Of a DNA stretch of 64,000 bases, positions 1 through 64,000 are shown piece by piece. The notes below the pieces were generated by a model. The model saw only the letters and a list, made by a program, of their open reading frames with translations. It was not told the DNA's origin and made no database searches. Made by a program: the position numbers and the translations under genes. The DNA comes from Mariniblastus fucicola (GTDB lineage: Bacteria > Planctomycetota > Planctomycetia > Pirellulales > Pirellulaceae), in contig NZ_CP042912.1 in assembly GCF_008087665.1 (NCBI RefSeq), forward strand, positions 1,302,001-1,366,000, written 5' to 3'. How positions within the stretch are numbered: position 1 is the stretch's first letter; every line of letters starts with the position of its first letter.

Positions 1-396
1 TCGGATCACGTCAGCCTGGTCAGCGCCGCCTTCTAGTTTGACTGCATGGCAGCCGGTCTTCTTCATGATTCTGCCCGCGGCCTTTACTGCTTCATGGATA
101 CCGTGATGGTTGACCGGAAACGGAATGTCGACGACGACAAACGCTCGCTTGGCTGCGCGAGCAACCATTTCGCCGTGGTAGATCATCTCGTCCAGCGTCA
201 CCGGGATCGTGTTCTCGTGGCCCTGAACGACCATCGCCAGTGAGTCTCCGACCAACAGCATGTCGACTCCGGCCGCGTCAAGCATTTTCGCCATGGCGAA
301 GTCGTACGCAGTAAGCATCGAGATCTTTTCGCCATTGGATTTCATTTTCGCGAAATCAGTAACGGTGAGTCGTTTTTTGGATTTAGGAGTAGTCAT
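1..396 (-). CDS. panB: 3-methyl-2-oxobutanoate hydroxymethyltransferase (partial, N-terminal part)
   Basis: The first 132 codons of PanB are present; the gene runs off the left edge with no stop in the window. PanB transfers a hydroxymethyl group from methylene-tetrahydrofolate to 2-oxoisovalerate, the first committed step of pantothenate/CoA synthesis in the cytoplasm. The family signature is clear: MLTAYDF near residue 27, LLVGDSL with the metal-binding Asp51, VVDIPF with Asp90, and KLEGG with Glu122. The ATG at 396 gives a normal N-terminus (MTTPKSKKRLTVTDF). The upstream side is a 510-base non-coding stretch, so it probably has its own promoter. Identification is firm; only the truncation limits it. 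Confidence 0.95.
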   Translation of the reverse strand, partial: MTTPKSKKRLTVTDFAKMKSNGEKISMLTAYDFAMAKMLDAAGVDMLLVGDSLAMVVQGHENTIPVTLDEMIYHGEMVARAAKRAFVVVDIPFPVNHHGIHEAVKAAGRIMKKTGCHAVKLEGGADQADVIR

Positions 397-906
397 CTGG
401 ATTCCACAAAGAAAAATCAACGGCTCAGATTGTAGTCGATGCGAAACCTGTTGCGGGAGATGCGCTTCGCCACTGTTCAACAACGGATCCAGACAGCTTC
501 GACTCTTTTTCCCAAATTGCCGGACCGTCACGCGATGGTGAGCACAGGGATCTGTTGCCGATACAAAGAAAGTGTCATCGTGGGATACAGTTGCGTGAGG
601 TTGTTGCGATGATCATCGGTGTCGAGAAACCGCAACACTTTCGAAGTCAATTTGATACTCAAGTTGATTTGACGCCACAGCTGCGACTGCCGAAAACCTC
701 GTGAAAATAGTAACGAGGCCCGGTTTTTCAGATAGTTTTACCCGCAAATAGAGGGTTTTTTCCGCCAAATTGGGCGAAGCGCGAACCAAAGTGAAACGAT
801 TGGCACCTTACTTGCGTCTAGCCTAGTAAAGGTTGTCATATTTTCAGGTGGCCACTGGCCAGCTTTGAACTGGCAAGGACATTTCGTCCGCACAGGAGAG
901 AGCGTC
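397..906. other. Intergenic region between panB and a small ORF
   Basis: No convincing gene is seen in these 510 bases. It lies upstream of both panB (leftward) and the small ORF at 907 (rightward), so it should hold divergent promoters. A 6-base-pair hairpin (697-702 with 713-718) is followed by a short T-rich stretch; it is too weak to call a terminator. Short ORFs in several frames have no ribosome-binding site or recognisable protein. Confidence 0.5.
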
Positions 907-1098
907 ATGTTTCCAACTAAAGAGAACACAGAGAACCATTCAGGAACCGGTTCGGCTGCAGAAACGAGCGTCGAGCAAACATTCGAGTCAATCGAACAGT
1001 TCGCCTCATGGCTGGATTCGGAACTGGATGTTCTGGTTGAGAAGTTCGCAGAATTTGAGACGGACAAATCTGTTCGAAAATTCTTCAAGCGTTCGTAG
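907..1098 (+). CDS. Small acidic protein of 63 residues, unknown function
   Basis: I do not recognise this protein. The ATG at 907 is preceded by a good ribosome-binding site (AGGAGAG ending about 6 bases upstream), which is rare in this window and favours a real gene. The product starts MFPTKENTEN, is rich in Glu, Ser and Thr, has no signal peptide or membrane segment, and has a predicted amphipathic helical C-terminal half (SIEQFASWLDSELDVLVEKF) that ends in a basic tail (KFFKRS). A longer frame begins at 865 but lacks a start signal. It converges with the sulfotransferase-like gene to its right. Confidence 0.6.
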   Translation: MFPTKENTENHSGTGSAAETSVEQTFESIEQFASWLDSELDVLVEKFAEFETDKSVRKFFKRS

Positions 1099-1268
1099 GG
1101 ACCAGTTGCAAGATTGATGTCGCGATCACACTGCGTGATATCTTTAGAATTTCGTTGCGGTATCTTTCGCGTTAACCCGCGGAATCGATGGGATGTCTGC
1201 CGGATCGTCGATGTCTTGTTCATGCGGCTTTGGCAGAGTCAAAGCATTTCTACCGGCTCAATGCGTTC

Positions 1269-2105
1269 TCATTGCTTTGCGGTGGTTTTCAGCCGGAGAC
1301 TTTCGAAAACTGGTATGCAGATTTCACTCAGCGCATTCTGGTCTTCATCCGTCCACTGATCAAACGAGCCGAACTTTCCTTCGCTTCTAACCGCTCCCAC
1401 ATTCGACGGTGAACGTTGTTTTCTCGGCAACTCATGTCCTATAAATTTCTCAAGCGACGCAAGGTCCCCTGCGATCAAGTCATCGAAGTCCAGCCAAATA
1501 ACTTCGCGTCCCGTGTCCTGCAACTGAACGAGGTCGTCATGGATTCGTTGGTTGATGTTCGCCCAGTAATGGCAAAAACGTTCCAACGGACACTGATTCG
1601 AATCACCGGCTAGTGTGCCGGAAAAGCGAAGGTTTGTCCGGAGGTATTCGGTGACGTTAGGCTTTGACATCGCAGAGCGGACTGCGTTGGCAGGATGTCG
1701 GAACAGGTGAATAAAACGCGCGGCCGGGAACGCGTCCGCCAACTCGTTGGAAAGGCTAAAGAGTCGATTGTTTGCTTCGAAGTAGACGTTGTGTCTGGTG
1801 TAGCGCAGCGTTCGAATTAGCTGCGTACGTGAGATTGGCGAGTCGAAATGGCGGACTCCAATTTCATTGAGGTCGGGCTCCTTCTCATGGAAGACACGCT
1901 CGACGCCGTTTTCGTTGAGCAGGTCCACGATGTAGTGTGAGCCGCACGCGCCGCTATTTTGACAGAAGAAACGCGTTTCGTTGCGGACGTTCTGATCCAA
2001 CAATGAACGTTGCACAAGCCGCCGTAGCGTTCTCCAGCGTCCACGAAAACCGCTGGATGCATCAGCGTCAGCGGAGGCAAGCAATTCAAAATTTGGAAAC
2101 GGCAT
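1269..2105 (-). CDS. Sulfotransferase-family protein
   Basis: This 278-residue protein resembles PAPS-dependent sulfotransferases. Near residue 47 the segment FFCQNSGACGSHYIVDLL fits the 5'-phosphosulfate loop, and ARFIHLFRHPANAVRSAM near residue 130 fits the 3'-phosphate-binding strand with its conserved Arg and Ser. No signal peptide is seen, so it is probably cytoplasmic. The acceptor cannot be told; planctomycetes carry many such enzymes, and sulfated polysaccharide or lipid targets are an inference. It lies only 17 bases after the stop of the preceding ABC-exporter partner gene in the same direction, suggesting one transcript. The ATG at 2105 has an AGGA about 11 bases upstream. Confidence 0.75.
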   Translation of the reverse strand: MPFPNFELLASADADASSGFRGRWRTLRRLVQRSLLDQNVRNETRFFCQNSGACGSHYIVDLLNENGVERVFHEKEPDLNEIGVRHFDSPISRTQLIRTLRYTRHNVYFEANNRLFSLSNELADAFPAARFIHLFRHPANAVRSAMSKPNVTEYLRTNLRFSGTLAGDSNQCPLERFCHYWANINQRIHDDLVQLQDTGREVIWLDFDDLIAGDLASLEKFIGHELPRKQRSPSNVGAVRSEGKFGSFDQWTDEDQNALSEICIPVFESLRLKTTAKQ

Positions 2106-2122
2106 AACGACGTCCTGGTCGA

Positions 2123-3952
2123 TCAGGAATCGTCGGATTCACCGTCCGCGGAACCCGTGTCGTCAGCGCTATCACCAGCGTCTTCCGGGCTGGCGTCTTC
2201 ATCGGTCGGTTCTACGTTGTCATCGGACGTGTCTTCGTCGCTGTCCTCAGGAGGTTGTAAAACCGAATCGGCATCGGAAGCAGCCTGTTCGTCTTCCAGC
2301 CAATCTTGAACCTGTTGGGATGTAGGCAAGCCATCATCGTTGCCAGTTTTCTTCCGTGAGTCGATGACCCATTGAAGTACAAAATCTTTCGGCCACTGCT
2401 TCCCGGCAAAGAAAAGCAGCTGACGATACTTGAGCATGGACTCGACCAGATTGTCGACCACCGGTGATTCGATCAGATCCGGATGCTGCTTGAGAAGCTC
2501 ATCCCACTTGGAGAAAGCCTCTTCGTAAAGCGTCACGGCACCTGCTCTCAAGACACTTTTCTCTCCAGTTTCGTAATCGTAGACGTATTCGTCTTCGAGA
2601 ATCGATTTGCGTCTCATTTCGGCAGCATCGTACATCGCCTGTCGGGCACGAACCATCGCATCGGTCGACTCGGCCGCATTTCGGCTTTTCCAAAACGAGT
2701 AATTAATCACTCCGCCGTCTTTGCTGATCGCCGACATCTTACTCAAAACATTGGCGATCTCGTCGGCCAAACGTTTTGCTTCGAGTTGGTCGTCAGGCTC
2801 AGCTGTCAACGCAATTTTCGAATCGAATCCCATTTCTGGAGAGTTGAGCATCTCGAAAAACATGACGCGTTTGCTCTGCTGCTCGTCATTTAGTTCTTCC
2901 GGCGCTGCATAGATAATCGGCAGTTCTTCTTCCGGCAATCCGAGACCGGCCCAAGTTTGGCTATGTTCGAGCTTTCTGGTTCCCGGCGTCAATTTGTCAA
3001 GCTCCGTGCGGAGTTCAGCAAGTCGGCTTTCGTACTGGTCCATACGCTCAAGCGTGAACGCGATGTCACGGGCATTTCTGAGTTCAACACTTCCGTACTG
3101 AGTCCACTCTTCACCGGCGTCCTCCCAGATTTCCCGGATGACTTCGTCAGAGCGAAACTCGTCGGCCAGAATCATCGCCTGCTGCCGCGTTTGCGAGGGG
3201 CGATTCATGCCAAACATCAGATCACTTTTGTACTTGCGGGCACCATTGTCGACGAGGTTTTGCGATTCGTCATACCAGTGCCACGCCATCTTGTAGCTGT
3301 CAGGGCCGTACTCGCGAGCGTCGTAGGAATCCGGAGCAATTTTGTCCGACATCTCGTTGTGAAAAACTTTGTCTTTGCGGAAGATCCGTCGGAACGGCAT
3401 CTTTTCGTCCGATTTGCCGAACTTGGTTCCTGTAAAGAAACCCATGTTGTCCGTCATGCGATGATCGTCCGTGTTGTACGCGATTCCGCCTTTGAGAAAG
3501 TTCAAACCTTTCTTGATCCACTCATATCGATACTCGTAGTCGTCGAACTCCATCGAAACATTGAACGCCAGGTTGTGCCCCTGAAACTCCCAAACCTTGA
3601 CAAAGTTCGGTTGGACTTTTGTCAGTGTTTGCAGCGTTGCAGCGAGTTTGTCATAGTCTTCATTTTTTTGATGTTCCAGGGCCTGCATCCACAGGACGTT
3701 CACAGCAACGCCACGCAGACCCATCGAAGCCAGTTTCATGGCTTCACTGGTTGGATCGATCTCGGAGATGCTTGCCTGCGCGAGTTTTTCCTTGCGGCGC
3801 ATTTGTGACAATCGTCCACCGGGATCGACGACCTGACCGTTCTGGTCGGTGACTTCCGGGCGTGAGATGAAGGACAGCGGAATCAGCAACAAACCGATGA
3901 CGGCGATGTAGATGATTTTGCGCAGGAAGGGATTCGTACTGTTCTTTTTCAT
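2123..3952 (-). CDS. Membrane-anchored partner protein of an ABC-2 exporter, unknown function
   Basis: The 609-residue product has one N-terminal membrane segment (about residues 11-27, IIYIAVIGLLLIPLSF) and then a long soluble, probably extracytoplasmic, region. Residues 75-170 look helical and TPR-like, and the last 60 residues are extremely acidic (runs of Asp, Glu and Ser). A ribosome-binding site GGGAG sits before the ATG at 3952. The start overlaps the stop of the upstream permease gene by four bases (ATGA type), so translation is coupled to the transporter. I know of no function for the family; the context says it works with the ABC exporter encoded by the two genes before it. Confidence 0.75.
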   Translation of the reverse strand: MKKNSTNPFLRKIIYIAVIGLLLIPLSFISRPEVTDQNGQVVDPGGRLSQMRRKEKLAQASISEIDPTSEAMKLASMGLRGVAVNVLWMQALEHQKNEDYDKLAATLQTLTKVQPNFVKVWEFQGHNLAFNVSMEFDDYEYRYEWIKKGLNFLKGGIAYNTDDHRMTDNMGFFTGTKFGKSDEKMPFRRIFRKDKVFHNEMSDKIAPDSYDAREYGPDSYKMAWHWYDESQNLVDNGARKYKSDLMFGMNRPSQTRQQAMILADEFRSDEVIREIWEDAGEEWTQYGSVELRNARDIAFTLERMDQYESRLAELRTELDKLTPGTRKLEHSQTWAGLGLPEEELPIIYAAPEELNDEQQSKRVMFFEMLNSPEMGFDSKIALTAEPDDQLEAKRLADEIANVLSKMSAISKDGGVINYSFWKSRNAAESTDAMVRARQAMYDAAEMRRKSILEDEYVYDYETGEKSVLRAGAVTLYEEAFSKWDELLKQHPDLIESPVVDNLVESMLKYRQLLFFAGKQWPKDFVLQWVIDSRKKTGNDDGLPTSQQVQDWLEDEQAASDADSVLQPPEDSDEDTSDDNVEPTDEDASPEDAGDSADDTGSADGESDDS

Positions 3953-5937
3953 TTTGCAATCTCCCGCGTTTTGAGCGAGAAGTAACCAAGCAATGTCAAA
4001 CCGATGCAGAACGCAAGCGTGATCGCCAAAGCAACCAGGATTCGCTGGTTGTCGATGGAATAGCCGTAGGTCAGGAATTCCGAAAAATCGAGCTGCTTGA
4101 AGTTCGGAGCCAGATAAGTCAGATCACTCAGACGTTGACTGATGAAATTGTCCGACTCCTTAATGAGCGTAGTGGCGACGCCGGTCTCCAGGTCGACCTG
4201 CATATTCTTCTGAGTCAGAATCCTGATAAACGACTCAATCGGGCCGCCTCCATCCCGACCGACTTCAGTCAGGCTGCGGATGAAAGGAGTGAAGAACCCG
4301 ATAATCATCATCGTTAGCACGCCCAACATGACGATCGGAGTTCCCAGGAACGTACTAAACGCAACCGCCATCGCGATAATGATCATCATCTGGCACCAAA
4401 TGCCGACGTAGCCTTTGAAGTAGTTGAACCAGTACACATCATCGGAGGCGCGAAAGTACATGTCAGCCCGGGCAACACCCAGATACTGGTTTAGGTCGCG
4501 GCAACTGAGGCTTAATTCCAATTTTCCGTTCGCGGCGAAATCATCGAACAGATCGTACTCACCCTCCTCGATCAGTGTCCCGTCAGGCGCCTCGATTCGA
4601 CCGATCACTTTTCGTGAAATCGGGCGGATCTGAAGCTGATACTCATTGGTCTCAAAGTTCACGGTTTCGGAAACGAAACGGTTTTCAACTTCTGGATTGT
4701 CGGGAATGCTCGCAAACTGAAGTCCACCGACGACTCGCTTTTGCATGTCGCCTTTATAAGTTCGAAACACGCCCAGCGTCATTTCAAGCGGGATGACGTC
4801 AGCATTGTTGAAGCGACTGGCAGTGAAATCCGAGTACGTGAATATTGCACGTGAAAGCGACGATCGCTTCAAGTGCGTCCCTCCGTCGATGAAGCCGCGA
4901 TAGCCGCTTTCTTTACCAACATTTACCCCTGAAGCACTCGGCAAGCCGTCGCTGTTGAGAAAGCGAATGTCATCAGCGTAGACAGGGATCCGGGCGCGAA
5001 AGTAGCCGATCGCCGGGCCCAAGCTGATTTGTGCATCGTCGCCGGTGCCACTGATCGTGACTTGATGCGTGTGGCCTCCGACAGGCAAGCAAACCAGACG
5101 CCGGTAAACTGTTTTGCCATCCGTCTGCTCAACGCTGACAATGTCGGGCGACTGAAGAATCGGATCTTCCGCATCTTCGGTCTTGAATTCCAGGACCTCC
5201 AGGCGATGCATGTGCCCGAGCTCCATGTTGGTCTCGCCTTCCATGACCGCGTTGGGCGAAACACGCTTACCGGTCATCTTCGAGATTTCAGTGCCAGGTT
5301 CGATCGCGGAAAGCGAAGCGATCGTTTGCGTATCGCCAACGACCAGATGCGTGTGGTCGAGGTTTCGAGAGACGAAGAAGAAACTGATCAATCCCATTAA
5401 CGCCAGCAGGATTGTTCCGAGAAAGCCAAACCCGAGAATGCGGCCAAGGATAATCTCGGTCGCACGCACAGGTTTGGTGACGATCGTATAAATCGTTTTG
5501 TTTTTGATGTCCTCTGGCAAACTGAAAGCACTGATCAGCATCACCGTCAGTAGCGTCAGCATTTGCGTGCCGAACATGATGGTGTTCATGAAGCGTTTTT
5601 CCGGGTTTTCCGTTCCGCCCATGAACCACTGCCCGAACAGCAACAGGATTGCAAAAATCGCGAACGCCACGATCAGGACTTTGCGGCGAAACGCTTCTTT
5701 CATCGCCAGTCGAGCCATCGCCAGCACGCGGCGAGGTGAGGTCCCAAGAAAATCGGGCACGGATTCGCCGACGACCTGAGCCACGATGTAAAACGCTTCG
5801 AAAGGTCCGTGTCGGAACGAAGCCACGACGTAGCCAACGAACAGGCCCAGCAGGATGGCGGCCAGCACGATTCCTCCGAACAGGATCAGGCCTGGAAGGA
5901 ACCACTCGGAAAAGGTAGGGAAATTGTCGAGAACCAT
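3949..5937 (-). CDS. ABC-2 type transporter permease with large extracytoplasmic domain
   Basis: A 662-residue membrane protein. One segment lies at residues 15-36, a core of hydrophobic helices runs from about 85 to 190 (including LIVAFAIFAILLLFGQWFM and ILGFGFLGTILLALMGLISF), a long hydrophilic beta-rich region spans about 195-500, and more helices lie in the C-terminal part, including the last 25 residues. The motif TIYTIVTKPVRATEIILGR is typical of ABC-2 permeases of the gliding/Nos/Nat type. It sits between the ATPase gene (55-base gap) and the membrane-anchored partner (4-base overlap), so the three form one exporter operon. The substrate is unknown. The roughly 300-residue insert between helices is much larger than in ordinary ABC-2 permeases. 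Confidence 0.85.
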   Translation of the reverse strand: MVLDNFPTFSEWFLPGLILFGGIVLAAILLGLFVGYVVASFRHGPFEAFYIVAQVVGESVPDFLGTSPRRVLAMARLAMKEAFRRKVLIVAFAIFAILLLFGQWFMGGTENPEKRFMNTIMFGTQMLTLLTVMLISAFSLPEDIKNKTIYTIVTKPVRATEIILGRILGFGFLGTILLALMGLISFFFVSRNLDHTHLVVGDTQTIASLSAIEPGTEISKMTGKRVSPNAVMEGETNMELGHMHRLEVLEFKTEDAEDPILQSPDIVSVEQTDGKTVYRRLVCLPVGGHTHQVTISGTGDDAQISLGPAIGYFRARIPVYADDIRFLNSDGLPSASGVNVGKESGYRGFIDGGTHLKRSSLSRAIFTYSDFTASRFNNADVIPLEMTLGVFRTYKGDMQKRVVGGLQFASIPDNPEVENRFVSETVNFETNEYQLQIRPISRKVIGRIEAPDGTLIEEGEYDLFDDFAANGKLELSLSCRDLNQYLGVARADMYFRASDDVYWFNYFKGYVGIWCQMMIIIAMAVAFSTFLGTPIVMLGVLTMMIIGFFTPFIRSLTEVGRDGGGPIESFIRILTQKNMQVDLETGVATTLIKESDNFISQRLSDLTYLAPNFKQLDFSEFLTYGYSIDNQRILVALAITLAFCIGLTLLGYFSLKTREIAK

Positions 5938-5992
5938 GGTGACTTGGGAAGTTGGTGCGAAGTTTCAGTTTCAAAAACGAAAACTTTTGGGA

Positions 5993-6940
5993 TCAGGAGT
6001 CCGAACCGGAAGCACGCTGTCCCGGCCGTTGCTCGCTTTCGCGAACGATCTGCAAAAAGAGCTCTTCCAATGTGCTCTTCGGATTCTCGACGCCGATCAA
6101 ATCGCCGCCATGTCTCTTGATGACTTCGCGAATCTCTTCCTGAGCGGACTCTGGCAAGTTCTTGGCACGAATCGAGGTCTCGTCAGAAACCTGCAGCAAA
6201 CTGTCGACACGGCCGAGCTCTTTCAGGTCTCCCTGATAAAGAATGGCGATCCGATCGCAAACGTCTTGGACGTCGCCGAGTAGGTGAGAGCACATGACAA
6301 CGGTTTTGCCTTCGTCACGCAACTTCAGAATCATGTCTTTCATCTCGCGCGTACCAAGCGGATCAAGACCGGAGGTTGGTTCGTCCAGCAGTACGAGATC
6401 CGGATCATTGATCAACGCCTGAGCCAATCCAATTCGTCGCGTCATCCCTTTGGAGTACTCGCGAAGCTGGCGACGTTTTGCGTTAGTCAGTCCAACTTGC
6501 TTGATCAGACTCTGCACGCGTTCTTTGCGAACCTCTGACGGAATGTCGAACAGTCGACCGTAGAAATCCAGCGTCTCTTCGGCCGTGAGAAATTTGTAAA
6601 GATATGACTCTTCCGGCAAGTAGCCGATGCGTTCGTTTTTGGTAACTTCGGTGGCGTTTTCGCCAAACACCATCGCCCGACCGCTTGTCGGAAACAGCAG
6701 CCCCAGCAATAGTTTGATCGTGGTCGACTTTCCGGATCCGTTGGGACCAAGCAATCCAAAAATCTCGCCCTTTTTGACTTCCAAATCCAGTGCGTTGAGA
6801 GCCCGGACTTTCTGTCGTCCCCAGAAGTCACGGTAGATCTTGGTCAAGTTCTGGGCCTCGATCACGATGTTCGGATCGTAATCGGGATTGGTCTGTTCGA
6901 GCTTCGAGGTTTTTTTGCTCTCGGAAGTGTCAGTCGCCAT
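5993..6940 (-). CDS. ABC transporter ATP-binding protein (ABC-2 exporter type)
   Basis: A complete ABC ATPase of 315 residues: Walker [10 protein letters not shown] at residues 65-73, the Q-loop region at about 108-115 ([17 protein letters not shown]), signature [13 protein letters not shown] near 160, Walker [14 protein letters not shown] near 183, and the H-loop (MCSHLLGDV). The YSKGM signature and the DrrA/NatA-like C-terminal extension of about 80 residues place it in the exporter class paired with ABC-2 permeases. It is the first gene of an operon with the permease and the membrane-anchored partner. It supplies ATP-driven power at the inner face of the cytoplasmic membrane; the substrate cannot be read from sequence. 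Confidence 0.93.
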
Positions 6941-7157
6941 ATTGAGTTGATGGTTGAATGGAAAGGGGCCAATCGGGTGACAACCCGTTGGATAATGACA
7001 GAATACCGGCCTATTGTAGACCAGAGTCAGGTTTGAGCCAGCACGGCAAGTTTAACGGATTCCGCGTATTTTGCTACGGTCAGACGACGCAAGGTAGGCT
7101 GTTTGAGACCGGAGTTGCAAAGCTCTTTCGTCGCTACGCTTCAAGTCGATACGAGGT

Positions 7158-7943
7158 TCAATCATTTTGCCAATTTGGCTTCCGCTTTTCCAAAAACGCG
7201 GCCAGTCCTTCACGCGCATCTTTGCTTGCGCGGGCCTGAGCCGAAACATCGATCGACTGGCGAATTCTCGTCACCAGCCCGTTGCCGCCGACTTCATCGA
7301 GATGCCGACGCGTGATCGCCAGAGCCTCCGGCGAGCCTGACATGATTGAATCGGCCAACGACGCAACGGAACTTCGTAGCCTTTCACGTTCGACGACTTC
7401 GTAAACCAGCCCTGTCGTCGCTGCAGCCTGAGCACTTTGTCGGCGTCCGGAAAGCAACAAATGTCCCGCACGTCCTGCTCCGACGCGATGCACCAACAGC
7501 GGCGTGACCATCGCAGCGGTGATCCCCCGTTGTGGTTCGGGCAACGAGACAAAGGCGTCTTCGACAGCGACGACAAAATCACACGCCAGCACCATGCCGA
7601 CTCCGCCCGCGAGGACCGGGCCTTGCAACGCCGCAATCGTTGGCACTTTGGCGGTGAACAACGTCACCAGAAGTTCGCAGTAGTCTTTGGAGTCCTGAAG
7701 CCATTCCTTTTGGCCGTCAGCAGACGTTGCACGAGCCTGCATCTCGGCCAGATCCATTCCGGCGCAAAACACCTTGCCTTCGGCGTTCAGAACAAGGACT
7801 CGTGTCTGCGGATCGGCCAGAGTTTCGCTGACGGCGACCGATAGTTGCTGCAGCAGTTCGCGGCTAAGTGCATTTCGTTTTTCGGCGCGACAAAGCGTTA
7901 CAGTCGCAACGCCATCCTGAATCGTGTGTTGAACAAGAGCCAT
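7158..7943 (-). CDS. Enoyl-CoA hydratase/isomerase family protein
   Basis: A 261-residue crotonase-fold protein of usual family length. Both oxyanion-hole segments are visible: KVFCAGMDLAEM near residue 57 and GPVLAGGVGMVLACDF near residue 108, followed by LPEPQRGI near 134, which keeps a Glu where the catalytic residue normally lies. The family hydrates or isomerises 2-enoyl-CoA thioesters, and some members act on methylglutaconyl-CoA or aromatic acyl-CoA. No other fatty-acid or leucine catabolic gene is adjacent, so the exact substrate is open. It lies 63 bases after the preceding gene on the same strand and could be co-transcribed with it. Confidence 0.88.
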   Translation of the reverse strand: MALVQHTIQDGVATVTLCRAEKRNALSRELLQQLSVAVSETLADPQTRVLVLNAEGKVFCAGMDLAEMQARATSADGQKEWLQDSKDYCELLVTLFTAKVPTIAALQGPVLAGGVGMVLACDFVVAVEDAFVSLPEPQRGITAAMVTPLLVHRVGAGRAGHLLLSGRRQSAQAAATTGLVYEVVERERLRSSVASLADSIMSGSPEALAITRRHLDEVGGNGLVTRIRQSIDVSAQARASKDAREGLAAFLEKRKPNWQND

Positions 7944-8006
7944 AAAGCGTTCGGTGGGAAAGACTTCGAGAGTGAAGCTTCTATCCTACCGTTAACCTGA
8001 CGGGGC

Positions 8007-9197
8007 TCAAACAGGCAGCGAATTGAGTTGGCTTTCGACTTCGTCCAGCGAAACGCCAAAGACCGCCTGGGCGATGACGTCGACTTTCTCGCGGTCGCCT
8101 TCGATTCGAGTCGTCCGTTGCGTATGCGTACGGGATTCACCGGGCGCCAACGCGTATGCCGGGCTGACTGTTTCCAGCTCGTAAAACCCGCCAAGCTTGC
8201 CGCCGGTTTCATTTGGGCCATCGTTGTATCCGTTAATCGCGTCGCCGCAGTACGGATCGTCCTGGTATTCCCAGAGATTGTTGGTGTAACCGTGAGGAGC
8301 CTCATCTGGCATGCTGAACTGGATCACTGTCAGAACGCCTCGCTGCGAATCCCAGCTGCCCAGGAAAGGCAAAGCGCGTTTCTCCGAAAGTCCCAGCTTG
8401 CTACGGTAGTCGCCGTCACCAAGCAGAAAGATCATGCCCAGGTCTTCATTGACCGCCAGGCGTTTGGAGTCCAGTTTTCCAAAATAGTCCGATGTAACGA
8501 TCGTCCCCAGTTCGGATTCGTCGCCCTTGCGAAACGGGATCATCAGTGTCGCACCGGGAGATGGTTTGCTCATGCAAATTGCCCACAGCCCGATCAATCC
8601 AGTTTCCTTTTGCCAGGTTTTGTCACCTTTGTTCGTCAGCGTGTTGCGGCTTTCGTGAGAAACCAGGCTGACCCCATCCAGATCGGCATTAACGTGCTTT
8701 GCCGCAGTTTCGCGCGACAACAGTTCGACGGTACGCTTGAGTTCGATGTTGAATTCGAACCCACTCATGTTTTTCATCGACGTCGACTGTTTGGTTGTGA
8801 TCGAAGTGTCGCTTTTCTCAACCACGTCGTAGGGCATGGAGTCCAGAATTGTCGGAGTTCGCCAATTGACATAATCCATGGACACGCCGGGATCAAAGAA
8901 GACTGAAAACTGGCTGCCTTCTGGTGAGATCCAGATCCGGTCTTCGCCGCCGAACAGATTAATCTGCGGGTCGTGTTCTTTTCCGAAAACCTCGTAGTTA
9001 ATATAGCCGTAGCTCTGGCCGTTTTCGCCTTGGGAGGACGACGTCATCGTGCGTCCCTGAAGATCGGGAACGACGATCGCGCGTCCGCCTTCGGAGTTCT
9101 TCAGAACGTGGAAGTCGAAATGCTTGGCGAGAAAATTCGCGTCGTCCTGGAAGGAGTTTTCGGTCATCGATATGGCAGAAATAGGTGATTCAGGCAT
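8007..9197 (-). CDS. Uncharacterised protein (DUF6786-like)
   Basis: I do not know a function for this protein of about 397 residues. It has no signal peptide and no membrane segment, and reads as a beta-rich globular protein with many aromatic and Gly residues (for example GGEDRIWISPEGSQFSVFF and PFLGSWDSQRGVLTVIQF). The look is that of a galactose-mutarotase or carbohydrate-binding fold; I recall similar proteins labelled DUF6786, but this is from memory. The frame can be extended to a TTG at 9275; ATG codons at 9197 and 9167 are the realistic starts and neither has a clear ribosome-binding site. It lies upstream of the enoyl-CoA hydratase-family gene on the same strand. Confidence 0.65.
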   Translation of the reverse strand: MPESPISAISMTENSFQDDANFLAKHFDFHVLKNSEGGRAIVVPDLQGRTMTSSSQGENGQSYGYINYEVFGKEHDPQINLFGGEDRIWISPEGSQFSVFFDPGVSMDYVNWRTPTILDSMPYDVVEKSDTSITTKQSTSMKNMSGFEFNIELKRTVELLSRETAAKHVNADLDGVSLVSHESRNTLTNKGDKTWQKETGLIGLWAICMSKPSPGATLMIPFRKGDESELGTIVTSDYFGKLDSKRLAVNEDLGMIFLLGDGDYRSKLGLSEKRALPFLGSWDSQRGVLTVIQFSMPDEAPHGYTNNLWEYQDDPYCGDAINGYNDGPNETGGKLGGFYELETVSPAYALAPGESRTHTQRTTRIEGDREKVDVIAQAVFGVSLDEVESQLNSLPV

Positions 9198-9353
9198 GAC
9201 AAAAACCGCGAGTCGCTCGCACCGAAATTTTCCATCAGGCACCAATGATTGTGGTTCCGAACAGAATGCGGTCAATAGGTTTCACGGCTCACTATAACGG
9301 AAATTCGGGGCAATTTGCCATTAAGAAGGAATTCACGCCGCTCCTACTCTATC

Positions 9354-9926
9354 TTACGGCAACTCTCTCGGTTTTCCACGGACCAGAACCTCAGCCCAGC
9401 CATCAAGTTGCACAAAACCTACGATTTCATCTTTCCGAATTCCCAGCTCTCGAACCATGAAGAGTACGTAGCGGTTCTCCTTTTTGATCGGACCAAAATC
9501 CAGATAGCGATAGCGGAGTGAAAATTCGTCCCCGGCTTCCAAATCCATGGTCCGCGTGTCAGCAAGGTGCTCAATTCTTAAAACCGTGTCCGCATATTCG
9601 ATGTTGTCGTACTGGTTGAAGCGGCTGCAGCGAAACGAAATGCTGCCACTTAAATAGCCGCCGTCAACATCCAGATCCGTCTCGAGGATTTTGAAGTGAG
9701 CGCGATCGGTGATCGATCGTTGCACCAACAGGCTGCCAATAACCGCCAGTAACATCAGAACGAAAAGCGTCCGCAACGAAAACGTTCTTGGTAGCAAGCC
9801 AATCCATTTGGTCGGACTCAGCCTTGAACGACGCTTCGCAGGTTCGAAGCTTTGTGGACTGGTGGGCTCAATCAAACAAGTCACCAATTCGTTCCAGGTT
9901 CGCGGACATTCGTTTGAAGTAACCAT
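9354..9926 (-). CDS. Single-pass membrane protein, unknown function, last gene of a metal ABC operon
   Basis: About 190 residues with one membrane segment introduced by the FSLRTLFVLMLLAVIGSLL motif, a sequence style seen in many planctomycete single-pass proteins, followed by about 110 residues of probable beta structure outside the cytoplasm. The reading frame overlaps the end of the metal-receptor gene, so the real start is uncertain: ATG at 9926, or GTG/TTG codons just before or within the receptor stop codon at 9868. Its position suggests it works with the receptor and ABC genes upstream. It does not resemble the small periplasmic protein that ends a similarly arranged Pseudomonas operon, as far as I can judge by eye. 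Confidence 0.6.
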   Translation of the reverse strand: MVTSNECPRTWNELVTCLIEPTSPQSFEPAKRRSRLSPTKWIGLLPRTFSLRTLFVLMLLAVIGSLLVQRSITDRAHFKILETDLDVDGGYLSGSISFRCSRFNQYDNIEYADTVLRIEHLADTRTMDLEAGDEFSLRYRYLDFGPIKKENRYVLFMVRELGIRKDEIVGFVQLDGWAEVLVRGKPRELP

Positions 9927-10968
9927 CGAAATCGGAATCGTCACTCTCCGGAGTCTCGATCAGGTCAATTGTCGCGTTCTTCGGCCAGTTCGATTTGACC
10001 AATGGCGCGAGCTCTTCGATCGCGTCGCCGGACCAAAGGAACAGCGTCTCGTTTGCGACAACCGCTTCTTCGTTGTCTTTGCCGCCGACTCTCGAACGCA
10101 TCGCTTCCAGTTCGGATTTGGCCTGCGCTTCGTCACGAGGTTCAGTCCACTGCAGATATCGATCGCTCCAGCCCAGGCTGCGAGTCAAATATTGGATTTC
10201 CGGAGTCGAACTTGCGACGACGATGTCTGAATGATCAGTCATGATTTTTTCATGAGCCGATTCAAGGACGTCGAACTTCTTTTGCAATTCAGCAAAACCG
10301 TTGGCGAGTTGAGAACTGTCTCCGTAAGTCGAAACCAGGCGTTCGTGGCACAGTTTTGCTTGCCGGCGAGCGATCTTCGGCGACAACCAACTGTGAGCCA
10401 CGACCCACGAGTGCGAATGCTCACCCTCGGGTCCGTGGGAGTGAACCAGTTGATAGTCTTTGACGACCACGAACTCTTCCAGTTTGATCGCGTCGGTGGT
10501 GGTGCCAAGTTTGCTTTCGTCGATCGTGACCTTGTCCATCCAGTTTGCGAACACCGCACCCGGACCATTGCAAATGATCAAGTCGACTTTCTGCAAATCG
10601 CGAATCTGAGCTGTCGAAGGCATCCAAGAATGTGAATCGGAACCCTGCGGTGGACCAACGTAAATGACTTCCTGAACAGGCCCACCGGGATCGCGGCAAA
10701 TCGAGCTGACCATGCAGTACAGCGGATAATTCGTTACCGCGACGCGTTGGTGGAGCTTGTTTGCAGTCGCTTCGCCGTCGGTCGAACGTTTCGCCTCACA
10801 CCCGGAATACACGACCAGGGAACACAGCGTCAGCAACACCGCGACCGCGAATCGACTGGCAGGGACTCGGGGAATCCACCCAGTTGCAATGCCCAGACCT
10901 CTCTCACCAGGCTTGCCGACAGATTTTTGACCAGAGAGTTGACGACTCAAATACTTCCACCGATGCAT
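9868..10968 (-). CDS. Zinc/manganese-type substrate-binding lipoprotein (ZnuA/TroA family)
   Basis: A 366-residue receptor of the cluster A-I metal-binding family. An N-terminal hydrophobic stretch ends in a lipobox (VVYSGC, Cys57), so it should be a lipoprotein on the periplasmic side. Ligand-type histidines are visible in SDSHSWMPS (about residue 113), in a short His-rich loop HSHGPEGEHSHSW (about 174-186) and in VAHSWLSP just after it; the His loop is typical of zinc receptors. The unusual feature is its company: its start overlaps the end of an FtsX-like permease gene by 22 bases and a LolD-like ATPase precedes that, so no ZnuB-type permease is present. Metal identity is inferred, most likely zinc. 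Confidence 0.88.
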   Translation of the reverse strand: MHRWKYLSRQLSGQKSVGKPGERGLGIATGWIPRVPASRFAVAVLLTLCSLVVYSGCEAKRSTDGEATANKLHQRVAVTNYPLYCMVSSICRDPGGPVQEVIYVGPPQGSDSHSWMPSTAQIRDLQKVDLIICNGPGAVFANWMDKVTIDESKLGTTTDAIKLEEFVVVKDYQLVHSHGPEGEHSHSWVVAHSWLSPKIARRQAKLCHERLVSTYGDSSQLANGFAELQKKFDVLESAHEKIMTDHSDIVVASSTPEIQYLTRSLGWSDRYLQWTEPRDEAQAKSELEAMRSRVGGKDNEEAVVANETLFLWSGDAIEELAPLVKSNWPKNATIDLIETPESDDSDFDGYFKRMSANLERIGDLFD

Positions 10969-12137
10969 CGCTGTACTACCTCATCCGCGTAAAACCAAAC
11001 GACCGACGAAGCGATCGCGACCAAACAGATTGCTGCCAGGAAAACGATTCCCAGCTCCGCAATCTGAATCCACAACATGGTGCCTTTGCTGCATCCCAGC
11101 CGAAACATGGTTTCCATCTCTCGTGCCCGCAATTTCAACGACAACATCACGACTAAACCCAAAAGAGCCAGCGTAGCGATCGCAACAATGATCGCATTGG
11201 CATCGAAAAAACGTTTTACCTGAAACACCAACGCCATCAATTCCCGGATCTCATTCGGTGGTCGAACCAGTTGAGCAGCGTCGTCGTCGCCAACGCGATA
11301 GCGGCCTTCCAAAATCGTTTCGTTCTTCAGATCAGGAGCATCGACGATCAACGCCGTGATTGGAAAGCTTCCTGGATCGCCATGGAAATGGAACGAAGCC
11401 ATGTTTGATTCAGAAATCTCGGTGTACGGAAGCACTGCAGCGCTGGCCACAATGTTGTTCCCGTCTTGGCCCAAAACGTCACCTTCGTTCTCAGCATTCT
11501 CAAGGTCCTGATGTCCGTGGCCCAGACCTTCGATAACCCACGCAGTCTTCAGATCCACAAAGATCGCTTTATCATCCGCTGTATCGGAACGGCCCAAGAC
11601 TCCAACGACGTTCAGTTTCAAAGGATACTCGCCAGCCAGATCAAGAACGCTGCCGCGGTCGGTGAGAATCTGGTCGCCCGGTTTGACGTCGAGGCTGTTG
11701 GCGACTCCTGAACCGACGACGCAGTCACCCAGCATCGCCAGCGACTCGCCCGATTCGATTTCGAGATTTCGATACGAAAAGTATTCCAGTGATGTCCCGA
11801 CGACCGGAAAACCCTGAGCCTTGAATTTTACATGCAGCGGAATCGGTGTCGCCAAACCCGAATCGCGTATCCTGTCGACTTCGGCGAACGTGATCGCAGT
11901 CTCGGGGGCCCGGGAAAAGTAAATCGCGTGCAATGCCAGATCCAGCTGACTGCCTTTCGAGCCCACGACAACCGGAGTCGATTCGGCTCGGGCTGCGATC
12001 TGTTGGCTGAACTGTCGCAGCAGAATTCCCAAACACACTGGCAACACCAGCGTGAGAAAAATGCAGCTCATCAGAATCAGCGAACGCCCGCGATGATACA
12101 AAATGTAGCGTGAGGCCAGTTTGAGAGCACCATTCAT
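10947..12137 (-). CDS. FtsX/LolC-type ABC transporter permease
   Basis: A 396-residue permease with one N-terminal helix (about residues 19-42, LILMSCIFLTLVLPVCL), a periplasmic region of about 260 residues, and two C-terminal helices (IIVAIATLALLGLVVML and ELGIVFLAAICLVAIASS). REMETMFRLGCSKGTML between the last helices is the usual FtsX-domain coupling loop. MacB/LolC proteins normally have three helices after the periplasmic domain; only two are obvious here, so this is a short variant. The gene overlaps the ATPase gene by four bases and the receptor gene by 22 bases, so all three are coupled. Members of this family move lipoproteins or drive mechanical change in the envelope rather than import metals. 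Confidence 0.85.
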   Translation of the reverse strand: MNGALKLASRYILYHRGRSLILMSCIFLTLVLPVCLGILLRQFSQQIAARAESTPVVVGSKGSQLDLALHAIYFSRAPETAITFAEVDRIRDSGLATPIPLHVKFKAQGFPVVGTSLEYFSYRNLEIESGESLAMLGDCVVGSGVANSLDVKPGDQILTDRGSVLDLAGEYPLKLNVVGVLGRSDTADDKAIFVDLKTAWVIEGLGHGHQDLENAENEGDVLGQDGNNIVASAAVLPYTEISESNMASFHFHGDPGSFPITALIVDAPDLKNETILEGRYRVGDDDAAQLVRPPNEIRELMALVFQVKRFFDANAIIVAIATLALLGLVVMLSLKLRAREMETMFRLGCSKGTMLWIQIAELGIVFLAAICLVAIASSVVWFYADEVVQRCIGGSI

Positions 12138-12823
12138 GCGGACGCCTCCGCGGCACTGTTGGCGTGATATTGCGAGAAGTCGATCGTGCGGTCAAATCCG
12201 TCGATGATGCTCATGTCGTGAGTCACGACGATCAGCGTCTGGTTGTTGGCTGCCGCCTGTTCAAACAGCAAGTCCAATGTCCGATGTTTGTTGGCCGGGT
12301 CAAGGTTGCCAGTCGGTTCGTCCGCCAGAATCAGTTTCGGTGACGCGACGAGAGCACGGCAAATCGCGACCCGTTGCTTTTCGCCCTGAGACAGTTTTTG
12401 CGGATGCCGTCGAAGCTTGTCGCCGATCCCCATGGATTCGGCCAGTTTCGCAATCGCGTCATCGCTGCCCAAATGGGCTTTCTCGCTGGAAAGATTCTGG
12501 TTAACCAGAAATGGCAAGGCAATGTTGTCTTTGACAGTCAAATAGTCCAGCAACTCGAACTGTTGAAAAACGAACCCGATGTTCGAAACGCGGAAGTTAC
12601 GCCGTTGAGCGTCGCCCAGTTTTGCCAATTCGGTGTCGAGCACTTTCAGTTCGCCCCGATCGACGATCTCGATGCCTGCGAGCAGATTCAGCAGCGTCGT
12701 TTTTCCGCTGCCGCTGGGACCGATGATGGCCAGTTTTTCGCCGGGAGAGATTTGCAGCGCATCAATCCGCAAATCGAAGGTGGATTTCGGCCAGGAGAAT
12801 TCAAGATTTTGGATTTCGATCAT
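12134..12823 (-). CDS. LolD/MacB-type ABC transporter ATP-binding protein
   Basis: A compact ABC ATPase of 229 residues from the ATG at 12823 (a TTG at 12868 would add 15 residues). Walker [10 protein letters not shown] is at about residues 35-43, the signature [15 protein letters not shown] at about 140, Walker [14 protein letters not shown] at about 160, and the H-loop VVTHDMS near 200. [10 protein letters not shown] is the hallmark of the LolD/MacB/FtsE class that partners FtsX-like permeases, matching the next gene. It lies in an operon with a WYL-like small protein upstream and the metal receptor downstream. Confidence 0.93.
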
Positions 12824-12881
12824 CTTGGGTGATGATAGTCGAAATTCAGCGTCGAGCGTTAGCGGCAACGATGGATGTAAC

Positions 12882-13154
12882 TTAGTTAGTGGATTCTTCC
12901 ATCTTCACGGGCATGACGTAGTTCCAGGCTGGTTGAAGGCGAACATCTTCACAAAAGTCCATGCAGAACATGCGAGGCTCTTCGCGGCACAGGCACAATG
13001 CCAGAAATCGATCCTTGCCCATGAACCGAATGGGGCTGACGACGCGAGTGGTAAGCCGTCCCTTTCGGTCACGATATTTCATTTCAACCACATAGTCATC
13101 GTGGGCGATCATGGCTTTTCGAATGTCGTTGGATTGTTGAGTAAGAGCAACCAT
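12882..13154 (-). CDS. Small WYL-domain-like protein
   Basis: Ninety residues beginning MVALTQQSNDIRKAMIAHDD. The core has the pattern of a WYL ligand-sensing domain: VEMKYRDRKGRLTTRVVSPIRF, then a strand-rich segment FLALCLCREEPRMFCMDFC ending near the C-terminus. No helix-turn-helix is present, so it is not a WYL transcription factor on its own. Four cysteines (LCLCREE...FCMDFC) might bind metal, which would suit the metal operon it heads, but that is inference. An SD-like GGAAG lies about 6 bases before the ATG at 13154. About 58 bases separate it from the ATPase gene, so co-transcription is likely. Confidence 0.65.
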   Translation of the reverse strand: MVALTQQSNDIRKAMIAHDDYVVEMKYRDRKGRLTTRVVSPIRFMGKDRFLALCLCREEPRMFCMDFCEDVRLQPAWNYVMPVKMEESTN

Positions 13155-13476
13155 TTTTTCTTCCGGTAAGAACCTGCCTTCAAGACACTCCTATCATTGG
13201 CGGGCGGGCCGACACGTTTGGTCCATGGCAGCCAAAAAAGTCGACAGTTCGCACAAAATGTCGATAAACATCGGGCCACAGGCAAATAAAGGTTGCCCCG
13301 GTTACCTCGTTCCCGTTAGCCTGCTGCGTTCAGGCCGCCTCCGACAGACACGTTCAACGCGATTCTGGCTTTCATTTTTCGATCGTCACAGATTCACTTT
13401 TGACCGCGATCCGAAATGGGTTTTTCCGTCGGTGCCTGAAATTTGCTAAACCATTTTCCGCAAGGAGACCATAGAA
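13155..13476. other. Divergent intergenic region between the metal operon and ferritin
   Basis: These 322 bases separate a leftward metal-related operon from the rightward ferritin gene and should contain both promoters. No recognisable Fur or Zur box, riboswitch or RNA could be identified by eye. A 74-codon open frame at 13225-13449 is considered spurious because its product is low-complexity and basic with no start signal. Confidence 0.45.
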
Positions 13477-13986
13477 ATGCTCAGCTCATCTATCAATGAA
13501 GCGCTTAACAAGCAGATCAACGAAGAGCTTTTTTCTGCCTATCTTTATCTCGCGATGTCGGCGAAATCCGACAGCATGGGGCTGTCTGGTTTCGCGAACT
13601 GGTTCAAAATGCAGTACCAGGAAGAACTGGCTCACGCAGATCGGTTCTTTAACTACGTCCTTGAACGCAACGGAGAAATTGATCTCGAATCGATCGGCAA
13701 ACCTGAAGTGGGCGACGTCACGCCGCTGGAACTTTTCGAGAAAGGGCTGGCACACGAACAGCATATCACCTCGTGTATTTTCAAGCTGAAGGATCTCGCC
13801 CGTCAGGAATCCGATCACGCCACCGACGTGTTCCTTGAATGGTTCGTCAACGAGCAAGTCGAAGAGGAAGCCACGACTCAAACCGTCATCGACCAGCTTC
13901 GGATGGTGAAGGACAATCCCAGCGGATTGTTCCTGATCGATCGTGAATTGTCGGCTCGCAAGATGGAAGACGAAGCGGACGCCTAG
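13477..13986 (+). CDS. ftnA: Ferritin (non-heme bacterial type)
   Basis: A 169-residue ferritin that aligns without gaps to the numbering of E. coli FtnA at every iron ligand I could check: Glu17, Glu50, His53, Glu94, Gln127 and Glu130. The protein self-assembles into a 24-subunit shell that oxidises Fe(II) at this centre and stores it as a mineral in the cytoplasm. A good ribosome-binding site (AAGGAG, about 9 bases before the ATG) marks the start. No bacterioferritin-type heme Met is evident. It is transcribed away from the metal ABC operon; whether both answer to the same metal regulator cannot be seen. Confidence 0.95.
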   Translation: MLSSSINEALNKQINEELFSAYLYLAMSAKSDSMGLSGFANWFKMQYQEELAHADRFFNYVLERNGEIDLESIGKPEVGDVTPLELFEKGLAHEQHITSCIFKLKDLARQESDHATDVFLEWFVNEQVEEEATTQTVIDQLRMVKDNPSGLFLIDRELSARKMEDEADA

Positions 13987-14006
13987 TTCCTGGCATTGCC
14001 GGGACT
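13985..14006 (+). terminator. Possible weak terminator hairpin after ferritin
   Basis: AGTTCC...GGGACT with an inner TGGC/GCC extension forms an imperfect stem beginning at the ferritin stop codon. A four-T tract follows only seven bases later, so termination strength is doubtful. Confidence 0.3.
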
Positions 14007-14203
14007 CACTCGGTTTTCGCAACCTTGTCGCGTGCTGCTGAATTTCTCGGCTCTCGCCAAACTCCGCTCAAACCGGTTACTTTTCCAAAGTATCCCGTTT
14101 TGAAGCGGATTTTTTCTGCGCTACGCAAAAGAATTTCTGGCTGTTGGAGCAACAATCGCCCAAAATGAACGTCAACTCTTTTGGACAGCCACCGGAACAA
14201 GTC

Positions 14204-15346
14204 ATGTCAGTCATCCGTTCAGTCACCGCGCGATTCGCCGTCACAATCGCTTTGGCAATAGGCGCCGCATTTCATTTCAGCATCGCTCCCCCGGCATGTT
14301 TTGCATGCCAAGGGGAAGAGGACGTTCAGCCGGATGCCGATGACGCGACCGCTGGTGCGGCGGCCGACGATGAAGAGCACGCCGTCAGTACGGAGTCGCT
14401 GAAGCCCGATAGTCCTTTGGTTGATCCGCAGTTTCTCCGATTCGAAATGTGGGACGGAACCGTCGTCAGCGGGATCGTCAGCATTCCCGCGATCGATGTT
14501 GAGACGGAGTTCGGCAACTTGCAGATCCCGATTGATCGCTTGGTCGATTTTCGGCCCGGACTGGTTAGCTTGCCCGAGCTGCGCGCCAAAGTCGAAGGGT
14601 TGGTAGAACAGTTGGGCGATCGCGAATTTAAAACTCGTGAGTCAGCTCATCGCGAGTTGGTGGCGATGGGGCCAATGTTGGCGGGGATGATTCCGGATCT
14701 GGATGATGGCGGTGACGCGGAACGCAAAAAGCATCTCGTGAAGATCAAGGAAGAAGTCGAAGGGATGCTCGACGAGGACGATGGCGAAGAAGGCGTTGGC
14801 AGCCAACAAGGCATCAGCCATGGCGACCGGATTCAAACTCCAGACTTTGCTATCGTTGGCAAGATCGTGCAGAAAGAGTTTCAGGTCAAAAGCAAAATCG
14901 GTGACTTGCGAATCATGCTTGGCGACGTCAAACGTTCCGATCGTGGCGTGATCGAAAAATCGCAATCGCTGCGAAAGACAGTTTCCGTTCCGGGGACAAC
15001 GTTCTTTCAAAAGAAACCTTTGAGCACGAAAATTCGCCTGAGCAAAGGCGACAAGGTCACGATCACAGCGACCGGAATCGTGCAGTGGACCAACTGGAGT
15101 CAATCGGCGTCTCCGGACGGATTGCCCAATCAGGGAAACTGGAACGGCATCAGCAACGGTGCGCTGGCAGCAAGGATCGGCTCGGACGGAACCGTGATCA
15201 GCGTCGGATCGGATCACAGCTTCCGGGCTGAAAAATCCGGTGTGTTGTATTTGGGAATCGCGATGCCGGACAACTACGTGAACAACGCGGGCTATCGCTG
15301 GACAGGCAAATTCAAAGCGAAGATCAAGGTCGAACCAGCCAACTGA
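14204..15346 (+). CDS. Secreted protein with C-terminal lectin-like (LecA/PA-IL-type) domain
   Basis: About 380 residues. The N-terminus is a signal peptide (positive start, then AVTIALAIGAAFHFSIA), followed by an acidic linker. The middle part (about residues 75-230) has a beta strand-helix layout with a repeated 'G..V...I' pattern (FEMWDGTVVSGIVSIPAI; FAIVGKIVQKEFQVKSKIGD), and a short charged helix. The last 100 residues (QWTNWSQSASPDGLPNQGNW, then GALAARIGSDG and GVLYLGIAMPD) look like the PA-IL/LecA-type sugar-binding fold that planctomycetes place on secreted proteins. The frame also permits starts at 14144 (TTG) and 14165 (ATG); 14204 gives the cleanest signal peptide. Function unknown; export and glycan binding are inferred. 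Confidence 0.7.
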   Translation: MSVIRSVTARFAVTIALAIGAAFHFSIAPPACFACQGEEDVQPDADDATAGAAADDEEHAVSTESLKPDSPLVDPQFLRFEMWDGTVVSGIVSIPAIDVETEFGNLQIPIDRLVDFRPGLVSLPELRAKVEGLVEQLGDREFKTRESAHRELVAMGPMLAGMIPDLDDGGDAERKKHLVKIKEEVEGMLDEDDGEEGVGSQQGISHGDRIQTPDFAIVGKIVQKEFQVKSKIGDLRIMLGDVKRSDRGVIEKSQSLRKTVSVPGTTFFQKKPLSTKIRLSKGDKVTITATGIVQWTNWSQSASPDGLPNQGNWNGISNGALAARIGSDGTVISVGSDHSFRAEKSGVLYLGIAMPDNYVNNAGYRWTGKFKAKIKVEPAN

Positions 15347-15378
15347 GAGACGACCATGCTTGTCCGAGGCTCGCTGGC

Positions 15379-18210
15379 CTACTGAACCTTCACGCGATCG
15401 CAGCAGGCTTCGAAGGTTGGCAGATGGCGGTACTCGCGAAAGAAACGTTCTGCTTTAAGCCGCTCGAGGTCGTTGAATCCAAGGTCAATGGCCTTTGTCA
15501 AACACGCGATCGATTTGCTGCGGCTTGCATCCCAGTCTTTCTTTTCCTTGCCCAGTTCTCGCTGCATATAGTCCAAGCTCGCCCACGCGACCGCGGTTTC
15601 GTATTGGGCGAATTGCGAATCGGCGCCGGCTTCGGCGAGCGTGTCGAGCACGGACTTGGCCAATCCAAAATGACCCTGTTGCCCAATTCGTTTCACGTAG
15701 TATGTCCCGCGATCAACCGCCGAATCAATGTTTCGATCGGTGGGGAGTTTGAGAGCTCGTTGCACCGAAAGTCGCCAGCCGTCGCCAATTACGACGTCCG
15801 CTTTCTCACGCTCGCCTTTCTTGTCGTAAAGAATCGATTTTTGACGATAGGCTTCCAGTAAAACGTCAATGATGTGAGACGCATCGAGCGAGAACTCCTC
15901 GCTGGACTCAAGCTGGGTAATCGCTTCGTCAAACGCAGTTTCGGCCTTCGCAAAGTCATTGTATTCGTCCGCCCATATCTCTCCTTCTGCGATCAGGCCC
16001 TCCGCGATCCGTCGATCGACCCGATGCGGCATGCCTTTCTCGTGAGCTTTTCGGGCTTCGGGCATCAACGCGAGGGCTTCCGCGAACTTGCCCTGATCAC
16101 GATGGATGCTGATCAGTCTCAGCCACGCGTGCGAAAGCCGATTGGTGTATTTGAGTTGCCCCGGAAATTCTGCGATGAGTTCCTGGAGTCCTTCGATCGC
16201 CATGCGAGAGTAATCTTCGGCTCGATCGTAATCCTTGACGCCTCCGCGCAGGAAGCGAGCCATTTCGTTTCGGATGTAACACAGCCGATAGCGACAATCC
16301 AGTTCCGAATCCGGGATTGCCGCAATCTCCATAAATCTCCGTTCGGCTTCTTCGAGCAACTCAAGCCTTGCTTGCCAACCCTGACCGGAGTGGCTGACAT
16401 GCGACATGTCGCTGTACCACATCGCCGCGTTGTATTTCGCCGATTCGTTTTCGGGTGCGAGTTCGTAGGCTTCGTTCGCGAAAGTCGCAGCCATCTCAAA
16501 CGCCTGCAGGCAGTTCTGGCTGTCGATGTCATGAAGAGAAAACGCATGGTTTCGATGAAGGCGAAAGCCTTTCTCCAGCCATGTTAGCCGGTCCGTAAAC
16601 GGTTCCGCTTTCTCAAAAAATTGAATTGACGTCTGAAACGCCATCTCACGTTTCTCCTGGTCGCGAATGTCGTCGGCGAGCAAAGCTCGTTGCAGATGGA
16701 TCTCCGCGGCGCTTAACGCAAACTGCGCGATCCCCTCTTCGGACTTGGCACATTTCTCAATCATGTTTTCTGCTTGATCGCAGACCGCAGCCGATTCGGC
16801 GTATCGCCCGGTAGTCCGATAGATTCTTGCCAAGCGGCCGTAACATTCAAACGTGTCGGTCGAAATCGAGACTTCTGCTTCCTCATCGATCAGGCGTTTG
16901 TGAGCCTGCATCAATTCGTCCATCACCTTCTGCTGGACCGGAGTCACGTTCAGGTTCTGCTCAAGGGAATCGACCGACATTTCTAAAGCCTTCACGATCG
17001 TCGCGTGGAGCTCTGCCGCGTTGTTTTCTGCACGATGTTGCTGCTGGATCGAAAGTTCCAGATTGGCTCGAGCCTGTCTCCATTGTGACGTGCTGACGTA
17101 AAAGCCTGATGCGAGGCTTACCACTCCAAACAGCATCGAAGACGCCAGAATGGGGTTCCGCTTCACCCATCGGTGCAACCGTCCAAACGAAGAAGTCTTC
17201 CTCGCGGAAACCGATTCGCCAGAGATCCAGTGCTGCAAATCCGCACCGAGATCGTGTGCCGATTCATAACGATCAGCGGGCTCTTTGCAGATTGCTTTAA
17301 GGCAGATCGCTTCGAGGTCGCGGTCGACGGACGGATTCGCACCGCGGATCGCAGGAACTTGCTCGTTGATTACCGCTGCAATCGATGCCGCATGATTTTT
17401 ACGCTTGAATGGGCTGATTCCGGTCAACAACTCGTAAAGGATCATGCCCAGCGAGTAGACGTCAGTCCGGTGGTCGATTTCTGTCGTCCCGCTGGCCTGT
17501 TCGGGCGACATGTAGGCTGGCGTGCCTACGATCGCACCGATTGCGGTCAAAGAATCCTGACCGGAAAGCTGACGGGCCAAACCGAAATCCGTGATTCGCA
17601 ACCGCGAAGGCAGGTCCTTGTCGCCATCTACCAAAATCACGTTGGCCGGTTTCAGATCACGGTGAATGATGCCGCGTTGGTGTGCGTGCTGAAGCGCGTC
17701 CGCCAAGCGAGCCACGATTTCTGCAACCGTTCGCGGGCTGGGTTTGCGTTTGAGATTTGTAAACCATTGCCGCAGCGTCGGTCCGGGGCAGAACTCGCTG
17801 GCAATAAAGTGAATCGGACCGACCGATCCGCTTTCGAAAACGGGCACGATATTCGGATGGCTCAGGATCGCCGCAGATTTTGCTTCACGTTCAAACCGGG
17901 CCCGCGATTCCGCCGAAACCAAAACGTGTGGTTTGGGAACCTTCAACGCGACATCACGATCAAGATTCGGATCATTGGCGAGAAAAACGCGTGCGAACCC
18001 GCCCTCCCCCAGCATTTCGATGACTTCAAACCGTCCCATGTAAGCAGGCGTTTCGTCGGCATCGCTCTCGATCGTCGCCATTTCGATTTCTGCAAACCGG
18101 CTGGTGACGACCGTGCTGTTGTTGTCCGAACAGGTCCGAAGATCCTTCAGATCCTGGCGCACCAGAGACAGGAAATCGATCGCATCGCGAGAAGTGTGTT
18201 CCGAGCCCAT
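15379..18210 (-). CDS. Ser/Thr protein kinase with TPR region
   Basis: A 943-residue kinase. The catalytic domain spans about residues 59-330: glycine loop GEGGFARVF, Lys90, HRDLKPAN (Asp185), DFG at 208-210 and the GTPAYMSPEQ activation-end motif, all intact. One membrane segment follows at about 353-372, and the remaining 570 residues are helical repeats of TPR type. The ATG at 18210 is chosen because it lies 10 bases after the stop of the sigma-factor gene; a longer frame would start inside that gene. The pairing of an ECF-type sigma factor with a Ser/Thr kinase is a known planctomycete arrangement in which the kinase is proposed to control the sigma factor by phosphorylation; that link is inferred here. 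Confidence 0.9.
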   Translation of the reverse strand: MGSEHTSRDAIDFLSLVRQDLKDLRTCSDNNSTVVTSRFAEIEMATIESDADETPAYMGRFEVIEMLGEGGFARVFLANDPNLDRDVALKVPKPHVLVSAESRARFEREAKSAAILSHPNIVPVFESGSVGPIHFIASEFCPGPTLRQWFTNLKRKPSPRTVAEIVARLADALQHAHQRGIIHRDLKPANVILVDGDKDLPSRLRITDFGLARQLSGQDSLTAIGAIVGTPAYMSPEQASGTTEIDHRTDVYSLGMILYELLTGISPFKRKNHAASIAAVINEQVPAIRGANPSVDRDLEAICLKAICKEPADRYESAHDLGADLQHWISGESVSARKTSSFGRLHRWVKRNPILASSMLFGVVSLASGFYVSTSQWRQARANLELSIQQQHRAENNAAELHATIVKALEMSVDSLEQNLNVTPVQQKVMDELMQAHKRLIDEEAEVSISTDTFECYGRLARIYRTTGRYAESAAVCDQAENMIEKCAKSEEGIAQFALSAAEIHLQRALLADDIRDQEKREMAFQTSIQFFEKAEPFTDRLTWLEKGFRLHRNHAFSLHDIDSQNCLQAFEMAATFANEAYELAPENESAKYNAAMWYSDMSHVSHSGQGWQARLELLEEAERRFMEIAAIPDSELDCRYRLCYIRNEMARFLRGGVKDYDRAEDYSRMAIEGLQELIAEFPGQLKYTNRLSHAWLRLISIHRDQGKFAEALALMPEARKAHEKGMPHRVDRRIAEGLIAEGEIWADEYNDFAKAETAFDEAITQLESSEEFSLDASHIIDVLLEAYRQKSILYDKKGEREKADVVIGDGWRLSVQRALKLPTDRNIDSAVDRGTYYVKRIGQQGHFGLAKSVLDTLAEAGADSQFAQYETAVAWASLDYMQRELGKEKKDWDASRSKSIACLTKAIDLGFNDLERLKAERFFREYRHLPTFEACCDRVKVQ

Positions 18211-18220
18211 AATTTTCTGA

Positions 18221-18871
18221 CTAATCGTCTTCCGGTTCTTCGTTGACTTTTTCCAGCTCTGTTTGAAACTTTGCGATCGCCCGATTCCACAGCTTGGTCG
18301 CCGCACCTTCGGTTCGATTCATCCGATCGCCGATCTCGCGAAACGAAAGTTGCTCAAGGTTCCTCAGCCGGATCACGTCGGCGTGCTCATCGGTCAGATT
18401 CTTCAGCAACGTATGCAGCAGTTGAATCCGCTCCTTGGAAAGCGCATTGGTTTGAGGCGTCGGTTGGGCGTCGCTTGGTTCGGCGAAAAAAAATGATTCG
18501 CTTTCTGAGTGACCGAAGGATCGCTCGCGACCGACATCGCGTTTCTGGCTGCGAAAATGTCGGTTTGCCCGCGATGACTCGTTCTGCACAATCGCGTTGA
18601 GCCAGCCGAAAAATTCAGCGCGTGTTTTCCCGCGGAATTTTTCGATTCCGTCAACCATCCGGATCAACGTGTGTTGCACGATGTCTGACGGATTGACGTT
18701 GGAGCGGATAGACAGATTAAGCTTCCGATCGGCCATCATCGTCAGGTAGCTTTGGACTTGCGTCGCCAACTCAGATTTGGCTTGCATATCTCCATCGCGA
18801 GCCTGCTCGACCAGCAGCCTTACGGTATCCAGCTCAAAATCGTCGTCTTTTTCCAAGACTCTTCCCATCAT
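18221..18871 (-). CDS. ECF-type RNA polymerase sigma factor
   Basis: About 216 residues. Region 2 is visible around residues 44-95 (NPSDIVQHTLIRMVDGIEKF, then FFGWLNAIVQNESSRANRHF) and region 4 near 160-205 (LTDEHADVIRLRNLEQLSF, then EIGDRMNRTEGAATKLW, a helix-turn-helix that reads the -35 element). The frame could start as far out as 19231, but that would run into the divergent TPR gene; the paired ATG codons at 18871 and 18868 (MMGRVLEKDDDFELDTV) give a normal sigma N-terminus. It is followed at 10 bases by the Ser/Thr kinase. The sequence style matches planctomycete kinase-linked ECF sigma factors. Confidence 0.9.
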   Translation of the reverse strand: MMGRVLEKDDDFELDTVRLLVEQARDGDMQAKSELATQVQSYLTMMADRKLNLSIRSNVNPSDIVQHTLIRMVDGIEKFRGKTRAEFFGWLNAIVQNESSRANRHFRSQKRDVGRERSFGHSESESFFFAEPSDAQPTPQTNALSKERIQLLHTLLKNLTDEHADVIRLRNLEQLSFREIGDRMNRTEGAATKLWNRAIAKFQTELEKVNEEPEDD

Positions 18872-19105
18872 TGAACCCAAGCCGCAATCGTTTCGGACGC
18901 GGAAAATCTGAAAAGTCCAGCCGTCAGTGTAATCGGTTTCAGCCCATTTTTCTCGTGATTGACGCCTGGTAAGGCTGTTTTCGCGTTTGTGTTCTGGACG
19001 AAATACGGGCAATGACAACAATGACGGCTGGATAGCGACGATTCGCTGACCACGATTACGGAAGAAATGGCGAACTGAAACTCCGCCAAACCATTTGGAG
19101 ATACG

Positions 19106-19438
19106 ATGACACCAGAGATTTTGGCGATAGAACGGCAAGTCGATCAGCTCAAGGCAGACGGGAACATTCCTGAAGCAATTGAGAAGATGAAAGAAGCCGT
19201 CGCGATTGATGACACGTTTGCTCGCGGGCACCTGACTCTGTCAGTTCTGTACGGAAAAATCGATGAGCATCTCAAGTCCGTCGAACACGCCGAACGCGTG
19301 ATCGAGCTTGAGCCCAACGACAAGTTTAACTTCGTCGCGTTGAGCGAAACTTACCGTCGAGCTTTCGAAGGAACACGCGATACAGCCTTCATTCAGAAAG
19401 CCGAGGACGCCAAAGCTCGTGGCTCAATGGGCGGGTGA
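19106..19438 (+). CDS. Small TPR protein
   Basis: A 110-residue soluble protein made of TPR-like helix pairs: LERQ-type first helix, then IPEAIEKMKEAVAIDDTFAR and EHLKSVEHAERVIELEPNDK, the second being a textbook TPR ending (LEPND). The ATG at 19106 has GGAG seven bases upstream. It is transcribed divergently from the sigma-factor/kinase operon with about 234 bases between. TPR proteins bind other proteins; the partner is unknown. Confidence 0.8.
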   Translation: MTPEILAIERQVDQLKADGNIPEAIEKMKEAVAIDDTFARGHLTLSVLYGKIDEHLKSVEHAERVIELEPNDKFNFVALSETYRRAFEGTRDTAFIQKAEDAKARGSMGG

Positions 19439-19585
19439 GGAGGAGGCTGCTAAGCCTACGAGTTCAGTTTGAACTCATTCACAAAGACTACGTAATCTCG
19501 TAGTAAAACGCACCTTTCACCACGCCAGCCGAAAAAAGCTGACAATAAATTCAGGTATTTGCCTCAATCTTCCGAATTCGGAACT

Positions 19586-19602
19586 CACAGGGACGACCTG
19601 TG
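19586..19602 (+). other. Short hairpin upstream of the cytochrome-like gene
   Basis: CACAGG and CCTGTG form a six-pair stem with a five-base loop, 62 bases before the start of the next gene, followed by TTTAA. It could be a weak terminator for the TPR gene or a leader structure; nothing distinguishes these. Confidence 0.3.
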
Positions 19603-19663
19603 TTTAATGATGGTTGAAGCAAGAGTCTCCATTTTAAATTGATTTTTCAAGGACCAGAAATCC

Positions 19664-20119
19664 ATGACTTTCCTCAAACGAATTCTGACTACCGCAGCAG
19701 CAGCGTGCTTCGTTTGTCTGCTTTTCAATAGTAGCGCCGACGCTCATGACTTTCTCAAAGATCCGCTCAAGGAACGCTACGGGCTGAAATCCGTTTCCTG
19801 TTCCGCCTGTCATCCCGGCAGCAACAAGGCGATCAACAACGCCTTTGGTCTGAAGTTCAAAACAGCCTTCAAAGGCAAGGACTACACAAAGCGTATTCAC
19901 GCTGCCAAAGACCTGAAGAAAAAAGACAAGGACGCGGGAACCAAAGCCCTTGAAGAAATCGGAACCGAAATGGTTGCCCATTTCAACGAAGTCATTGTTG
20001 AAGTTGAAAAAGAATCGATGTCCATCAAAGATCTTGCAACTGCCGGCCTGTTGGTTGGAACGAAGCTCGAGAAAGACGTCGTTGCCGAAATGGGTAAAGC
20101 TCAAGGCGTTGAAGAATAG
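19664..20119 (+). CDS. Secreted small monoheme cytochrome c-like protein
   Basis: A 151-residue protein with a clear signal peptide (ILTTAAAACFVCLLFNSSADA, cleavage probably after ADA near residue 27). One heme-attachment motif CSACH lies at residues 46-50, after which the chain is Lys-rich and helical. A distal Met ligand cannot be assigned, as only two Met residues follow in suitable places, so a redox role is likely but the heme coordination is unclear. The ATG follows an AAGGA sequence 11 bases upstream. A strong intrinsic terminator follows the stop codon, so it is probably a single-gene transcript. Confidence 0.75.
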   Translation: MTFLKRILTTAAAACFVCLLFNSSADAHDFLKDPLKERYGLKSVSCSACHPGSNKAINNAFGLKFKTAFKGKDYTKRIHAAKDLKKKDKDAGTKALEEIGTEMVAHFNEVIVEVEKESMSIKDLATAGLLVGTKLEKDVVAEMGKAQGVEE

Positions 20120-20149
20120 CCAATCGACGCTTTCTGAAAAAGTCACCAG

Positions 20150-20179
20150 CCCGTTTGCGATTTCGCAAGCGGGTTTTTT
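20150..20179 (+). terminator. Intrinsic terminator after the cytochrome-like gene
   Basis: CCCGTTTGCG and CGCAAGCGGG pair over ten positions (one G-T pair) around a four-base loop and are followed by TTTTTT. It lies 31 bases after the stop codon on the same strand. Confidence 0.88.
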
Positions 20180-20340
20180 CGTGCCCGATTCGAAGTCGCG
20201 TGGATTTGCGCGAGTAGTGTGGACCGTAAAAGCGGTTGAGCTTTCTGCTCAGTAAGGCTCTCTTGCAATTGGCGGTCGCCCAGCAGGTGGGCTACAATTC
20301 GGAATCCGATGTCCAGGCCCATCGTTGCTGCGAAGCGAAA

Positions 20341-20859
20341 ATGAATACTGAATCAAACGACGAACCACAGAAAGCTGAAAAGTCTGAAGAGCAGTTCGTT
20401 GCTGAACTGATCAGCGATTGGTCCGATTCGCAAACACCCGCCGAACAAAACTCACCGCCGCAAGGGAGTGCTACTTCGGCGATCTCGGACACTGAAATAG
20501 TCGATGCCGAAGCCGTTGTTGCTGCAACGGTCGTCCCTTCGGTTGCCTACGATCCGACGGTACTCGTTCCTCGAAAAATTTCATCCAAAAGCCCACCGTC
20601 GCCAATGGCTCACCTCGCAGCCAAAGGCGGCGCTGTCGGAGCAATCGTGCTGGGCGTGTTGTCGTTTGCCGGATCGTTTATCACGTCGTACGCAATCCTG
20701 AATTCGTTTATGGGACTTGCGTTGGGGCTGTGGGGATTGAAGTCGAACCATCGAAAGATGGCCATGGTCGGAATTCTGCTGTGTTTGATCAGCGCTTTCT
20801 TCTGCGCCGTCGAGATTTCGGGTTGGCTGCAAAGCCTGTGGCCCAATCAGGATTTGTAG
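20341..20859 (+). CDS. Small membrane protein (DUF4190-like)
   Basis: About 172 residues from the ATG at 20341. The first 90 are acidic, Ser/Thr-rich and probably disordered cytoplasmic sequence (MNTESNDEPQKAEKSEEQFV). Two or three membrane helices follow (GAVGAIVLGVLSFAGSFI, then SFMGLALGLWGLKS and MAMVGILLCLISAFFCAVEI), a layout seen in DUF4190-type proteins. An open frame continues upstream to a TTG at 20236 but has no start signal. Function unknown. It converges with the FHA-cyclase gene. Confidence 0.65.
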   Translation: MNTESNDEPQKAEKSEEQFVAELISDWSDSQTPAEQNSPPQGSATSAISDTEIVDAEAVVAATVVPSVAYDPTVLVPRKISSKSPPSPMAHLAAKGGAVGAIVLGVLSFAGSFITSYAILNSFMGLALGLWGLKSNHRKMAMVGILLCLISAFFCAVEISGWLQSLWPNQDL

Positions 20860-20897
20860 ACTGCTTCGTGCCGACAGCGGCGAGCAAGATCTCTACA

Positions 20898-22676
20898 TTA
20901 CTTGCTGCTCAATTCAATCACGCCACTGAATCCCATCGGCGGCTTGCAGTCAGCATGACTTCGGATGTACTGCAGCAAAAACTGGCTGCAAGGTTCATCG
21001 CCAAGTCCTGCCAACGTTTCGCCCGCCTCACTCCAACGCCCCGATTCAAACTTGACCAACGCATCGTCATACTTTTCCAGTATGGTTGGATCGGTTAGAT
21101 CAACAGGGACCACGCGATGGACCACCGAGGGCGTCCTCAGACCAAACGGCAGAAAGCTTCCCAGCCTCTGCAGCGTGAAATGATGCGGTTGGTCTCGCAC
21201 CTGTGTCACCGTTTCCTCATCAAGCAAAATCGAACCGCCGAACCATTTCGTCATGCCCTCGAGCCGCGACGCGAGATTCACCACCGGTCCGAACGCAGTA
21301 ACTTTCACCTGATCGCTGGTGCCAATTTTTCCCGCTACCGCCGGACCGGTCGCGATTCCGACTCCCATTTGAAAGTCCTTCAGCGGATGATCCGGGTCGG
21401 AGTTGATGCGAGCGAACTCTTTTTTAATCTGCATCGAAGCGTCGATCGCCCGAATCGCGCGATCGCTTTGATCCAACGGCCAGCCCCAAAATCCCATCGC
21501 GGCGTCACCGTGAAAGTCTCCAATCACACCGCCGTGCTCAAGAATCGAGTGCGTCATGATGCCCAGCGAATTGCTGACGCGAGAAAGTAACTCCAGCAGA
21601 TCGCCGGCCATCTGCTCCGACGCTTTGGAGAAACCGCGAAGGTCACAAAACAGCACGGAGACTTCACACTCTTTCGGAGTCAGAACGTCTTCCGGATCGT
21701 GGTCGGAGAAAGCCTCCAATACGACCGGCGAAAAGAACGATCGCAGACTCGACTGACGACGCTCCAGTCGTTGGGCTTCCAGCAAGTTCTGCAACGTCGA
21801 TCCAATCAGTTCGCAAAACTTGATGTCACCCTGCAAGTCCAGTTCGCCCGAACTCGATGCAGAATCAGACCCCGCGATTGCAGAGACCCGGTTCTTGCCG
21901 GTCACATAAATCCCCCAGCCATGCGTCGCGGTGCCGGTCAGCGGACAGACGAAAGCCCAGTCGTTATCCATGTCCATCGTGTACTCGGGACCACCGGCAC
22001 GCGTTTGGTTCCAGATGTGTTCAACGACCTGGCCTTCCTTGATCGCCTGGCTGATCAGTCGTTCGCTGGGCGAAAAATCACCGCTGGTCAAGCGGCGTCG
22101 ATCCCAATGGATGACTTCGGTCGCGGCACGACTGCCGTCTGGATGGTCTGACTGTCGAAAGATGGCGACGGACGTTGCCGATACAATGCCTTCCATCAGT
22201 GTATTTACGAATCGCGTGTACAGTTCCCGCTCGCTGCCAGAATTCGAGATTAAATCCGGCAACCGGTTTAACACCTTGATGCGCCGATCGGAATCAACAT
22301 ACTCGACATTGCTACGAAGGAACTCAGCCGTGTAGCTGCGCTGCGTCACCGGGTTGGGGACGTCGAGCGTCGGCAAAGCGACCTCGTTCGTCAACATGAA
22401 CGTTGTGCTCCCGATGACAAAGTGCTCACCGGGTTTGAGCCGGAAGGAGTCGCGTTCGGTGCCGCCGAAAAAGACAGGATTTCGCGCCGCCGCCAAACGC
22501 TCGACCAGCAGGTCTTCTTCGGTCAGCGTAATGATCGCATGGCGTCGGGAAATTTGGCTGTCCCAGTCCGCCTTCAGAGGATGGGCTTCGCGACCAAGTT
22601 CCATCGGGTGGTTGGTCTTGATTTCGACCCGCCAGCGGTTGTCCGCGCCGGGGCCTTGTGCAATAAGCTCAAACAT
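20898..22676 (-). CDS. Adenylate/guanylate cyclase with FHA and GAF domains
   Basis: About 592 residues from the ATG at 22676 (a longer start at 22724 is possible). Residues about 20-110 form an FHA domain (ELGREAHPL, then the ISRRHAII core that binds phosphothreonine). A GAF-like sensor region occupies about 125-320. The class III nucleotide cyclase domain spans about 340-520: EVSVLFCDLRGFSKASEQ with the metal-binding Asp, GDAAMGFWGWP with the second, and the GIATGPAVAGKIGTS loop. FHA plus cyclase suggests that phosphorylation by a Ser/Thr kinase (two are encoded in this window) feeds into cyclic nucleotide production; this is inference. Catalytic specificity (ATP or GTP) cannot be assigned by eye. 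Confidence 0.88.
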   Translation of the reverse strand: MFELIAQGPGADNRWRVEIKTNHPMELGREAHPLKADWDSQISRRHAIITLTEEDLLVERLAAARNPVFFGGTERDSFRLKPGEHFVIGSTTFMLTNEVALPTLDVPNPVTQRSYTAEFLRSNVEYVDSDRRIKVLNRLPDLISNSGSERELYTRFVNTLMEGIVSATSVAIFRQSDHPDGSRAATEVIHWDRRRLTSGDFSPSERLISQAIKEGQVVEHIWNQTRAGGPEYTMDMDNDWAFVCPLTGTATHGWGIYVTGKNRVSAIAGSDSASSSGELDLQGDIKFCELIGSTLQNLLEAQRLERRQSSLRSFFSPVVLEAFSDHDPEDVLTPKECEVSVLFCDLRGFSKASEQMAGDLLELLSRVSNSLGIMTHSILEHGGVIGDFHGDAAMGFWGWPLDQSDRAIRAIDASMQIKKEFARINSDPDHPLKDFQMGVGIATGPAVAGKIGTSDQVKVTAFGPVVNLASRLEGMTKWFGGSILLDEETVTQVRDQPHHFTLQRLGSFLPFGLRTPSVVHRVVPVDLTDPTILEKYDDALVKFESGRWSEAGETLAGLGDEPCSQFLLQYIRSHADCKPPMGFSGVIELSSK

Positions 22677-22938
22677 TAGTCCGCCGAACCTCTCCGTGAT
22701 TCCCGTGTCCCGCAACGAGGTCATATCCTGTTGTCAGGAACCTGCATGTGATCTATTCTGACGTCTGTAAGCCAACTCTGACACCACCAACCATGTCTGA
22801 TTTCACCTCAAAAATCACTTTTGCCGCATCAATGTTCGATTCCTAGCCGGGAATTCTGCGTGCGATTTCTTTGTGTGATTTTTTCTTGGCTGGCCAGCCA
22901 ATTTCTCGCTGGCAACTCTCTCAAAACAGGAATTTCCA

Positions 22939-24006
22939 ATGCGTGAAATGTTGGATCAAAAACTGGATCGTTACCTCGATCTCGAAAAACAAATGTCAGA
23001 CCCTGAAGTCCAGGGCAATCCGACAAAGATGGCGGCTGTCGCGCGTGAGCATGGGTCGCTGGCGAAGCTGGCCGGAAAGTACTCGCGGTACAAGGAATTG
23101 ATCGCCGAGATGGACGAGCTTCGTGAGATGGCTCAGAGCGATGATGCCGATGAACGCGAAATGGCAGAAGCTGAGATCGAATCGCTGACCGTGGAGCGTG
23201 AAACGCTGTGGGCGGGCTTGCTGGATATGACGATCGGTGGCGAAGATGCCAATCGATCGCGATGCGTGATGGAGATTCGTGCCGGAACCGGCGGCGACGA
23301 AGCGGCTTTATTCGCAGGCAATCTTTTGACGATGTACCAGAAGCATTGCGAGACCAAGGGCTGGAAGATGGAAGTCATCGATTCAAGTGCCAACGAAATC
23401 GGCGGCTTTAAAGAGGTGACGGTCGGTATCGAAGGCGAAGGCGTCTATCGTGAGCTGCAGTATGAAAGTGGTGGACATCGAGTTCAACGCGTTCCTGAAA
23501 CAGAAACCAAAGGTCGTATTCACACCTCGGCTGCGACCGTCGCGGTGCTGCCAGAGCCAGAAGACGTCGAGGTTGATTTGAAGCCGGATGACTATCGTCG
23601 GGACAACTATCGCGCCAGCGGTCCCGGTGGTCAGAAAGTCAACAAAACGGATTCAGCGGTTCGGCTGACTCACCATGAGACCGGAATCGTGGTCGCGATT
23701 CAGGATGAAAAGAGTCAGCACAAGAATCTGGCGAAGGCGTTGCGCGTTTTGAAGTCTCGCATCTACGAGCACCTCCAGCGTGCCGAAAACGCGAAACGGG
23801 CCGACGAACGAAAGTCGCTGGTCGGTTCGGGCGACCGCAGTCAGCGGATTCGCACTTACAACTTTCCGGACAACCGCGTTACCGACCACCGAATCGGTTT
23901 GACGATTTACAAGCTGGACCAGATCATCGCTGGCAACGTCAGCTTGTTGACGGATGCGTTGATCGAGCATGACCGTCAGACACTTCGCGAATCGATGGAG
24001 CAGTAG
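22939..24006 (+). CDS. prfA: Peptide chain release factor 1
   Basis: A 355-residue release factor of normal length. The tripeptide anticodon loop reads VPETE (residues about 191-195), the PxT form of RF1, which reads UAA and UAG. The GGQ catalytic loop is present ([14 protein letters not shown], about residue 230), and the domain-order landmarks [13 protein letters not shown] and [15 protein letters not shown] are intact. RF1 hydrolyses peptidyl-tRNA in the ribosome at stop codons. The ATG at 22939 follows the ribosome-binding-like AGGAA. The residue before the loop is Pro where I would expect Ala in most RF1 proteins. No prmC methyltransferase follows; the next gene is on the other strand. 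Confidence 0.97.
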
Positions 24007-24088
24007 ATTGTCGGCCTGCGATGAAACGTCGAAAAGCATTCGGCGTTGAGGATCGCGAATTTCTGGAAACGACCGTGCTGCGCGAAAG

Positions 24089-25804
24089 TCAATCTTTCAG
24101 CGGCAGGAATCGTCCAGCCAATCCGGCGACAACCGTCAGCCAACCCAACGCGAATGCGAACCACGCTCCCCAGCTTCGATACAACGTCGTTGTCGGGAGC
24201 GGCACGCGGACGTCGCAAATCAACGTGGCTTCCTGGCGACGTGGACCGACTTCAACCAGTCGTCCGAATTCATCAATGTGAGCGGAAAAACCGGTGTTCG
24301 CGCTAACCAACATCGGCTTCCGCATCTCAACGGCTCGTAAGACGTTGCAGGCCAAATGCAAATCCAGGCAGCTCGTGCCGAAGAACCAGCCATCGTTCGT
24401 AACGTTTACCATCGCGTCGACTTGTTCGTTCGCGGACTCCAGACTGTTGATCTGCTGCCGGACAAAATGCGGCACCGTTGACTCGAAACAAATGCTCGGC
24501 GCGATCGCAACGTCACCGATCTGCATCCGCACCGACTCCGTTCCCGCCGTCCACGAACTGAAACCTTTGAGAAAATCTTTCAGATACGGAATCCAGCGAA
24601 CGACAGGAAAGTACTCACCAAACATCACCAAATGGTTTTTGTGATACGCCACGCTGACTTTGCCGCGATCGTCGAACAACAACGCACTGTTGTAGTCGAC
24701 GTCGGCTTGCGGATCGCTCGTCCTCGAACCGACCAACAATGGCACGGCGTCGTTGAACAGGTTCGGATACCCTGTCGCCGACTCCCAGGCGAGCATCTGT
24801 TGTTCCGCGAAAAGTTCCGCGGTGTAATTCGCATCGAGATCAGAAAGAACCAGCCCGTACGGAAAACTTGACTCAGGCCACACGATCAAGTCCAGGTCTT
24901 TGGCGATCAATCGGGCCGAATGAGTCAGCTCGCCTCGTGTAAGAAACTCTTGATGAACTTCTTCTGCCGTTTTCGGCTTCAGAATGGTGTCCATCGAAGT
25001 CTGGATTAGCGCAACCTTCAGATGCTTGTGAGCTTCCGCTGATTTTCGCAATTGAGCATCCTTTGCCAGACGCTGCGATCCGAAAACGAAAACGCCGGCC
25101 AACGCGACTACGGCGATTGCGACATGAGCAAACCGTGTGGGTACGGTCGGCGACGCCGAAAGTCGGCGACAGGCAAAACTGCTGGCCACGGAAACTGCGG
25201 CCGCAACGAACATGATCGCGAAAGTGATGCCGTACGCGCCGAAGAACTCCGCAATTTGCATGCTGGTCGGGTTTCTGTACTGCGTGTGACTCAAGCAACC
25301 GATTCCGAACCCGGATAGAAAATTCACACGAACCCATTCGAGCCCCGTGAACACCAGCGGCACCGCGACGACTGTTGGCACTCGAAACCGGTGAACCAAA
25401 GTGCGGCTAATTGAGACGAACAGAGGGCCGTAGACCGAAAGGTAGGCGGCCAACGCGAACCAGCCAAACCATAGCAGCCAGATCGGCAATCGCACGAAAT
25501 GCAACATGACAAGCCAGAAAACAAGGTTCGCGATCCAGACCTGTCGCAGCAGTTTATGCGGTAAAATCGGCGATTGAATCAGCCAGACTGTGGGCACCAT
25601 CGCGATCCACGCCAGCGAGTAAATGCCCCGTCCTGGTCCAGGCATCGCCAGCCATAACATGGCCGATGAGAGCAGCGAAAAGAACAACGCCGTGAAATCG
25701 CGTCGAGTTGAACTCGATGCCGCCAGCGAATCAGCCGCTGAGGATTCTGAGCCGCGATTCTTAGAGCGTTCCTGCTTCTTTTTTCGTTTCCGTCGTTTGG
25801 CCAT
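24089..25804 (-). CDS. lnt: Apolipoprotein N-acyltransferase
   Basis: About 571 residues. After a strongly basic N-terminus (MAKRRKRKKKQERSK) and a Ser-rich linker, six or more membrane helices run from about residue 38 to 245, followed by a nitrilase-fold periplasmic domain. The catalytic triad is complete: Glu311 in WPESSFP, Lys389 in YHKNHLVMFGEY, Cys439 in PSICFES, with VTNDGWF after it. Lnt adds the third acyl chain to lipoproteins in the outer leaflet of the cytoplasmic membrane. The lipoprotein receptor in this window (9868-10968) is a possible client. Starts at 25834 or 25879 would add 10 or 25 residues; 25804 is the best ATG. Confidence 0.93.
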   Translation of the reverse strand: MAKRRKRKKKQERSKNRGSESSAADSLAASSSTRRDFTALFFSLLSSAMLWLAMPGPGRGIYSLAWIAMVPTVWLIQSPILPHKLLRQVWIANLVFWLVMLHFVRLPIWLLWFGWFALAAYLSVYGPLFVSISRTLVHRFRVPTVVAVPLVFTGLEWVRVNFLSGFGIGCLSHTQYRNPTSMQIAEFFGAYGITFAIMFVAAAVSVASSFACRRLSASPTVPTRFAHVAIAVVALAGVFVFGSQRLAKDAQLRKSAEAHKHLKVALIQTSMDTILKPKTAEEVHQEFLTRGELTHSARLIAKDLDLIVWPESSFPYGLVLSDLDANYTAELFAEQQMLAWESATGYPNLFNDAVPLLVGSRTSDPQADVDYNSALLFDDRGKVSVAYHKNHLVMFGEYFPVVRWIPYLKDFLKGFSSWTAGTESVRMQIGDVAIAPSICFESTVPHFVRQQINSLESANEQVDAMVNVTNDGWFFGTSCLDLHLACNVLRAVEMRKPMLVSANTGFSAHIDEFGRLVEVGPRRQEATLICDVRVPLPTTTLYRSWGAWFAFALGWLTVVAGLAGRFLPLKD

Positions 25805-26130
25805 CTTCCGTCCCGGCTGTTTGGAAGCCGGCATTATGACGGGGCAGCGAAACCTTCGCGATGCCAATCTGCCGAACAACTTTCCTGCATCGCCAAAATT
25901 GGCTTATCGGCATATCCGGAACCCGTCAGAAAAGCGTCACGCAGAGCCATTTTGATGGCGATGAAAAGCCGGCAGAGACTTGCAAAACAAATCATCGCCT
26001 GCGGGCAAACAACTTTCTTTCGTGCACGATCGCGTCATCAACTCGATGCGGAATTGCACTCAAGACGCGGCACGACGACCAACGAAGTCGGCCGCGTTTT
26101 TTTATTGCGCCGACGAAATTTCGGCGGACT
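25805..26130. other. Intergenic region between lnt and an acidic protein gene
   Basis: A 326-base stretch without a convincing protein gene. It contains a small hairpin (GCCAT-TTTG-ATGGC, 25946-25959) and a strong-looking rightward terminator (26065-26103) although both flanking genes run leftward. That is compatible with a small rightward RNA ending here, or with chance. Confidence 0.4.
26065..26103 (+). terminator. Rightward terminator-like hairpin between two leftward genes
   Basis: ACGCGGC (26065-26071) pairs perfectly with GCCGCGT (26091-26097); part of the loop can extend the stem, and a run of seven T follows. On the leftward strand no T tract follows the stem, so it cannot serve the adjacent coding genes as an ordinary terminator. 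Confidence 0.45.
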
Positions 26131-28080
26131 CTACTCGCCCAGATGCCGTTTCCAGCGATCCATCAAACCGGTTTTCTTTTCCGCAGCGGTAATGCTCTTT
26201 TTGGACTGTTCCAACTTCGCCGCCAACGCCGCCTCACGACGCTCCAGATCGGCCTGCATCTGCTCAATCGAAGCCCGTTGTTGGCTGAGCTTGGCACGGT
26301 TGATCGAGAGTTCGATTTCGGCTTCGCGAAGCTTCGAAGTTAACTGCTCTTTCAGCACCTCGATCTTCTCTCCGCCGGCAGGAGCAGCCTGTTCGACAGG
26401 TCCTTGTTCCAGCTTTCCCGGATCGGAGACCTGGTCCTGGTGAGCCGCTGGATTGACGTTCGCGACTGCAGCGCCGGCTTGCGGAGACACAGCAGCGCCA
26501 CCGTGGGCGAGTTGTTCGATTTGATTGGAAAGCGACGAAAACATTCCGCCCAGTCGATTTTCCAGGTTTCTCAGCCGTTTCGCGAACGATGCCTCAAGAG
26601 CAATAAGTCGTTCGTCCGACAGCTGGCTGTCATCGAGAGTTTCCGTGTCCGAGTCTTCATACAGCAACGTCGGTTGCGTTTCAAGATTCGACTGCGGGAT
26701 GGTTTCCTGGATCGGTGCGGGATTGCGTTGTGTTTCGACCGGAGATTCGGCAGGCATCTGCAGCGCGGTCACGACACCGGAGTCTGTCTCCAGTGCTGCG
26801 TCGGTTTCTGGATTTGCGTTCGCTGGCGATTCAAGCGATGAAACTTCATTGACGTTTGACGCTAACCAGCTTTCGACGCTTATTTCCTCTGGCTCGTCAT
26901 TCTCCGGAAGACCGTCGACTCGTTCTGATACCGTCGTCTCTGATTCGGTTGATTCTGGTTCGCTTGACTTTGGCTCAGATGACTCTGGCTCGGATGATTC
27001 CGGGAGGTCGTCGTCGAACGCGCTGCGCAGTTCTTCGAGATACTTCTGAGTCAAATTCTTCTCATCGGCTTCGTCGGTCGATTCAGACACTGGATCGGCA
27101 GACGATTCGTCCGACTGAACTGCCGAACTCTCAGCGTCTAGAGCGTCTGGTTCGGACGGTTCTTCAGGACTTCCAGGCTCGAGGTCCAATCCAGTCGCGG
27201 TTTGCTCTGCTGCGATCATTTCGGTTGCGGATTCTTCGACCGAGTTCTCCTCAAAAGATTCGCTCGGCAACGCTTCGGCAGCAGGTTCTGCGATTGCAGT
27301 TTCCTCAGCAACCGTTTCCTCAGCAACCGTTGGCTCAGCAACCGTTGGTTCAGCGTCTGATGAATCTGTAATTTGATCTTCGAAAACGCTTTCTAGTGCT
27401 GCAAGATCAAAACCTGAGCCCTGTTCGCTTTCCGGCTCAGGATCGATTGATGAGTTAGCAGAATGTTCCGTCGGTTCATCGCCAATCGCCGACGTCGTAG
27501 ATACGATATCAGCCACGTTTTCGCTATCGCAGACGTCAACAGTCTCAGAGCCGACTGTGGGGTCAGCGATAGCATCGGTGTCGGATTCAACAGCAGGCTC
27601 ATCTGGAACGATACTCTCTCGCTCCGTGGCGTGCTCAAGAGCAGCCGTAATTTCGGCCGGAGCTTCGTCCTCGGTTGCGGTGGTTTGCTCAAAAACCGAG
27701 TGCAATTCGGCCTCAAGACTGCTGGTTTCCCCAGCGTCTGTGGTTTCGATTGGTTCCGCCGCGGTTGTTGAATCAGAATCGTCGGCTTTCAGATCGTTCA
27801 GGAAATTCTTCAGCGTCGCTACGGAGTCGCTCAAGTCGACTTCTTCTTCGTCGTCTTCAACCGTCAACGCCGGATCCGTTTCAGGACCGCCGCCGAGAAA
27901 CTGGTTGACTTCATCAATGAGTTGCTGCGTTCGATCGACCAGCGCGGAATCGTCAGCATCAGATTCAGACGCCAGAGCTTCCGCTGGGATGGCCGGTATC
28001 GAATGGCTTTCTGCGCTATATCGCAATTCGTCCGAGTGGGCATTCTCGGTATCGATCAATGGTGTGTGATCTTCAGGCAT
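26131..28080 (-). CDS. Highly acidic, largely disordered protein with C-terminal coiled coil
   Basis: About 649 residues from ATG 28080 (the frame extends to a GTG at 28119). No signal peptide or membrane segment. Residues 1-470 are rich in Glu, Asp, Ser, Ala and Thr, with short tandem repeats (TVAEPTVAEETVAEET and SEPESSEPKSSEPES). The C-terminal 190 residues are helical, including an EERLIALEASFAKRLRNLENRLG-like segment and a long coil of heptads (about residues 580-640) ending MDRWKRHLGE. It may be a planctomycete-specific scaffold or regulatory protein; I know no function. Synthesis in the cytoplasm and homo-oligomerisation are inferred from the coil. Confidence 0.7.
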   Translation of the reverse strand: MPEDHTPLIDTENAHSDELRYSAESHSIPAIPAEALASESDADDSALVDRTQQLIDEVNQFLGGGPETDPALTVEDDEEEVDLSDSVATLKNFLNDLKADDSDSTTAAEPIETTDAGETSSLEAELHSVFEQTTATEDEAPAEITAALEHATERESIVPDEPAVESDTDAIADPTVGSETVDVCDSENVADIVSTTSAIGDEPTEHSANSSIDPEPESEQGSGFDLAALESVFEDQITDSSDAEPTVAEPTVAEETVAEETAIAEPAAEALPSESFEENSVEESATEMIAAEQTATGLDLEPGSPEEPSEPDALDAESSAVQSDESSADPVSESTDEADEKNLTQKYLEELRSAFDDDLPESSEPESSEPKSSEPESTESETTVSERVDGLPENDEPEEISVESWLASNVNEVSSLESPANANPETDAALETDSGVVTALQMPAESPVETQRNPAPIQETIPQSNLETQPTLLYEDSDTETLDDSQLSDERLIALEASFAKRLRNLENRLGGMFSSLSNQIEQLAHGGAAVSPQAGAAVANVNPAAHQDQVSDPGKLEQGPVEQAAPAGGEKIEVLKEQLTSKLREAEIELSINRAKLSQQRASIEQMQADLERREAALAAKLEQSKKSITAAEKKTGLMDRWKRHLGE

Positions 28081-28255
28081 GGGTTTTACAGTTATTGGGG
28101 ATTCGTGAGGCAATGCCACGAATTTCGGGACGCGTAAAACCTAGGTCGTCGTTTGGAGAATGACTCCAAAATTCGAACTGTTCGCGATGAAGTCGACAGG
28201 GTTGTAGCGATTGCGCAACAACTGTGGCCTGGCGCGGGTTAGCCCCAATGCCGGT

Positions 28256-29197
28256 CTAGCCCTTCGGTTTGCTCAGTTGCCGGAGCGGTTTCGGGAGCGG
28301 GAAATGAACATTTTCCTGACGAATTACGACTGGCTCGACTTCTGCGTCGTAAGCCTCACAAATCCAGTCAACGCATTCCTCGACAACGGTTTCCGGAGCG
28401 CTTGCTCCGGCCGTGATCAGCACATTCTCCACGCCTTCGAACCATGCTTTGTCGATATCCTGTTTTCCATCGATCAAATGAGCATCGATTCCCGATTCGG
28501 CTGCAAGCTCTCGCAAGCGTTGGCTGTTGGAGCTGTTTTGGCTGCCCAGCACCAAACACAGGTCCGCACGTGAAGAGATCAATCGCACGGCTTCCTGTCG
28601 ATTTTGCGTCGCGTAGCAGATGTCTTCCTTCGGAGGATTGACAAGATTTGGAAACCGCTGGCGAAGCCTTTTGATGATCCGGTTCGCATCGTCCACCGAT
28701 AGCGTTGTCTGAGTCAGATACGCCAGTTTGGATTCCGGATCGACTTCCAGTTTGTCCACGTCCTCTTCGGATTCAACCAGGATCATGACTTCGGGTGCTT
28801 CCCCCATCGTACCGATGACTTCGTCGTGACCCTCGTGTCCAATCAGGAAAATTTTGTATCCTTCTCGGGCGTACTTGAGTGCCTCAAGATGAACTTTGGT
28901 TACCAGCGGGCATGTGGCGTCGATCGCGTTGAGGTTTCTCTCTTTCGCCACACGACGAATCTCGGGCGAGACACCGTGAGCGGAGAACAGCAACACCGAA
29001 CCGGGAGGGACTTCTTCGAGCGTCTCCACGAATACCGCGCCTTTGGCCTTAAAGGATTCGACCACGTATTTGTTGTGCACAATCTCGTGGTAGACGTAGA
29101 CCGGAGCACCGAATTCGCGCAGCGTCAGGTCAAGGCTTTCGATCGCCATGTTCACGCCAGCGCAAAATCCACGCGGGTTTGCCAACAGTATCTTCAT
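28256..29197 (-). CDS. ispH: 4-hydroxy-3-methylbut-2-enyl diphosphate reductase
   Basis: IspH makes IPP and DMAPP at the end of the non-mevalonate isoprenoid pathway, using a [4Fe-4S] cluster. The three cluster cysteines are visible at residues 12 (PRGFCAGV), 96 (DATCPLVTK) and 194 (EDICYATQ); the first two match the E. coli numbering exactly. Other conserved motifs are HEIVHN and GHEGHDEVIGT. The ATG at 29197 has a GGAG ribosome-binding site; an N-terminal extension to 29314 has no signal. The gene is transcribed divergently from a squalene/phytoene synthase homologue, so two isoprenoid genes share an intergenic region. Confidence 0.96.
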   Translation of the reverse strand: MKILLANPRGFCAGVNMAIESLDLTLREFGAPVYVYHEIVHNKYVVESFKAKGAVFVETLEEVPPGSVLLFSAHGVSPEIRRVAKERNLNAIDATCPLVTKVHLEALKYAREGYKIFLIGHEGHDEVIGTMGEAPEVMILVESEEDVDKLEVDPESKLAYLTQTTLSVDDANRIIKRLRQRFPNLVNPPKEDICYATQNRQEAVRLISSRADLCLVLGSQNSSNSQRLRELAAESGIDAHLIDGKQDIDKAWFEGVENVLITAGASAPETVVEECVDWICEAYDAEVEPVVIRQENVHFPLPKPLRQLSKPKG

Positions 29198-29391
29198 GTC
29201 TGCTCCAGTTTCGTCCGAACCATGATCCTGAAAAACAAAAAGGTCGCGTCGACAGTGCTTCGCGCCGGCGGTTCGGTTCTGCAGGCATTTTAGGTTGCTT
29301 CCGCCGTTCGCCAACCTCCGATAGCAGGGTTGTCTGCTTTATCTGAAAGAACGTTGCCCTTAAAATTGCGGCAAACCACGGAGAAGAAAAC
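29198..29391. other. Shared divergent promoter region of two isoprenoid genes
   Basis: These 194 bases separate ispH (leftward) from the squalene/phytoene synthase-like gene (rightward) and should contain both promoters. No clear -35/-10 pair or operator was assigned. Confidence 0.4.
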
Positions 29392-30309
29392 ATGGCGACT
29401 GCGATCCCAATGCCCACGTCCAACGAAACCCTGCAACGCGGCTTTAAAAGTGCTCGCTCGGCGGTTCGAAGCATGTTTCGAGACAGCATCTGGGTCTGTA
29501 ATAACTTGCCAGGCGAAAAACGCCGCGAGCTTGATGTGCTCGGAAGCCACCTCGTTCGTTGCCTGGACATGTTGGATCTTGAGAGCTCCGAAGGCTTGCC
29601 GTTGGACGTGTGGAAAGAGATTCGGGACGAGTTGAGCGACGCGTTCTGCGGAAATCCGGCGACTGCGGAACAAGCTGCACTGGCGGCGGTCGTTGAGCGG
29701 TATCAAATCCCCAAGCAATTCATTTTCGACATGGTCAATGGAGCCGACTACTGGATTCGGTTTCGCAATTTTCAAACCTGGGAGCAGCTCGATACGTTTG
29801 CATCGAACCTTGGCGGCAGCGCGATGGCCGCGTCATGCAAACTTGTTGGCGTAAGCAAACCGGGCTATGAAGTTCCAGCGCTCAAGTGTGGCAAAGCAAT
29901 TTTTTTGACGCAACGACTTGCGAAGTGCTACACCGATTTGAAGGCGAATCGAAACTTCCTGGCAGCAGAGGATCTCGACAGATTCAAGCTCGAAATCCAT
30001 CGAGTCAAAATGAAGCAGGAGTGCCCGGAACTGAAGCGATTCGTTCGCTTTACTGCTTCTCGGCTAGAGAAACTTTTTGTAGAAGCCGGAAAACTGATTC
30101 CGTATCTGAATTTTGACGGCGCGAGATCAGTCACGTCACTGCTGTGTATGCACTGGCGGATGTTGACTCGGTTGAGGCTTGAACCTGAGAGCATTTACAA
30201 CCCTCAAGGCGTTCTTACCCGCAGAGATTTGCTAGGCCTCAAATCCCGACATGTTCTTGGCGTCGAAGGCGGGATACCGATTATTCCAAATCGCAACGAC
30301 CATCATTGA
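29392..30309 (+). CDS. Squalene/phytoene synthase-like protein with degenerate motifs
   Basis: A 305-residue all-helical protein recognisable as a squalene/phytoene synthase relative. The region LVRCLDMLDLESSEG (residues 54-68) matches the first Asp-rich motif position, but only two aspartates (Asp59, Asp62) remain in place of DDxxD. The second motif, normally RDxxxD, reads AKCYTD, with only Asp182 kept; the following RNFLAAEDLDRF matches the usual 'GR-YLP-EDL' stretch. A SKACK-type loop is not evident. The enzyme family condenses two prenyl diphosphates to squalene or phytoene; with these losses ordinary catalysis looks doubtful. It is divergent from ispH. It may be a structural or regulatory homologue. 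Confidence 0.7.
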   Translation: MATAIPMPTSNETLQRGFKSARSAVRSMFRDSIWVCNNLPGEKRRELDVLGSHLVRCLDMLDLESSEGLPLDVWKEIRDELSDAFCGNPATAEQAALAAVVERYQIPKQFIFDMVNGADYWIRFRNFQTWEQLDTFASNLGGSAMAASCKLVGVSKPGYEVPALKCGKAIFLTQRLAKCYTDLKANRNFLAAEDLDRFKLEIHRVKMKQECPELKRFVRFTASRLEKLFVEAGKLIPYLNFDGARSVTSLLCMHWRMLTRLRLEPESIYNPQGVLTRRDLLGLKSRHVLGVEGGIPIIPNRNDHH

Positions 30310-30539
30310 TATGCAGAATTCGAGGTGTGCATCTGCTAATCCCTCCACTCGCCGCAAATTCGTTGCATTCGATTCGCCCTCGGTCGGAGTCGTATTGTGC
30401 GGGAAAAACCGGGGTAAATGGTGCAGCCCCATCTCTGGGAATCCCGATTCGAAAGAGGTAGTCGTTTTCTTGCACCTGGCATCAGCCGCCCATTGGAAGT
30501 GCGTTCCGGACTGGCGACCGCAAACTGTTGAGGGAACTG
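30310..30539. other. Intergenic region upstream of a repeat surface protein
   Basis: About 230 bases with no gene; it should hold the promoter of the following surface-protein gene. No riboswitch was recognised. Confidence 0.4.
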
Positions 30540-33377
30540 ATGAAGAGTAAAAAGTCGCGTCGATCGAACCGTAGAGTGGTTTCTGGAACAACCAACTATC
30601 AAAGCCTTGAGACGCGACGTCTCTTGGCAACCGCGTCGTACAATGCAGGCGCGCTGATTGTCGATTTTGGCTCTGCCAACGATTCCGCCATCGTCGACGT
30701 CAATGGAAGCGGCAACGTGACCGTCAACGGAAACGACCAGATCAGTGTCGACGACACGCCAACGACGGTCGCAGCGAGCTCCGTAGATTTCTTTGTCGCG
30801 TACGGAACCGCTGATGTCGGGCAAGACCTTAGCCTTGTCGCCACGCTGCCGGAACTGGAAAGAATCGACATTGCTGACGTTGATGTTATCTCGCTTCAAG
30901 GCGACTACGACGTTGACAGTGTTTCGCTAACGGGTGCGACGGTGATTTCGCAGAGCGCTGGATCAGCATTGATGGTTTCCGGTCTGACCACGATTGGCGC
31001 GACAGGCAACGTGTCTCTCGGGTCAGTCGCGAACGATTTTGGTGATCGGGTTTCCGTTATTGGTAACGATGTCCTGCTCCGTGAAGCCAACAGTATTCAA
31101 CTTGGGACAGTGACGACGACAGGGAATTTTCAGGTCGAGGCTTCACACATCGGCTCGCTGCTTTCACCAATTGTTGTCGCCGGCGATACGACTTTTTCAG
31201 CCGTCGATGGCGTTTCAATGTTGGAGTCTTCCATTGATACGCACAATCTGACCGTTTACTCATCCGATGACTTTAGCAATGTCGGAATGCATGAACTGAT
31301 CGTCAGCGGCGACCTCAGTCTCACCGGCGGATCCGTTTCTGGGCGGGCAACGTGGACCGTTTCCGGCAACACAACAGTCACCTCGATCGGACTGCGTGAT
31401 CTTACCGGCGACGCGATTGCCTTGGGTGGGGTCGATATCAGCACGACGGACTACACGGTTAGTGCACCTTTTGGTGACGTCGTCCTTGGAGACGCTACCG
31501 CGAGTGGGGACACCAGCGTCGAGGGGCTCCGCATCCGCATCGAGCCAACCGGCGGAAGTGGTGGAGAGTCTGACGGGCTGGCCAGTAGCAACGGAGATGG
31601 CGCAACATTCTCAGTGGATGGCGCCACGACGATCATGGCGACCGCGTTTCTGGATGCTGAAAACGCAACGATCAACTCGAACGATCTGACGATTGTTACC
31701 AGCTTTACCGATGTGATTCTGGGCACCGCGACGACCGTCACCGGCGACTTGATGATTTCTTCCGGCGGCATGGTAGAAGGCGGAACAGTATCCGTTGGCG
31801 GATCAGCAGAGATTGATTCTGTCCGGGACATCGCGCTGAACCTGATCGCCGATGGAAACTCGCGACTCGAATCTGGCGGCGACATTCTGCTCGAAGGCCT
31901 GTCCAGCGACTCAGCGACCTTAATCGCTGACGGAGCCGTGGCCAACCTTGACAACGCCGCGCTCGTTATCCAGAACAACCTTACGATCGAAGCCGACAGC
32001 GCTTCGTTGGGCGACATGTCGAACGACTCGTTTACCGCGACGCGAATCAAGGCGACCGTGGACAACGCTCTTGAAATTGAACAGGAATCGAATGTTCGAC
32101 TGCTCAATATCTCGGCCGGAAGTCTGGCAGTGAGTTCCACTGGAACGATCACCAATCGAAACGACGCCACGATTGATGTCGTCGGCGATGCCGAATTCTC
32201 TGGGACGAACATCACCATCGGCCAAACGGTCGAGGATACGTTTAACGCGGGGCGACTAAGTTTTAACGCGTCCAATACCGTCCAGATTACGGAAAACAGT
32301 GCGACCGAGATCTTCTCTGCCAACACGGCGCATATCGTCGCGATCAATACCGAAGGAGACCTGACGGACGATGACAATGCGTCAATTGACGTTGCATTTT
32401 CGACGCTGTTCGAAGGAGCCAATGTCACGATCGGCGACTCCGCGACGGACTCATTCAATACCCGGACGCTTTCATTTTCGAGTCCAGGCCATGTCGACGT
32501 TTCGCAAGACTCTCGAATCTTCCTGACCAACGCCAACGACAGCAACCAGCTCTCACTTTCGACACCAGTCTCAGTTCTTGATTCACCGACGACTCAAGTC
32601 AACGTTGCGGGTGAAGTTTCGTTCGACACGCCTTATCTGAACCTCGGGGACAGCGACTCGGATCAGTTCAACGCCGGTTCGGTCAGTTTCAATACGAGTG
32701 ATACCGTCAATCTGACTGAAGACAGCAACACTGTTTTCAGCGGCAACAGTGACGTTCGCCTCGCCATCATTCATGCGGGAGGAAGCCTGTCCACTGCAGT
32801 GAACGCTTCGGTTCAGGCAACGTCTGCTTCGCTCTATGCGACCGATGACATCCTGCTGGGAACCGAAGCCGGCGACTTTGTGGATATCGACCGACTTCAG
32901 TTCAACAGCCCGGAGGATGTGACGGTCGAGCAGGATGACTCGCTGTACTTCTTTGGAAACAACACGGCGAAGAACCTGACGCTGCTGGCTGATGGAGCCA
33001 TTGGCGACAGTGGAACAGCCTCATTTTCCATTGCGGATCACACTTGGCTTGGTGGCAACACAATCTGGATTGGCGAAAAGTCAACCGACACGTTTAACAC
33101 CGGGACACTGACTTTCGTGGCAACCGGCAACGTTGTGATCGGCGAGGACTCACTGATGATGATCCGTGGCAACAACACGGCGTACAACCTGACCCTCACG
33201 GCATCGAGCGTGATCGCAGACGACGACAATGCGGAAACCGTGGTCCAAAAGTTCGCCACCTTCACCGCTGACAGCGTCTACATCGGTGACTCGTTGACCG
33301 ACTGTTTCGAAATCGTGGACGGGCCGACCAATTTTGAAGTCAACGCAATCACGTCCAGCGTGACCGTTGGTTGCTAG
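30540..33377 (+). CDS. Large secreted surface protein with LEPR-xLL-like N-terminus and 71-residue repeats
   Basis: A 945-residue protein. A basic start (MKSKKSRRSNRRVV) leads to YQSLETRRLLATASY, close to the LEPR-xLL motif that planctomycetes place at the N-terminus of secreted proteins. The rest is Asp/Ser/Thr/Asn-rich beta-solenoid-like sequence with almost no Cys or Pro. From about residue 490, seven copies of a unit recur at 71 residues (70 once), each opening with IGDSxTDxF-like sequence; the last copy is cut short and the protein ends in Cys. ATG 30540 is preceded by TTGAGG at 9 bases. The role is likely cell surface or extracellular adhesion; that is inference. A long antisense frame here is a shadow. 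Confidence 0.8.
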   Translation: MKSKKSRRSNRRVVSGTTNYQSLETRRLLATASYNAGALIVDFGSANDSAIVDVNGSGNVTVNGNDQISVDDTPTTVAASSVDFFVAYGTADVGQDLSLVATLPELERIDIADVDVISLQGDYDVDSVSLTGATVISQSAGSALMVSGLTTIGATGNVSLGSVANDFGDRVSVIGNDVLLREANSIQLGTVTTTGNFQVEASHIGSLLSPIVVAGDTTFSAVDGVSMLESSIDTHNLTVYSSDDFSNVGMHELIVSGDLSLTGGSVSGRATWTVSGNTTVTSIGLRDLTGDAIALGGVDISTTDYTVSAPFGDVVLGDATASGDTSVEGLRIRIEPTGGSGGESDGLASSNGDGATFSVDGATTIMATAFLDAENATINSNDLTIVTSFTDVILGTATTVTGDLMISSGGMVEGGTVSVGGSAEIDSVRDIALNLIADGNSRLESGGDILLEGLSSDSATLIADGAVANLDNAALVIQNNLTIEADSASLGDMSNDSFTATRIKATVDNALEIEQESNVRLLNISAGSLAVSSTGTITNRNDATIDVVGDAEFSGTNITIGQTVEDTFNAGRLSFNASNTVQITENSATEIFSANTAHIVAINTEGDLTDDDNASIDVAFSTLFEGANVTIGDSATDSFNTRTLSFSSPGHVDVSQDSRIFLTNANDSNQLSLSTPVSVLDSPTTQVNVAGEVSFDTPYLNLGDSDSDQFNAGSVSFNTSDTVNLTEDSNTVFSGNSDVRLAIIHAGGSLSTAVNASVQATSASLYATDDILLGTEAGDFVDIDRLQFNSPEDVTVEQDDSLYFFGNNTAKNLTLLADGAIGDSGTASFSIADHTWLGGNTIWIGEKSTDTFNTGTLTFVATGNVVIGEDSLMMIRGNNTAYNLTLTASSVIADDDNAETVVQKFATFTADSVYIGDSLTDCFEIVDGPTNFEVNAITSSVTVGC
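31998..33374 (+). repeat. Tandem repeats encoding seven 71-residue units
   Basis: The glycine of each 'IGDSxTDxF' unit falls at residues 491, 561, 632, 703, 774, 845 and 916 of the encoded protein, that is 213-base steps (once 210). The DNA copies have diverged, so the repeat is clear in the protein but not as near-identical DNA. Confidence 0.88.
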
Positions 33378-33416
33378 AGCAAACGATCGCCTTTGTCTGA
33401 CGTATCATTCGGTCCG

Positions 33417-34460
33417 TTACTTCGCGTGCTCGACGGCTTCATAGTGCCGCTTGAGCCAGTCGGCTCCGAAGTCGTTGGTGAAATCTCGCCACACGACGTG
33501 CACATGGTTGGCGTTGTCCTGCGTATTATCGTATTCAAAGATGAACGTGGGTCCCTGAATTCGATAGTAGTGCCGTTCGCCCACCGCAATCTTGCCCGCC
33601 CAGGCGAAGAAGACGTTTTCGAAACCGGCGTCTTCGATTCGTTGTCGATCAACGTCCGCCAGTTCGCCACGCACTTTGCCAAGGTATACCTCGACCAGTT
33701 CTCTGAGCATTTTCTGCTGAGCGTCGCTCATGTCCGCGGCAGCGATTCCCGCTGGCTTCAAAGGAGTCGCATCGCGTCCCGGACCGAGGATCACATCGTT
33801 GGGGGCATCGGCGGAAATGATGGCCGTTTCCTTTTGTTTGACCGAAAGGTTCTTGATCAGTTTTCGACCCAGATCTTCTTCCTTGGCTAAAACACGCAAG
33901 CCCTTGAGGGCTCCTTGGGGAACGGATCCGGGGTTCGCACCAAAGAAAGCCGGGACGGCGGAGACCTGTTGGCCATCGATGATCGTAAAGCTGACTGAAA
34001 GGTGATGTCCTTCGATTCGCCATCCCCAGGTCGCGTCGTCAGCAGGAGTACCAAACAGGAACAGGTGATATTTCGTCGGGTCACGTTTGAGGCTGCCGTT
34101 TTCCATTTCATGCAGTACTTGCTCAAGGGCCATCACTTGCATCGCGGTAGAAAATCCGTCGTGGCTGAGGCCCGTTTGAACCAGCGACAACGCAAGGCCA
34201 CGCTGATGCGGTTTCATGGCTTTCATGCCCAAACCTTCGCGTTCCATCGGAATGAACTGCCAGTCTTTGCGAAGTTTGTCGTCGAACTCAAACTGAATCG
34301 CTTTCGCCTGATCCTGATCCAGCGTTTTGAGCAAAAGGTTTGCGGCAGCCGACATCTCTTTGGCGACGTCGTGAGCCTGCAACGATCCGGCACTGAAGAC
34401 CAAAATCGCTGTTGCCAGAAACGTCGCAATCGATGCCGCGCGAAAGGTAGATGAAAGCAT
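33417..34460 (-). CDS. Secreted DUF3500-family protein
   Basis: About 347 residues with a signal peptide (FLATAILVFSAGSLQA, cleavage near residue 29). The core has family hallmarks such as GWRIEGHHLSVSFTIID, AFFGANPGSVPQG, and RIQGPTFIFEYDN. The biochemical role of DUF3500 is not known to me; it is found in many bacteria and often near transport or catabolic genes. The frame can begin at TTG 34469, but ATG 34460 gives a normal signal peptide. It converges with the repeat surface protein gene 39 bases away. Confidence 0.78.
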   Translation of the reverse strand: MLSSTFRAASIATFLATAILVFSAGSLQAHDVAKEMSAAANLLLKTLDQDQAKAIQFEFDDKLRKDWQFIPMEREGLGMKAMKPHQRGLALSLVQTGLSHDGFSTAMQVMALEQVLHEMENGSLKRDPTKYHLFLFGTPADDATWGWRIEGHHLSVSFTIIDGQQVSAVPAFFGANPGSVPQGALKGLRVLAKEEDLGRKLIKNLSVKQKETAIISADAPNDVILGPGRDATPLKPAGIAAADMSDAQQKMLRELVEVYLGKVRGELADVDRQRIEDAGFENVFFAWAGKIAVGERHYYRIQGPTFIFEYDNTQDNANHVHVVWRDFTNDFGADWLKRHYEAVEHAK

Positions 34461-34518
34461 GTTCAACAATCGTTAAGTCAGTTCAATGGAAACGACCAGT
34501 TTAACAGCCCTGTCACAT

Positions 34519-34893
34519 TTATGGTTGTTCAGCAGGAGGCATTTTTCGATCCAGCCGTTGCATCAGTTTGCTCAGCGAGATTGCGATTGCATGATAGTCG
34601 CAAACGGCTCCTTTCCGTGGCCGCACGACGATATCCATGCCAGCCGGCAGTTCGTGTTGTTGGCCGCGGAACGCTTCCCGGATCCTTCTTTTCCAACGAT
34701 TTCGCACCACAGCGTTGCCAACTTTCTTGCTCACCGCCAAACCAAGCCTCGATTGATCCGCAGGTGAATGCCGGCGGGTCGCGCGGATCACCAGAACGTC
34801 ATCCGCCGCGAAATGATCGCGCTGGTAAACTCGATCAAAATCCTGACGGGAAAGCAGGCGTTGTGCTTTGGTGTAGGAAAGCCTGGAAGCCAC
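34519..34893 (-). CDS. rnpA: Ribonuclease P protein component
   Basis: A basic protein of about 124 residues. The RNase P signature LGLAVSKKVGNAVVRNRWKR is intact (near residue 60 of this start), and RLSYTKAQRLLSRQDFDRVY matches the usual N-terminus. With the M1-type RNA it removes 5' leaders from precursor tRNA. No ATG is available; a GTG at 34893 lies two bases after the stop of the upstream kinase gene, and a TTG at 34911 is the alternative. The usual upstream neighbour rpmH (ribosomal protein L34) is absent; a Ser/Thr kinase takes that place. Confidence 0.9.
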   Translation of the reverse strand: MASRLSYTKAQRLLSRQDFDRVYQRDHFAADDVLVIRATRRHSPADQSRLGLAVSKKVGNAVVRNRWKRRIREAFRGQQHELPAGMDIVVRPRKGAVCDYHAIAISLSKLMQRLDRKMPPAEQP

Positions 34894-34894
34894 G

Positions 34895-36286
34895 CTATCG
34901 GCCCATCGCAAGAAGCGCGGTGACGAATCCGATCAGGATTCCAATCAGCATGAACAGGCCCGATGTCACGATCAAAGTCATCATCGAGAACAGGTTTTCG
35001 TCCGGCAGATGACCGGCCGATTTATATTTACCAGCCACACTTGTCGGAATCGGTGGCTTGGGACGTAAAACGCCGCTACCTGATTCAGCCTCGGTTACCG
35101 AGTCGTCGCCGCTAAGCGTTGCTTCTGCCCCGCTGTTGTCCGAAATCTCAGACATCGCCAATTCTGCGATGTCCATATTCGGGTCCGTGGGTTGCGCATC
35201 GATCGAAGTCGATGGCGATGTCCAACGCGGACGTTCATCAAGGTCTTCGTCTCGCAGCGGACTGTTGTCTTCCGCCCAGGGCGAAAGCCGTTCAGCGACT
35301 TCAGTGGCCGTCTGAATTCTCTGACGAGGATCCTTGGCCATCATGTCACTCATCAAGTCCACGAACTCATCGCTGACTTCTTCGTTGAATCGACGCGGAT
35401 GCCATGGCGTCTCCTCAAGGTGACGTTTGGCTTTGTTTCGCGAATTGCCGCCGGGAAACGGGACTTTGCCAGTGACCGCGTAATACAGCGTGCAGCCGAG
35501 CGAGTAGATGTCGCTGGCGCTGGTGATGTGATTTGGGTTCTTGATCTGTTCCGGCGAAAGATAGTCCGCCGTTCCGACGATCTTTCCGACGCGAGGGTCT
35601 TTCGGGTCATCCAGGCAAAATGCCAAACCAAGATCGGAAAGTTTCGCGAGTCCATCGGGCGTTACGAGGATGTTGCCAGGTTTAATGTCGCGATGAATCA
35701 GCCCGCCTTTATGAGCCTGTTTCAGACCCTCAGCGGCCTGCCGAACGATGTTGGCAGCCTGATTGATCGAGAGCTTTCCTTTGCTGCGAACCAGGCGACG
35801 CAAGTCCGTGCCGGGCACATATTCAACGACCAGATACTGAACGTTTCCGTCTTCGCCCGCATCGAAAGCACGGACCAGATTTGGGTGGTCGAGCTTTGCC
35901 TGAGCCCGAATCTCGCGGCGGAAATTTGAAATTGCTTCCGGCGTAATCTTGTGCAGCGGTAAAACTTTGATCGCTGACTCGCGGCCCAGCAATTCGTGCA
36001 CGGCCTTGAAGACCTGGCCCATCCCACCCTGCCCGATCCAGTCGGTGATGATGTACGGTCCAAGCGTCAGTTTCGTGCGACCGCTGAGAAGCTGTTCTGC
36101 CTGATACTCCGACAGCAGCTTTGTCTTGATTAGCTGCCTGGCGAGTTTTTTGTCGCTGACATCATTCGCCGTCCGGACTCCGGCGTGAGTCTGCACAACT
36201 GCCGCGATGGCGTGGCGCAGCTGTTGCTCAGTGACCAAGCCACTGGCAATCGCAGCATCGCGAAGTTTTGGCTTGACGGAGCTCAT
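34895..36286 (-). CDS. Membrane Ser/Thr protein kinase
   Basis: About 463 residues from ATG 36286. An N-terminal helical region of about 80 residues precedes the kinase domain (about 80-345): GQGGMGQVF, catalytic Lys107, HRDIKPGN with Asp200, a DLG in place of DFG with Asp218 kept, and GTADYLSPEQ. An acidic Ser-rich linker follows, then one C-terminal membrane segment (FMLIGILIGFVTALLAM) near the end. Tail-anchored topology is unusual: most bacterial kinases place the anchor after the kinase with an outer sensor; here there is nothing beyond the anchor. The stop codon almost touches the start of rnpA. Confidence 0.9.
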   Translation of the reverse strand: MSSVKPKLRDAAIASGLVTEQQLRHAIAAVVQTHAGVRTANDVSDKKLARQLIKTKLLSEYQAEQLLSGRTKLTLGPYIITDWIGQGGMGQVFKAVHELLGRESAIKVLPLHKITPEAISNFRREIRAQAKLDHPNLVRAFDAGEDGNVQYLVVEYVPGTDLRRLVRSKGKLSINQAANIVRQAAEGLKQAHKGGLIHRDIKPGNILVTPDGLAKLSDLGLAFCLDDPKDPRVGKIVGTADYLSPEQIKNPNHITSASDIYSLGCTLYYAVTGKVPFPGGNSRNKAKRHLEETPWHPRRFNEEVSDEFVDLMSDMMAKDPRQRIQTATEVAERLSPWAEDNSPLRDEDLDERPRWTSPSTSIDAQPTDPNMDIAELAMSEISDNSGAEATLSGDDSVTEAESGSGVLRPKPPIPTSVAGKYKSAGHLPDENLFSMMTLIVTSGLFMLIGILIGFVTALLAMGR

Positions 36287-36325
36287 GGAAGGAAGTCGCA
36301 AATGGAAGTTGGCAGGTGAACGAAA

Positions 36326-37054
36326 TCATAGGTTGTAGCGAGTGATTTTCCAACAATCTGGAATATGAGCCTCGAATTGGAGAACTTTTTTTAGGGTGGG
36401 ATGGGTAAATTCAACGGATTTGGAGTGTAAGGCGATTCCCCTGCCCGCGAATTTAGCCTTGCTACCGTACTTTTCGTCACCACTAATCGGAAACCCTGCT
36501 GCCGCGAGCTGACAACGAATTTGATGTTTTCGACCCGTTTGCAACTCGATTTCCAGCAAACTGCGGTCTCCGTCTTGCCCGATTGTGTCCCATGAAAGCT
36601 TCGCGATTTTCGCATCGCGTGGAATGTTTCCCGACTGCACGACTCTATCGGCGACGCATCGCATTCGCATCGCAGCGTCGTCCTTGAACATCCAGTTCTC
36701 GCATTTTCCGGTTCGGGCGATGGATTCTCCGTAAGAGTTCGCTGCAACGATCGCCCAATAGATTTTTTTCGTTTCGCGGTCCTTGAACTGTTTTGTCAGC
36801 CTCGCCGCAGCCTTGGAAGTTCGGGCCAGCACGATCACACCGGTGGTTTTTGCATCAAGTCGGCTGACAATCCCAAGATAGACGTTGCCCGGTTTGTTGT
36901 ACTTTCGCCGAATATAGTCTTTCGCCATTTCGAATAAACTCGGTTGTCCCTCGGCCGCGCCCTGAGTTACCAAACCGGCGCGTTTGTTGACCACCAGCAG
37001 GTGGTTGTCTTCAAAGAGAATTTCGTTCGATTGCAATGGAGCGACTTTTGGCAT
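36326..37054 (-). CDS. RluA-family RNA pseudouridine synthase
   Basis: A 242-residue enzyme. The catalytic motif SRLDAKTTGVIVLAR (about residue 64) carries the essential Asp of the family motif (usually HRLDxxTSG; Thr replaces Ser here), and LQTGRKHQIRCQLA closes the active site. The family isomerises uridine to pseudouridine in rRNA or tRNA. No S4 domain is visible at the N-terminus, which is typical of the shorter RluA/RluC-type relatives. The exact target cannot be told. The ATG at 37054 lies only 28 bases from the divergent maf start. Confidence 0.93.
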   Translation of the reverse strand: MPKVAPLQSNEILFEDNHLLVVNKRAGLVTQGAAEGQPSLFEMAKDYIRRKYNKPGNVYLGIVSRLDAKTTGVIVLARTSKAAARLTKQFKDRETKKIYWAIVAANSYGESIARTGKCENWMFKDDAAMRMRCVADRVVQSGNIPRDAKIAKLSWDTIGQDGDRSLLEIELQTGRKHQIRCQLAAAGFPISGDEKYGSKAKFAGRGIALHSKSVEFTHPTLKKVLQFEAHIPDCWKITRYNL

Positions 37055-37082
37055 GCCCGAAGTATAAACTACAATTCAAATC

Positions 37083-37658
37083 ATGAACCATGAATTGATC
37101 CTCGCCAGCCAGTCGCCTCGCCGCAAACAACTTCTGACCGACGCCGGCTACAGTTTTACTGTCGACGCTCCTGACGATTCCGTTGAGCGCGGCATGTGCA
37201 GCAACTGTTCCCCCGAGGAGCTGGTTGTCGAATCGGCTTTTTTGAAAGCCGCCGCAATCGCGAAGCGGCACGAAGCGGGTTTAATCCTGGCTGCTGACAC
37301 CGTCGCCGTTTGCGGGTCGGAAACTTTGGGCAAGCCCGTCGATCGCGACCATGCTGAAAAAATGCTGCGGATGATGTCTGGCAAACGACATCGTGTGCTG
37401 ACCGGCGTTTGCATGCGAATTGCCGGGACCAGTCAGATCAAGACTTGGCTGGAGCAAACCACGCTGGTGATGAGTGACCTGGAAGATGAGCAACTTCAGG
37501 GCTTTCTCGATTCCGATCAGTGGATTGGAAAAGCCGGCGCGTTCGGCTACCAGGATGGACTCGATTGGGTTCGAATCGTCGAAGGGCTTGCGTCAACCGT
37601 CGTCGGGTTGCCGGTTGAGAAACTGCCTGAGTGGATTCGCGAAGTCGAAGCTTCGTGA
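37083..37658 (+). CDS. maf: Maf-family nucleoside triphosphate pyrophosphatase
   Basis: A 191-residue Maf protein beginning LILASQSPRRKQLL, the family's N-terminal signature. Other motifs are LAADTVAVCGSETLGKP near residue 70 and KAGAFGYQDG near 148. Maf proteins hydrolyse nucleoside triphosphates, including non-canonical ones, to the monophosphate and prevent their incorporation. It is divergent from the pseudouridine synthase gene with a 28-base gap. Confidence 0.95.
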   Translation: MNHELILASQSPRRKQLLTDAGYSFTVDAPDDSVERGMCSNCSPEELVVESAFLKAAAIAKRHEAGLILAADTVAVCGSETLGKPVDRDHAEKMLRMMSGKRHRVLTGVCMRIAGTSQIKTWLEQTTLVMSDLEDEQLQGFLDSDQWIGKAGAFGYQDGLDWVRIVEGLASTVVGLPVEKLPEWIREVEAS

Positions 37659-37677
37659 GCAAGCAAGCTTGAGCACT

Positions 37678-38910
37678 TCACTTGTCCGATTCGTACATCC
37701 TCGACTCTTTTCTCAACTCCAGCAGCATCGCTTCAAGACGTTCGCGAATTTCAGCCATCAGCGGATCGTAGTCCAAACCTCGTTCTCGCTTCGTCGAAAC
37801 TTCGATCGGGTCGCCGACAACGATGATGGATTTTAGGTGGCCGTGAATGCGGCACTTGTCGGTGAAATCCTCTTCGAACTTTTCGACGGTCTCCAGCAGG
37901 CGATCGACCGATGGATGTTCGGTGACATATTGATCGGGATAGCAGTCGATTTGCTGTGCCAAATAGGTGCGCTCAAGATGCTCCCAGCGGCGACGGCGTT
38001 CTGAAAGATTAAGCGTGTCCCCAATCATGTCGGGAAAGATTTTCACGCGCAGGTTCTTGATGCGAATTTGAATCCCGCCGTTTTGTGGCCCGCCCAGCCA
38101 TTCTTCTTCAAGCGGATGAAGCAGGTGATCCACCATGTTGGACTGGCGCTTCCGCAAGAACGTGCCCTCGGGAACCGGGCAATGATATTGCAACTCCTTG
38201 ATCTTCAACAAAGCGTCGCCGACTTTTACGATTCGATCCACCAACGGCAAATCCGTTTGAGGGCTCCAGCTAAGACGTCTTTCGAGCTCCGTCAGTACCT
38301 CTCCAGCAGCTTCGTCGACGTCTCCTTGAAAGACATATTTCAAAGCGATTGGGTGTGCAACAACCTTTCCGCTGCCGAGTTCTTCTTTGGCGCGGCGTTT
38401 GGCTGCCGTCCGGGCGATAAACGAAGGGCCATCCATCAACGCCATCAACTGGTCGTTGGTGCGACTGGTCGTGCCTTCGGGAAAGATCACCAACGGCCGT
38501 TCCGCGGTTTTAAGAATCTCGATCGCGTGGTCGATCGCAGTCCGGTCCATCCCTTCGCGATTGACGCTGAACGCACCCATCATGCGAACAACGAAGCGGA
38601 TCGCCGCGCCCTGGTTAAATAGATGCCAACTGGCCATAAAGTACAACGGACAGCCCGCCGCGATTCCAAGGTTGTGAAGCGCCGCAGGGTCAGCCAGTCG
38701 CGGATGATTGGGAGTCATCAGCACCGCATGTCCCGCATCGATGGAAGCTCGCAGTTTTTCCGCGCCGCGGACTTCGTGGTCCCAGACTCCTTCGCGGCGC
38801 CGCAGCGTCACGCGATGCAGCCCCAAACCTCGGTACAGTTTCTGAGGCCACGTTGCCTTGATCGCTGGCGTGAACTTGTACGGCTTCTCGATGAAAATGC
38901 TACGCTGCAT
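37678..38910 (-). CDS. 1-acyl-glycerol-3-phosphate acyltransferase-type (PlsC) protein
   Basis: A 410-residue acyltransferase. The NHPRLAD motif (residues about 68-74) corresponds to the catalytic NHxxxxD of PlsC-type enzymes, although it is Arg where others have Ser/Thr, and IFPEGTTSR near 143 is the glycerol-phosphate site. The C-terminal 200 residues are an extension with helical segments not seen in basic PlsC. The start codon abuts the stop of the upstream DUF389 gene (TAGATG), so translation must be closely coupled. The acyl acceptor is uncertain; a lipid in the cytoplasmic membrane is likely. Confidence 0.85.
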   Translation of the reverse strand: MQRSIFIEKPYKFTPAIKATWPQKLYRGLGLHRVTLRRREGVWDHEVRGAEKLRASIDAGHAVLMTPNHPRLADPAALHNLGIAAGCPLYFMASWHLFNQGAAIRFVVRMMGAFSVNREGMDRTAIDHAIEILKTAERPLVIFPEGTTSRTNDQLMALMDGPSFIARTAAKRRAKEELGSGKVVAHPIALKYVFQGDVDEAAGEVLTELERRLSWSPQTDLPLVDRIVKVGDALLKIKELQYHCPVPEGTFLRKRQSNMVDHLLHPLEEEWLGGPQNGGIQIRIKNLRVKIFPDMIGDTLNLSERRRRWEHLERTYLAQQIDCYPDQYVTEHPSVDRLLETVEKFEEDFTDKCRIHGHLKSIIVVGDPIEVSTKRERGLDYDPLMAEIRERLEAMLLELRKESRMYESDK

Positions 38911-40626
38911 CTAGTTCTCCGCGTCCTGCTGTTGAACCTGCTGTCCAGCCCGGTCCTCGTCCGATTTGTCTGTTTTGAGCGGATTGTAGATCGCCATCCA
39001 CGTTGCCAATAGCGTCGACAAAACAACGAAGGCACCGAACCACCATCTGGTCCACACGTAGCGTCGCTGATTCTCGCTGCCGGATTTTTGCGGCCGCGTA
39101 TCGATTCCAACCGACCAGAAAACAACCGCCGTGCCCAAAACGATGAACACCACGTTGGTCAGGAAAAGTAAAAGGGCGCCGATGCAAAGCGGAAAATTGC
39201 CCGAAGCCAGCGACATGCCTGAGGTCGCGATCGGTGGGATCAAGGCCGCTGCAATCGCCACGCCCGGGATGGCTCCATTGAGTCCTTTGCGGCTCATCGC
39301 GTAAGCTCCGGCGATCCCACTGGCAAAGGCGACGAAGAGATCCAGAAACGACGGCCAGTCACGCGCTGCCATTTCGTCGGTCGTGGTGATGTCTGTAAAC
39401 AACAAGTCAAAGAATCCGACGAAGGCTCCGATCGTAAACGCGATGGCAAACCCGATCAAAACGGCTCGCCACGCATTGCGGATCAAGTTCAGATTTCCCT
39501 GAATGAGTGCGAACCCGATGCCAACGATCGGCGTCATGAGCGGCGCGACCAGCATCGCTCCGATCACCACCGCGGTCGAACTGTCGGCCAGTCCAAGGGC
39601 GGCGATGAGTGTCGAAAGTGAAATCAGTGCACAGAAATCGAAATTGAACTTTGAATTCGTTTCCAGGTTCTCCACCAGCTCAATACGCTCTTCGCGTTCC
39701 AGTTGCGGAACCAGTTGTCGAATCGCTCCCTGACAGCCACGCAGCAGTTTTCGGCTGATCGAGACCGCTGGTCGAACGACAGCCATCGATTTTCCATCGT
39801 CCTTGTTCCGTAGTCCGCGGACCAGAGAGCGGATCTTTTTGATGTTGCGACTGCCGAAAATCACCGTGTCGAAACTCGTCGGGCCCTGAGCCTGAACTCC
39901 GTCCACGATCGAATCGCCAATGAACGTCGACGTTTCAAAGTCCGATTTGTTGGAGCCCGTGCCGGAGACGATTGACGCCGCTTTCCTGCCTGCGATCTGC
40001 GGCGCGACCTCATCGTCGTCGGGCCAAACGTACAGCAGGGCAACGCTGCCGTTTTCCGTTGATCTCGAAATTTGCGCCGCTCGACGCGCCGCCAAAGAGG
40101 ACTCCGTGTCCGCGTCAGCAGCGACCAGCACTTTGATCGGTTGATCCAAAGGCGGTGGCGAACCCCAAACCATCATCGTTTCGCAAGGAGCTTGCAAGAA
40201 CAATCGCTGAGCCCACGATGCACCCTGCTCTTGCGACTTGAGGTCATTGATCGCTGGAATGATCAGTCGCACTGAATCAAGCGTTTCGACCATGTCGACA
40301 AAGGCTTCTGCCGGATTGGGAGCCACCAGCTCTCGCGTTTCTACCACGATTTTGTCCAGGTTCGCGGCTTCCCGATGTTCCGCAACATGCTCTTTCAGCA
40401 CGACGCGATCGCAACCGTCAAGAAAATCAAAAACAGCCTGGAAAATCGCGTGCTCGCCGGCTTCGTCGTGCAACAGCGGATCCCACTTTGGCGAACCCTT
40501 CTGTCGCCGCGGCACGATTATCAGCAGCTCATAATGTTGCGAGAGTTGCGAGATTGCTGCCCGGATTCCCCAGTTGACCAGCGGTTCGACTTGCGAAGTT
40601 TCATTGATATAGACGGCGATCGGCAT
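38911..40626 (-). CDS. DUF389 membrane protein with N-terminal Usp-like region
   Basis: About 571 residues from ATG 40626. The first 280 residues have two stretches resembling universal-stress-protein domains (MPIAVYINETSQVEPLV; PIKVLVAADADTESSLAARRA), followed by the DUF389 membrane domain of about six helices: TAVVIGAMLVAPLMTPIVG is its hallmark, then ALIPPIATSGMSLASG. A C-terminal tail is hydrophilic. Function of DUF389 is unknown to me. The stop codon is directly followed by the acyltransferase start codon. The frame begins at GTG/TTG-type codons further upstream but ATG 40626 is best. Confidence 0.88.
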   Translation of the reverse strand: MPIAVYINETSQVEPLVNWGIRAAISQLSQHYELLIIVPRRQKGSPKWDPLLHDEAGEHAIFQAVFDFLDGCDRVVLKEHVAEHREAANLDKIVVETRELVAPNPAEAFVDMVETLDSVRLIIPAINDLKSQEQGASWAQRLFLQAPCETMMVWGSPPPLDQPIKVLVAADADTESSLAARRAAQISRSTENGSVALLYVWPDDDEVAPQIAGRKAASIVSGTGSNKSDFETSTFIGDSIVDGVQAQGPTSFDTVIFGSRNIKKIRSLVRGLRNKDDGKSMAVVRPAVSISRKLLRGCQGAIRQLVPQLEREERIELVENLETNSKFNFDFCALISLSTLIAALGLADSSTAVVIGAMLVAPLMTPIVGIGFALIQGNLNLIRNAWRAVLIGFAIAFTIGAFVGFFDLLFTDITTTDEMAARDWPSFLDLFVAFASGIAGAYAMSRKGLNGAIPGVAIAAALIPPIATSGMSLASGNFPLCIGALLLFLTNVVFIVLGTAVVFWSVGIDTRPQKSGSENQRRYVWTRWWFGAFVVLSTLLATWMAIYNPLKTDKSDEDRAGQQVQQQDAEN

Positions 40627-40752
40627 GACGAACGAGTGGTTGGGTGAGAGTGAGGCAAGCAGAATGACGCAGTGATCTTGCAAAGTGGCGGTCTTCAGCG
40701 TGCGACAAACGACGCGACCAAAACCAGGAAGCTCACAACACGACGGTCGGGC

Positions 40753-42657
40753 CTAACGATTGTAGCCGATACCAAACGTCAATCCACGCAGACCAAAATC
40801 GCCTTGAGGAAACGCAGCGGTGCCTCCTCCAATCCACGTTTGGTTCATAAAGCCGAATCGTCCGTACCACGATCGGTTTTCGCCAATCGTTTTGGTGTAC
40901 TGAACCGCGACCAGAAAATCGATGATCGTGAGAAACTCATCGGCTCCCAAGCGGCTTTCGAGTCCCGACTGGGAATTGGTCACCGTCTGGTCACGCTGGC
41001 CAAACAGAACCGAACCGCCGAACGTCGTCACCAACTCCATCGGAGTGTGGCCAATCGGACGATAGTATTCAATGATCGCTCGCGGACCAAAGGCTCGCAT
41101 ATCAGAAACCGACTGCAGCGTTTCCACTGTGGTCCCGTCCGCCGATACGACGTTGGCATTAAGTTGCTGTGCGATGCTGACGTACTGGAACCCGAAGTTT
41201 CCGTTGACTCTTGATATTGGAAACTTCAACTCTTTGAAAAACGAAATCGCTGCCGAATCGATGTCGATCGAATGTTGCGAGCTGAGGATCTCGCCCGCGC
41301 CGTCCGCGAAAATTCGGCTCCACACGTTTCGGCCGATGACCCAGGCGTTGGTTTGTCCGATGACGTTCCCGTCGCTGGTGAAGCTCGCGATTTCCGAGTT
41401 GGAGTTGATGTTGAAGTAGGTCAACTCCATGCCAGGTCCGTACTGTGATTCGAAACCCATCCGGACTCGCGGATGAAAGTCCGAATCGAAATCGTTGGCG
41501 ATGGACTGGCCGAAATTTACTGCTTCGGTTGAGATTCCCGTGTTGCCCTGAAACTGCGGTTCGGCCCACAGGACTTCTGCCATGTAGAAGAATCGACCCG
41601 TTGCGATGATGTCTGCAAACGGAGGAAAGTCTCGCTTCTTGGTTTCGAAATCAAATTTTTCACCATCGTCAATCGGATAGATGTCGGATCGGCGTACGGG
41701 GTAAGGACTGCGGTGGCCGACTTGCGGATCGTAAGTTGGCAAGTAATCCACGGCTGCAAACGCTGGAGGCTGATCAGGCAAATACTCGCGCAAGGCTTCG
41801 CCCGGTTGTGGTGGAGGTGACAGCGACAGATCGCGGCTCATGTTCACGCGTTCGTTGTGTCCAGCAGTAGGAGTCACCGGTGCCTGCCACGGAATCGGGG
41901 CTTGTTGCGGAATCGGGGCTTGCTGTGGTAGCGGAGCCGCCGTGGCCGTTGGCTCGACAAATGTTGCGGTTGGCGCCGTGGTGGGTCGAACCTTGAACAG
42001 CACGTCTTCGTTCACGATTGCAGATGAAGGCTCGAACGCGTTTCCGCCAGTCGTCGGAAACAGAGGCGGAGTTTCGGTTGATGGCGTTGACTCCTCGATG
42101 ATCACAGGAGCAGGTTCTGGATTCAGTTCGATCGACGGGTCAGCCAACGGCAACTCTAGCGGAATACTCTCCGCAACAGAGTCCGCCGAATCAAGCATGA
42201 CGGGTTCAGCGTTGGCTGGCGCTTGCGTCACCGCTTCAACGGCATTGGCATCCAGCGTGAAGGCTTCGATCGCGCCGGGAGCAACGTCGTCGGAATCGGC
42301 TTCATACGATGCCGACGTCGCTGTATTTTCTGGCTTGACGGGCCTGTTCGCTGGAGCGAATGAAGGCGCGGAAGTGGATTCGAAAGGAAAGGTTGGAGGC
42401 TGTTGTCCACTATCGGGTTCGGCGGCGTCTTTTGTTGCACCGAGCGGAGCCCGCGTTTCGGCTGGCACGAATCGTTGAGCCGCGGAAGCGGGAGAGTCCT
42501 GGTAGCCCGGTACTTTTGGTGTCGGTGGGAAATCCGATTCCAGCGAATTTGGCAGAACCAGTTCTGAAAGTTGAACCGGTCGCGCGTTCGCCGTTGTCGC
42601 CAGAGCAGCGGTTGCCGCAAAGGCCGTCAGCATCAGGATCAGTTTGTTTTTTGGCAT
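40753..42657 (-). CDS. Outer-membrane beta-barrel protein with long proline-rich linker
   Basis: About 634 residues from ATG 42657. A signal peptide (LILMLTAFAATAALATTANA) is followed by about 300 residues of low-complexity Pro/Ala/Thr/Glu sequence with repeated QQAPIP units, then a C-terminal half of alternating amphipathic strands (for example FFYMAEVLWAEPQF, RMGFESQYGPGMELTYFN, LRGLTFGIGYNR at the very end). The C-terminal Tyr/Phe-rich strand suits insertion as an outer-membrane barrel; planctomycete BBP7-type proteins look alike. The linker could cross the periplasm or bind peptidoglycan. The cargo is unknown. Confidence 0.75.
   Translation of the reverse strand: MPKNKLILMLTAFAATAALATTANARPVQLSELVLPNSLESDFPPTPKVPGYQDSPASAAQRFVPAETRAPLGATKDAAEPDSGQQPPTFPFESTSAPSFAPANRPVKPENTATSASYEADSDDVAPGAIEAFTLDANAVEAVTQAPANAEPVMLDSADSVAESIPLELPLADPSIELNPEPAPVIIEESTPSTETPPLFPTTGGNAFEPSSAIVNEDVLFKVRPTTAPTATFVEPTATAAPLPQQAPIPQQAPIPWQAPVTPTAGHNERVNMSRDLSLSPPPQPGEALREYLPDQPPAFAAVDYLPTYDPQVGHRSPYPVRRSDIYPIDDGEKFDFETKKRDFPPFADIIATGRFFYMAEVLWAEPQFQGNTGISTEAVNFGQSIANDFDSDFHPRVRMGFESQYGPGMELTYFNINSNSEIASFTSDGNVIGQTNAWVIGRNVWSRIFADGAGEILSSQHSIDIDSAAISFFKELKFPISRVNGNFGFQYVSIAQQLNANVVSADGTTVETLQSVSDMRAFGPRAIIEYYRPIGHTPMELVTTFGGSVLFGQRDQTVTNSQSGLESRLGADEFLTIIDFLVAVQYTKTIGENRSWYGRFGFMNQTWIGGGTAAFPQGDFGLRGLTFGIGYNR
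41891..41926 (-). repeat. 18-base tandem repeat encoding QQAPIP units
   Basis: Two near-identical 18-base copies (GGAATCGGGGCTTG plus four bases) lie side by side inside the linker of the outer-membrane protein gene; a third more diverged copy precedes them. They encode repeated Gln-Gln-Ala-Pro-Ile-Pro. Confidence 0.7.
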
Positions 42658-42964
42658 CGAATCTACACACACGAAACGCGGAACAACCGGAAGAACCGTT
42701 GTTTCATGGAGAATCGGTACAATCGTTATTCCCGGCTGATCAATTCCCGCTTGCGCGAAAGCGTTCCTCTAACCGGAGGCCGCTCTGCAACCGAAAACGG
42801 TTCCTCAACCGGACGGCGTTGGCTAACGCGACAATCCGGAACTTTTCGAAAACTTTGGCCAATCGTCAAAGTTTGCCACGCCTTGCCCAGATTGAATTGA
42901 GGAGCCCGAACTGCGATAATCAGTGGCTCAAATCAGGCTAACCAACAGAAAAAACGCGAATCGT
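42658..42964. other. Divergent intergenic region
   Basis: Three hundred bases between an outer-membrane protein gene (leftward) and a DUF58 gene (rightward). A bulged hairpin (AACAACCGG with CCGTTGTT) lies near the left end. No gene or RNA was recognised. Confidence 0.4.
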
Positions 42965-44449
42965 ATGCTCGAAGTCGTCTCCACGATCTTCCAATTTCTG
43001 GTCCAGCGACCGTTGATCATGCTGCTGTTGATGGCCGCTCCGTTTTTGCTTGCAGTGCGAACGCGTAGTGTTTTTCCGACGCGCTTGATGCTGGGGATTT
43101 TTAGCTGCCTGGCCGGCTCGTCGTTGTTGATCGCCGTTGGACCTGGATTGATCACGTACCTGTTGGGGTTTAGTTCTCCGCTGGTCGCCAGAATTTTGAT
43201 TGCCGTCGTAGTGGCGTTGGACGTGTTGCTTTTGCTGGTCGCATTCGCCGACTTTTTTACGGTGGTCAGTGCAAGCAAGTTGTCGGCCAGCAGAAGCATG
43301 CTACGGATTGCGTCCTTGGGAAAGCCGCACGATGTGGAAATTGAGCTGGTAAACAAGTCAACCTATCGCGTCAAAGTTTCGGTCAAAGACGATTTGCCCG
43401 GCAGCTTTAAAGCGACGCCAGCCAATTTCGATACCGTCGTCGAGCCGTTGAGTCGCGCGGTTTTCGATTATCGAATCGTGAGCGACATGCGTGGCAAGTA
43501 CTCGATGGATTGCGTCTATGTCGAAGTGCGAAGTTTTGCTGGGCTTTGGAAAGGTCTCTATAAATTGCCCGCCGAATCGATGCTCTACGTTTACCCGGAC
43601 ATGCGGCAGATCGCCGAATACGATTTGCTGGCTCGCACGAATCGCCTGAGTCTGGTCGGCGTGCGTCGGACTCGAAAGATCGGTCAGGACAACGAGTTCG
43701 AACGACTTCGCGACTATACCGCCGACGACAACTACAAAAACATTGACTGGCGTTCGACAGCGAAACGACGCAAGCTGACGGTCAAGGATTTCCAAACCAG
43801 CCAAAGCCAGCGGATCATTTTCATGCTCGATTGCGGGCGACTGATGACAGGCATGTCGGGGCGTTTTGACATGCTGGATCACGCGCTCAACGCGATTTTG
43901 ATGCTCAGCTACGTCGCGCTCAAGCAAGGCGATGCCGTGGGACTGATTTGCTTTAGCGATAAAGTCCACAGTTTCACGCCGCCGAGGACGGGCTTGCGAC
44001 ACATCAACCATTTGCTCAACGCAACGTTTGACCAAAAAGCCAGCTATGTCGAATCGCGTTTTGATGACGCGTTTTTCTATCTTCAGCGGAACTGCCCCAA
44101 ACGTTCGCTGGTCGTGCTGGTGTCTAACGTGCTGGACGAAGTCAACGCGAATCAGGTTCTGCAATTCAGTTCCCAGCTAACCGGACGCCATTTGCCGCTG
44201 TGCGTTTTTGCTCGGGATCATGATCTTTATCAAATGGTCGACAAGTACAGCGACCAGGTGGACGCAGGCGGCGCCAGTGACAAAACGCTCTACGAAGCGG
44301 CTGCATCGGCGAGCATTCTGTCGTGGCGAAAACAGGTGATCACCGATTTGCAGCATCAGGGCGTGCTGGCGATCGAGAGCTTTCCCGAGGACATGACGGC
44401 TCAGCTGGTGAATCAATATCTTGAAATTAAAGCTCGGCATTTGCTGTAG
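42965..44449 (+). CDS. DUF58 domain protein
   Basis: About 494 residues from ATG 42965 (a GTG at 42923 could add 14). Three membrane segments occupy the first 110 residues, followed by the DUF58 domain: the hallmark EFERLRDYTADDNYKNIDWRSTA (about residues 245-268), then a von Willebrand-A-like segment with RIIFMLDCGRLMTG and FVLVSN-type strands. DUF58 proteins usually sit beside a MoxR AAA+ ATPase and transglutaminase genes; none is next to this one. The exact role is unknown. Confidence 0.88.
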   Translation: MLEVVSTIFQFLVQRPLIMLLLMAAPFLLAVRTRSVFPTRLMLGIFSCLAGSSLLIAVGPGLITYLLGFSSPLVARILIAVVVALDVLLLLVAFADFFTVVSASKLSASRSMLRIASLGKPHDVEIELVNKSTYRVKVSVKDDLPGSFKATPANFDTVVEPLSRAVFDYRIVSDMRGKYSMDCVYVEVRSFAGLWKGLYKLPAESMLYVYPDMRQIAEYDLLARTNRLSLVGVRRTRKIGQDNEFERLRDYTADDNYKNIDWRSTAKRRKLTVKDFQTSQSQRIIFMLDCGRLMTGMSGRFDMLDHALNAILMLSYVALKQGDAVGLICFSDKVHSFTPPRTGLRHINHLLNATFDQKASYVESRFDDAFFYLQRNCPKRSLVVLVSNVLDEVNANQVLQFSSQLTGRHLPLCVFARDHDLYQMVDKYSDQVDAGGASDKTLYEAAASASILSWRKQVITDLQHQGVLAIESFPEDMTAQLVNQYLEIKARHLL

Positions 44450-44571
44450 CGTTCGACTGCACGGCCCTCAGTCACGATTGCCTTTCGCCGCTTGTCGTTG
44501 TGAGAAACTTGCCTTCGCCGTCAGTTGCCACTACGCTTTTACACACCGTTGTGCCCCAAATAGAGAATCCT

Positions 44572-45594
44572 ATGAACCGTTCTGTGCTCCGAATAATCCC
44601 TCTGGTTCTGACCAGTCTGTTACTCGTGTCGACCGCCGTTGGGCAAGAAAAAGTTGAGGATCCGATCCCGGTTCTGATCGTCGACGGCCAAAACGGATAC
44701 CACGGTGACTGGCCCAAGATCACGTTGATGATGAAGACTTACCTGGAAGAAACAGGCAAGTTTAAAGTCGACGTGTACCGCTCGAAATTTCTGATGAATG
44801 GGGCTCGTGAGAAAGAGTTTCCACTCGATGACGGCAAGGAGTACAAGGATTTCAAAGAAGCCAAAACGGATCCGGACTTCAAGCCGGACTTCTCGAAATA
44901 CAAATTGGTCGTGAATAACTTTGGCTACAACGCTGCTCCCTGGCCGAAAGAAACGCAACAGGCTTTCGAAAAATTCATGAAGGACGGCGGCGGCCTGGTT
45001 AGCGTTCACGCCGCCAACAACTGCTTTCCGCAATGGAAAGAGTACAACTTGATGACCGGTCTCGGCGGTTGGGGCGGACGCAGTCAGAAGAGTGGCCCGT
45101 ATGTTTACTACAACGACAAAGACGAAATCGTCCGCGACGATTCAGATGGAAAAGGCGGGCATCATGGGCCGCAGCACAAGTTCCAAATCGTGCTTCGCAA
45201 CACTGATCATCCGATCACGAACGGAATGCCGTCGAGTTTTCTGCATGCTCAGGATGAGCTTTATGAGCAGCTTCGCGGTCCGGCGTTGAACATGACGATC
45301 CTGGCGACAGCGTTTGCTTCGCCGGAGCAGAAAGGCAGCGGACGACATGAGCCTTTGTTGATCGCATTGGACTACGAGAAAGGCCGCGTTTTCCATACGA
45401 CGCTTGGCCATGCGGCGTATTCGTGCGAGTGCGTGGGTTTCATCACGACGTTCCTGCGAGGATCGGAATGGGCTGCAACGGGCAATGTTACGATTCCTGT
45501 TCCGAAGGATTTCCCGACGGCGACGGAAACCAGTGTGCGGAAGTTCGATGAACGGGGTGTGGAGGCGAGGGACGCCGAAAAAGCCGTGAAGTAA
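44572..45594 (+). CDS. Secreted ThuA-domain protein
   Basis: A 340-residue protein with a signal peptide (LRIIPLVLTSLLLVSTAVG, cleavage near residue 24). The remainder is the ThuA-like, class-I-glutamine-amidotransferase fold: VLIVDGQNGYHGDW, DGGGLVSVHAANNCFPQW, HPITNGMPSSFLHAQDELYE and GRVFHTTLGHAAYS. Planctomycetes carry many exported ThuA proteins, often with sugar or lipid catabolism. No catalytic Cys nucleophile is evident in the HAANN segment. The ATG at 44572 is chosen over 44500 because the signal peptide begins there. Confidence 0.88.
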   Translation: MNRSVLRIIPLVLTSLLLVSTAVGQEKVEDPIPVLIVDGQNGYHGDWPKITLMMKTYLEETGKFKVDVYRSKFLMNGAREKEFPLDDGKEYKDFKEAKTDPDFKPDFSKYKLVVNNFGYNAAPWPKETQQAFEKFMKDGGGLVSVHAANNCFPQWKEYNLMTGLGGWGGRSQKSGPYVYYNDKDEIVRDDSDGKGGHHGPQHKFQIVLRNTDHPITNGMPSSFLHAQDELYEQLRGPALNMTILATAFASPEQKGSGRHEPLLIALDYEKGRVFHTTLGHAAYSCECVGFITTFLRGSEWAATGNVTIPVPKDFPTATETSVRKFDERGVEARDAEKAVK

Positions 45595-45640
45595 GATGTC
45601 GTCGTGAGGTGTGCGATCACAGACAGCTTTGTGACCCAGC

Positions 45641-45672
45641 GCGATCACAGGCTGGAAGCCTATGCCACCATT
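45641..45672 (+). repeat. Short dispersed repeat, copy 1
   Basis: The sequence GCGATCACAGGCTGGAAGCC and the following TATGCCACCATTG recur, with small changes, at 55028-55060, and the inner GGCTGGAAGCCTA is found inverted at 54984-54996. It lies in the 3' intergenic space between two convergent genes. The arms form a short palindrome (AGGCT...AGCCT). Confidence 0.6.
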
Positions 45673-45679
45673 GGCTCGG

Positions 45680-47920
45680 TTAGCGGAAATTGATGACGGT
45701 CTGAACGTAGCGAACGAGCTGTTGGCCTAACGGCAGACTGCTGACTTCGATCTTGGCGTTGCCACGGAAGCCGGTCAAAAGGTGGCGATGGTCGCCGTGG
45801 AGAGAAACGAAAACTTCGTAGGAAGTCAGCAACGGAGACTCACCGCCGTTCTGATTTGGCTCCACCGCGACTTTTCCGCCGTTAGTGATCGACAGCTCAC
45901 GAGGCAACTCCGACAGCGAGTCGCGGGAAACGTTGATCACTTCGCCTTCGAATCGCTCGCCAGGAAACTCGTCCAACATCAACTGAACTTTCTGCCCGAC
46001 ATCGACCAGTTTGATGTCGGACTCGTCGACCACCAGCATGGCTTGCATCTGATTGGGATCGCCCACAATGCAGAACAGCGTCGATGCTTCAAGGAACGCG
46101 TTTCGGTTTTGCGGATCCAGCGGCGTGCCAGACCAACGTTGCAATGGTGCTCCGAATTCGTTCGCAGGAGGCGCCGCAACGTTTGGCGCTTCAATGATCT
46201 GACCGTCGCGAGCAGCGACCAGTTTCAGTTGGCTTTCTTTCCGTGACTGGACTTCCATCCTGCCGCGGATCTTGGCAATTCGCGCAGAAGTTTCCGCGAT
46301 CTGCCTGCCGATGCCTGCGCGTTCGCGATTGGCCAACTTCAGCGTCGCCAGGACAGCGGTCTCGCGAGCCAGATCACCTTTGAGCTGTTCCGCTTCCAAC
46401 TCCAGTTTGTCGCTTTCAAGGATTGCAATCGTCTCGCCTTTCGAAACCGTTTCGCCAGGCGACTTCATCAACTCGCTGATCTTGCCGGGTTCGACCACAA
46501 AAACCTGATCGGCATCGACCGGTCGCAAAACGAAACTGGCGGTCACGTTTCGGGAAACTGGAACAGAAAACAGAAACGCTGCCAGTCCAGCGACCAGCGT
46601 TGCGGAAATAAACAGTCGCAGCTTTTTCACTTCACGCAGCCTTCCCGGATAGAGGAAAAATTTCGTCAGTTTGAACATTGGGATCACGATCATGCCGACC
46701 AGCGACATCACGATCATCGCATGAGCCACAACGCTCAACCCATACGGTTCGAAGATCTGGATCAGGAACCAGAAAATCATCAGCATCACAAACCAGCGGT
46801 AGAAAAACGACGCCACCGAATACGCTGCGAACGCCCATTTCCGTCGCTTCGGCAAACTTCGGTGCTGAACAGGCTTCATGCCCAGGCAAGCGACTCGCAA
46901 CCAATTGACCATCGAAGTTTTGGACTTCTGCGCGAGGTTCGGGATCTCAAGATAGTCGGACAGCATGTAGTAACCGTCGTAGCGCAACAGCGGATTGAGG
47001 TTGAAGACGATAGTGCTGACCGAGCACAGAAAGATCGTGTTGAGTGCCAGATAGTGCAGCCAACCCGGATGCGTATGCCACCAAACGAACGTGGCCACGG
47101 CCGCGATCACCATTTCGACATACATTCCCGCAGCACCAATCGCGATGCGATGCCACTTGTTGGGCAGCAACCAGGAATCCGAAGTATTGCAATACATCGC
47201 CGGTGTCATCACCAGCAGCATGAATCCGATCTCATGGCACTCGCCGCCGAAATGTTTGCACATCAGGCCATGGCCAAGTTCGTGAATTGACTTGGTCACG
47301 ATCATGATCGCGCCCATAAACAGCATGTTCCGGACGTTGAAGAACTGACCGAACTCGGGGAGCTTTGAGTAAAACTCGTTGAGGTTGCTCAGCACCAACA
47401 CGGTCGCCGAAACCATTAGCAGTACGCACGCGAGCGTCGTGGACGGCCAAAACAGAAAGCGAACTTTTGGATACAGCCAGTTCAAAAATGGTTCCGGATC
47501 GACGCCTGGAAACCGGATCGACATTACGCTCATCAACAGCTGAGTCGCCTTCTGTTTCAGCTCTTTGTTGCGTCGCTGTTTCAGCGGCTCGGACTGCCCT
47601 GGCAGATCGGATATGAGCAATCCGTTCTTGTGCAGACTGTTGACCAGAAAGTGAATCGTCTCGGTCGTGATTTTGAGTTCAGGAAACTCGGCTTCCAGAG
47701 CATCGCGAATCTCAACCGCGCTCGTATCGCCATCCAGCATCTGACTGGCAAAGTACTCGGGTTCGCGCAACTGAAAGTATTTCAACGCCACCGGATCTTT
47801 CACGACCCACGAATCTTCTCCCTGATAGTTGCTGACTTCGATCACGAGGTCTGGTCGCAAACGCAACGCGATTGGACGGCGATCCGAAGATACATTGCTG
47901 GATTGGTTGACGGTCGCCAT
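45680..47920 (-). CDS. Fusion protein: PqqD-like, peptidase M50 and HlyD-type adaptor domains
   Basis: A 746-residue membrane protein. Residues 1-105 are a small winged-helix-like PqqD/HTH-type domain. Residues about 150-430 carry about eight hydrophobic helices with a site-2-protease-type metallopeptidase: HELGH at 213-217 and the second-site motif NPLLRYDGYYMLSDYL (Asp315). After about residue 455 comes a HlyD-like adaptor: a membrane helix, a biotinyl-lipoyl half (VVEPGKISELMKSPGETVSK), coiled coil and a beta-barrel. Such fusions are known in several bacterial phyla, but the substrate is not. It overlaps nothing but begins two bases after the stop of its partner gene (47923-49908), so the two are one transcript. 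It has no ABC ATPase or TolC gene nearby. Confidence 0.9.
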   Translation of the reverse strand: MATVNQSSNVSSDRRPIALRLRPDLVIEVSNYQGEDSWVVKDPVALKYFQLREPEYFASQMLDGDTSAVEIRDALEAEFPELKITTETIHFLVNSLHKNGLLISDLPGQSEPLKQRRNKELKQKATQLLMSVMSIRFPGVDPEPFLNWLYPKVRFLFWPSTTLACVLLMVSATVLVLSNLNEFYSKLPEFGQFFNVRNMLFMGAIMIVTKSIHELGHGLMCKHFGGECHEIGFMLLVMTPAMYCNTSDSWLLPNKWHRIAIGAAGMYVEMVIAAVATFVWWHTHPGWLHYLALNTIFLCSVSTIVFNLNPLLRYDGYYMLSDYLEIPNLAQKSKTSMVNWLRVACLGMKPVQHRSLPKRRKWAFAAYSVASFFYRWFVMLMIFWFLIQIFEPYGLSVVAHAMIVMSLVGMIVIPMFKLTKFFLYPGRLREVKKLRLFISATLVAGLAAFLFSVPVSRNVTASFVLRPVDADQVFVVEPGKISELMKSPGETVSKGETIAILESDKLELEAEQLKGDLARETAVLATLKLANRERAGIGRQIAETSARIAKIRGRMEVQSRKESQLKLVAARDGQIIEAPNVAAPPANEFGAPLQRWSGTPLDPQNRNAFLEASTLFCIVGDPNQMQAMLVVDESDIKLVDVGQKVQLMLDEFPGERFEGEVINVSRDSLSELPRELSITNGGKVAVEPNQNGGESPLLTSYEVFVSLHGDHRHLLTGFRGNAKIEVSSLPLGQQLVRYVQTVINFR

Positions 47921-47922
47921 GA

Positions 47923-49908
47923 CTACCAGATCGGAAACAGAACCTTGGCCTGGAAGAATTCCTTGACCGGATGAAACCAGACGTATCCCAGCGACGCGTC
48001 GCCGCAGTCAATCTTCGCCGAGACGCCGGATCGCGATTGGCGAACGTCAATGCTTTCGATATCGATGTCCACGAGGATCTTCAGATGGTGCTCGTTGGCC
48101 GCGTTGAGCTGCGTTGAAGTCCCGACGGCTTTCACCTGTCCGGTATGCGTAACGCCCGGTTCGGCAGCAAGAATGAACTCGACGTCAACGGGTTCGTCGT
48201 TGGTTTTGGCCTCGTTCCATCGCTTCATAAAGTGCCCGACTTTGCGGTCCGGCAGGTCCAGTTCCAGAGTCCATTTGCCGTCGACGTTAGCGATCTCCAT
48301 CAGCTGGTCCATGGCACTGACGGTGCGATTTTGCAGCCGCTTGCGAACATCCCACGTCATGACTTGCCCGGAAAGCGGACTGGTGACCACAAGATCCGCT
48401 TTTCGTTTCAGGTAAATTCGTTGCTGTTGCTGCAAACTGGCAAGCTCGGCCTGTTGCGACTTGAGGTTCTCCTGCTGAAGCGATTCTTCTTCGCCACGTT
48501 TTCGCCCCAACCGACTGGACTCGATCGACCGAATCGACTGTTCGACTTCTTTGATTTGGCCTTCGAGTTCCGTGAGCTGGTAGTCGAGGTCCAGGTCCGT
48601 AAGCTTGACAATCGGGTCGCCTGACTTGACGTCCTGGCCATGTTGCACCAGCACTTTGCTAACGATGCCCGTGCCCTTGGAGAACACCAGTTCACGTTGC
48701 TCCGGAATCAGCGAACCGTCGCACGACAGTTGGAAATCTGACTGGATCAGCGTTAACGCCAGGCAAGCGGCGACCAGTCCGATTACGGCCGCGATCGTTT
48801 TCGGTAGATGCCGAGCCGCGAAAATAATTTTGGATTTCCCCAGCCATTTCCAAATGCTGTAGAGAAAAAGCGACTGGTGATTCCACGAATTTCGAAACGC
48901 GTCGCTGCCGTGTCGCGTCGCCAGTTCCACAACGGAAGCTTGCTGCTGACGATCCCATTGTTCCCGGCAGTGCTCTACGACGATGCCGCCGATCAATTGT
49001 CGTTTTTCACGGTGTGAATCGACTTCCATTTGAGAAGAATCAGCTTTGTCGAAAACTGGCACTACCACCATTGTTCGCGTTGCCGAATTCGCCAGATACT
49101 CCTGAAGCGGATTTTGGATTTGCGGCGGCAACGAATCTTCGTCCGGATACCAGAACAGCTGACGCGTCGGCAAAACTTTGTTCGCGACTTTCTCCAACAG
49201 TCGAACTGCATTGCTACGCCGGTTCATCGAAGGCTGGCCACTGACGGCAATTGTTCTGCAGCGGCGACCTCGCATTTGCACGACCGTCGCCCGATCGCAA
49301 TCCAGATACCGTCGAGTCTCATTCGCGATCGTCCTGGCGTTGTCTTTCAGGTCCAACGACTGGTGCAACGAATGGATGAAAGCTTCCGTTGCGGCGATGT
49401 CGATTCTGGTTGCCGGTTCGGAGGACGGAGCTTGAGTCGCACGCTGCGGCGGCATTCCCCACACCGCTGCGGCACGGCTGAGCGATGACAACGAGCCAAC
49501 TTTTCCGGTGACTTGTTCTCGCGGTTGGTCGCCTGCAAAAAACAGTTCCGCGACTTCGGTGCGTCCGCCATGAGCGATGGACACCATCAGAATCGTCGGA
49601 TGCAATTCTTTCACGACCGATCCGGGCGTCTCGTTGTCAGCCGAAACGATCAGCGGTTCTTTCGAGGCAACGGCTTGTCGCAAAAAGTCGTTGTGTTGAC
49701 TGGCCGAGCAACCCAGCTTCAGCATCTGCTGTTCGCCACGATACGATTGGCAAATCGGCTTGGGGATCTTCTCCGTGCAGTCCCAAAACATTCCGCCGAG
49801 CACGTCGTACTCGTGGATCGCATGGTCGATGAACCCCTCAAGGAATTCACGACGATTCGTGGACTTGCTGGCGATCTGTTCAATGGTTTGTTGCTGCGTC
49901 GCGTTCAT
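47923..49908 (-). CDS. HlyD-type adaptor protein with GAF domain
   Basis: A 661-residue protein that precedes the M50-HlyD fusion in the same direction. Residues about 1-160 are helical and regulatory in look; about 170-330 resemble a GAF sensor domain (ETRRYLDCDRATVVQMRGRR). A membrane segment near 370-388 (AAVIGLVAACLALTLI) leads to a HlyD adaptor: a lipoyl half near 430 (VSKVLVQHGQDVKSGDPIVKL), a coiled coil and a matching second half (KVGHFMKRWNEAKTND). Thus a cytoplasmic sensor faces an envelope adaptor. No transport ATPase is adjacent. Together with the next gene it appears to be a complete two-component envelope module whose cargo is unknown. Confidence 0.85.
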   Translation of the reverse strand: MNATQQQTIEQIASKSTNRREFLEGFIDHAIHEYDVLGGMFWDCTEKIPKPICQSYRGEQQMLKLGCSASQHNDFLRQAVASKEPLIVSADNETPGSVVKELHPTILMVSIAHGGRTEVAELFFAGDQPREQVTGKVGSLSSLSRAAAVWGMPPQRATQAPSSEPATRIDIAATEAFIHSLHQSLDLKDNARTIANETRRYLDCDRATVVQMRGRRCRTIAVSGQPSMNRRSNAVRLLEKVANKVLPTRQLFWYPDEDSLPPQIQNPLQEYLANSATRTMVVVPVFDKADSSQMEVDSHREKRQLIGGIVVEHCREQWDRQQQASVVELATRHGSDAFRNSWNHQSLFLYSIWKWLGKSKIIFAARHLPKTIAAVIGLVAACLALTLIQSDFQLSCDGSLIPEQRELVFSKGTGIVSKVLVQHGQDVKSGDPIVKLTDLDLDYQLTELEGQIKEVEQSIRSIESSRLGRKRGEEESLQQENLKSQQAELASLQQQQRIYLKRKADLVVTSPLSGQVMTWDVRKRLQNRTVSAMDQLMEIANVDGKWTLELDLPDRKVGHFMKRWNEAKTNDEPVDVEFILAAEPGVTHTGQVKAVGTSTQLNAANEHHLKILVDIDIESIDVRQSRSGVSAKIDCGDASLGYVWFHPVKEFFQAKVLFPIW

Positions 49909-50036
49909 TGATTTTGCAGGTTAATGACGGAAGCTTTCATTTTAGTCGATCGCGACGATGGGTTCTCGCAAAATTCGCCTAGAATGACACGTCACAATCG
50001 GCGAACAATCCACATAACCGGAACCGAAACTGCAGA

Positions 50037-52403
50037 ATGATGACGCGTATGACCACCGTCCGATCTTTCATCCTGGCTACGATGGCGATTCTTGTCGCCA
50101 CTTTCACCCTGCCACAGGGTGCGGCCGCTCAAAAATTGAGCGAGGAAGGGCAACTGCGAAAGTCGGCCCACACGTTCCTGTTTCAACAGTTTGCAACGAA
50201 TCGCAAATGTGATTTTTCGGCGGACAAATCAATCCTCAAAGAGATCGTCGTCATCGCGGATCGCGTTGAAGCGAACGGTGAACTGATGATCGAACTCCCC
50301 GAAGGAGCCCAGCGGATCGCCAGCATGTTTCGGCATCTGACGCTGCGTGGCGAAAACCTCGATCGCGTCGGAGGCCTGACGCTTGAGCCCTATCAAGCCA
50401 ACGCGACGATGCACCACAGCATTCAGAAGCCCGATATTTACCGCGTGCAGATGGGTTCCTTGCCGCTGCCGAGAGACGGAGCGCCGAACATCGTGCTGCG
50501 AGCCAAAACTTCCGGGCCAGTGGTTGTGAGCGAAGTCGCGTTTAGCTCGCAAGGAAAACTGCGGACAACTTTTGACGATATCCCGTTCCGCAATCTTGGT
50601 GATGAGCATCCGGTTGAGAGCGTTGTCGTTGAAATCGATACGACTCGTGAGCTTTCGATCTCAGGTCACGTCGACCTTGAACGCGAGAAGTTTTTCAGAT
50701 TCTACGCTCGTCCCGGAATGCATCATCCGTCGGCGGAAAAGTGGGCTTACGAAAGAAACTTTCTTCCCGGCCGACAGATCTCGAAGATGCAATACGCGTT
50801 GGTAAAAGGCTACAGCAAAAATCAACCGAAACTGAAAGAGTCGAAGTCAAAACAGGGACACGCGGATCTTTCGTTCTTCGATGCTTACGATTCGACACCA
50901 ACGGTCACGAAAGCAATCGAGCCAATTCGCGAAATTGACTATGCAATGTGTCTCGACAACTGGCCAGATTTTATGTCGATCGATCATGTCGGACGTGGAA
51001 CGCCCAAAGTCGAATTTTTTGACGCCGCTGCTGAACTGGCGGGCGCCGTGGTCGCCGATCAAATCAAAGACGGTGGTCGAACGGCGACGTGGTGGGAAGT
51101 CAAAAACGAATCGACGATCAAATCGGAATGGGACTATCACTGGGCCGAAAACTCATGGGATCTGCTGGCGGATTTCCACAACAAGGTTGCCGATGCGATT
51201 CACGAACGTGCACCGGAAACGAAAGTCGGCGGGCCTTCGTCGGCGTGGATGCAATTGCAGATCAAGGATTTTTCGCTGTACAAAAGCCAACGAAAATTTA
51301 TGGATGCGACGAAAGGGAAGCTGGACTTTTACTCGCATCACTTCTACGAAGATTTCAACACGATCGGAGCATGGGAGCGGCGATCTTCGACCTATTCGAA
51401 CTACCTCGCTGGTCGGCTGGAGGCGATTCTCAACATGTTCCGGGCTCACATGCACGGCACTGACAACGTTCGCCCGATTTTGATTACCGAGTGTGGTTCG
51501 CTGCAACCGGGAACGGGGCCAAGCGATTACTGGTTGCGGCTTCGGTCGTGGAGCGCGTACACGCACAAGTTCATGCAACGACCCAACGAGATCGACATGA
51601 GCGTTCCGTTTGCATTCCTGACCGTTCCCTGGAACCCAAACAGTGGCAACGCTGCGTTTGTTCCTGACGAAGATGGGAAAGGAACCAACGGACCAATCGA
51701 GAATCTTAACGCGACGCCAGTGACGCACTTTTTTGATCTGTGGAGCGATTTTGATGGGCGTCGATTGCCAGTAAGTTTCTCAAGGAAATGGCTCGACGTG
51801 ACGGCACTGCATGATGGAAAACGAATTCACGTCGCGTTGACCAACATGGGCGGACAACGATTGAATGTTGAGCTGTCGGGGATTTCCGATCTCGATTCAA
51901 TCGAATCAATTCGCCAGAAACGTTTGTTCTACCGCGACGGGAAAGTCCATTTCGATCCGGCGAAATCTTTGAAAGACTTGTCTGCGGTGGACGTTGATGT
52001 TGAAGAAACCACGATCGTTACGATTGAGTTGAAGCAACCGCTGGAAGTTGAAGGTTTGCTTCGACGCGAGTGTTTTTATGCCGCGGATACCGCGATCAAG
52101 GCTGACGGGTCGGCCGAAGGGTTTCGGATTTCGATCCCCAAGCACGGTGACGTCGAAAAAGCTCGCTTGATCATCGGTGTCCATCGCGATGGCGGACTGA
52201 AGGATCCGCTGGAGTTGAACATCAATGGCAAAACTACTCCAACGGTCCAGGCTTGGGCCTCGGACGTGAAGAACCTTTTCGATTCGGTCGTCGTCCATGT
52301 TCCAACGTCGCTGTTGAAAGCAGAGAACGTCGTCAAAGTCGGAGACTATCCGGGACTGACGATCACGTCGATGCACATCGAAACTGACTCTGCCGAAAAG
52401 TGA
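50037..52403 (+). CDS. Secreted GH86-type agarase/porphyranase-like glycoside hydrolase
   Basis: A 788-residue secreted enzyme. A signal peptide (SFILATMAILVATFTLPQGAAA) is followed by about 170 residues of carbohydrate-binding-type beta sandwich, then a TIM-barrel domain. Conserved landmarks are NWPDFM, TWWEVKNES with Glu358 as probable acid/base, and ILITECGS with Glu485 as probable nucleophile, 127 residues apart as in clan GH-A. The C-terminal part (about 620-788) is another beta domain. The layout is that of GH86 beta-agarases and porphyranases that cut galactan polysaccharides of red algae; the exact substrate is inferred. No sugar-uptake or sulfatase gene is adjacent. Confidence 0.8.
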   Translation: MMTRMTTVRSFILATMAILVATFTLPQGAAAQKLSEEGQLRKSAHTFLFQQFATNRKCDFSADKSILKEIVVIADRVEANGELMIELPEGAQRIASMFRHLTLRGENLDRVGGLTLEPYQANATMHHSIQKPDIYRVQMGSLPLPRDGAPNIVLRAKTSGPVVVSEVAFSSQGKLRTTFDDIPFRNLGDEHPVESVVVEIDTTRELSISGHVDLEREKFFRFYARPGMHHPSAEKWAYERNFLPGRQISKMQYALVKGYSKNQPKLKESKSKQGHADLSFFDAYDSTPTVTKAIEPIREIDYAMCLDNWPDFMSIDHVGRGTPKVEFFDAAAELAGAVVADQIKDGGRTATWWEVKNESTIKSEWDYHWAENSWDLLADFHNKVADAIHERAPETKVGGPSSAWMQLQIKDFSLYKSQRKFMDATKGKLDFYSHHFYEDFNTIGAWERRSSTYSNYLAGRLEAILNMFRAHMHGTDNVRPILITECGSLQPGTGPSDYWLRLRSWSAYTHKFMQRPNEIDMSVPFAFLTVPWNPNSGNAAFVPDEDGKGTNGPIENLNATPVTHFFDLWSDFDGRRLPVSFSRKWLDVTALHDGKRIHVALTNMGGQRLNVELSGISDLDSIESIRQKRLFYRDGKVHFDPAKSLKDLSAVDVDVEETTIVTIELKQPLEVEGLLRRECFYAADTAIKADGSAEGFRISIPKHGDVEKARLIIGVHRDGGLKDPLELNINGKTTPTVQAWASDVKNLFDSVVVHVPTSLLKAENVVKVGDYPGLTITSMHIETDSAEK

Positions 52404-52471
52404 TGTGGCCGTGGCTTGGCCGTTGTGGACCTCGTAGTCGCGGCCAGTTTTTACGCGCTCGCGTCAGCGAT

Positions 52472-54181
52472 CTACGACCGAACCTTGCCGGCTTGCCGGG
52501 CGATGACCTGTTCGATTTGCTCGATATCAATCGGCTTGGCGAGAAAGTCATTGAAGCCCGCTTCAGCACACGCGGCCACTTCGCTCTGTGCAACACTGCC
52601 CGTCAACGCAACGACGGGAATGGAAGCGAACGCGGGTTCGGCTCGAATCATTCTGAGGAAATCAAACCCGTTACAGACTGGCATTGAAATGTCAGAAAAC
52701 ACGAGGTCAAACGAATGCTGCTGAAGCTGTTCCAGTGCTGATTTCGCGCTACCAGCCGTCTTCACCCGATGGCCTCGATTTTCCAGCAGTCGCTGCAGCA
52801 TAAACAGGATCGCACGCTGGTCGTCGACCAAAAGAATTTCAAGCGGTTCCTGTCGCTCCGAAAAAGCCGAGTCTGTAGAACGTGTTTCTGTCGAACGGGA
52901 TTCTTTTTCAGACTTCGTTGTCTCTGCCGTAACGCCGACCAGCAAAGGCAATCGGACGAGCATCGTACAACCTCCCAATTCGCTGTTCGGATCGATCGAG
53001 ATATCACCGTCGTGCAATTCAACAAGCTGCCTGACGAGAGCCAGTCCGATTCCCAACCCATTTTGCCGCGTCGGTTCTGTTGCCTTGGCCTGTCCGAACA
53101 ATTGAAAAACCTGATCGACCTGATCGGGAGCGATCCCTGCACCGTCGTCGGAGACTCGAATCTGGACGCAACGTTTTTCTTCACCTACCACCAGCGAAAT
53201 TCGAATATTGCCGCCGATCGGCGTGTACCGAGCAGCGTTGGTCAGCAAGTTCGTGATCACCTGAACCAGTCGGCGTCGTTCGCCGCTGACCCAAAGCGAA
53301 TCGTCCGGCGTGAGAATCTCCAGCCGTTGTTCCTTTTCTTCAAACAGGCACGCGGTCGCCTGAACCGATTCGTGGATGGCTTCATTCAAGTTCGTTGCAA
53401 CCTTTTGCAACGAAATCTTTCCCTGCTCAATTCTGGACAGATCAAGGAGGTCATCTACCAATCCCACCAGTTGCGTTGTCTGATCCAACAGGACTCTGGA
53501 GACTTCTGCCAATTCCTCTGGTTCGACTTCCTGGTTCGCCAGCATCTGAGCGGCTGAATAAACAGGAGAAAGAGGGTTCCGCAACTCGTGGCTAAGCTGA
53601 GCCAGGAAGATGCTCTTTTGCTGCGATTCCGCAGTCAGGCGACGCAAACTCTCGCGCAATCGGATTTCGCTTTCCACGGACTTGGCCAACCCTCTGACGA
53701 TTTCGAGGTCGCGATCCTGCCAGTCCCGTGGCTTGTCATCGATCACGCAAAACGATCCCAGGCAGTGGCCGTTTTCGGCAAAGAACGGAACGCCCAAATA
53801 GGCGATCACGCCCAGATCCTGAATCGCCGGATTGGATTCGACCAGCGGGTGTATGCGCGCGTCGGCAACGACCAACGGCGCGTTACTTTCGACAGCAAAA
53901 CGGCAGAAGGAATGCGTCAGCGGGGTTTCGCGACTGGTGCTCCAGGGTTCAGGAAGGCCAACACAGCTTTTGAAAAACTGCGTGTCCGGACCGACGAGGG
54001 AAACCAGCGAGACAGGCACATCAAGAAGAGTTGCAGCGAGTTCCGTAAGGCGATCAAACTCGGCTTCGGCTGGAGTGTCAAGTATCTCCAACGCATGCAA
54101 GGTCTCAAGTCGACCGTGTGCGGTATTCTCTGCCAATATTTCGCTCTCCATCCAACGATTCAATCGACCTTGCCGACTCAT
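52472..54181 (-). CDS. Hybrid sensor histidine kinase/response regulator with GAF domain
   Basis: A 569-residue soluble signalling protein. A GAF-type domain (about residues 25-175) has the SLVSLVGPDTQFFKSCVG pattern. HisKA holds the phosphoacceptor His198 (FLAQLSHELRNPL); the HATPase_c domain carries NAARYTP, DDGAGI and GLGIGLALV. A receiver domain at about 447-560 holds LLVDDQ and the acceptor Asp497 (SDISMP). No membrane segment, so it senses a cytoplasmic signal. It converges with the agarase-like gene. The output partner is unknown. Confidence 0.95.
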   Translation of the reverse strand: MSRQGRLNRWMESEILAENTAHGRLETLHALEILDTPAEAEFDRLTELAATLLDVPVSLVSLVGPDTQFFKSCVGLPEPWSTSRETPLTHSFCRFAVESNAPLVVADARIHPLVESNPAIQDLGVIAYLGVPFFAENGHCLGSFCVIDDKPRDWQDRDLEIVRGLAKSVESEIRLRESLRRLTAESQQKSIFLAQLSHELRNPLSPVYSAAQMLANQEVEPEELAEVSRVLLDQTTQLVGLVDDLLDLSRIEQGKISLQKVATNLNEAIHESVQATACLFEEKEQRLEILTPDDSLWVSGERRRLVQVITNLLTNAARYTPIGGNIRISLVVGEEKRCVQIRVSDDGAGIAPDQVDQVFQLFGQAKATEPTRQNGLGIGLALVRQLVELHDGDISIDPNSELGGCTMLVRLPLLVGVTAETTKSEKESRSTETRSTDSAFSERQEPLEILLVDDQRAILFMLQRLLENRGHRVKTAGSAKSALEQLQQHSFDLVFSDISMPVCNGFDFLRMIRAEPAFASIPVVALTGSVAQSEVAACAEAGFNDFLAKPIDIEQIEQVIARQAGKVRS

Positions 54182-54393
54182 TTCCCAAAAACAATCTTAT
54201 ACAACATATGTGTCAAATTTGAACAATCAAACCGTCAGAATATTGCCCAGAGTCTTCCCCCCTAAAATTGACTAAATCACCGGCAAGCCATAGATTTTCT
54301 GTCACAGTGATTTGGAGGCGTCCACGATTCACGATCTCGTTTTCGCTTGCCAGCAGCCACGTTTGAAACTATTTCCATGTTAGACTTTCACGC

Positions 54394-54729
54394 ATGAAAA
54401 AGATAACACTCGCCGATGAACCAGATTTTGCACCGATCGCTGGCTATCGGGCAAAGATGATCCATTCGGATCAAATGTCGATTGCCCACTGGACGGTCGA
54501 GCCAGGTTACGAGCTTCCCGAGCACTCGCATCCGCATGAGCAGATTACGAACATCATTGAAGGGGAGTTCATTCTGGTGCTTGAGGGCGAAGAAATCCAT
54601 CTTTCCGTTGGCGAGTCGCTGGTGATTCCGGGTGGCGCAAAGCATTCAGGAAAGTCGTTGACGGATTGCAAGATTATTGACGTCTGGAACCCGCCGCGGG
54701 ATGATTATCGCCAGAACCCCAACGGCTGA
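54394..54729 (+). CDS. Small cupin-domain protein
   Basis: A 111-residue single cupin. The metal-binding histidines lie in YELPEHSHPHEQITNIIEGE (motif 1, two spaced His and Glu) and in GGAKHSGKS (motif 2). This resembles small sugar- or metal-binding cupins of unknown substrate. The ATG at 54394 is preceded by a hydrophobic-looking stretch of intergenic DNA but no strong ribosome-binding site. It faces the tRNA-Ser gene. Confidence 0.85.
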   Translation: MKKITLADEPDFAPIAGYRAKMIHSDQMSIAHWTVEPGYELPEHSHPHEQITNIIEGEFILVLEGEEIHLSVGESLVIPGGAKHSGKSLTDCKIIDVWNPPRDDYRQNPNG

Positions 54730-54763
54730 TGACGGCGAGGATGTCTGGTTCAGGTCGGCGCAA

Positions 54764-54792
54764 GAAAAAAGCGTGCTGAATGAACAGCACGC
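54764..54792 (-). terminator. Intrinsic terminator of tRNA-Ser
   Basis: GCGTGCTG and CAGCACGC pair perfectly over eight bases with a six-base loop (54771-54792), followed on the leftward strand by TTTTTTC. It ends the tRNA-Ser transcript 17 bases after the mature 3' end. Confidence 0.9.
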
Positions 54793-54808
54793 CTTGATTC
54801 TGTTGGAG

Positions 54809-54897
54809 CGGAGACGACAGGATTCGAACCTGCGGAACAGTTTGACCCGTTCACCTAATTAGCAATCAGGCGCTTTCGACCACTCAGCCACATCTCC
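54809..54897 (-). tRNA. tRNA-Ser (anticodon GCT)
   Basis: An 89-base tRNA read leftward. The acceptor stem GGAGATG pairs with CGTCTCC, the discriminator is G, the D-arm is GCTGAGTGGTC, the anticodon loop TTGCTAA carries GCT, the long variable arm is typical of Ser, and the T-arm has GGTTCGAATCC. The 3' CCA is not encoded. It reads AGC/AGU codons. Confidence 0.97.
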
Positions 54898-54983
54898 GGT
54901 CAGGCGATAATTTGACAGATCGCCCCTGCTTTATCAAGACGTAAAGAGCGAAAACAGGTTCGCTCGATTTCCAAACCCTTGCT

Positions 54984-54996
54984 TAGGCTTCCAGCC
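54984..54996 (-). repeat. Short dispersed repeat, inverted partial copy
   Basis: TAGGCTTCCAGCC is the exact reverse complement of the inner GGCTGGAAGCCTA of copy 1 at 45641, and stands 32 bases before copy 2, so the two could pair in a transcript. Confidence 0.5.
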
Positions 54997-55027
54997 CGGA
55001 ATTGCAAGGAATGGAGCGTCGTCTCAC

Positions 55028-55060
55028 GCGATCACAGGGCTCGAAGCCTATGCCGCCACG
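55028..55060 (+). repeat. Short dispersed repeat, copy 2
   Basis: GCGATCACAGGGCTCGAAGCC and TATGCCGCCACG match copy 1 at 45641-45672 with one insertion and two or three substitutions. It lies downstream of the S9 peptidase gene, again at the end of a transcription unit. Confidence 0.6.
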
Positions 55061-55113
55061 ATCCAGCCCATACAATCATGGGCTGGAACTCAATTCCGTC
55101 GCGGAGCCGTTTT

Positions 55114-57261
55114 TTACTTTAGCTCTCGTGCCAGCCAATCGAAGAACACGCGATGCCAGAGCACGCCGTTTTGCGGGCTCTGAACCCAGTGGCCTTCCTC
55201 CGGGAAGTACAGAAATCGCGAAGGCACGTCGTTCACCTGAGCCGCCGTGAAAGCCTCCATTCCCTGCGTGACCGGAACCCGGAAATCTTTCTGGCCGTGG
55301 ATCACCAACAGCGGCGTCTTCCAGTTCTTCACGAAGTTGTGCGGCGAGAACAAGTCGTACTCCTTCTTGATCGCGTCGCTTTTCCAATAGGGTCCGCCCA
55401 AATCCCAGTTCACGAAAAACAACTCCTCGGTCGAACCGTACATGGACTCAAGGTTGAACACGCCGCAGTGAGCGATCATCGTCTTGAACCGATCGCCGCC
55501 GTTGCCCATCAACCAGTAAACCGTGTAACCACCAAAGCTCGCGCCGATCGCGCCAACTTTGTCCTTGTTGATGTAGGGCTCAGCCATCATCGCGTCCGTG
55601 GCTGAGAGGATATCCTTCATCGCCTGTCCGCCCCAGTCGCCACTGATGTCATCGTTCCACTTGCGACCAAAGCCCGGCAATCCACGACGGTTCGGAGCAA
55701 CCACGACGTAGCCCTGCGCCGCCATCAAGTGGAAGTTCCAACGGTAGGAGAACCACTGTCCGATTTGGCCCTGCGGACCGCCTTGGCAGTAAGTCAACAT
55801 CGGCCACTTCTTGCCGTCGTCTTTCTTGAAGCCCGGCGGATAGGCGACCCAACAGTGAATCTTTTGACCATCGGTCGCGTCCACGAAACGTTCCTCAATC
55901 GTGGCAACTTCCAGACCTTCATAGACGTCGTCGTTGATGTGAGAGAGCACTTTGTCGTCACCCGATTCGACGTTCAGCAATGTCAATTCGTTGGGGCGAA
56001 TCATGTTCATCTTCGTCGCGATCGCAGACTTTCCATCCGGAAGAAAATCAACGACATGCCAGTTGAACTGGCCACTGGTGACCTGTCGTTTGGTGCCTGG
56101 AGATTCCAGTCCGATTTCAAACATCTGATCGGTGCCGCGATACTCCGACGCAAATGCGATCTTTTGCGAATCAGGCGTCCAATGAATTCCGTTCGCGTTC
56201 TGGTCCAGGCCAATGGTCAGCTCACGCATCGTGCCGCTTTCGCGCTCGATCAGCATGATACGATTTCGGTCCGACTCAAAACCGGCTCGTTCCATCGACT
56301 GAAACGCCAGCCACTTTCCATCGGGCGAGTAAACCGGATCTTTGTCGTAGCCAGGCATCTCGCCAGTCAGGTTTTTCTTCTCGCCAGATTCAACGTTCAC
56401 GATCCAAACGTTCGAGTCCGTGGACTCTTCCCATTTTTCGGTGTCCTTGAGCGTGTAAGCGATCTCTTTTCCGTCGGGCGACCAGTTAAATTGCTCGCTG
56501 CCACCAAACGGCGGGACAGGACAATCGGCTTTGATGCCTTCCATCAAATCCTTGCCATCACCGGCTTTCCCATCGGCGATCGCGGCGACGTGCAAGTGCG
56601 TGTACTTGTAGTCGTGCCAGGCGTTCCAGTGGCGATACATCAAATCGTCGATGATGCGCGCGTCGGCTTCGGGGAGGTCTTCGTAGAGTTCGTTGACGGT
56701 TTTGTCGAGCTTGACGTCTTGCGTGTAAGCAATGTGCTTGCCGGTCGGCGAGACTTTCAAATTCGAGATTCCATCCTCGAGAGCCGAGACTTGCGTTAGC
56801 TCGCCAGAGCCAACGTCGATCGACCAGGCTTGCGGCGCGTCGGAGTGATCTTCGTCCTCATCCTCCTCTTCGTCGTCATCTGCTGCGTCGCTATCTTCTT
56901 CATCGTCTTTGCCTTCCATGCCTTCGAAAAACAATGTGGCCGAATCGCCCTCGCCAACCCATTGAATCGAACCGACCGAACTCCAGCTATCGAGCAACGT
57001 CTTCGTGCTGCCGTCGTCCAGCTTCATCAGGAACAACGAGGACTTGCCTTTGTTGTCGGCCAGAACGTAACGCCGAACCGTGTAGGCCAGATGCGTGCCA
57101 TCCGGAGAAAGCGTCGCTTCGCCCAAACGTCCTAGTTTCCAGAGCAGTTCTGGCGTTAGAGTCTTCGTTTCGGTGGCTGATTCAGCAGCCTCCTGGGCGA
57201 CGTTGGTTTGTTGCAGGCAGGCCAACAGGACCAGCAGTGCAACGCTCAAGATGCGATTCAT
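55114..57261 (-). CDS. Secreted S9-family prolyl oligopeptidase/dipeptidyl peptidase
   Basis: A 715-residue enzyme from ATG 57261, which has a GGAGAGAG ribosome-binding site. A signal peptide (LSVALLVLLACLQQTNVAQ) leads to a seven-bladed propeller of WD-like and TolB-like repeats (SPDGTHLAYTVRR; SPDGKWLAFQSM), then the alpha/beta hydrolase domain with the catalytic triad: Ser in GASFGGYTVYW, Asp in GQKDFRVPVTQG and His in EEGHWVQ. Propellers admit only short peptides. A very acidic insert (about residues 118-143, mostly Asp/Glu) sits in the first propeller blades and is unusual. The enzyme probably acts in the periplasm. Confidence 0.93.
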   Translation of the reverse strand: MNRILSVALLVLLACLQQTNVAQEAAESATETKTLTPELLWKLGRLGEATLSPDGTHLAYTVRRYVLADNKGKSSLFLMKLDDGSTKTLLDSWSSVGSIQWVGEGDSATLFFEGMEGKDDEEDSDAADDDEEEDEDEDHSDAPQAWSIDVGSGELTQVSALEDGISNLKVSPTGKHIAYTQDVKLDKTVNELYEDLPEADARIIDDLMYRHWNAWHDYKYTHLHVAAIADGKAGDGKDLMEGIKADCPVPPFGGSEQFNWSPDGKEIAYTLKDTEKWEESTDSNVWIVNVESGEKKNLTGEMPGYDKDPVYSPDGKWLAFQSMERAGFESDRNRIMLIERESGTMRELTIGLDQNANGIHWTPDSQKIAFASEYRGTDQMFEIGLESPGTKRQVTSGQFNWHVVDFLPDGKSAIATKMNMIRPNELTLLNVESGDDKVLSHINDDVYEGLEVATIEERFVDATDGQKIHCWVAYPPGFKKDDGKKWPMLTYCQGGPQGQIGQWFSYRWNFHLMAAQGYVVVAPNRRGLPGFGRKWNDDISGDWGGQAMKDILSATDAMMAEPYINKDKVGAIGASFGGYTVYWLMGNGGDRFKTMIAHCGVFNLESMYGSTEELFFVNWDLGGPYWKSDAIKKEYDLFSPHNFVKNWKTPLLVIHGQKDFRVPVTQGMEAFTAAQVNDVPSRFLYFPEEGHWVQSPQNGVLWHRVFFDWLARELK

Positions 57262-57405
57262 AATTCTCTCTCCAGTAAATCCGAATGGTTCGCAGATCAA
57301 TATAAGCCATGAATCAAGTCGAATCCATGATGGCAACAGGTTCCGCCGACGGCTGCGAATGGAGTATCATGGATGACGTTCCCGTCCCTGACCCCGAGAG
57401 ATTCG

Positions 57406-58233
57406 ATGCGAGTTTCAGCATTGTTTGCGATGATCGTTTTGGCATTGATCGCGATGCATTCGCCAACGTCCACCGTTTTCGCGTCACCGATTCCTGTTGC
57501 AATTCAGGACGACGTGATGGATGGCGCGTCGACGTGGAAAATTGACAATGAGCATACATCGATCGTCTGTTCGGTCAGCCATTTCGGGCTCAGCTTTATC
57601 TACGGACGATTCAATCAGTGTGCCGGATCGGTAGAGATGGACTTTCAAAATCCGGATTCCACAAAGTTTCGATTCGAGATTGATCCAGACTCGATCGATT
57701 CGAACAACGCGTCGCGTGATGTTCAACTCCGCGGTCCAACGTGTCTCGATGCAGCTCAATATGAAACGATCACTTTCGAGAGCATCGCGGTCAAGTCAGT
57801 CGACAAGCCCGCGGCGGCGGGGAAGACGAAACGAACGTTTGAGGTCGAGGGGAATCTGACGCTGCATGGTGAAACTCGAAAGATCACGATGCCGATTGAA
57901 CTACTGGCGATGGGGAACGGACCCGAAGGGAAAATGCGTTGTGGATTCATGTCGCGGTTTGTCGTTCGGCGAAGCGATTTCGGGATCGACGCGCTACCGA
58001 AATCCGTTGGGGACAGCGTGGCGGTGACGTTTTGTTTTCAAGCCGTCCATCAGCAGCCTGAGCCTGAGGAAAAAGTCGAGGCGGTCGAGTTTGATGGTGA
58101 CGATGTCTCGAAATCGCGGTTTGGCGAAGACGCTGACCGCAGGCGATTGAATGAACTGTTTCGTGAGCCTGATGATACGACAGTTCAGCCTGACGAATCT
58201 GGTTCGGACGAAATCACGGGCGAAGATAAATGA
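57406..58233 (+). CDS. Secreted YceI-family protein
   Basis: About 275 residues. A signal peptide (ALFAMIVLALIAMHSPTSTVFA) is followed by a YceI lipocalin-like barrel: ASTWKIDNEHTSIVCSVSHFG, FNQCAGSVEMDF, TFEVEGNLTLHGETRKI and DFGIDALP. The C-terminal 60 residues are an acidic tail rich in Asp and Glu absent from ordinary YceI. The family binds isoprenoid quinones or amides. The ATG at 57406 is chosen over 57373 because the signal peptide begins there. It overlaps the next gene by four bases (ATGA), so they are coupled. Confidence 0.9.
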   Translation: MRVSALFAMIVLALIAMHSPTSTVFASPIPVAIQDDVMDGASTWKIDNEHTSIVCSVSHFGLSFIYGRFNQCAGSVEMDFQNPDSTKFRFEIDPDSIDSNNASRDVQLRGPTCLDAAQYETITFESIAVKSVDKPAAAGKTKRTFEVEGNLTLHGETRKITMPIELLAMGNGPEGKMRCGFMSRFVVRRSDFGIDALPKSVGDSVAVTFCFQAVHQQPEPEEKVEAVEFDGDDVSKSRFGEDADRRRLNELFREPDDTTVQPDESGSDEITGEDK

Positions 58234-58676
58234 ACTCAATCGAAGCCGCTGGCTCCGGTTCATCCAAAGGCTTCCCAGGATGGTGGCGAGTCGTTTTGGC
58301 CATTGCCGCCGTCTACAACCTGATCGCCGGTTTCGCGATGATCGTGTTTTACCACGAAGGTTTTCGAGGGCTGGGGCTCGAAAAGACCGCGTTCAATCTG
58401 CCGATCCAGTTGGTGGGAATGTGTGTTGCACTGTTTGGAGTCGGCTATTGGATTGTCAGCCGTAACCCTGTCGAAAACCGTAACGTGCTGTTGCTGGGAA
58501 TGCTCAGCAAAGCCATCGGTCCGCTGCTGGCGGTTCGCTACATTCTTCGCGGCGATCTTCCAGTTTGGATTTTGATCGTGTTTTTCTTTGCTGACTTAAT
58601 CTACCTCGTGCCGTTTTGGTTAATTTATTCGCGTTGCCGATCGTTGGTAACTCAAGCACGAAGCAGAACGGCGTAG
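58230..58676 (+). CDS. Small four-helix membrane protein
   Basis: A 148-residue protein with four membrane helices (WWRVVLAIAAVYNLIAGFAMI; PIQLVGMCVALFGVGYWIV; LLLGMLSKAIGPLLAV; VWILIVFFFADLIYLVPFW). It is translated from a start overlapping the YceI stop, so it very likely works with that protein; a role as a membrane anchor or quinone-related partner is inference. No known family was recognised. Confidence 0.75.
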   Translation: MNSIEAAGSGSSKGFPGWWRVVLAIAAVYNLIAGFAMIVFYHEGFRGLGLEKTAFNLPIQLVGMCVALFGVGYWIVSRNPVENRNVLLLGMLSKAIGPLLAVRYILRGDLPVWILIVFFFADLIYLVPFWLIYSRCRSLVTQARSRTA

Positions 58677-58703
58677 TCGAATAAGTCTCGAACAGGAAGT
58701 TTG

Positions 58704-59387
58704 ATGAGTTCCGTTTCCATTTCAGTTGATTCCCACCCAAGCCTTGATTTGGCGGCTTTCGTTTTGCAAAACGCATCGGAGTCGGGATCGCAAGGCAATG
58801 TGTTCAGTTTGTTTTCGCTCGCTGACGATGCAATCGCGAAAAGCCCTTTCGAAATTCACTCCGATCCACAGCGCTACGATACCGTAAAGTCCGCCGTCCG
58901 TGACCTGTTACGTCATGCAGGCTACAAGCCAACCGGGCGAGGGAAACCGGCGTCCGAGTATTTGGTCAAAGCCGCAGGCAGCGGAAAGCTGAATTCGATC
59001 AATCCAGTCGTCGACGCTTTAAATGTCGTTTCGTTGCACAGCGGATTGCCAATCAGCGTTGTCGATTTGGCCAAGTGCCATTTCGAAAGTGGTGCTCTCC
59101 GAGTGGCGATCGCGCCGGAGAATTCAGAATACGTATTCAATGCCTCCGGGCAAACGATCAAGCTCGATGGTTTGCTCTGTCTGTTCGACGACGAAGGGCC
59201 CTGCGCGAACGCAGTAAAGGATTCGCAGCGAACAAAAACGAACGACCAAACGGTGTGTTCGCTTGTTTTGATCTGGGGAACGAATGAGCTGTCAGGTCAT
59301 GCCGCAAAAACAGCGGCCTGGTTTCGCGAATTGATTGAGAAACACGGGCTGGGCGAAGTTGAAAACGTTGAATTTCTTGTCCCGTAA
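58704..59387 (+). CDS. Stand-alone B3/B4 tRNA-binding-domain protein
   Basis: A 227-residue cytoplasmic protein. Its core (about residues 60-190) is the B3/B4 domain that occurs inside the beta subunit of phenylalanyl-tRNA synthetase; the run VKSAVRDLLRHAGYKPTG followed by PVVDALNVVSLHSGLPISV fits well. Stand-alone versions are thought to act in tRNA proofreading, removing mischarged amino acids in trans. The ATG at 58704 has GGAA six bases upstream. It lies 27 bases after the membrane-protein gene and may share its transcript by chance rather than function. Confidence 0.82.
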   Translation: MSSVSISVDSHPSLDLAAFVLQNASESGSQGNVFSLFSLADDAIAKSPFEIHSDPQRYDTVKSAVRDLLRHAGYKPTGRGKPASEYLVKAAGSGKLNSINPVVDALNVVSLHSGLPISVVDLAKCHFESGALRVAIAPENSEYVFNASGQTIKLDGLLCLFDDEGPCANAVKDSQRTKTNDQTVCSLVLIWGTNELSGHAAKTAAWFRELIEKHGLGEVENVEFLVP

Positions 59388-59537
59388 TTGGCTCAAGTTT
59401 GCGAGGCAGGCATCAGGAACCATCCATCATTAAAAACGTGACAAGCCGATTGATTTGATATATCCTCAAGATTCACTGTCTGCATCGGATGGAACGGGGC
59501 AAGCGAGCAGACGCCTGTGAAAAGGACAAATCAGCCG

Positions 59538-62500
59538 ATGTTACGATTCCAAACCAACGTTTTCGTTGCACTGTTTGTTATTTTTCTCACTTCTCAACTG
59601 TTGTCGAATCATTGCCGACTTGATGTTGTTTCTGCATCGGCTGTCTTCCCGATTTTGACGTCGGAGACTCGTGATGATCTTCAAAAAGCAGACGAACTTT
59701 TTGATCAGCAACAGTGGTCCGAAGCGAGGACGCTGTATGAATCGGTCAAAGCACTTGACATTGAGACGCAGCTCCATATTGTCAATCGCACCATCACTTG
59801 TTCGATGGAACTTGAAGAATGGTTGGTCGCACTGAAACGTGCTGTTCAGTTCAGGCAATCACAACGACTTCAAATTTGGTCGGACCAGGCTTACTGGCCT
59901 CAAGACGATCACAAACTCAATGTGCTGTTGGGCTACATCGGACATCTTGAAGAGTCCCGAAAACTGTTGATCGCGATTCGTGATGGATCTCCTGCCGGGA
60001 AACGCGACGAATTTCAGATCCGTCTTGATGAGGAATCCATATCACTCAATTTTGAGTTGTTGAGAGCTCTTGATCCGGACAATGTCCGTCCTCGTAAAAG
60101 TTGGGGATGGGACACTGGCTATGAGAGAATTGATTGGTGGTGGGAAGGTGTCCAGTCAGCTGACGCGGATCGTCGCTACTTTCGTCACAGCAGAGGTGTT
60201 CCCATTAACGATGATCAACGACCAGCATTTTTGAAAACTCCGGACAACTACGACTCAGGACTAACCCGCGCAAAGAAAATACTGTTTCTGCTCAATGAGA
60301 TTCAGACGCTTGATCATTCCAGGTCAAAAAAACATCTTGCCCGGACGCTTCTTCATCGCGCCGATCTGAATCGGCGGCTATACGGACCAATCCACGATCC
60401 TGCGTGGTATGACGCTGTCTTCTATTATCAATACGCGGATCGTCCAACCTTTGGGCGAGGTCGCGATCAAGCAGATCTGAAGCCGCTGCGAAACCTTGAT
60501 GACAATGAAGCAAGACTGATTGTTAATCACAAGTTGCGAGTGATTACGCTGCCCGACGCAGAGAGTCCAATTGCGATTTGGCGTCGAGTTGAAAGGCTGA
60601 ACCCCAAAAGTGAGTTGGCTGTCGAAGCCATGTATCGGCGAGCCTTGTATTATCAGAATCGTCGACAGTTCTCGAAAGCGAAAGAACTCTATCAACGAAT
60701 CGTCGACGACTTTGGAAAGCATGACCGAGCCGAAGTTGCGAAACTTCAAATCGGTCATATCGACAGTGCCAATGTTTTATTGGGCAAAACGGGAGTTTAC
60801 TCGGCCAGTATCAAGCCAACGCTTTGGTTTGCATGCCGCAACACTGCGAAAGTTGAATTTACCGCTCGCAAAGTTGATCTCAAAGCATATTTGGTCGATC
60901 GCGAGAAGTCCGGTAATTGGTGGGAAGTTGCCTACCTTGGCTACGACATTTTTAGTGAATGGAGTGACGACAACGAAGAGCTGGAACCTTTTGTTAGTGA
61001 CGACACTTATGCGCAGTGGGTTGAGTCTTCACCCGTTTCAGACCTGGTCGAGTCCCACTCAACGCAGGCACCACTGGCCGAGGCGGGCGCCTATGTCATT
61101 GAAGCAAGAGTTCCGGGATCGAAAAATATTTCGCGTGGTCTTGTCATAGTTTCTGGAGTGACGATCATCCAGAAGAAGACGGACGGCAAAGTGATGGTTT
61201 GGGCAATTGATTCTGAATCGGGAAGGCCGCTTGCCGATCAGAAAATGAATTTGATCAGTTCCAAATCGCGACACAACTGGAAAACCGCACAGACGGATTC
61301 GGACGGTGTCATGTTTTTCAAAGACGAAGACGACAGCTTTGTCTTCCTAGAAACAGACGAAGGTGATGTTGCGTTTTGCGAAATCGAACGCATTGGTAAA
61401 TCTTACGATAAAGAGGTTGGTTATGCCGAGTTTGCAATTACCGATCGGCCACTCTATCGGCCCGGAGACGAAATCAATTTTCGGGTATGGACACGTGAAA
61501 TTTTGGATCGGAAGTACTTGCCTGCCAAGGCAGGAACGGAGGTTCAGGTTCATGTTGATGGGCCCAGCTATAACGATCGGGTCAAAACATTCAATCTCGT
61601 GACTGACGATTCCGGAAGCGTGTCGGGATCGTTCCGTCTCAATAGCGAATCACCCCTGGGTGAATACCGTCTGCAGGTTGAGCGATCGGGGGATCGTTGG
61701 CCCAGTACTGCCAGCGAGTTCCGGATCGAAGAATATAAAAAACCTGAATTCAAAGTCGACGTGACTCCGTCGGCGGAAACTGTGCAGCTTGGCAAACCAG
61801 CCAAGGCTGCCATCAAGGCAGCGTATTACACGGGTGAGCCTGTTTCGAGCGGCAGCGTCAAATATCATGTTCTGCTTCGCCGTCACACATCTTATTTCGC
61901 GCCGCCAACCGAATGGGATTGGCTTTACGGAGTCGGATTTGGTGATGTTGAATGGCTGTATCCATGGCTCGGCGATCAAGTTGCGGCCAACGAAAGTGAT
62001 TGGGAAGAAGACCATTGGCGATTCTCGTGGGGTGAGGAAGAACCTGCGGAAATGATCTCAAAAGGAGAGGTTCAACTAAATGAGGATGGATACGCCGAAG
62101 TCGTTGTCGACACTTCCGAATTCAATCGTGATTCAGAGTACCAAATCGAAGTGGTCGCCAATGTCACCGATGAAAGTCGTCGCAGCATTAAAGGAACGGG
62201 ATATGTCGTCGTCGCGCCGCAACCTTTCACTGTGTTCCTGGGTCTGGATCGTGGCTGGTATCAGGCAGGAGACACAGTAGCGTTAGAACTCAACGCTCGA
62301 ACAACAAACAACATCGGTGTGCCGACGACAGGCGTACTAAAGCTCTACGAAATTTTGCCGAAAGACCCAGACGATGCAGTGGATTCAGGCGAAAGTCATG
62401 TATTCGAAAAACGGGTCACGCAACATTTCGATATCAGAACGGATCATGAGGGTAAGGCCACGGTTTCGTTTGGCCTGCCAGACGAAGGCCTGTATCGATT

Positions 62501-64000
62501 GGAGTTTGAGTCCGAAAAAAGCGGACAGCACTCGGCCTCTGCCACGAAGACCATTTGGTGTCTTGGTCCGAAGTTTGATGGAAAGGGCTATCGATTCGGT
62601 GGGCTGGAAATTATTCCCGATAAGCGAATGTATAAAGTTGGCGAAACGGCGCGCATTCTGATTAATACGTCCCAACCCAATGCACGATTGTTGCTTTGGG
62701 ATTCAATGGACAACAGCAGTTTCGTTGATATCTCTTCACACAGCCAGGTTATCGAGATACCCGTTGAGCAACATCACGTTCCAAATTTTTTCGTTGAGGC
62801 AACTGTCGCTCACCGCGGTGAAGTCTTCAATGAAGAATGCGAGATCTATGTCCCTCCCATCGACGACATGCTGACGATTGAAGTAAGCCCCGATCGACAT
62901 ATTTATCGGCCAGGTCAAAAAGGAAATGTAAACGTCAGGGTGACGGACGCTGAAGGAAATCCTGTGTCAGGCTCGCTGGCTCTTCGAGGGTACGATAAAT
63001 CGCTAACGTATATTCAGGCGGAGTCAAAGACGCGTCCCAAATCGCTTGTTGCAAGGCGACGGACGAAATATTGGAACGATGGCATCACTTCATCGATGGT
63101 TTCTCGGTCGTTTGAGGTCTCTGGACGGTTTACTTGCCCGGAATTTCATTTGGAAGATGCATCGGAACCAACGGCTGGAGGGATGGGCGGAGCGGCGCCC
63201 AGTGGCGGCGATCCCGCGGGTGTCAAAAGCCGTGCGACAAGTGCTCGCCGCGGCGGGATTGATCCTTCAACCAACGGTTATTTCGACAGCCAGCTTGCGG
63301 AACCCGAAGTCCGATCGAACTTCGCCGACAGTGCAATCTGGCTCCCAAATTTGAAACTGGACAAAGAGGGCTCTGCCAAAGCTGAAATCAAATTTCCAGA
63401 ATCATTAACGACATGGCGGATTCAGGGCTTCCTGGCAACAGGAGACAAAACGCAGGTTGGCGAGGCAGTTTGTGAAGTAAAAACCAAAAAAGATTTTTTG
63501 GTCAGGCTTCAGTCCCCGCGATTTTTCACCATGGGTGACGAAGTGGTCCTTAGCGCGAACGTGCACAACAATCTCTCAGTCGAAAAGAACGTCTTTGCTG
63601 AGTTGCATTTCCCCGAATCGATTTTTGAGTCGGTCGAGATTGCAGGACATGAGAAGAAAACGGACCAGAACGGCAACCGGATTTTGTCTGCGAGCGAGCG
63701 AATCAAGCCGGGTGAAACACATCGTTTTGACTGGCCAGTTAAAGTTCACTCCAGCGGCAACGCAAGCATTACCGTCAAGGCTCGAACTGACGTTGAAAGC
63801 GATGCGATGCAATTGCGATTTCCCGCATTCTCTCGCACCATTCTAGAATCCCAATCACATTCAGGGTTCTTTGCAGCCAATGAAACTGGCAGCAAGAAAA
63901 TGGAGTTCGAACTACCCGGGAACGTTGATGCTTCAAAGACCAAATTGGAGCTCAGTTTCGCGCCGACTGCAGCAGGTGCTGCCTTTGAAGCACTTCCGTT
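59538..64000 (+). CDS. Alpha-2-macroglobulin-like secreted protein (partial, C-terminal end missing)
   Basis: One open frame of 1,487 codons continues past the window edge. A signal-peptide-like start (VFVALFVIFLTSQLL) leads to a helical TPR-like region up to about residue 390, then macroglobulin domains. The MG2 signature TDRPLYRPGDEINFRVW is near residue 634; VSGSFRLNSESPLGEYRLQV follows. Further on, WYQAGDTVALELNART (about 905) and IWLPNLKLDKEGSAKAEIKF, then FPESLTTWRIQGFLATGD (about 1270-1300) are hallmarks of the family. Such proteins trap proteases in the periplasm. Whether the thioester CxEQ motif exists lies beyond the window. The start is not in a strong ribosome-binding context. Confidence 0.88.
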   Translation, partial: MLRFQTNVFVALFVIFLTSQLLSNHCRLDVVSASAVFPILTSETRDDLQKADELFDQQQWSEARTLYESVKALDIETQLHIVNRTITCSMELEEWLVALKRAVQFRQSQRLQIWSDQAYWPQDDHKLNVLLGYIGHLEESRKLLIAIRDGSPAGKRDEFQIRLDEESISLNFELLRALDPDNVRPRKSWGWDTGYERIDWWWEGVQSADADRRYFRHSRGVPINDDQRPAFLKTPDNYDSGLTRAKKILFLLNEIQTLDHSRSKKHLARTLLHRADLNRRLYGPIHDPAWYDAVFYYQYADRPTFGRGRDQADLKPLRNLDDNEARLIVNHKLRVITLPDAESPIAIWRRVERLNPKSELAVEAMYRRALYYQNRRQFSKAKELYQRIVDDFGKHDRAEVAKLQIGHIDSANVLLGKTGVYSASIKPTLWFACRNTAKVEFTARKVDLKAYLVDREKSGNWWEVAYLGYDIFSEWSDDNEELEPFVSDDTYAQWVESSPVSDLVESHSTQAPLAEAGAYVIEARVPGSKNISRGLVIVSGVTIIQKKTDGKVMVWAIDSESGRPLADQKMNLISSKSRHNWKTAQTDSDGVMFFKDEDDSFVFLETDEGDVAFCEIERIGKSYDKEVGYAEFAITDRPLYRPGDEINFRVWTREILDRKYLPAKAGTEVQVHVDGPSYNDRVKTFNLVTDDSGSVSGSFRLNSESPLGEYRLQVERSGDRWPSTASEFRIEEYKKPEFKVDVTPSAETVQLGKPAKAAIKAAYYTGEPVSSGSVKYHVLLRRHTSYFAPPTEWDWLYGVGFGDVEWLYPWLGDQVAANESDWEEDHWRFSWGEEEPAEMISKGEVQLNEDGYAEVVVDTSEFNRDSEYQIEVVANVTDESRRSIKGTGYVVVAPQPFTVFLGLDRGWYQAGDTVALELNARTTNNIGVPTTGVLKLYEILPKDPDDAVDSGESHVFEKRVTQHFDIRTDHEGKATVSFGLPDEGLYRLEFESEKSGQHSASATKTIWCLGPKFDGKGYRFGGLEIIPDKRMYKVGETARILINTSQPNARLLLWDSMDNSSFVDISSHSQVIEIPVEQHHVPNFFVEATVAHRGEVFNEECEIYVPPIDDMLTIEVSPDRHIYRPGQKGNVNVRVTDAEGNPVSGSLALRGYDKSLTYIQAESKTRPKSLVARRRTKYWNDGITSSMVSRSFEVSGRFTCPEFHLEDASEPTAGGMGGAAPSGGDPAGVKSRATSARRGGIDPSTNGYFDSQLAEPEVRSNFADSAIWLPNLKLDKEGSAKAEIKFPESLTTWRIQGFLATGDKTQVGEAVCEVKTKKDFLVRLQSPRFFTMGDEVVLSANVHNNLSVEKNVFAELHFPESIFESVEIAGHEKKTDQNGNRILSASERIKPGETHRFDWPVKVHSSGNASITVKARTDVESDAMQLRFPAFSRTILESQSHSGFFAANETGSKKMEFELPGNVDASKTKLELSFAPTAAGAAFEALP

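Follow-up and report, generated by a model that had tools for sequence, protein, structure and literature searches.

A GAF–HlyD and M50–HlyD gene pair of Mariniblastus fucicola as probable adaptor subunits of a SecA-driven export machine for large exoproteins

Organisation and domain content of the gene pair

The window analysed here is a stretch of 64,000 nucleotides of the Mariniblastus fucicola genome (contig NZ_CP042912.1, positions 1,302,001 to 1,366,000). It carries a two-gene operon on the minus strand, and the neighbouring genes on either side are read from the plus strand. The stop codon of the GAF–HlyD gene and the ATG of the M50–HlyD gene are 2 bases apart, which bears out the translational coupling claimed for the pair from the sequence alone. 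The features of the pair are listed below with their positions in the window.

47923..49908, minus strand: GAF–HlyD adaptor, 661 aa (Pfam GAF and HlyD_3)
48916..49353, minus strand: GAF domain, residues 186-331 of GAF–HlyD (PF01590, 40.7 bits)
45680..47920, minus strand: RRE/PqqD-like–M50–HlyD fusion, 746 aa (Pfam, alignments and predicted structure)
47606..47878, minus strand: predicted PqqD-like/RRE domain, about residues 15-105 (AlphaFold model and Foldseek)
46565..47494, minus strand: membrane M50 metallopeptidase core, residues 143-452 (PF02163, hydrophobic segments and model helices)
47270..47284, minus strand: HELGH zinc motif, residues 213-217 (H213, E214 and H217 invariant)
46973..46996, minus strand: NPLLRYDG, second metal-ligand motif, residues 309-316 (D315 invariant)
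45695..46561, minus strand: HlyD/membrane-fusion half, residues 454-742 (Pfam and full-model fold matches)

The domain content given by the sequence-only reading (GAF, HlyD halves, PqqD-like and M50) agrees with the Pfam matches and the predicted fold. The GAF–HlyD protein has a single hydrophobic segment (residues 371-389) between its GAF domain and its HlyD half, and was matched at E 1e-10 in all 60 genomes of the set of relatives, which, like the 28 genus genomes used below, counts the window's own genome. The M50–HlyD protein matches Peptidase_M50 (28.7 bits, cut-off 27.2), HlyD_3, HlyD_D23 and Biotin_lipoyl, and its full model finds its best fold matches in the Spr0693, MacA, MexA, EmrA and AcrA adaptors. 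It has membrane helices and motifs of both the HExxH and the NPxxDG type, and no substitution of H213, E214, H217 or D315 occurs in two alignments (23 and 35 sequences, each with the window protein); the catalytic motifs are intact, as had been supposed, and are not decayed in the homologues aligned. Both frames of the pair are intact and are 81% and 75% identical to the copies in the sister genome G016. The window's genome also encodes five M50–HlyD paralogues.

Pfam PqqD does not match the window M50–HlyD protein, and a Methylosinus member of the family passes its cut-off. Residues 1-130 were modelled by AlphaFold with a mean pLDDT of 83.8, and the seven best Foldseek matches of this region in the PDB are RRE proteins, PqqD among them (E 0.0015-0.04, probability 0.99-1.00). 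The N-terminal domain is therefore predicted to have the winged helix-turn-helix fold of RRE domains, a resemblance of fold with a best E of 0.0015, and the structure prediction supports the earlier idea that a leader-binding type of domain is carried on a membrane protease.

Linkage to a secondary SecA and other components

A locus of SecA_DEAD, HlyD, Peptidase_M50 and GAF genes is described from Planctomycetes, Verrucomicrobia, Proteobacteria and others in the relevant passages of Kamneva, Poudel and Ward (2015, PMC4452313), where a role in secretion is proposed and its members are said to sit elsewhere in the genome in some cases. Those passages name no substrate, and the main text holds no match to 'pqqd'.

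No SecA_DEAD gene of this kind lies in the neighbourhood of the window pair; the cognate SecA of the genome is encoded at C1:876043-877896, ~0.47 Mb away. It is of a truncated, secondary type (617 aa) with Walker A and DEVDS intact and no match to SecA_SW at E 0.01. Among the matches listed, the pair type is present in 7 of the 28 genus genomes, own included (six called by an M50 identity of at least 49%; for G006 the call comes solely from a GAF fragment at the end of a contig), and a SecA of the cognate type (at least 52% identity) is present in exactly those seven (Fisher 8e-7, with kinship ignored). SecA and pair are 0.2-0.35 kb apart in five of the seven, again among the matches listed, and are separated in the window genome and in its sister G016.

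Across the wider family, a secondary SecA was located within 12 kb of 51 of the 150 listed M50 matches, in 36 of 60 genomes, and the other 24 have no SecA near any M50 gene among the matches listed; this tally left out frames of at least 1,136 aa (canonical SecA) and one row of G014 with a 677-aa frame. For the 80 loci closest to the window protein, the flanks examined contained SecA in only 8 and TolC-like genes in 4. A third HlyD gene is present in 58 of these 80 loci, and also in congener and order-level loci; that of the window pair was not found in the stretches of the window genome examined. In these locus counts, and in those of the plasmid loci below, 'GAF' denotes similarity to GAF–HlyD proteins; module L026 has no GAF domain that could be found, and the GAF matches of L027 and L028 fall under the cut-off. 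An OEP (TolC-like) gene lies near the cognate SecA (L038:4901-7042), and between the two is an ORF that by eye resembles an ABC ATPase. This TolC gene is a candidate for the outer-membrane component, and the neighbouring probable ABC ATPase could own it. TolC-like genes are also present in the related loci L101 and L099, and a GAF/M50 locus (L198) is found in Rhodopirellula baltica.

The absence of a transport ATPase and of TolC, as read from the sequence, thus holds for the two-gene operon but not for the genome and the related loci. For this pair, the self-contained, protease-driven module that was proposed on this basis is not upheld: a secondary SecA stands near the pair in congeners and at a distant site in the window genome, and some relatives also have HlyD and TolC-like genes alongside. 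Homologous loci with an ABC ATPase and TolC had been named as the observation that would tell against self-containment, and the relatives come close to this, with SecA replacing the ABC ATPase.

Exoprotein genes beside related modules

Related modules on proteobacterial plasmids were examined in 23 records, one per genus among the matches listed (40 of 71 and 40 of 74); one record is named only Rhodobacteraceae, and listed genera such as Citrobacter and Alisedimentitalea were left out. In 19 of the 23, a frame of 2,000 aa or more is found upstream, on the same strand as the module. Twelve of these giant frames are annotated genes and seven are open frames only (L236, L242, L244, L246, L252, L253 and L258), which carry less weight because long frames are found on the antisense strand of these G+C-rich records too. 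A LEPR-XLL-type motif was found at the N-terminus of eight of the ten neighbour proteins looked up (six fetched separately, four within a locus), and was absent from the neighbours in Phyllobacterium (4.2-kb gene) and Magnetospirillum (1.5-kb gene). A ninth LEPR gene, in Tistrella, is located downstream of the module and is not counted among the ten, as it came from the motif scan itself. Two of the plasmid-locus neighbours are annotated as LEPR-XLL in their records. In the M50 tree, which has a midpoint root and leaves 8 of its 29 inner branches open, three clades that contain loci linked to LEPR or giant proteins bracket the window clade.

The window genome itself has frames of 7,682 and 7,791 aa with a LEPR-type start and DUF4347 (E 1e-52 and 2e-50), which stand divergent from its two complete SecA/M50 modules. 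Their LEPR-8K scores are 15.8 and 14.3 bits, below the cut-off of 17, and 7 of 14 control genomes also match LEPR-8K at that loose threshold. M50–HlyD is present in 17 of the 19 Planctomycetota genomes with LEPR-8K or DUF4347 and in 13 of the 99 without (LEPR-8K: 12 of 13 in M50-positive genomes; DUF4347: 10 of 11), in a sample of 118 genomes from one phylum with phylogeny ignored and with list overlaps and contig distances counted by eye. In 13 of the 30 M50-positive genomes these models detect neither LEPR-8K nor DUF4347, and the marker genomes G146 and G088 have no M50 at E 1e-30.

One further gene of this type is present in the window:

30528..33377, plus strand: candidate client, 949-aa LEPR-XLL-type exoprotein with SLETRRLLATA near residue 26 and DUF5649 repeats

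This gene might encode a client of the pair; one such match in 64 kb does not exceed background. The strict motif pattern missed it, as its motif reads LETR, and a looser pattern found it. With the loose pattern, LEPR-type ORFs number 12 per 1.29 Mb in the 80 closest loci and 4 per 0.56 Mb in sampled DNA of the window's own genome; the idea that LEPR genes are locally enriched near loci of the window-type clade was accordingly rejected, the density being that of the background.

Proposed mechanism and alternatives

The pair is likely to contribute two adaptor subunits of the inner membrane to a type-I-like, SecA-driven machine that exports large exoproteins bearing an N-terminal LEPR-XLL-type signal. 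This reading builds on the computed parts and catalytic motifs, the tie to SecA seen in relatives, an RRE-like fold, and the linkage and co-occurrence of the family with LEPR and DUF4347 proteins, which would be the proteins exported. The cytoplasmic RRE/PqqD-like domain of M50–HlyD would bind the signal of an unfolded client, whose movement would be powered with ATP by the truncated secondary SecA. The route across the periplasm and the outer membrane would consist of both HlyD halves, a further small HlyD adaptor and a TolC-like channel. At the M50 site the N-terminal signal would be removed, and the GAF domain may adjust the activity of the machine through a ligand. That the RRE would recognise the LEPR signal and the M50 site trim it is a proposal drawing on the RRE-like fold of the N-terminal domain. 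That this pair itself, beyond its paralogues, serves LEPR clients is suggested by the bracketing of its clade within the family, its own clade being without local LEPR enrichment.

More tentatively, such machines may constitute a separate secretion class, in which an RRE and an intramembrane protease fused to an adaptor read and remove an N-terminal LEPR address and a truncated SecA drives giants through an HlyD/TolC conduit. This would be a route for the LEPR-XLL/DUF4347 giants of Planctomycetes and Proteobacteria, among them the 15,831-residue protein of Methylobacterium extorquens AM1, as far as the gene numbering in the passages concerned allows it to be placed (PMC2680597, PMC10868602).

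Some relatives have no motor gene inside their gene cluster. A clade with the neighbour protein, TolC, two HlyD and M50–HlyD carries no SecA or ABC ATPase inside the cluster (e.g. L239, L240 and L247-L249), and such motor-less clusters, found on plasmids of E. coli, Azospirillum, Niveispirillum, Kosakonia and Burkholderia, form a separate clade in the M50 tree. As an ATPase gene is absent inside the cluster, this proteobacterial clade may include machines that lack a motor of their own, and the window pair could likewise be an autonomous export unit, its M50–HlyD protein either forming the inner-membrane channel or serving clients delivered by housekeeping Sec. This is unlikely, however, given that the window-type pair and one SecA type occur in the same seven genus genomes and are adjacent in five, among the matches listed.

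An efflux or stress system that handles small molecules under the control of GAF as sensor, with M50 as a site-2 protease in signalling, would accommodate the GAF domain, the likeness of the HlyD halves to the MacA, MexA and EmrA adaptors, and the ORF between the TolC-like gene and the cognate SecA that by eye resembles an ABC ATPase. It is nevertheless quite unlikely, as SecA is a motor for polypeptides and exoprotein genes stand next to most of the proteobacterial operons examined.

Residues 27-412 of M50–HlyD match the daptide_HExxH model NF041824 (E 1.5e-56, 192.2 bits), and the LiaK/YydH model gives 51.9 bits. By analogy with the daptide and epipeptide pathways, the PqqD-like domain could bind a small precursor that M50 cuts and the HlyD halves export, a RiPP-like maturation with which the RRE-like fold would also agree. 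However, the score is under the equivalog cut-off of 300 bits, and membership in the daptide M50 proteases was rejected on this ground. Four other family members that lie beside giant exoprotein genes score 152-173 bits on NF041824 too, so a match to this model is not specific to peptide makers. Judged by eye, the operon of the pair contains no convincing small ORF for a precursor, and an operon-encoded peptide substrate was rejected; DUF3467, encoded by a small gene next to several related modules, is a conserved domain protein of 106-128 aa. Peptide maturation is thus very unlikely here, and in place of the peptide that the PqqD-like domain had been suggested to recognise, the client is probably the N-terminal signal of large exoproteins.

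It is highly improbable that the pair is the leftover of a relocated locus with its function decayed or taken over by paralogues, for although SecA has moved away in the window genome and in G016, five paralogues exist and the third adaptor was not located, both frames are intact and close to the sister copies, the catalytic residues are kept and the separated SecA is intact as well.

Comparison with known systems

The SecA-driven machine proposed here would have the same four protein types as the locus in the passages of the 2015 paper (GAF with HlyD/biotin_lipoyl, M50 with HlyD, SecA_DEAD and a third HlyD, sometimes with OEP), and differs in that SecA lies at a distance and no third adaptor turned up in the stretches examined. 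Relative to those passages, a probable substrate class and a role for the RRE are added, both as proposals.

HlyD adaptors are common to this system and to type I secretion (HlyB–HlyD–TolC), as are TolC, present in related loci, and giant repeat-rich candidate clients. In contrast to type I secretion, the operon of the pair has no ABC exporter, a SecA-type ATPase being present instead, the candidate signal is N-terminal and not C-terminal, and a protease and an RRE are fused to the adaptor. The LssB-type ABC exporter was an uninformative control, with no genome of 118 passing the cut-off and 115 of 118 matching at E 1e-80.

In Gram-positive bacteria, the accessory SecA2 is an extra SecA that serves particular surface proteins, often large ones. 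A second SecA for particular proteins would be a shared feature, whereas the SecA here has 617 aa and no SecA_SW match at E 0.01, and the path is of the HlyD/TolC type. The M50 proteases of daptide and epipeptide pathways (NF041824, NF058609) are homologous to the window protein over the PqqD-like and M50 region, but the latter scores below both equivalog cut-offs and has an extra HlyD half, and no precursor peptide was found. For the LEPR-XLL/LEPR-8K proteins (NF012209), the N-terminal motif is that of the candidate clients; the model covers the motif only, and the tie to an exporter is made in the present analysis.

No settled account of how LEPR-XLL giants are exported, or of the role of the 2015 locus, was found in the openly licensed literature searched, preprints excluded, and joining the two yields a testable signal, reader, motor and protease. 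If the proposal is true, an RRE would be serving protein export instead of peptide maturation. Because some of these loci sit on plasmids of culturable Proteobacteria, tests are not confined to Planctomycetes.

The GAF-HlyD and M50-HlyD genes

The sequence-only reading described two adjacent genes separated by 2 bases, and their domains, coordinates and spacing were as claimed. Window positions of the genes and their neighbours are:

47923-49908, - strand: GAF-HlyD protein, 661 aa; GAF domain, one hydrophobic segment (residues 371-389), HlyD half
45680-47920, - strand: M50-HlyD protein, 746 aa; N-terminal domain, M50 membrane core, HlyD half
starts at 50037, + strand: upstream neighbour, divergent from the pair
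44500-45594, + strand: downstream neighbour, convergent with the pair

As both flanking genes are oppositely oriented, the operon consists of the two genes only, and no convincing small gene was found in it. The M50 motifs are kept in the homologues compared: across alignments of 23 and 35 sequences H213, E214 and H217 (HELGH) and D315 (NPLLRYDG) do not vary, and among the 16 proteobacterial homologues with a called gene (of 23 loci) HExxH is kept in all and the second metal motif was detected by pattern in 15.

The structure of M50-HlyD residues 1-130 was predicted using 34 sequences, giving strands followed by three helices (mean pLDDT 83.8). The seven best fold matches in the PDB were all RiPP recognition elements (RREs), namely TbiB1, lasso-peptide B1 protein and PqqD, with sactipeptide enzymes ranking next; the best E value was 0.0015, with none at or below 0.001. 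A profile search of the domain returned PqqD (E 0.04) and TfuB1 (E 0.07), with the unrelated FurB ahead of both at 0.015, and the Methylosinus homologue exceeds the Pfam PqqD cut-off (28.7 vs 23.4). Given the RRE matches of the predicted structure, the profile search and the Methylosinus match, the previously proposed PqqD-like domain is well supported as a predicted fold. A daptide protease model also matches residues 27-412 (E 1.5e-56) but under its cut-off, and scores 152-173 bits for four family members from other loci.

Secondary SecA proteins and the published locus

A window-type pair was found, among the matches listed, in seven of 28 genus genomes including our own (M50 at least 49% identical in six, with G006 assigned by a GAF fragment at a contig end), and the same seven carry a SecA at least 52% identical to one in the M. 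fucicola genome, again among the matches listed (Fisher p 8e-7, descent uncorrected, mostly incomplete assemblies). The SecA lies 0.2-0.35 kb from the GAF gene in five of the seven; in M. fucicola and its sister genome it is located away from the pair:

C1:876043-877896: cognate SecA; SecA_DEAD, preprotein cross-linking and part of the P-loop domain, Walker A and DEVDS intact

A domain scan gave no SecA_SW match in this protein. Near it (L038:4901-7864) are a TolC-like gene (OEP match) and, by eye, a probable ABC ATPase gene; the latter adjoins the TolC-like gene, which may serve another pump.

It had been suggested that the protease half may act as an export unit in its own right, no transport ATPase being present. 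In favour of this, plasmids of Azospirillum, Burkholderia, Kosakonia, E. coli and others carry a clade whose gene clusters contain no ATPase gene; for the pair studied here the proposal is not supported, as SecA adjoins it in five of the seven genus genomes.

Of the five SecA_DEAD proteins that the M. fucicola genome encodes, one is canonical, with a 1,279-aa frame, and the frames of the other four measure 622-662 aa. Two of the short genes are in complete modules (L026, L027) with an OEP/TolC-like protein, a small HlyD, a 628-632-aa HlyD and M50-HlyD, and the remaining two are apart from complete modules. In the long HlyD protein, the GAF portion scored under the cut-off in L027 and was not found in L026. 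These modules (with L125 and L121) lie near 5.38 and 3.35 Mb.

Across 60 genomes, a secondary SecA (short and non-canonical) is present among the matches listed in 58, and lies within 12 kb of 51 of 150 listed M50 matches, in 36 genomes. This linkage agrees with a locus published in 2015, built from the same protein types, whose members can sit elsewhere in the genome according to passages of PMC4452313. The pair very probably belongs to this SecA/HlyD/M50 machine. Among 80 named planctomycete loci with limited flanks, 58 had a small HlyD gene, 53 a GAF-HlyD-like gene, eight SecA and four a TolC-like gene, and in many loci of other families of the order the small HlyD gene lies between the GAF and M50 genes. 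A small DUF3467 gene, possibly encoding an extra component, adjoins several modules, proteobacterial as well as planctomycete:

L238:12705-13025: DUF3467 gene
L106:6909-7295: DUF3467 gene
L109:8291-8629: DUF3467 gene
L110:14369-14749: DUF3467 gene

Giant exoproteins as candidate clients

The family probably exports proteins with an N-terminal LEPR-XLL-like signal or DUF4347. In 118 Planctomycetota genomes M50-HlyD (E 1e-30) was found in 30, LEPR-8K (NF012209; E 0.01, all matches over cut-off) in 13 and DUF4347 in 11. M50-HlyD is present in 12/13 LEPR-8K genomes, 10/11 DUF4347 genomes and 17/19 of their union, against 13/99 of the remainder (Fisher 1e-7, 3e-6 and 1e-10, descent uncorrected); by genus the LEPR comparison is 10/11 vs 14/84 (Fisher 2e-6). 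None of 14 control genomes matched in either marker search. Neither marker was found in 13 M50-positive genomes, nor M50 in two marker genomes. Of the 14 stronger DUF4347 matches (E 4e-16 or better), nine have an M50 gene no more than 15 kb away on their contig.

In 19 of 23 proteobacterial plasmid loci the module has upstream, on its own strand, a frame of 2,000 aa or more (annotated in 12; the largest annotated gene is 48.7 kb, in Variovorax), and eight of ten neighbour N-termini looked up have a LEPR-type motif. EPRxLL(S/N)AD occurs in Pseudosulfitobacter, Methylosinus, Mesorhizobium and Pontibrevibacter, with SecA in the locus, and in Thalassospira, with none in the stretch; LE(P/A)Rx(M/L)FD(A/G) occurs in the neighbours from Azospirillum, Variovorax and Kosakonia, without SecA. 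No SecA was found in the stretches examined of seven such loci, E. coli included (L239, L240, L247, L248, L249, L253, L255); six have an annotated giant gene, TolC and two HlyD genes, and L253 is unannotated. In M. extorquens AM1 the module is META1p2399-2402 (PMC4452313) and island 2402-2415 holds the 47.5-kb META1_2412, encoding 15,831 residues (PMC2680597), so by published gene numbers the SecA/M50 module abuts the giant-gene island; passages of these papers draw no link between the two. In the openly licensed literature, preprints excluded, no paper was found that connects LEPR-XLL or DUF4347 proteins with loci of this type.

Candidate clients of the window pair

In the M. fucicola genome LEPR-8K matched 12 places at E <=1 (three over cut-off, 11 in frames >1,000 aa), a loose threshold at which 7/14 control genomes also match, one over cut-off. 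Two of the 12, in frames of 7,682 and 7,791 aa, have the motifs LEERVLFDG and LEDRVLFDG, followed by DUF4347 (E 1e-52 and 2e-50), with LEPR-8K scores under the cut-off; each frame runs divergently from one of the two complete SecA/M50 modules and starts about 0.4 kb or less from its TolC-like gene. In L025 the genome's other GAF/M50 pair, which has no SecA nearby, stands next to the gene of a 1,959-aa LEPRQLLTAD protein; in L037 the gene of an 817-aa LEARNLLA protein is next to an orphan SecA. The window has one LEPR-type gene, 12 kb from the pair and not above chance:

30528-33377, + strand: LEPR-XLL-type exoprotein, 949 aa; SLETRRLLATA near the N-terminus, DUF5649 repeats; same type as L037:6709-9162, the neighbour of the orphan SecA

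LEPR-type ORFs in the surroundings of the window protein's 80 closest loci occur at background density (12 in 1.29 Mb; 4 in 0.56 Mb of sampled own DNA). As there is no local enrichment, assigning clients to this pair rests on genome-level co-occurrence, on the bracketing of its clade among three clades containing LEPR- or DUF4347-linked loci (M50 tree, midpoint root), and on congener G013 (L101), where a LEERMMLS gene neighbours the pair with SecA between. We lean towards the pair itself exporting such proteins; that its RRE reads the LEPR signal and its M50 half cuts that signal is an even call at best.
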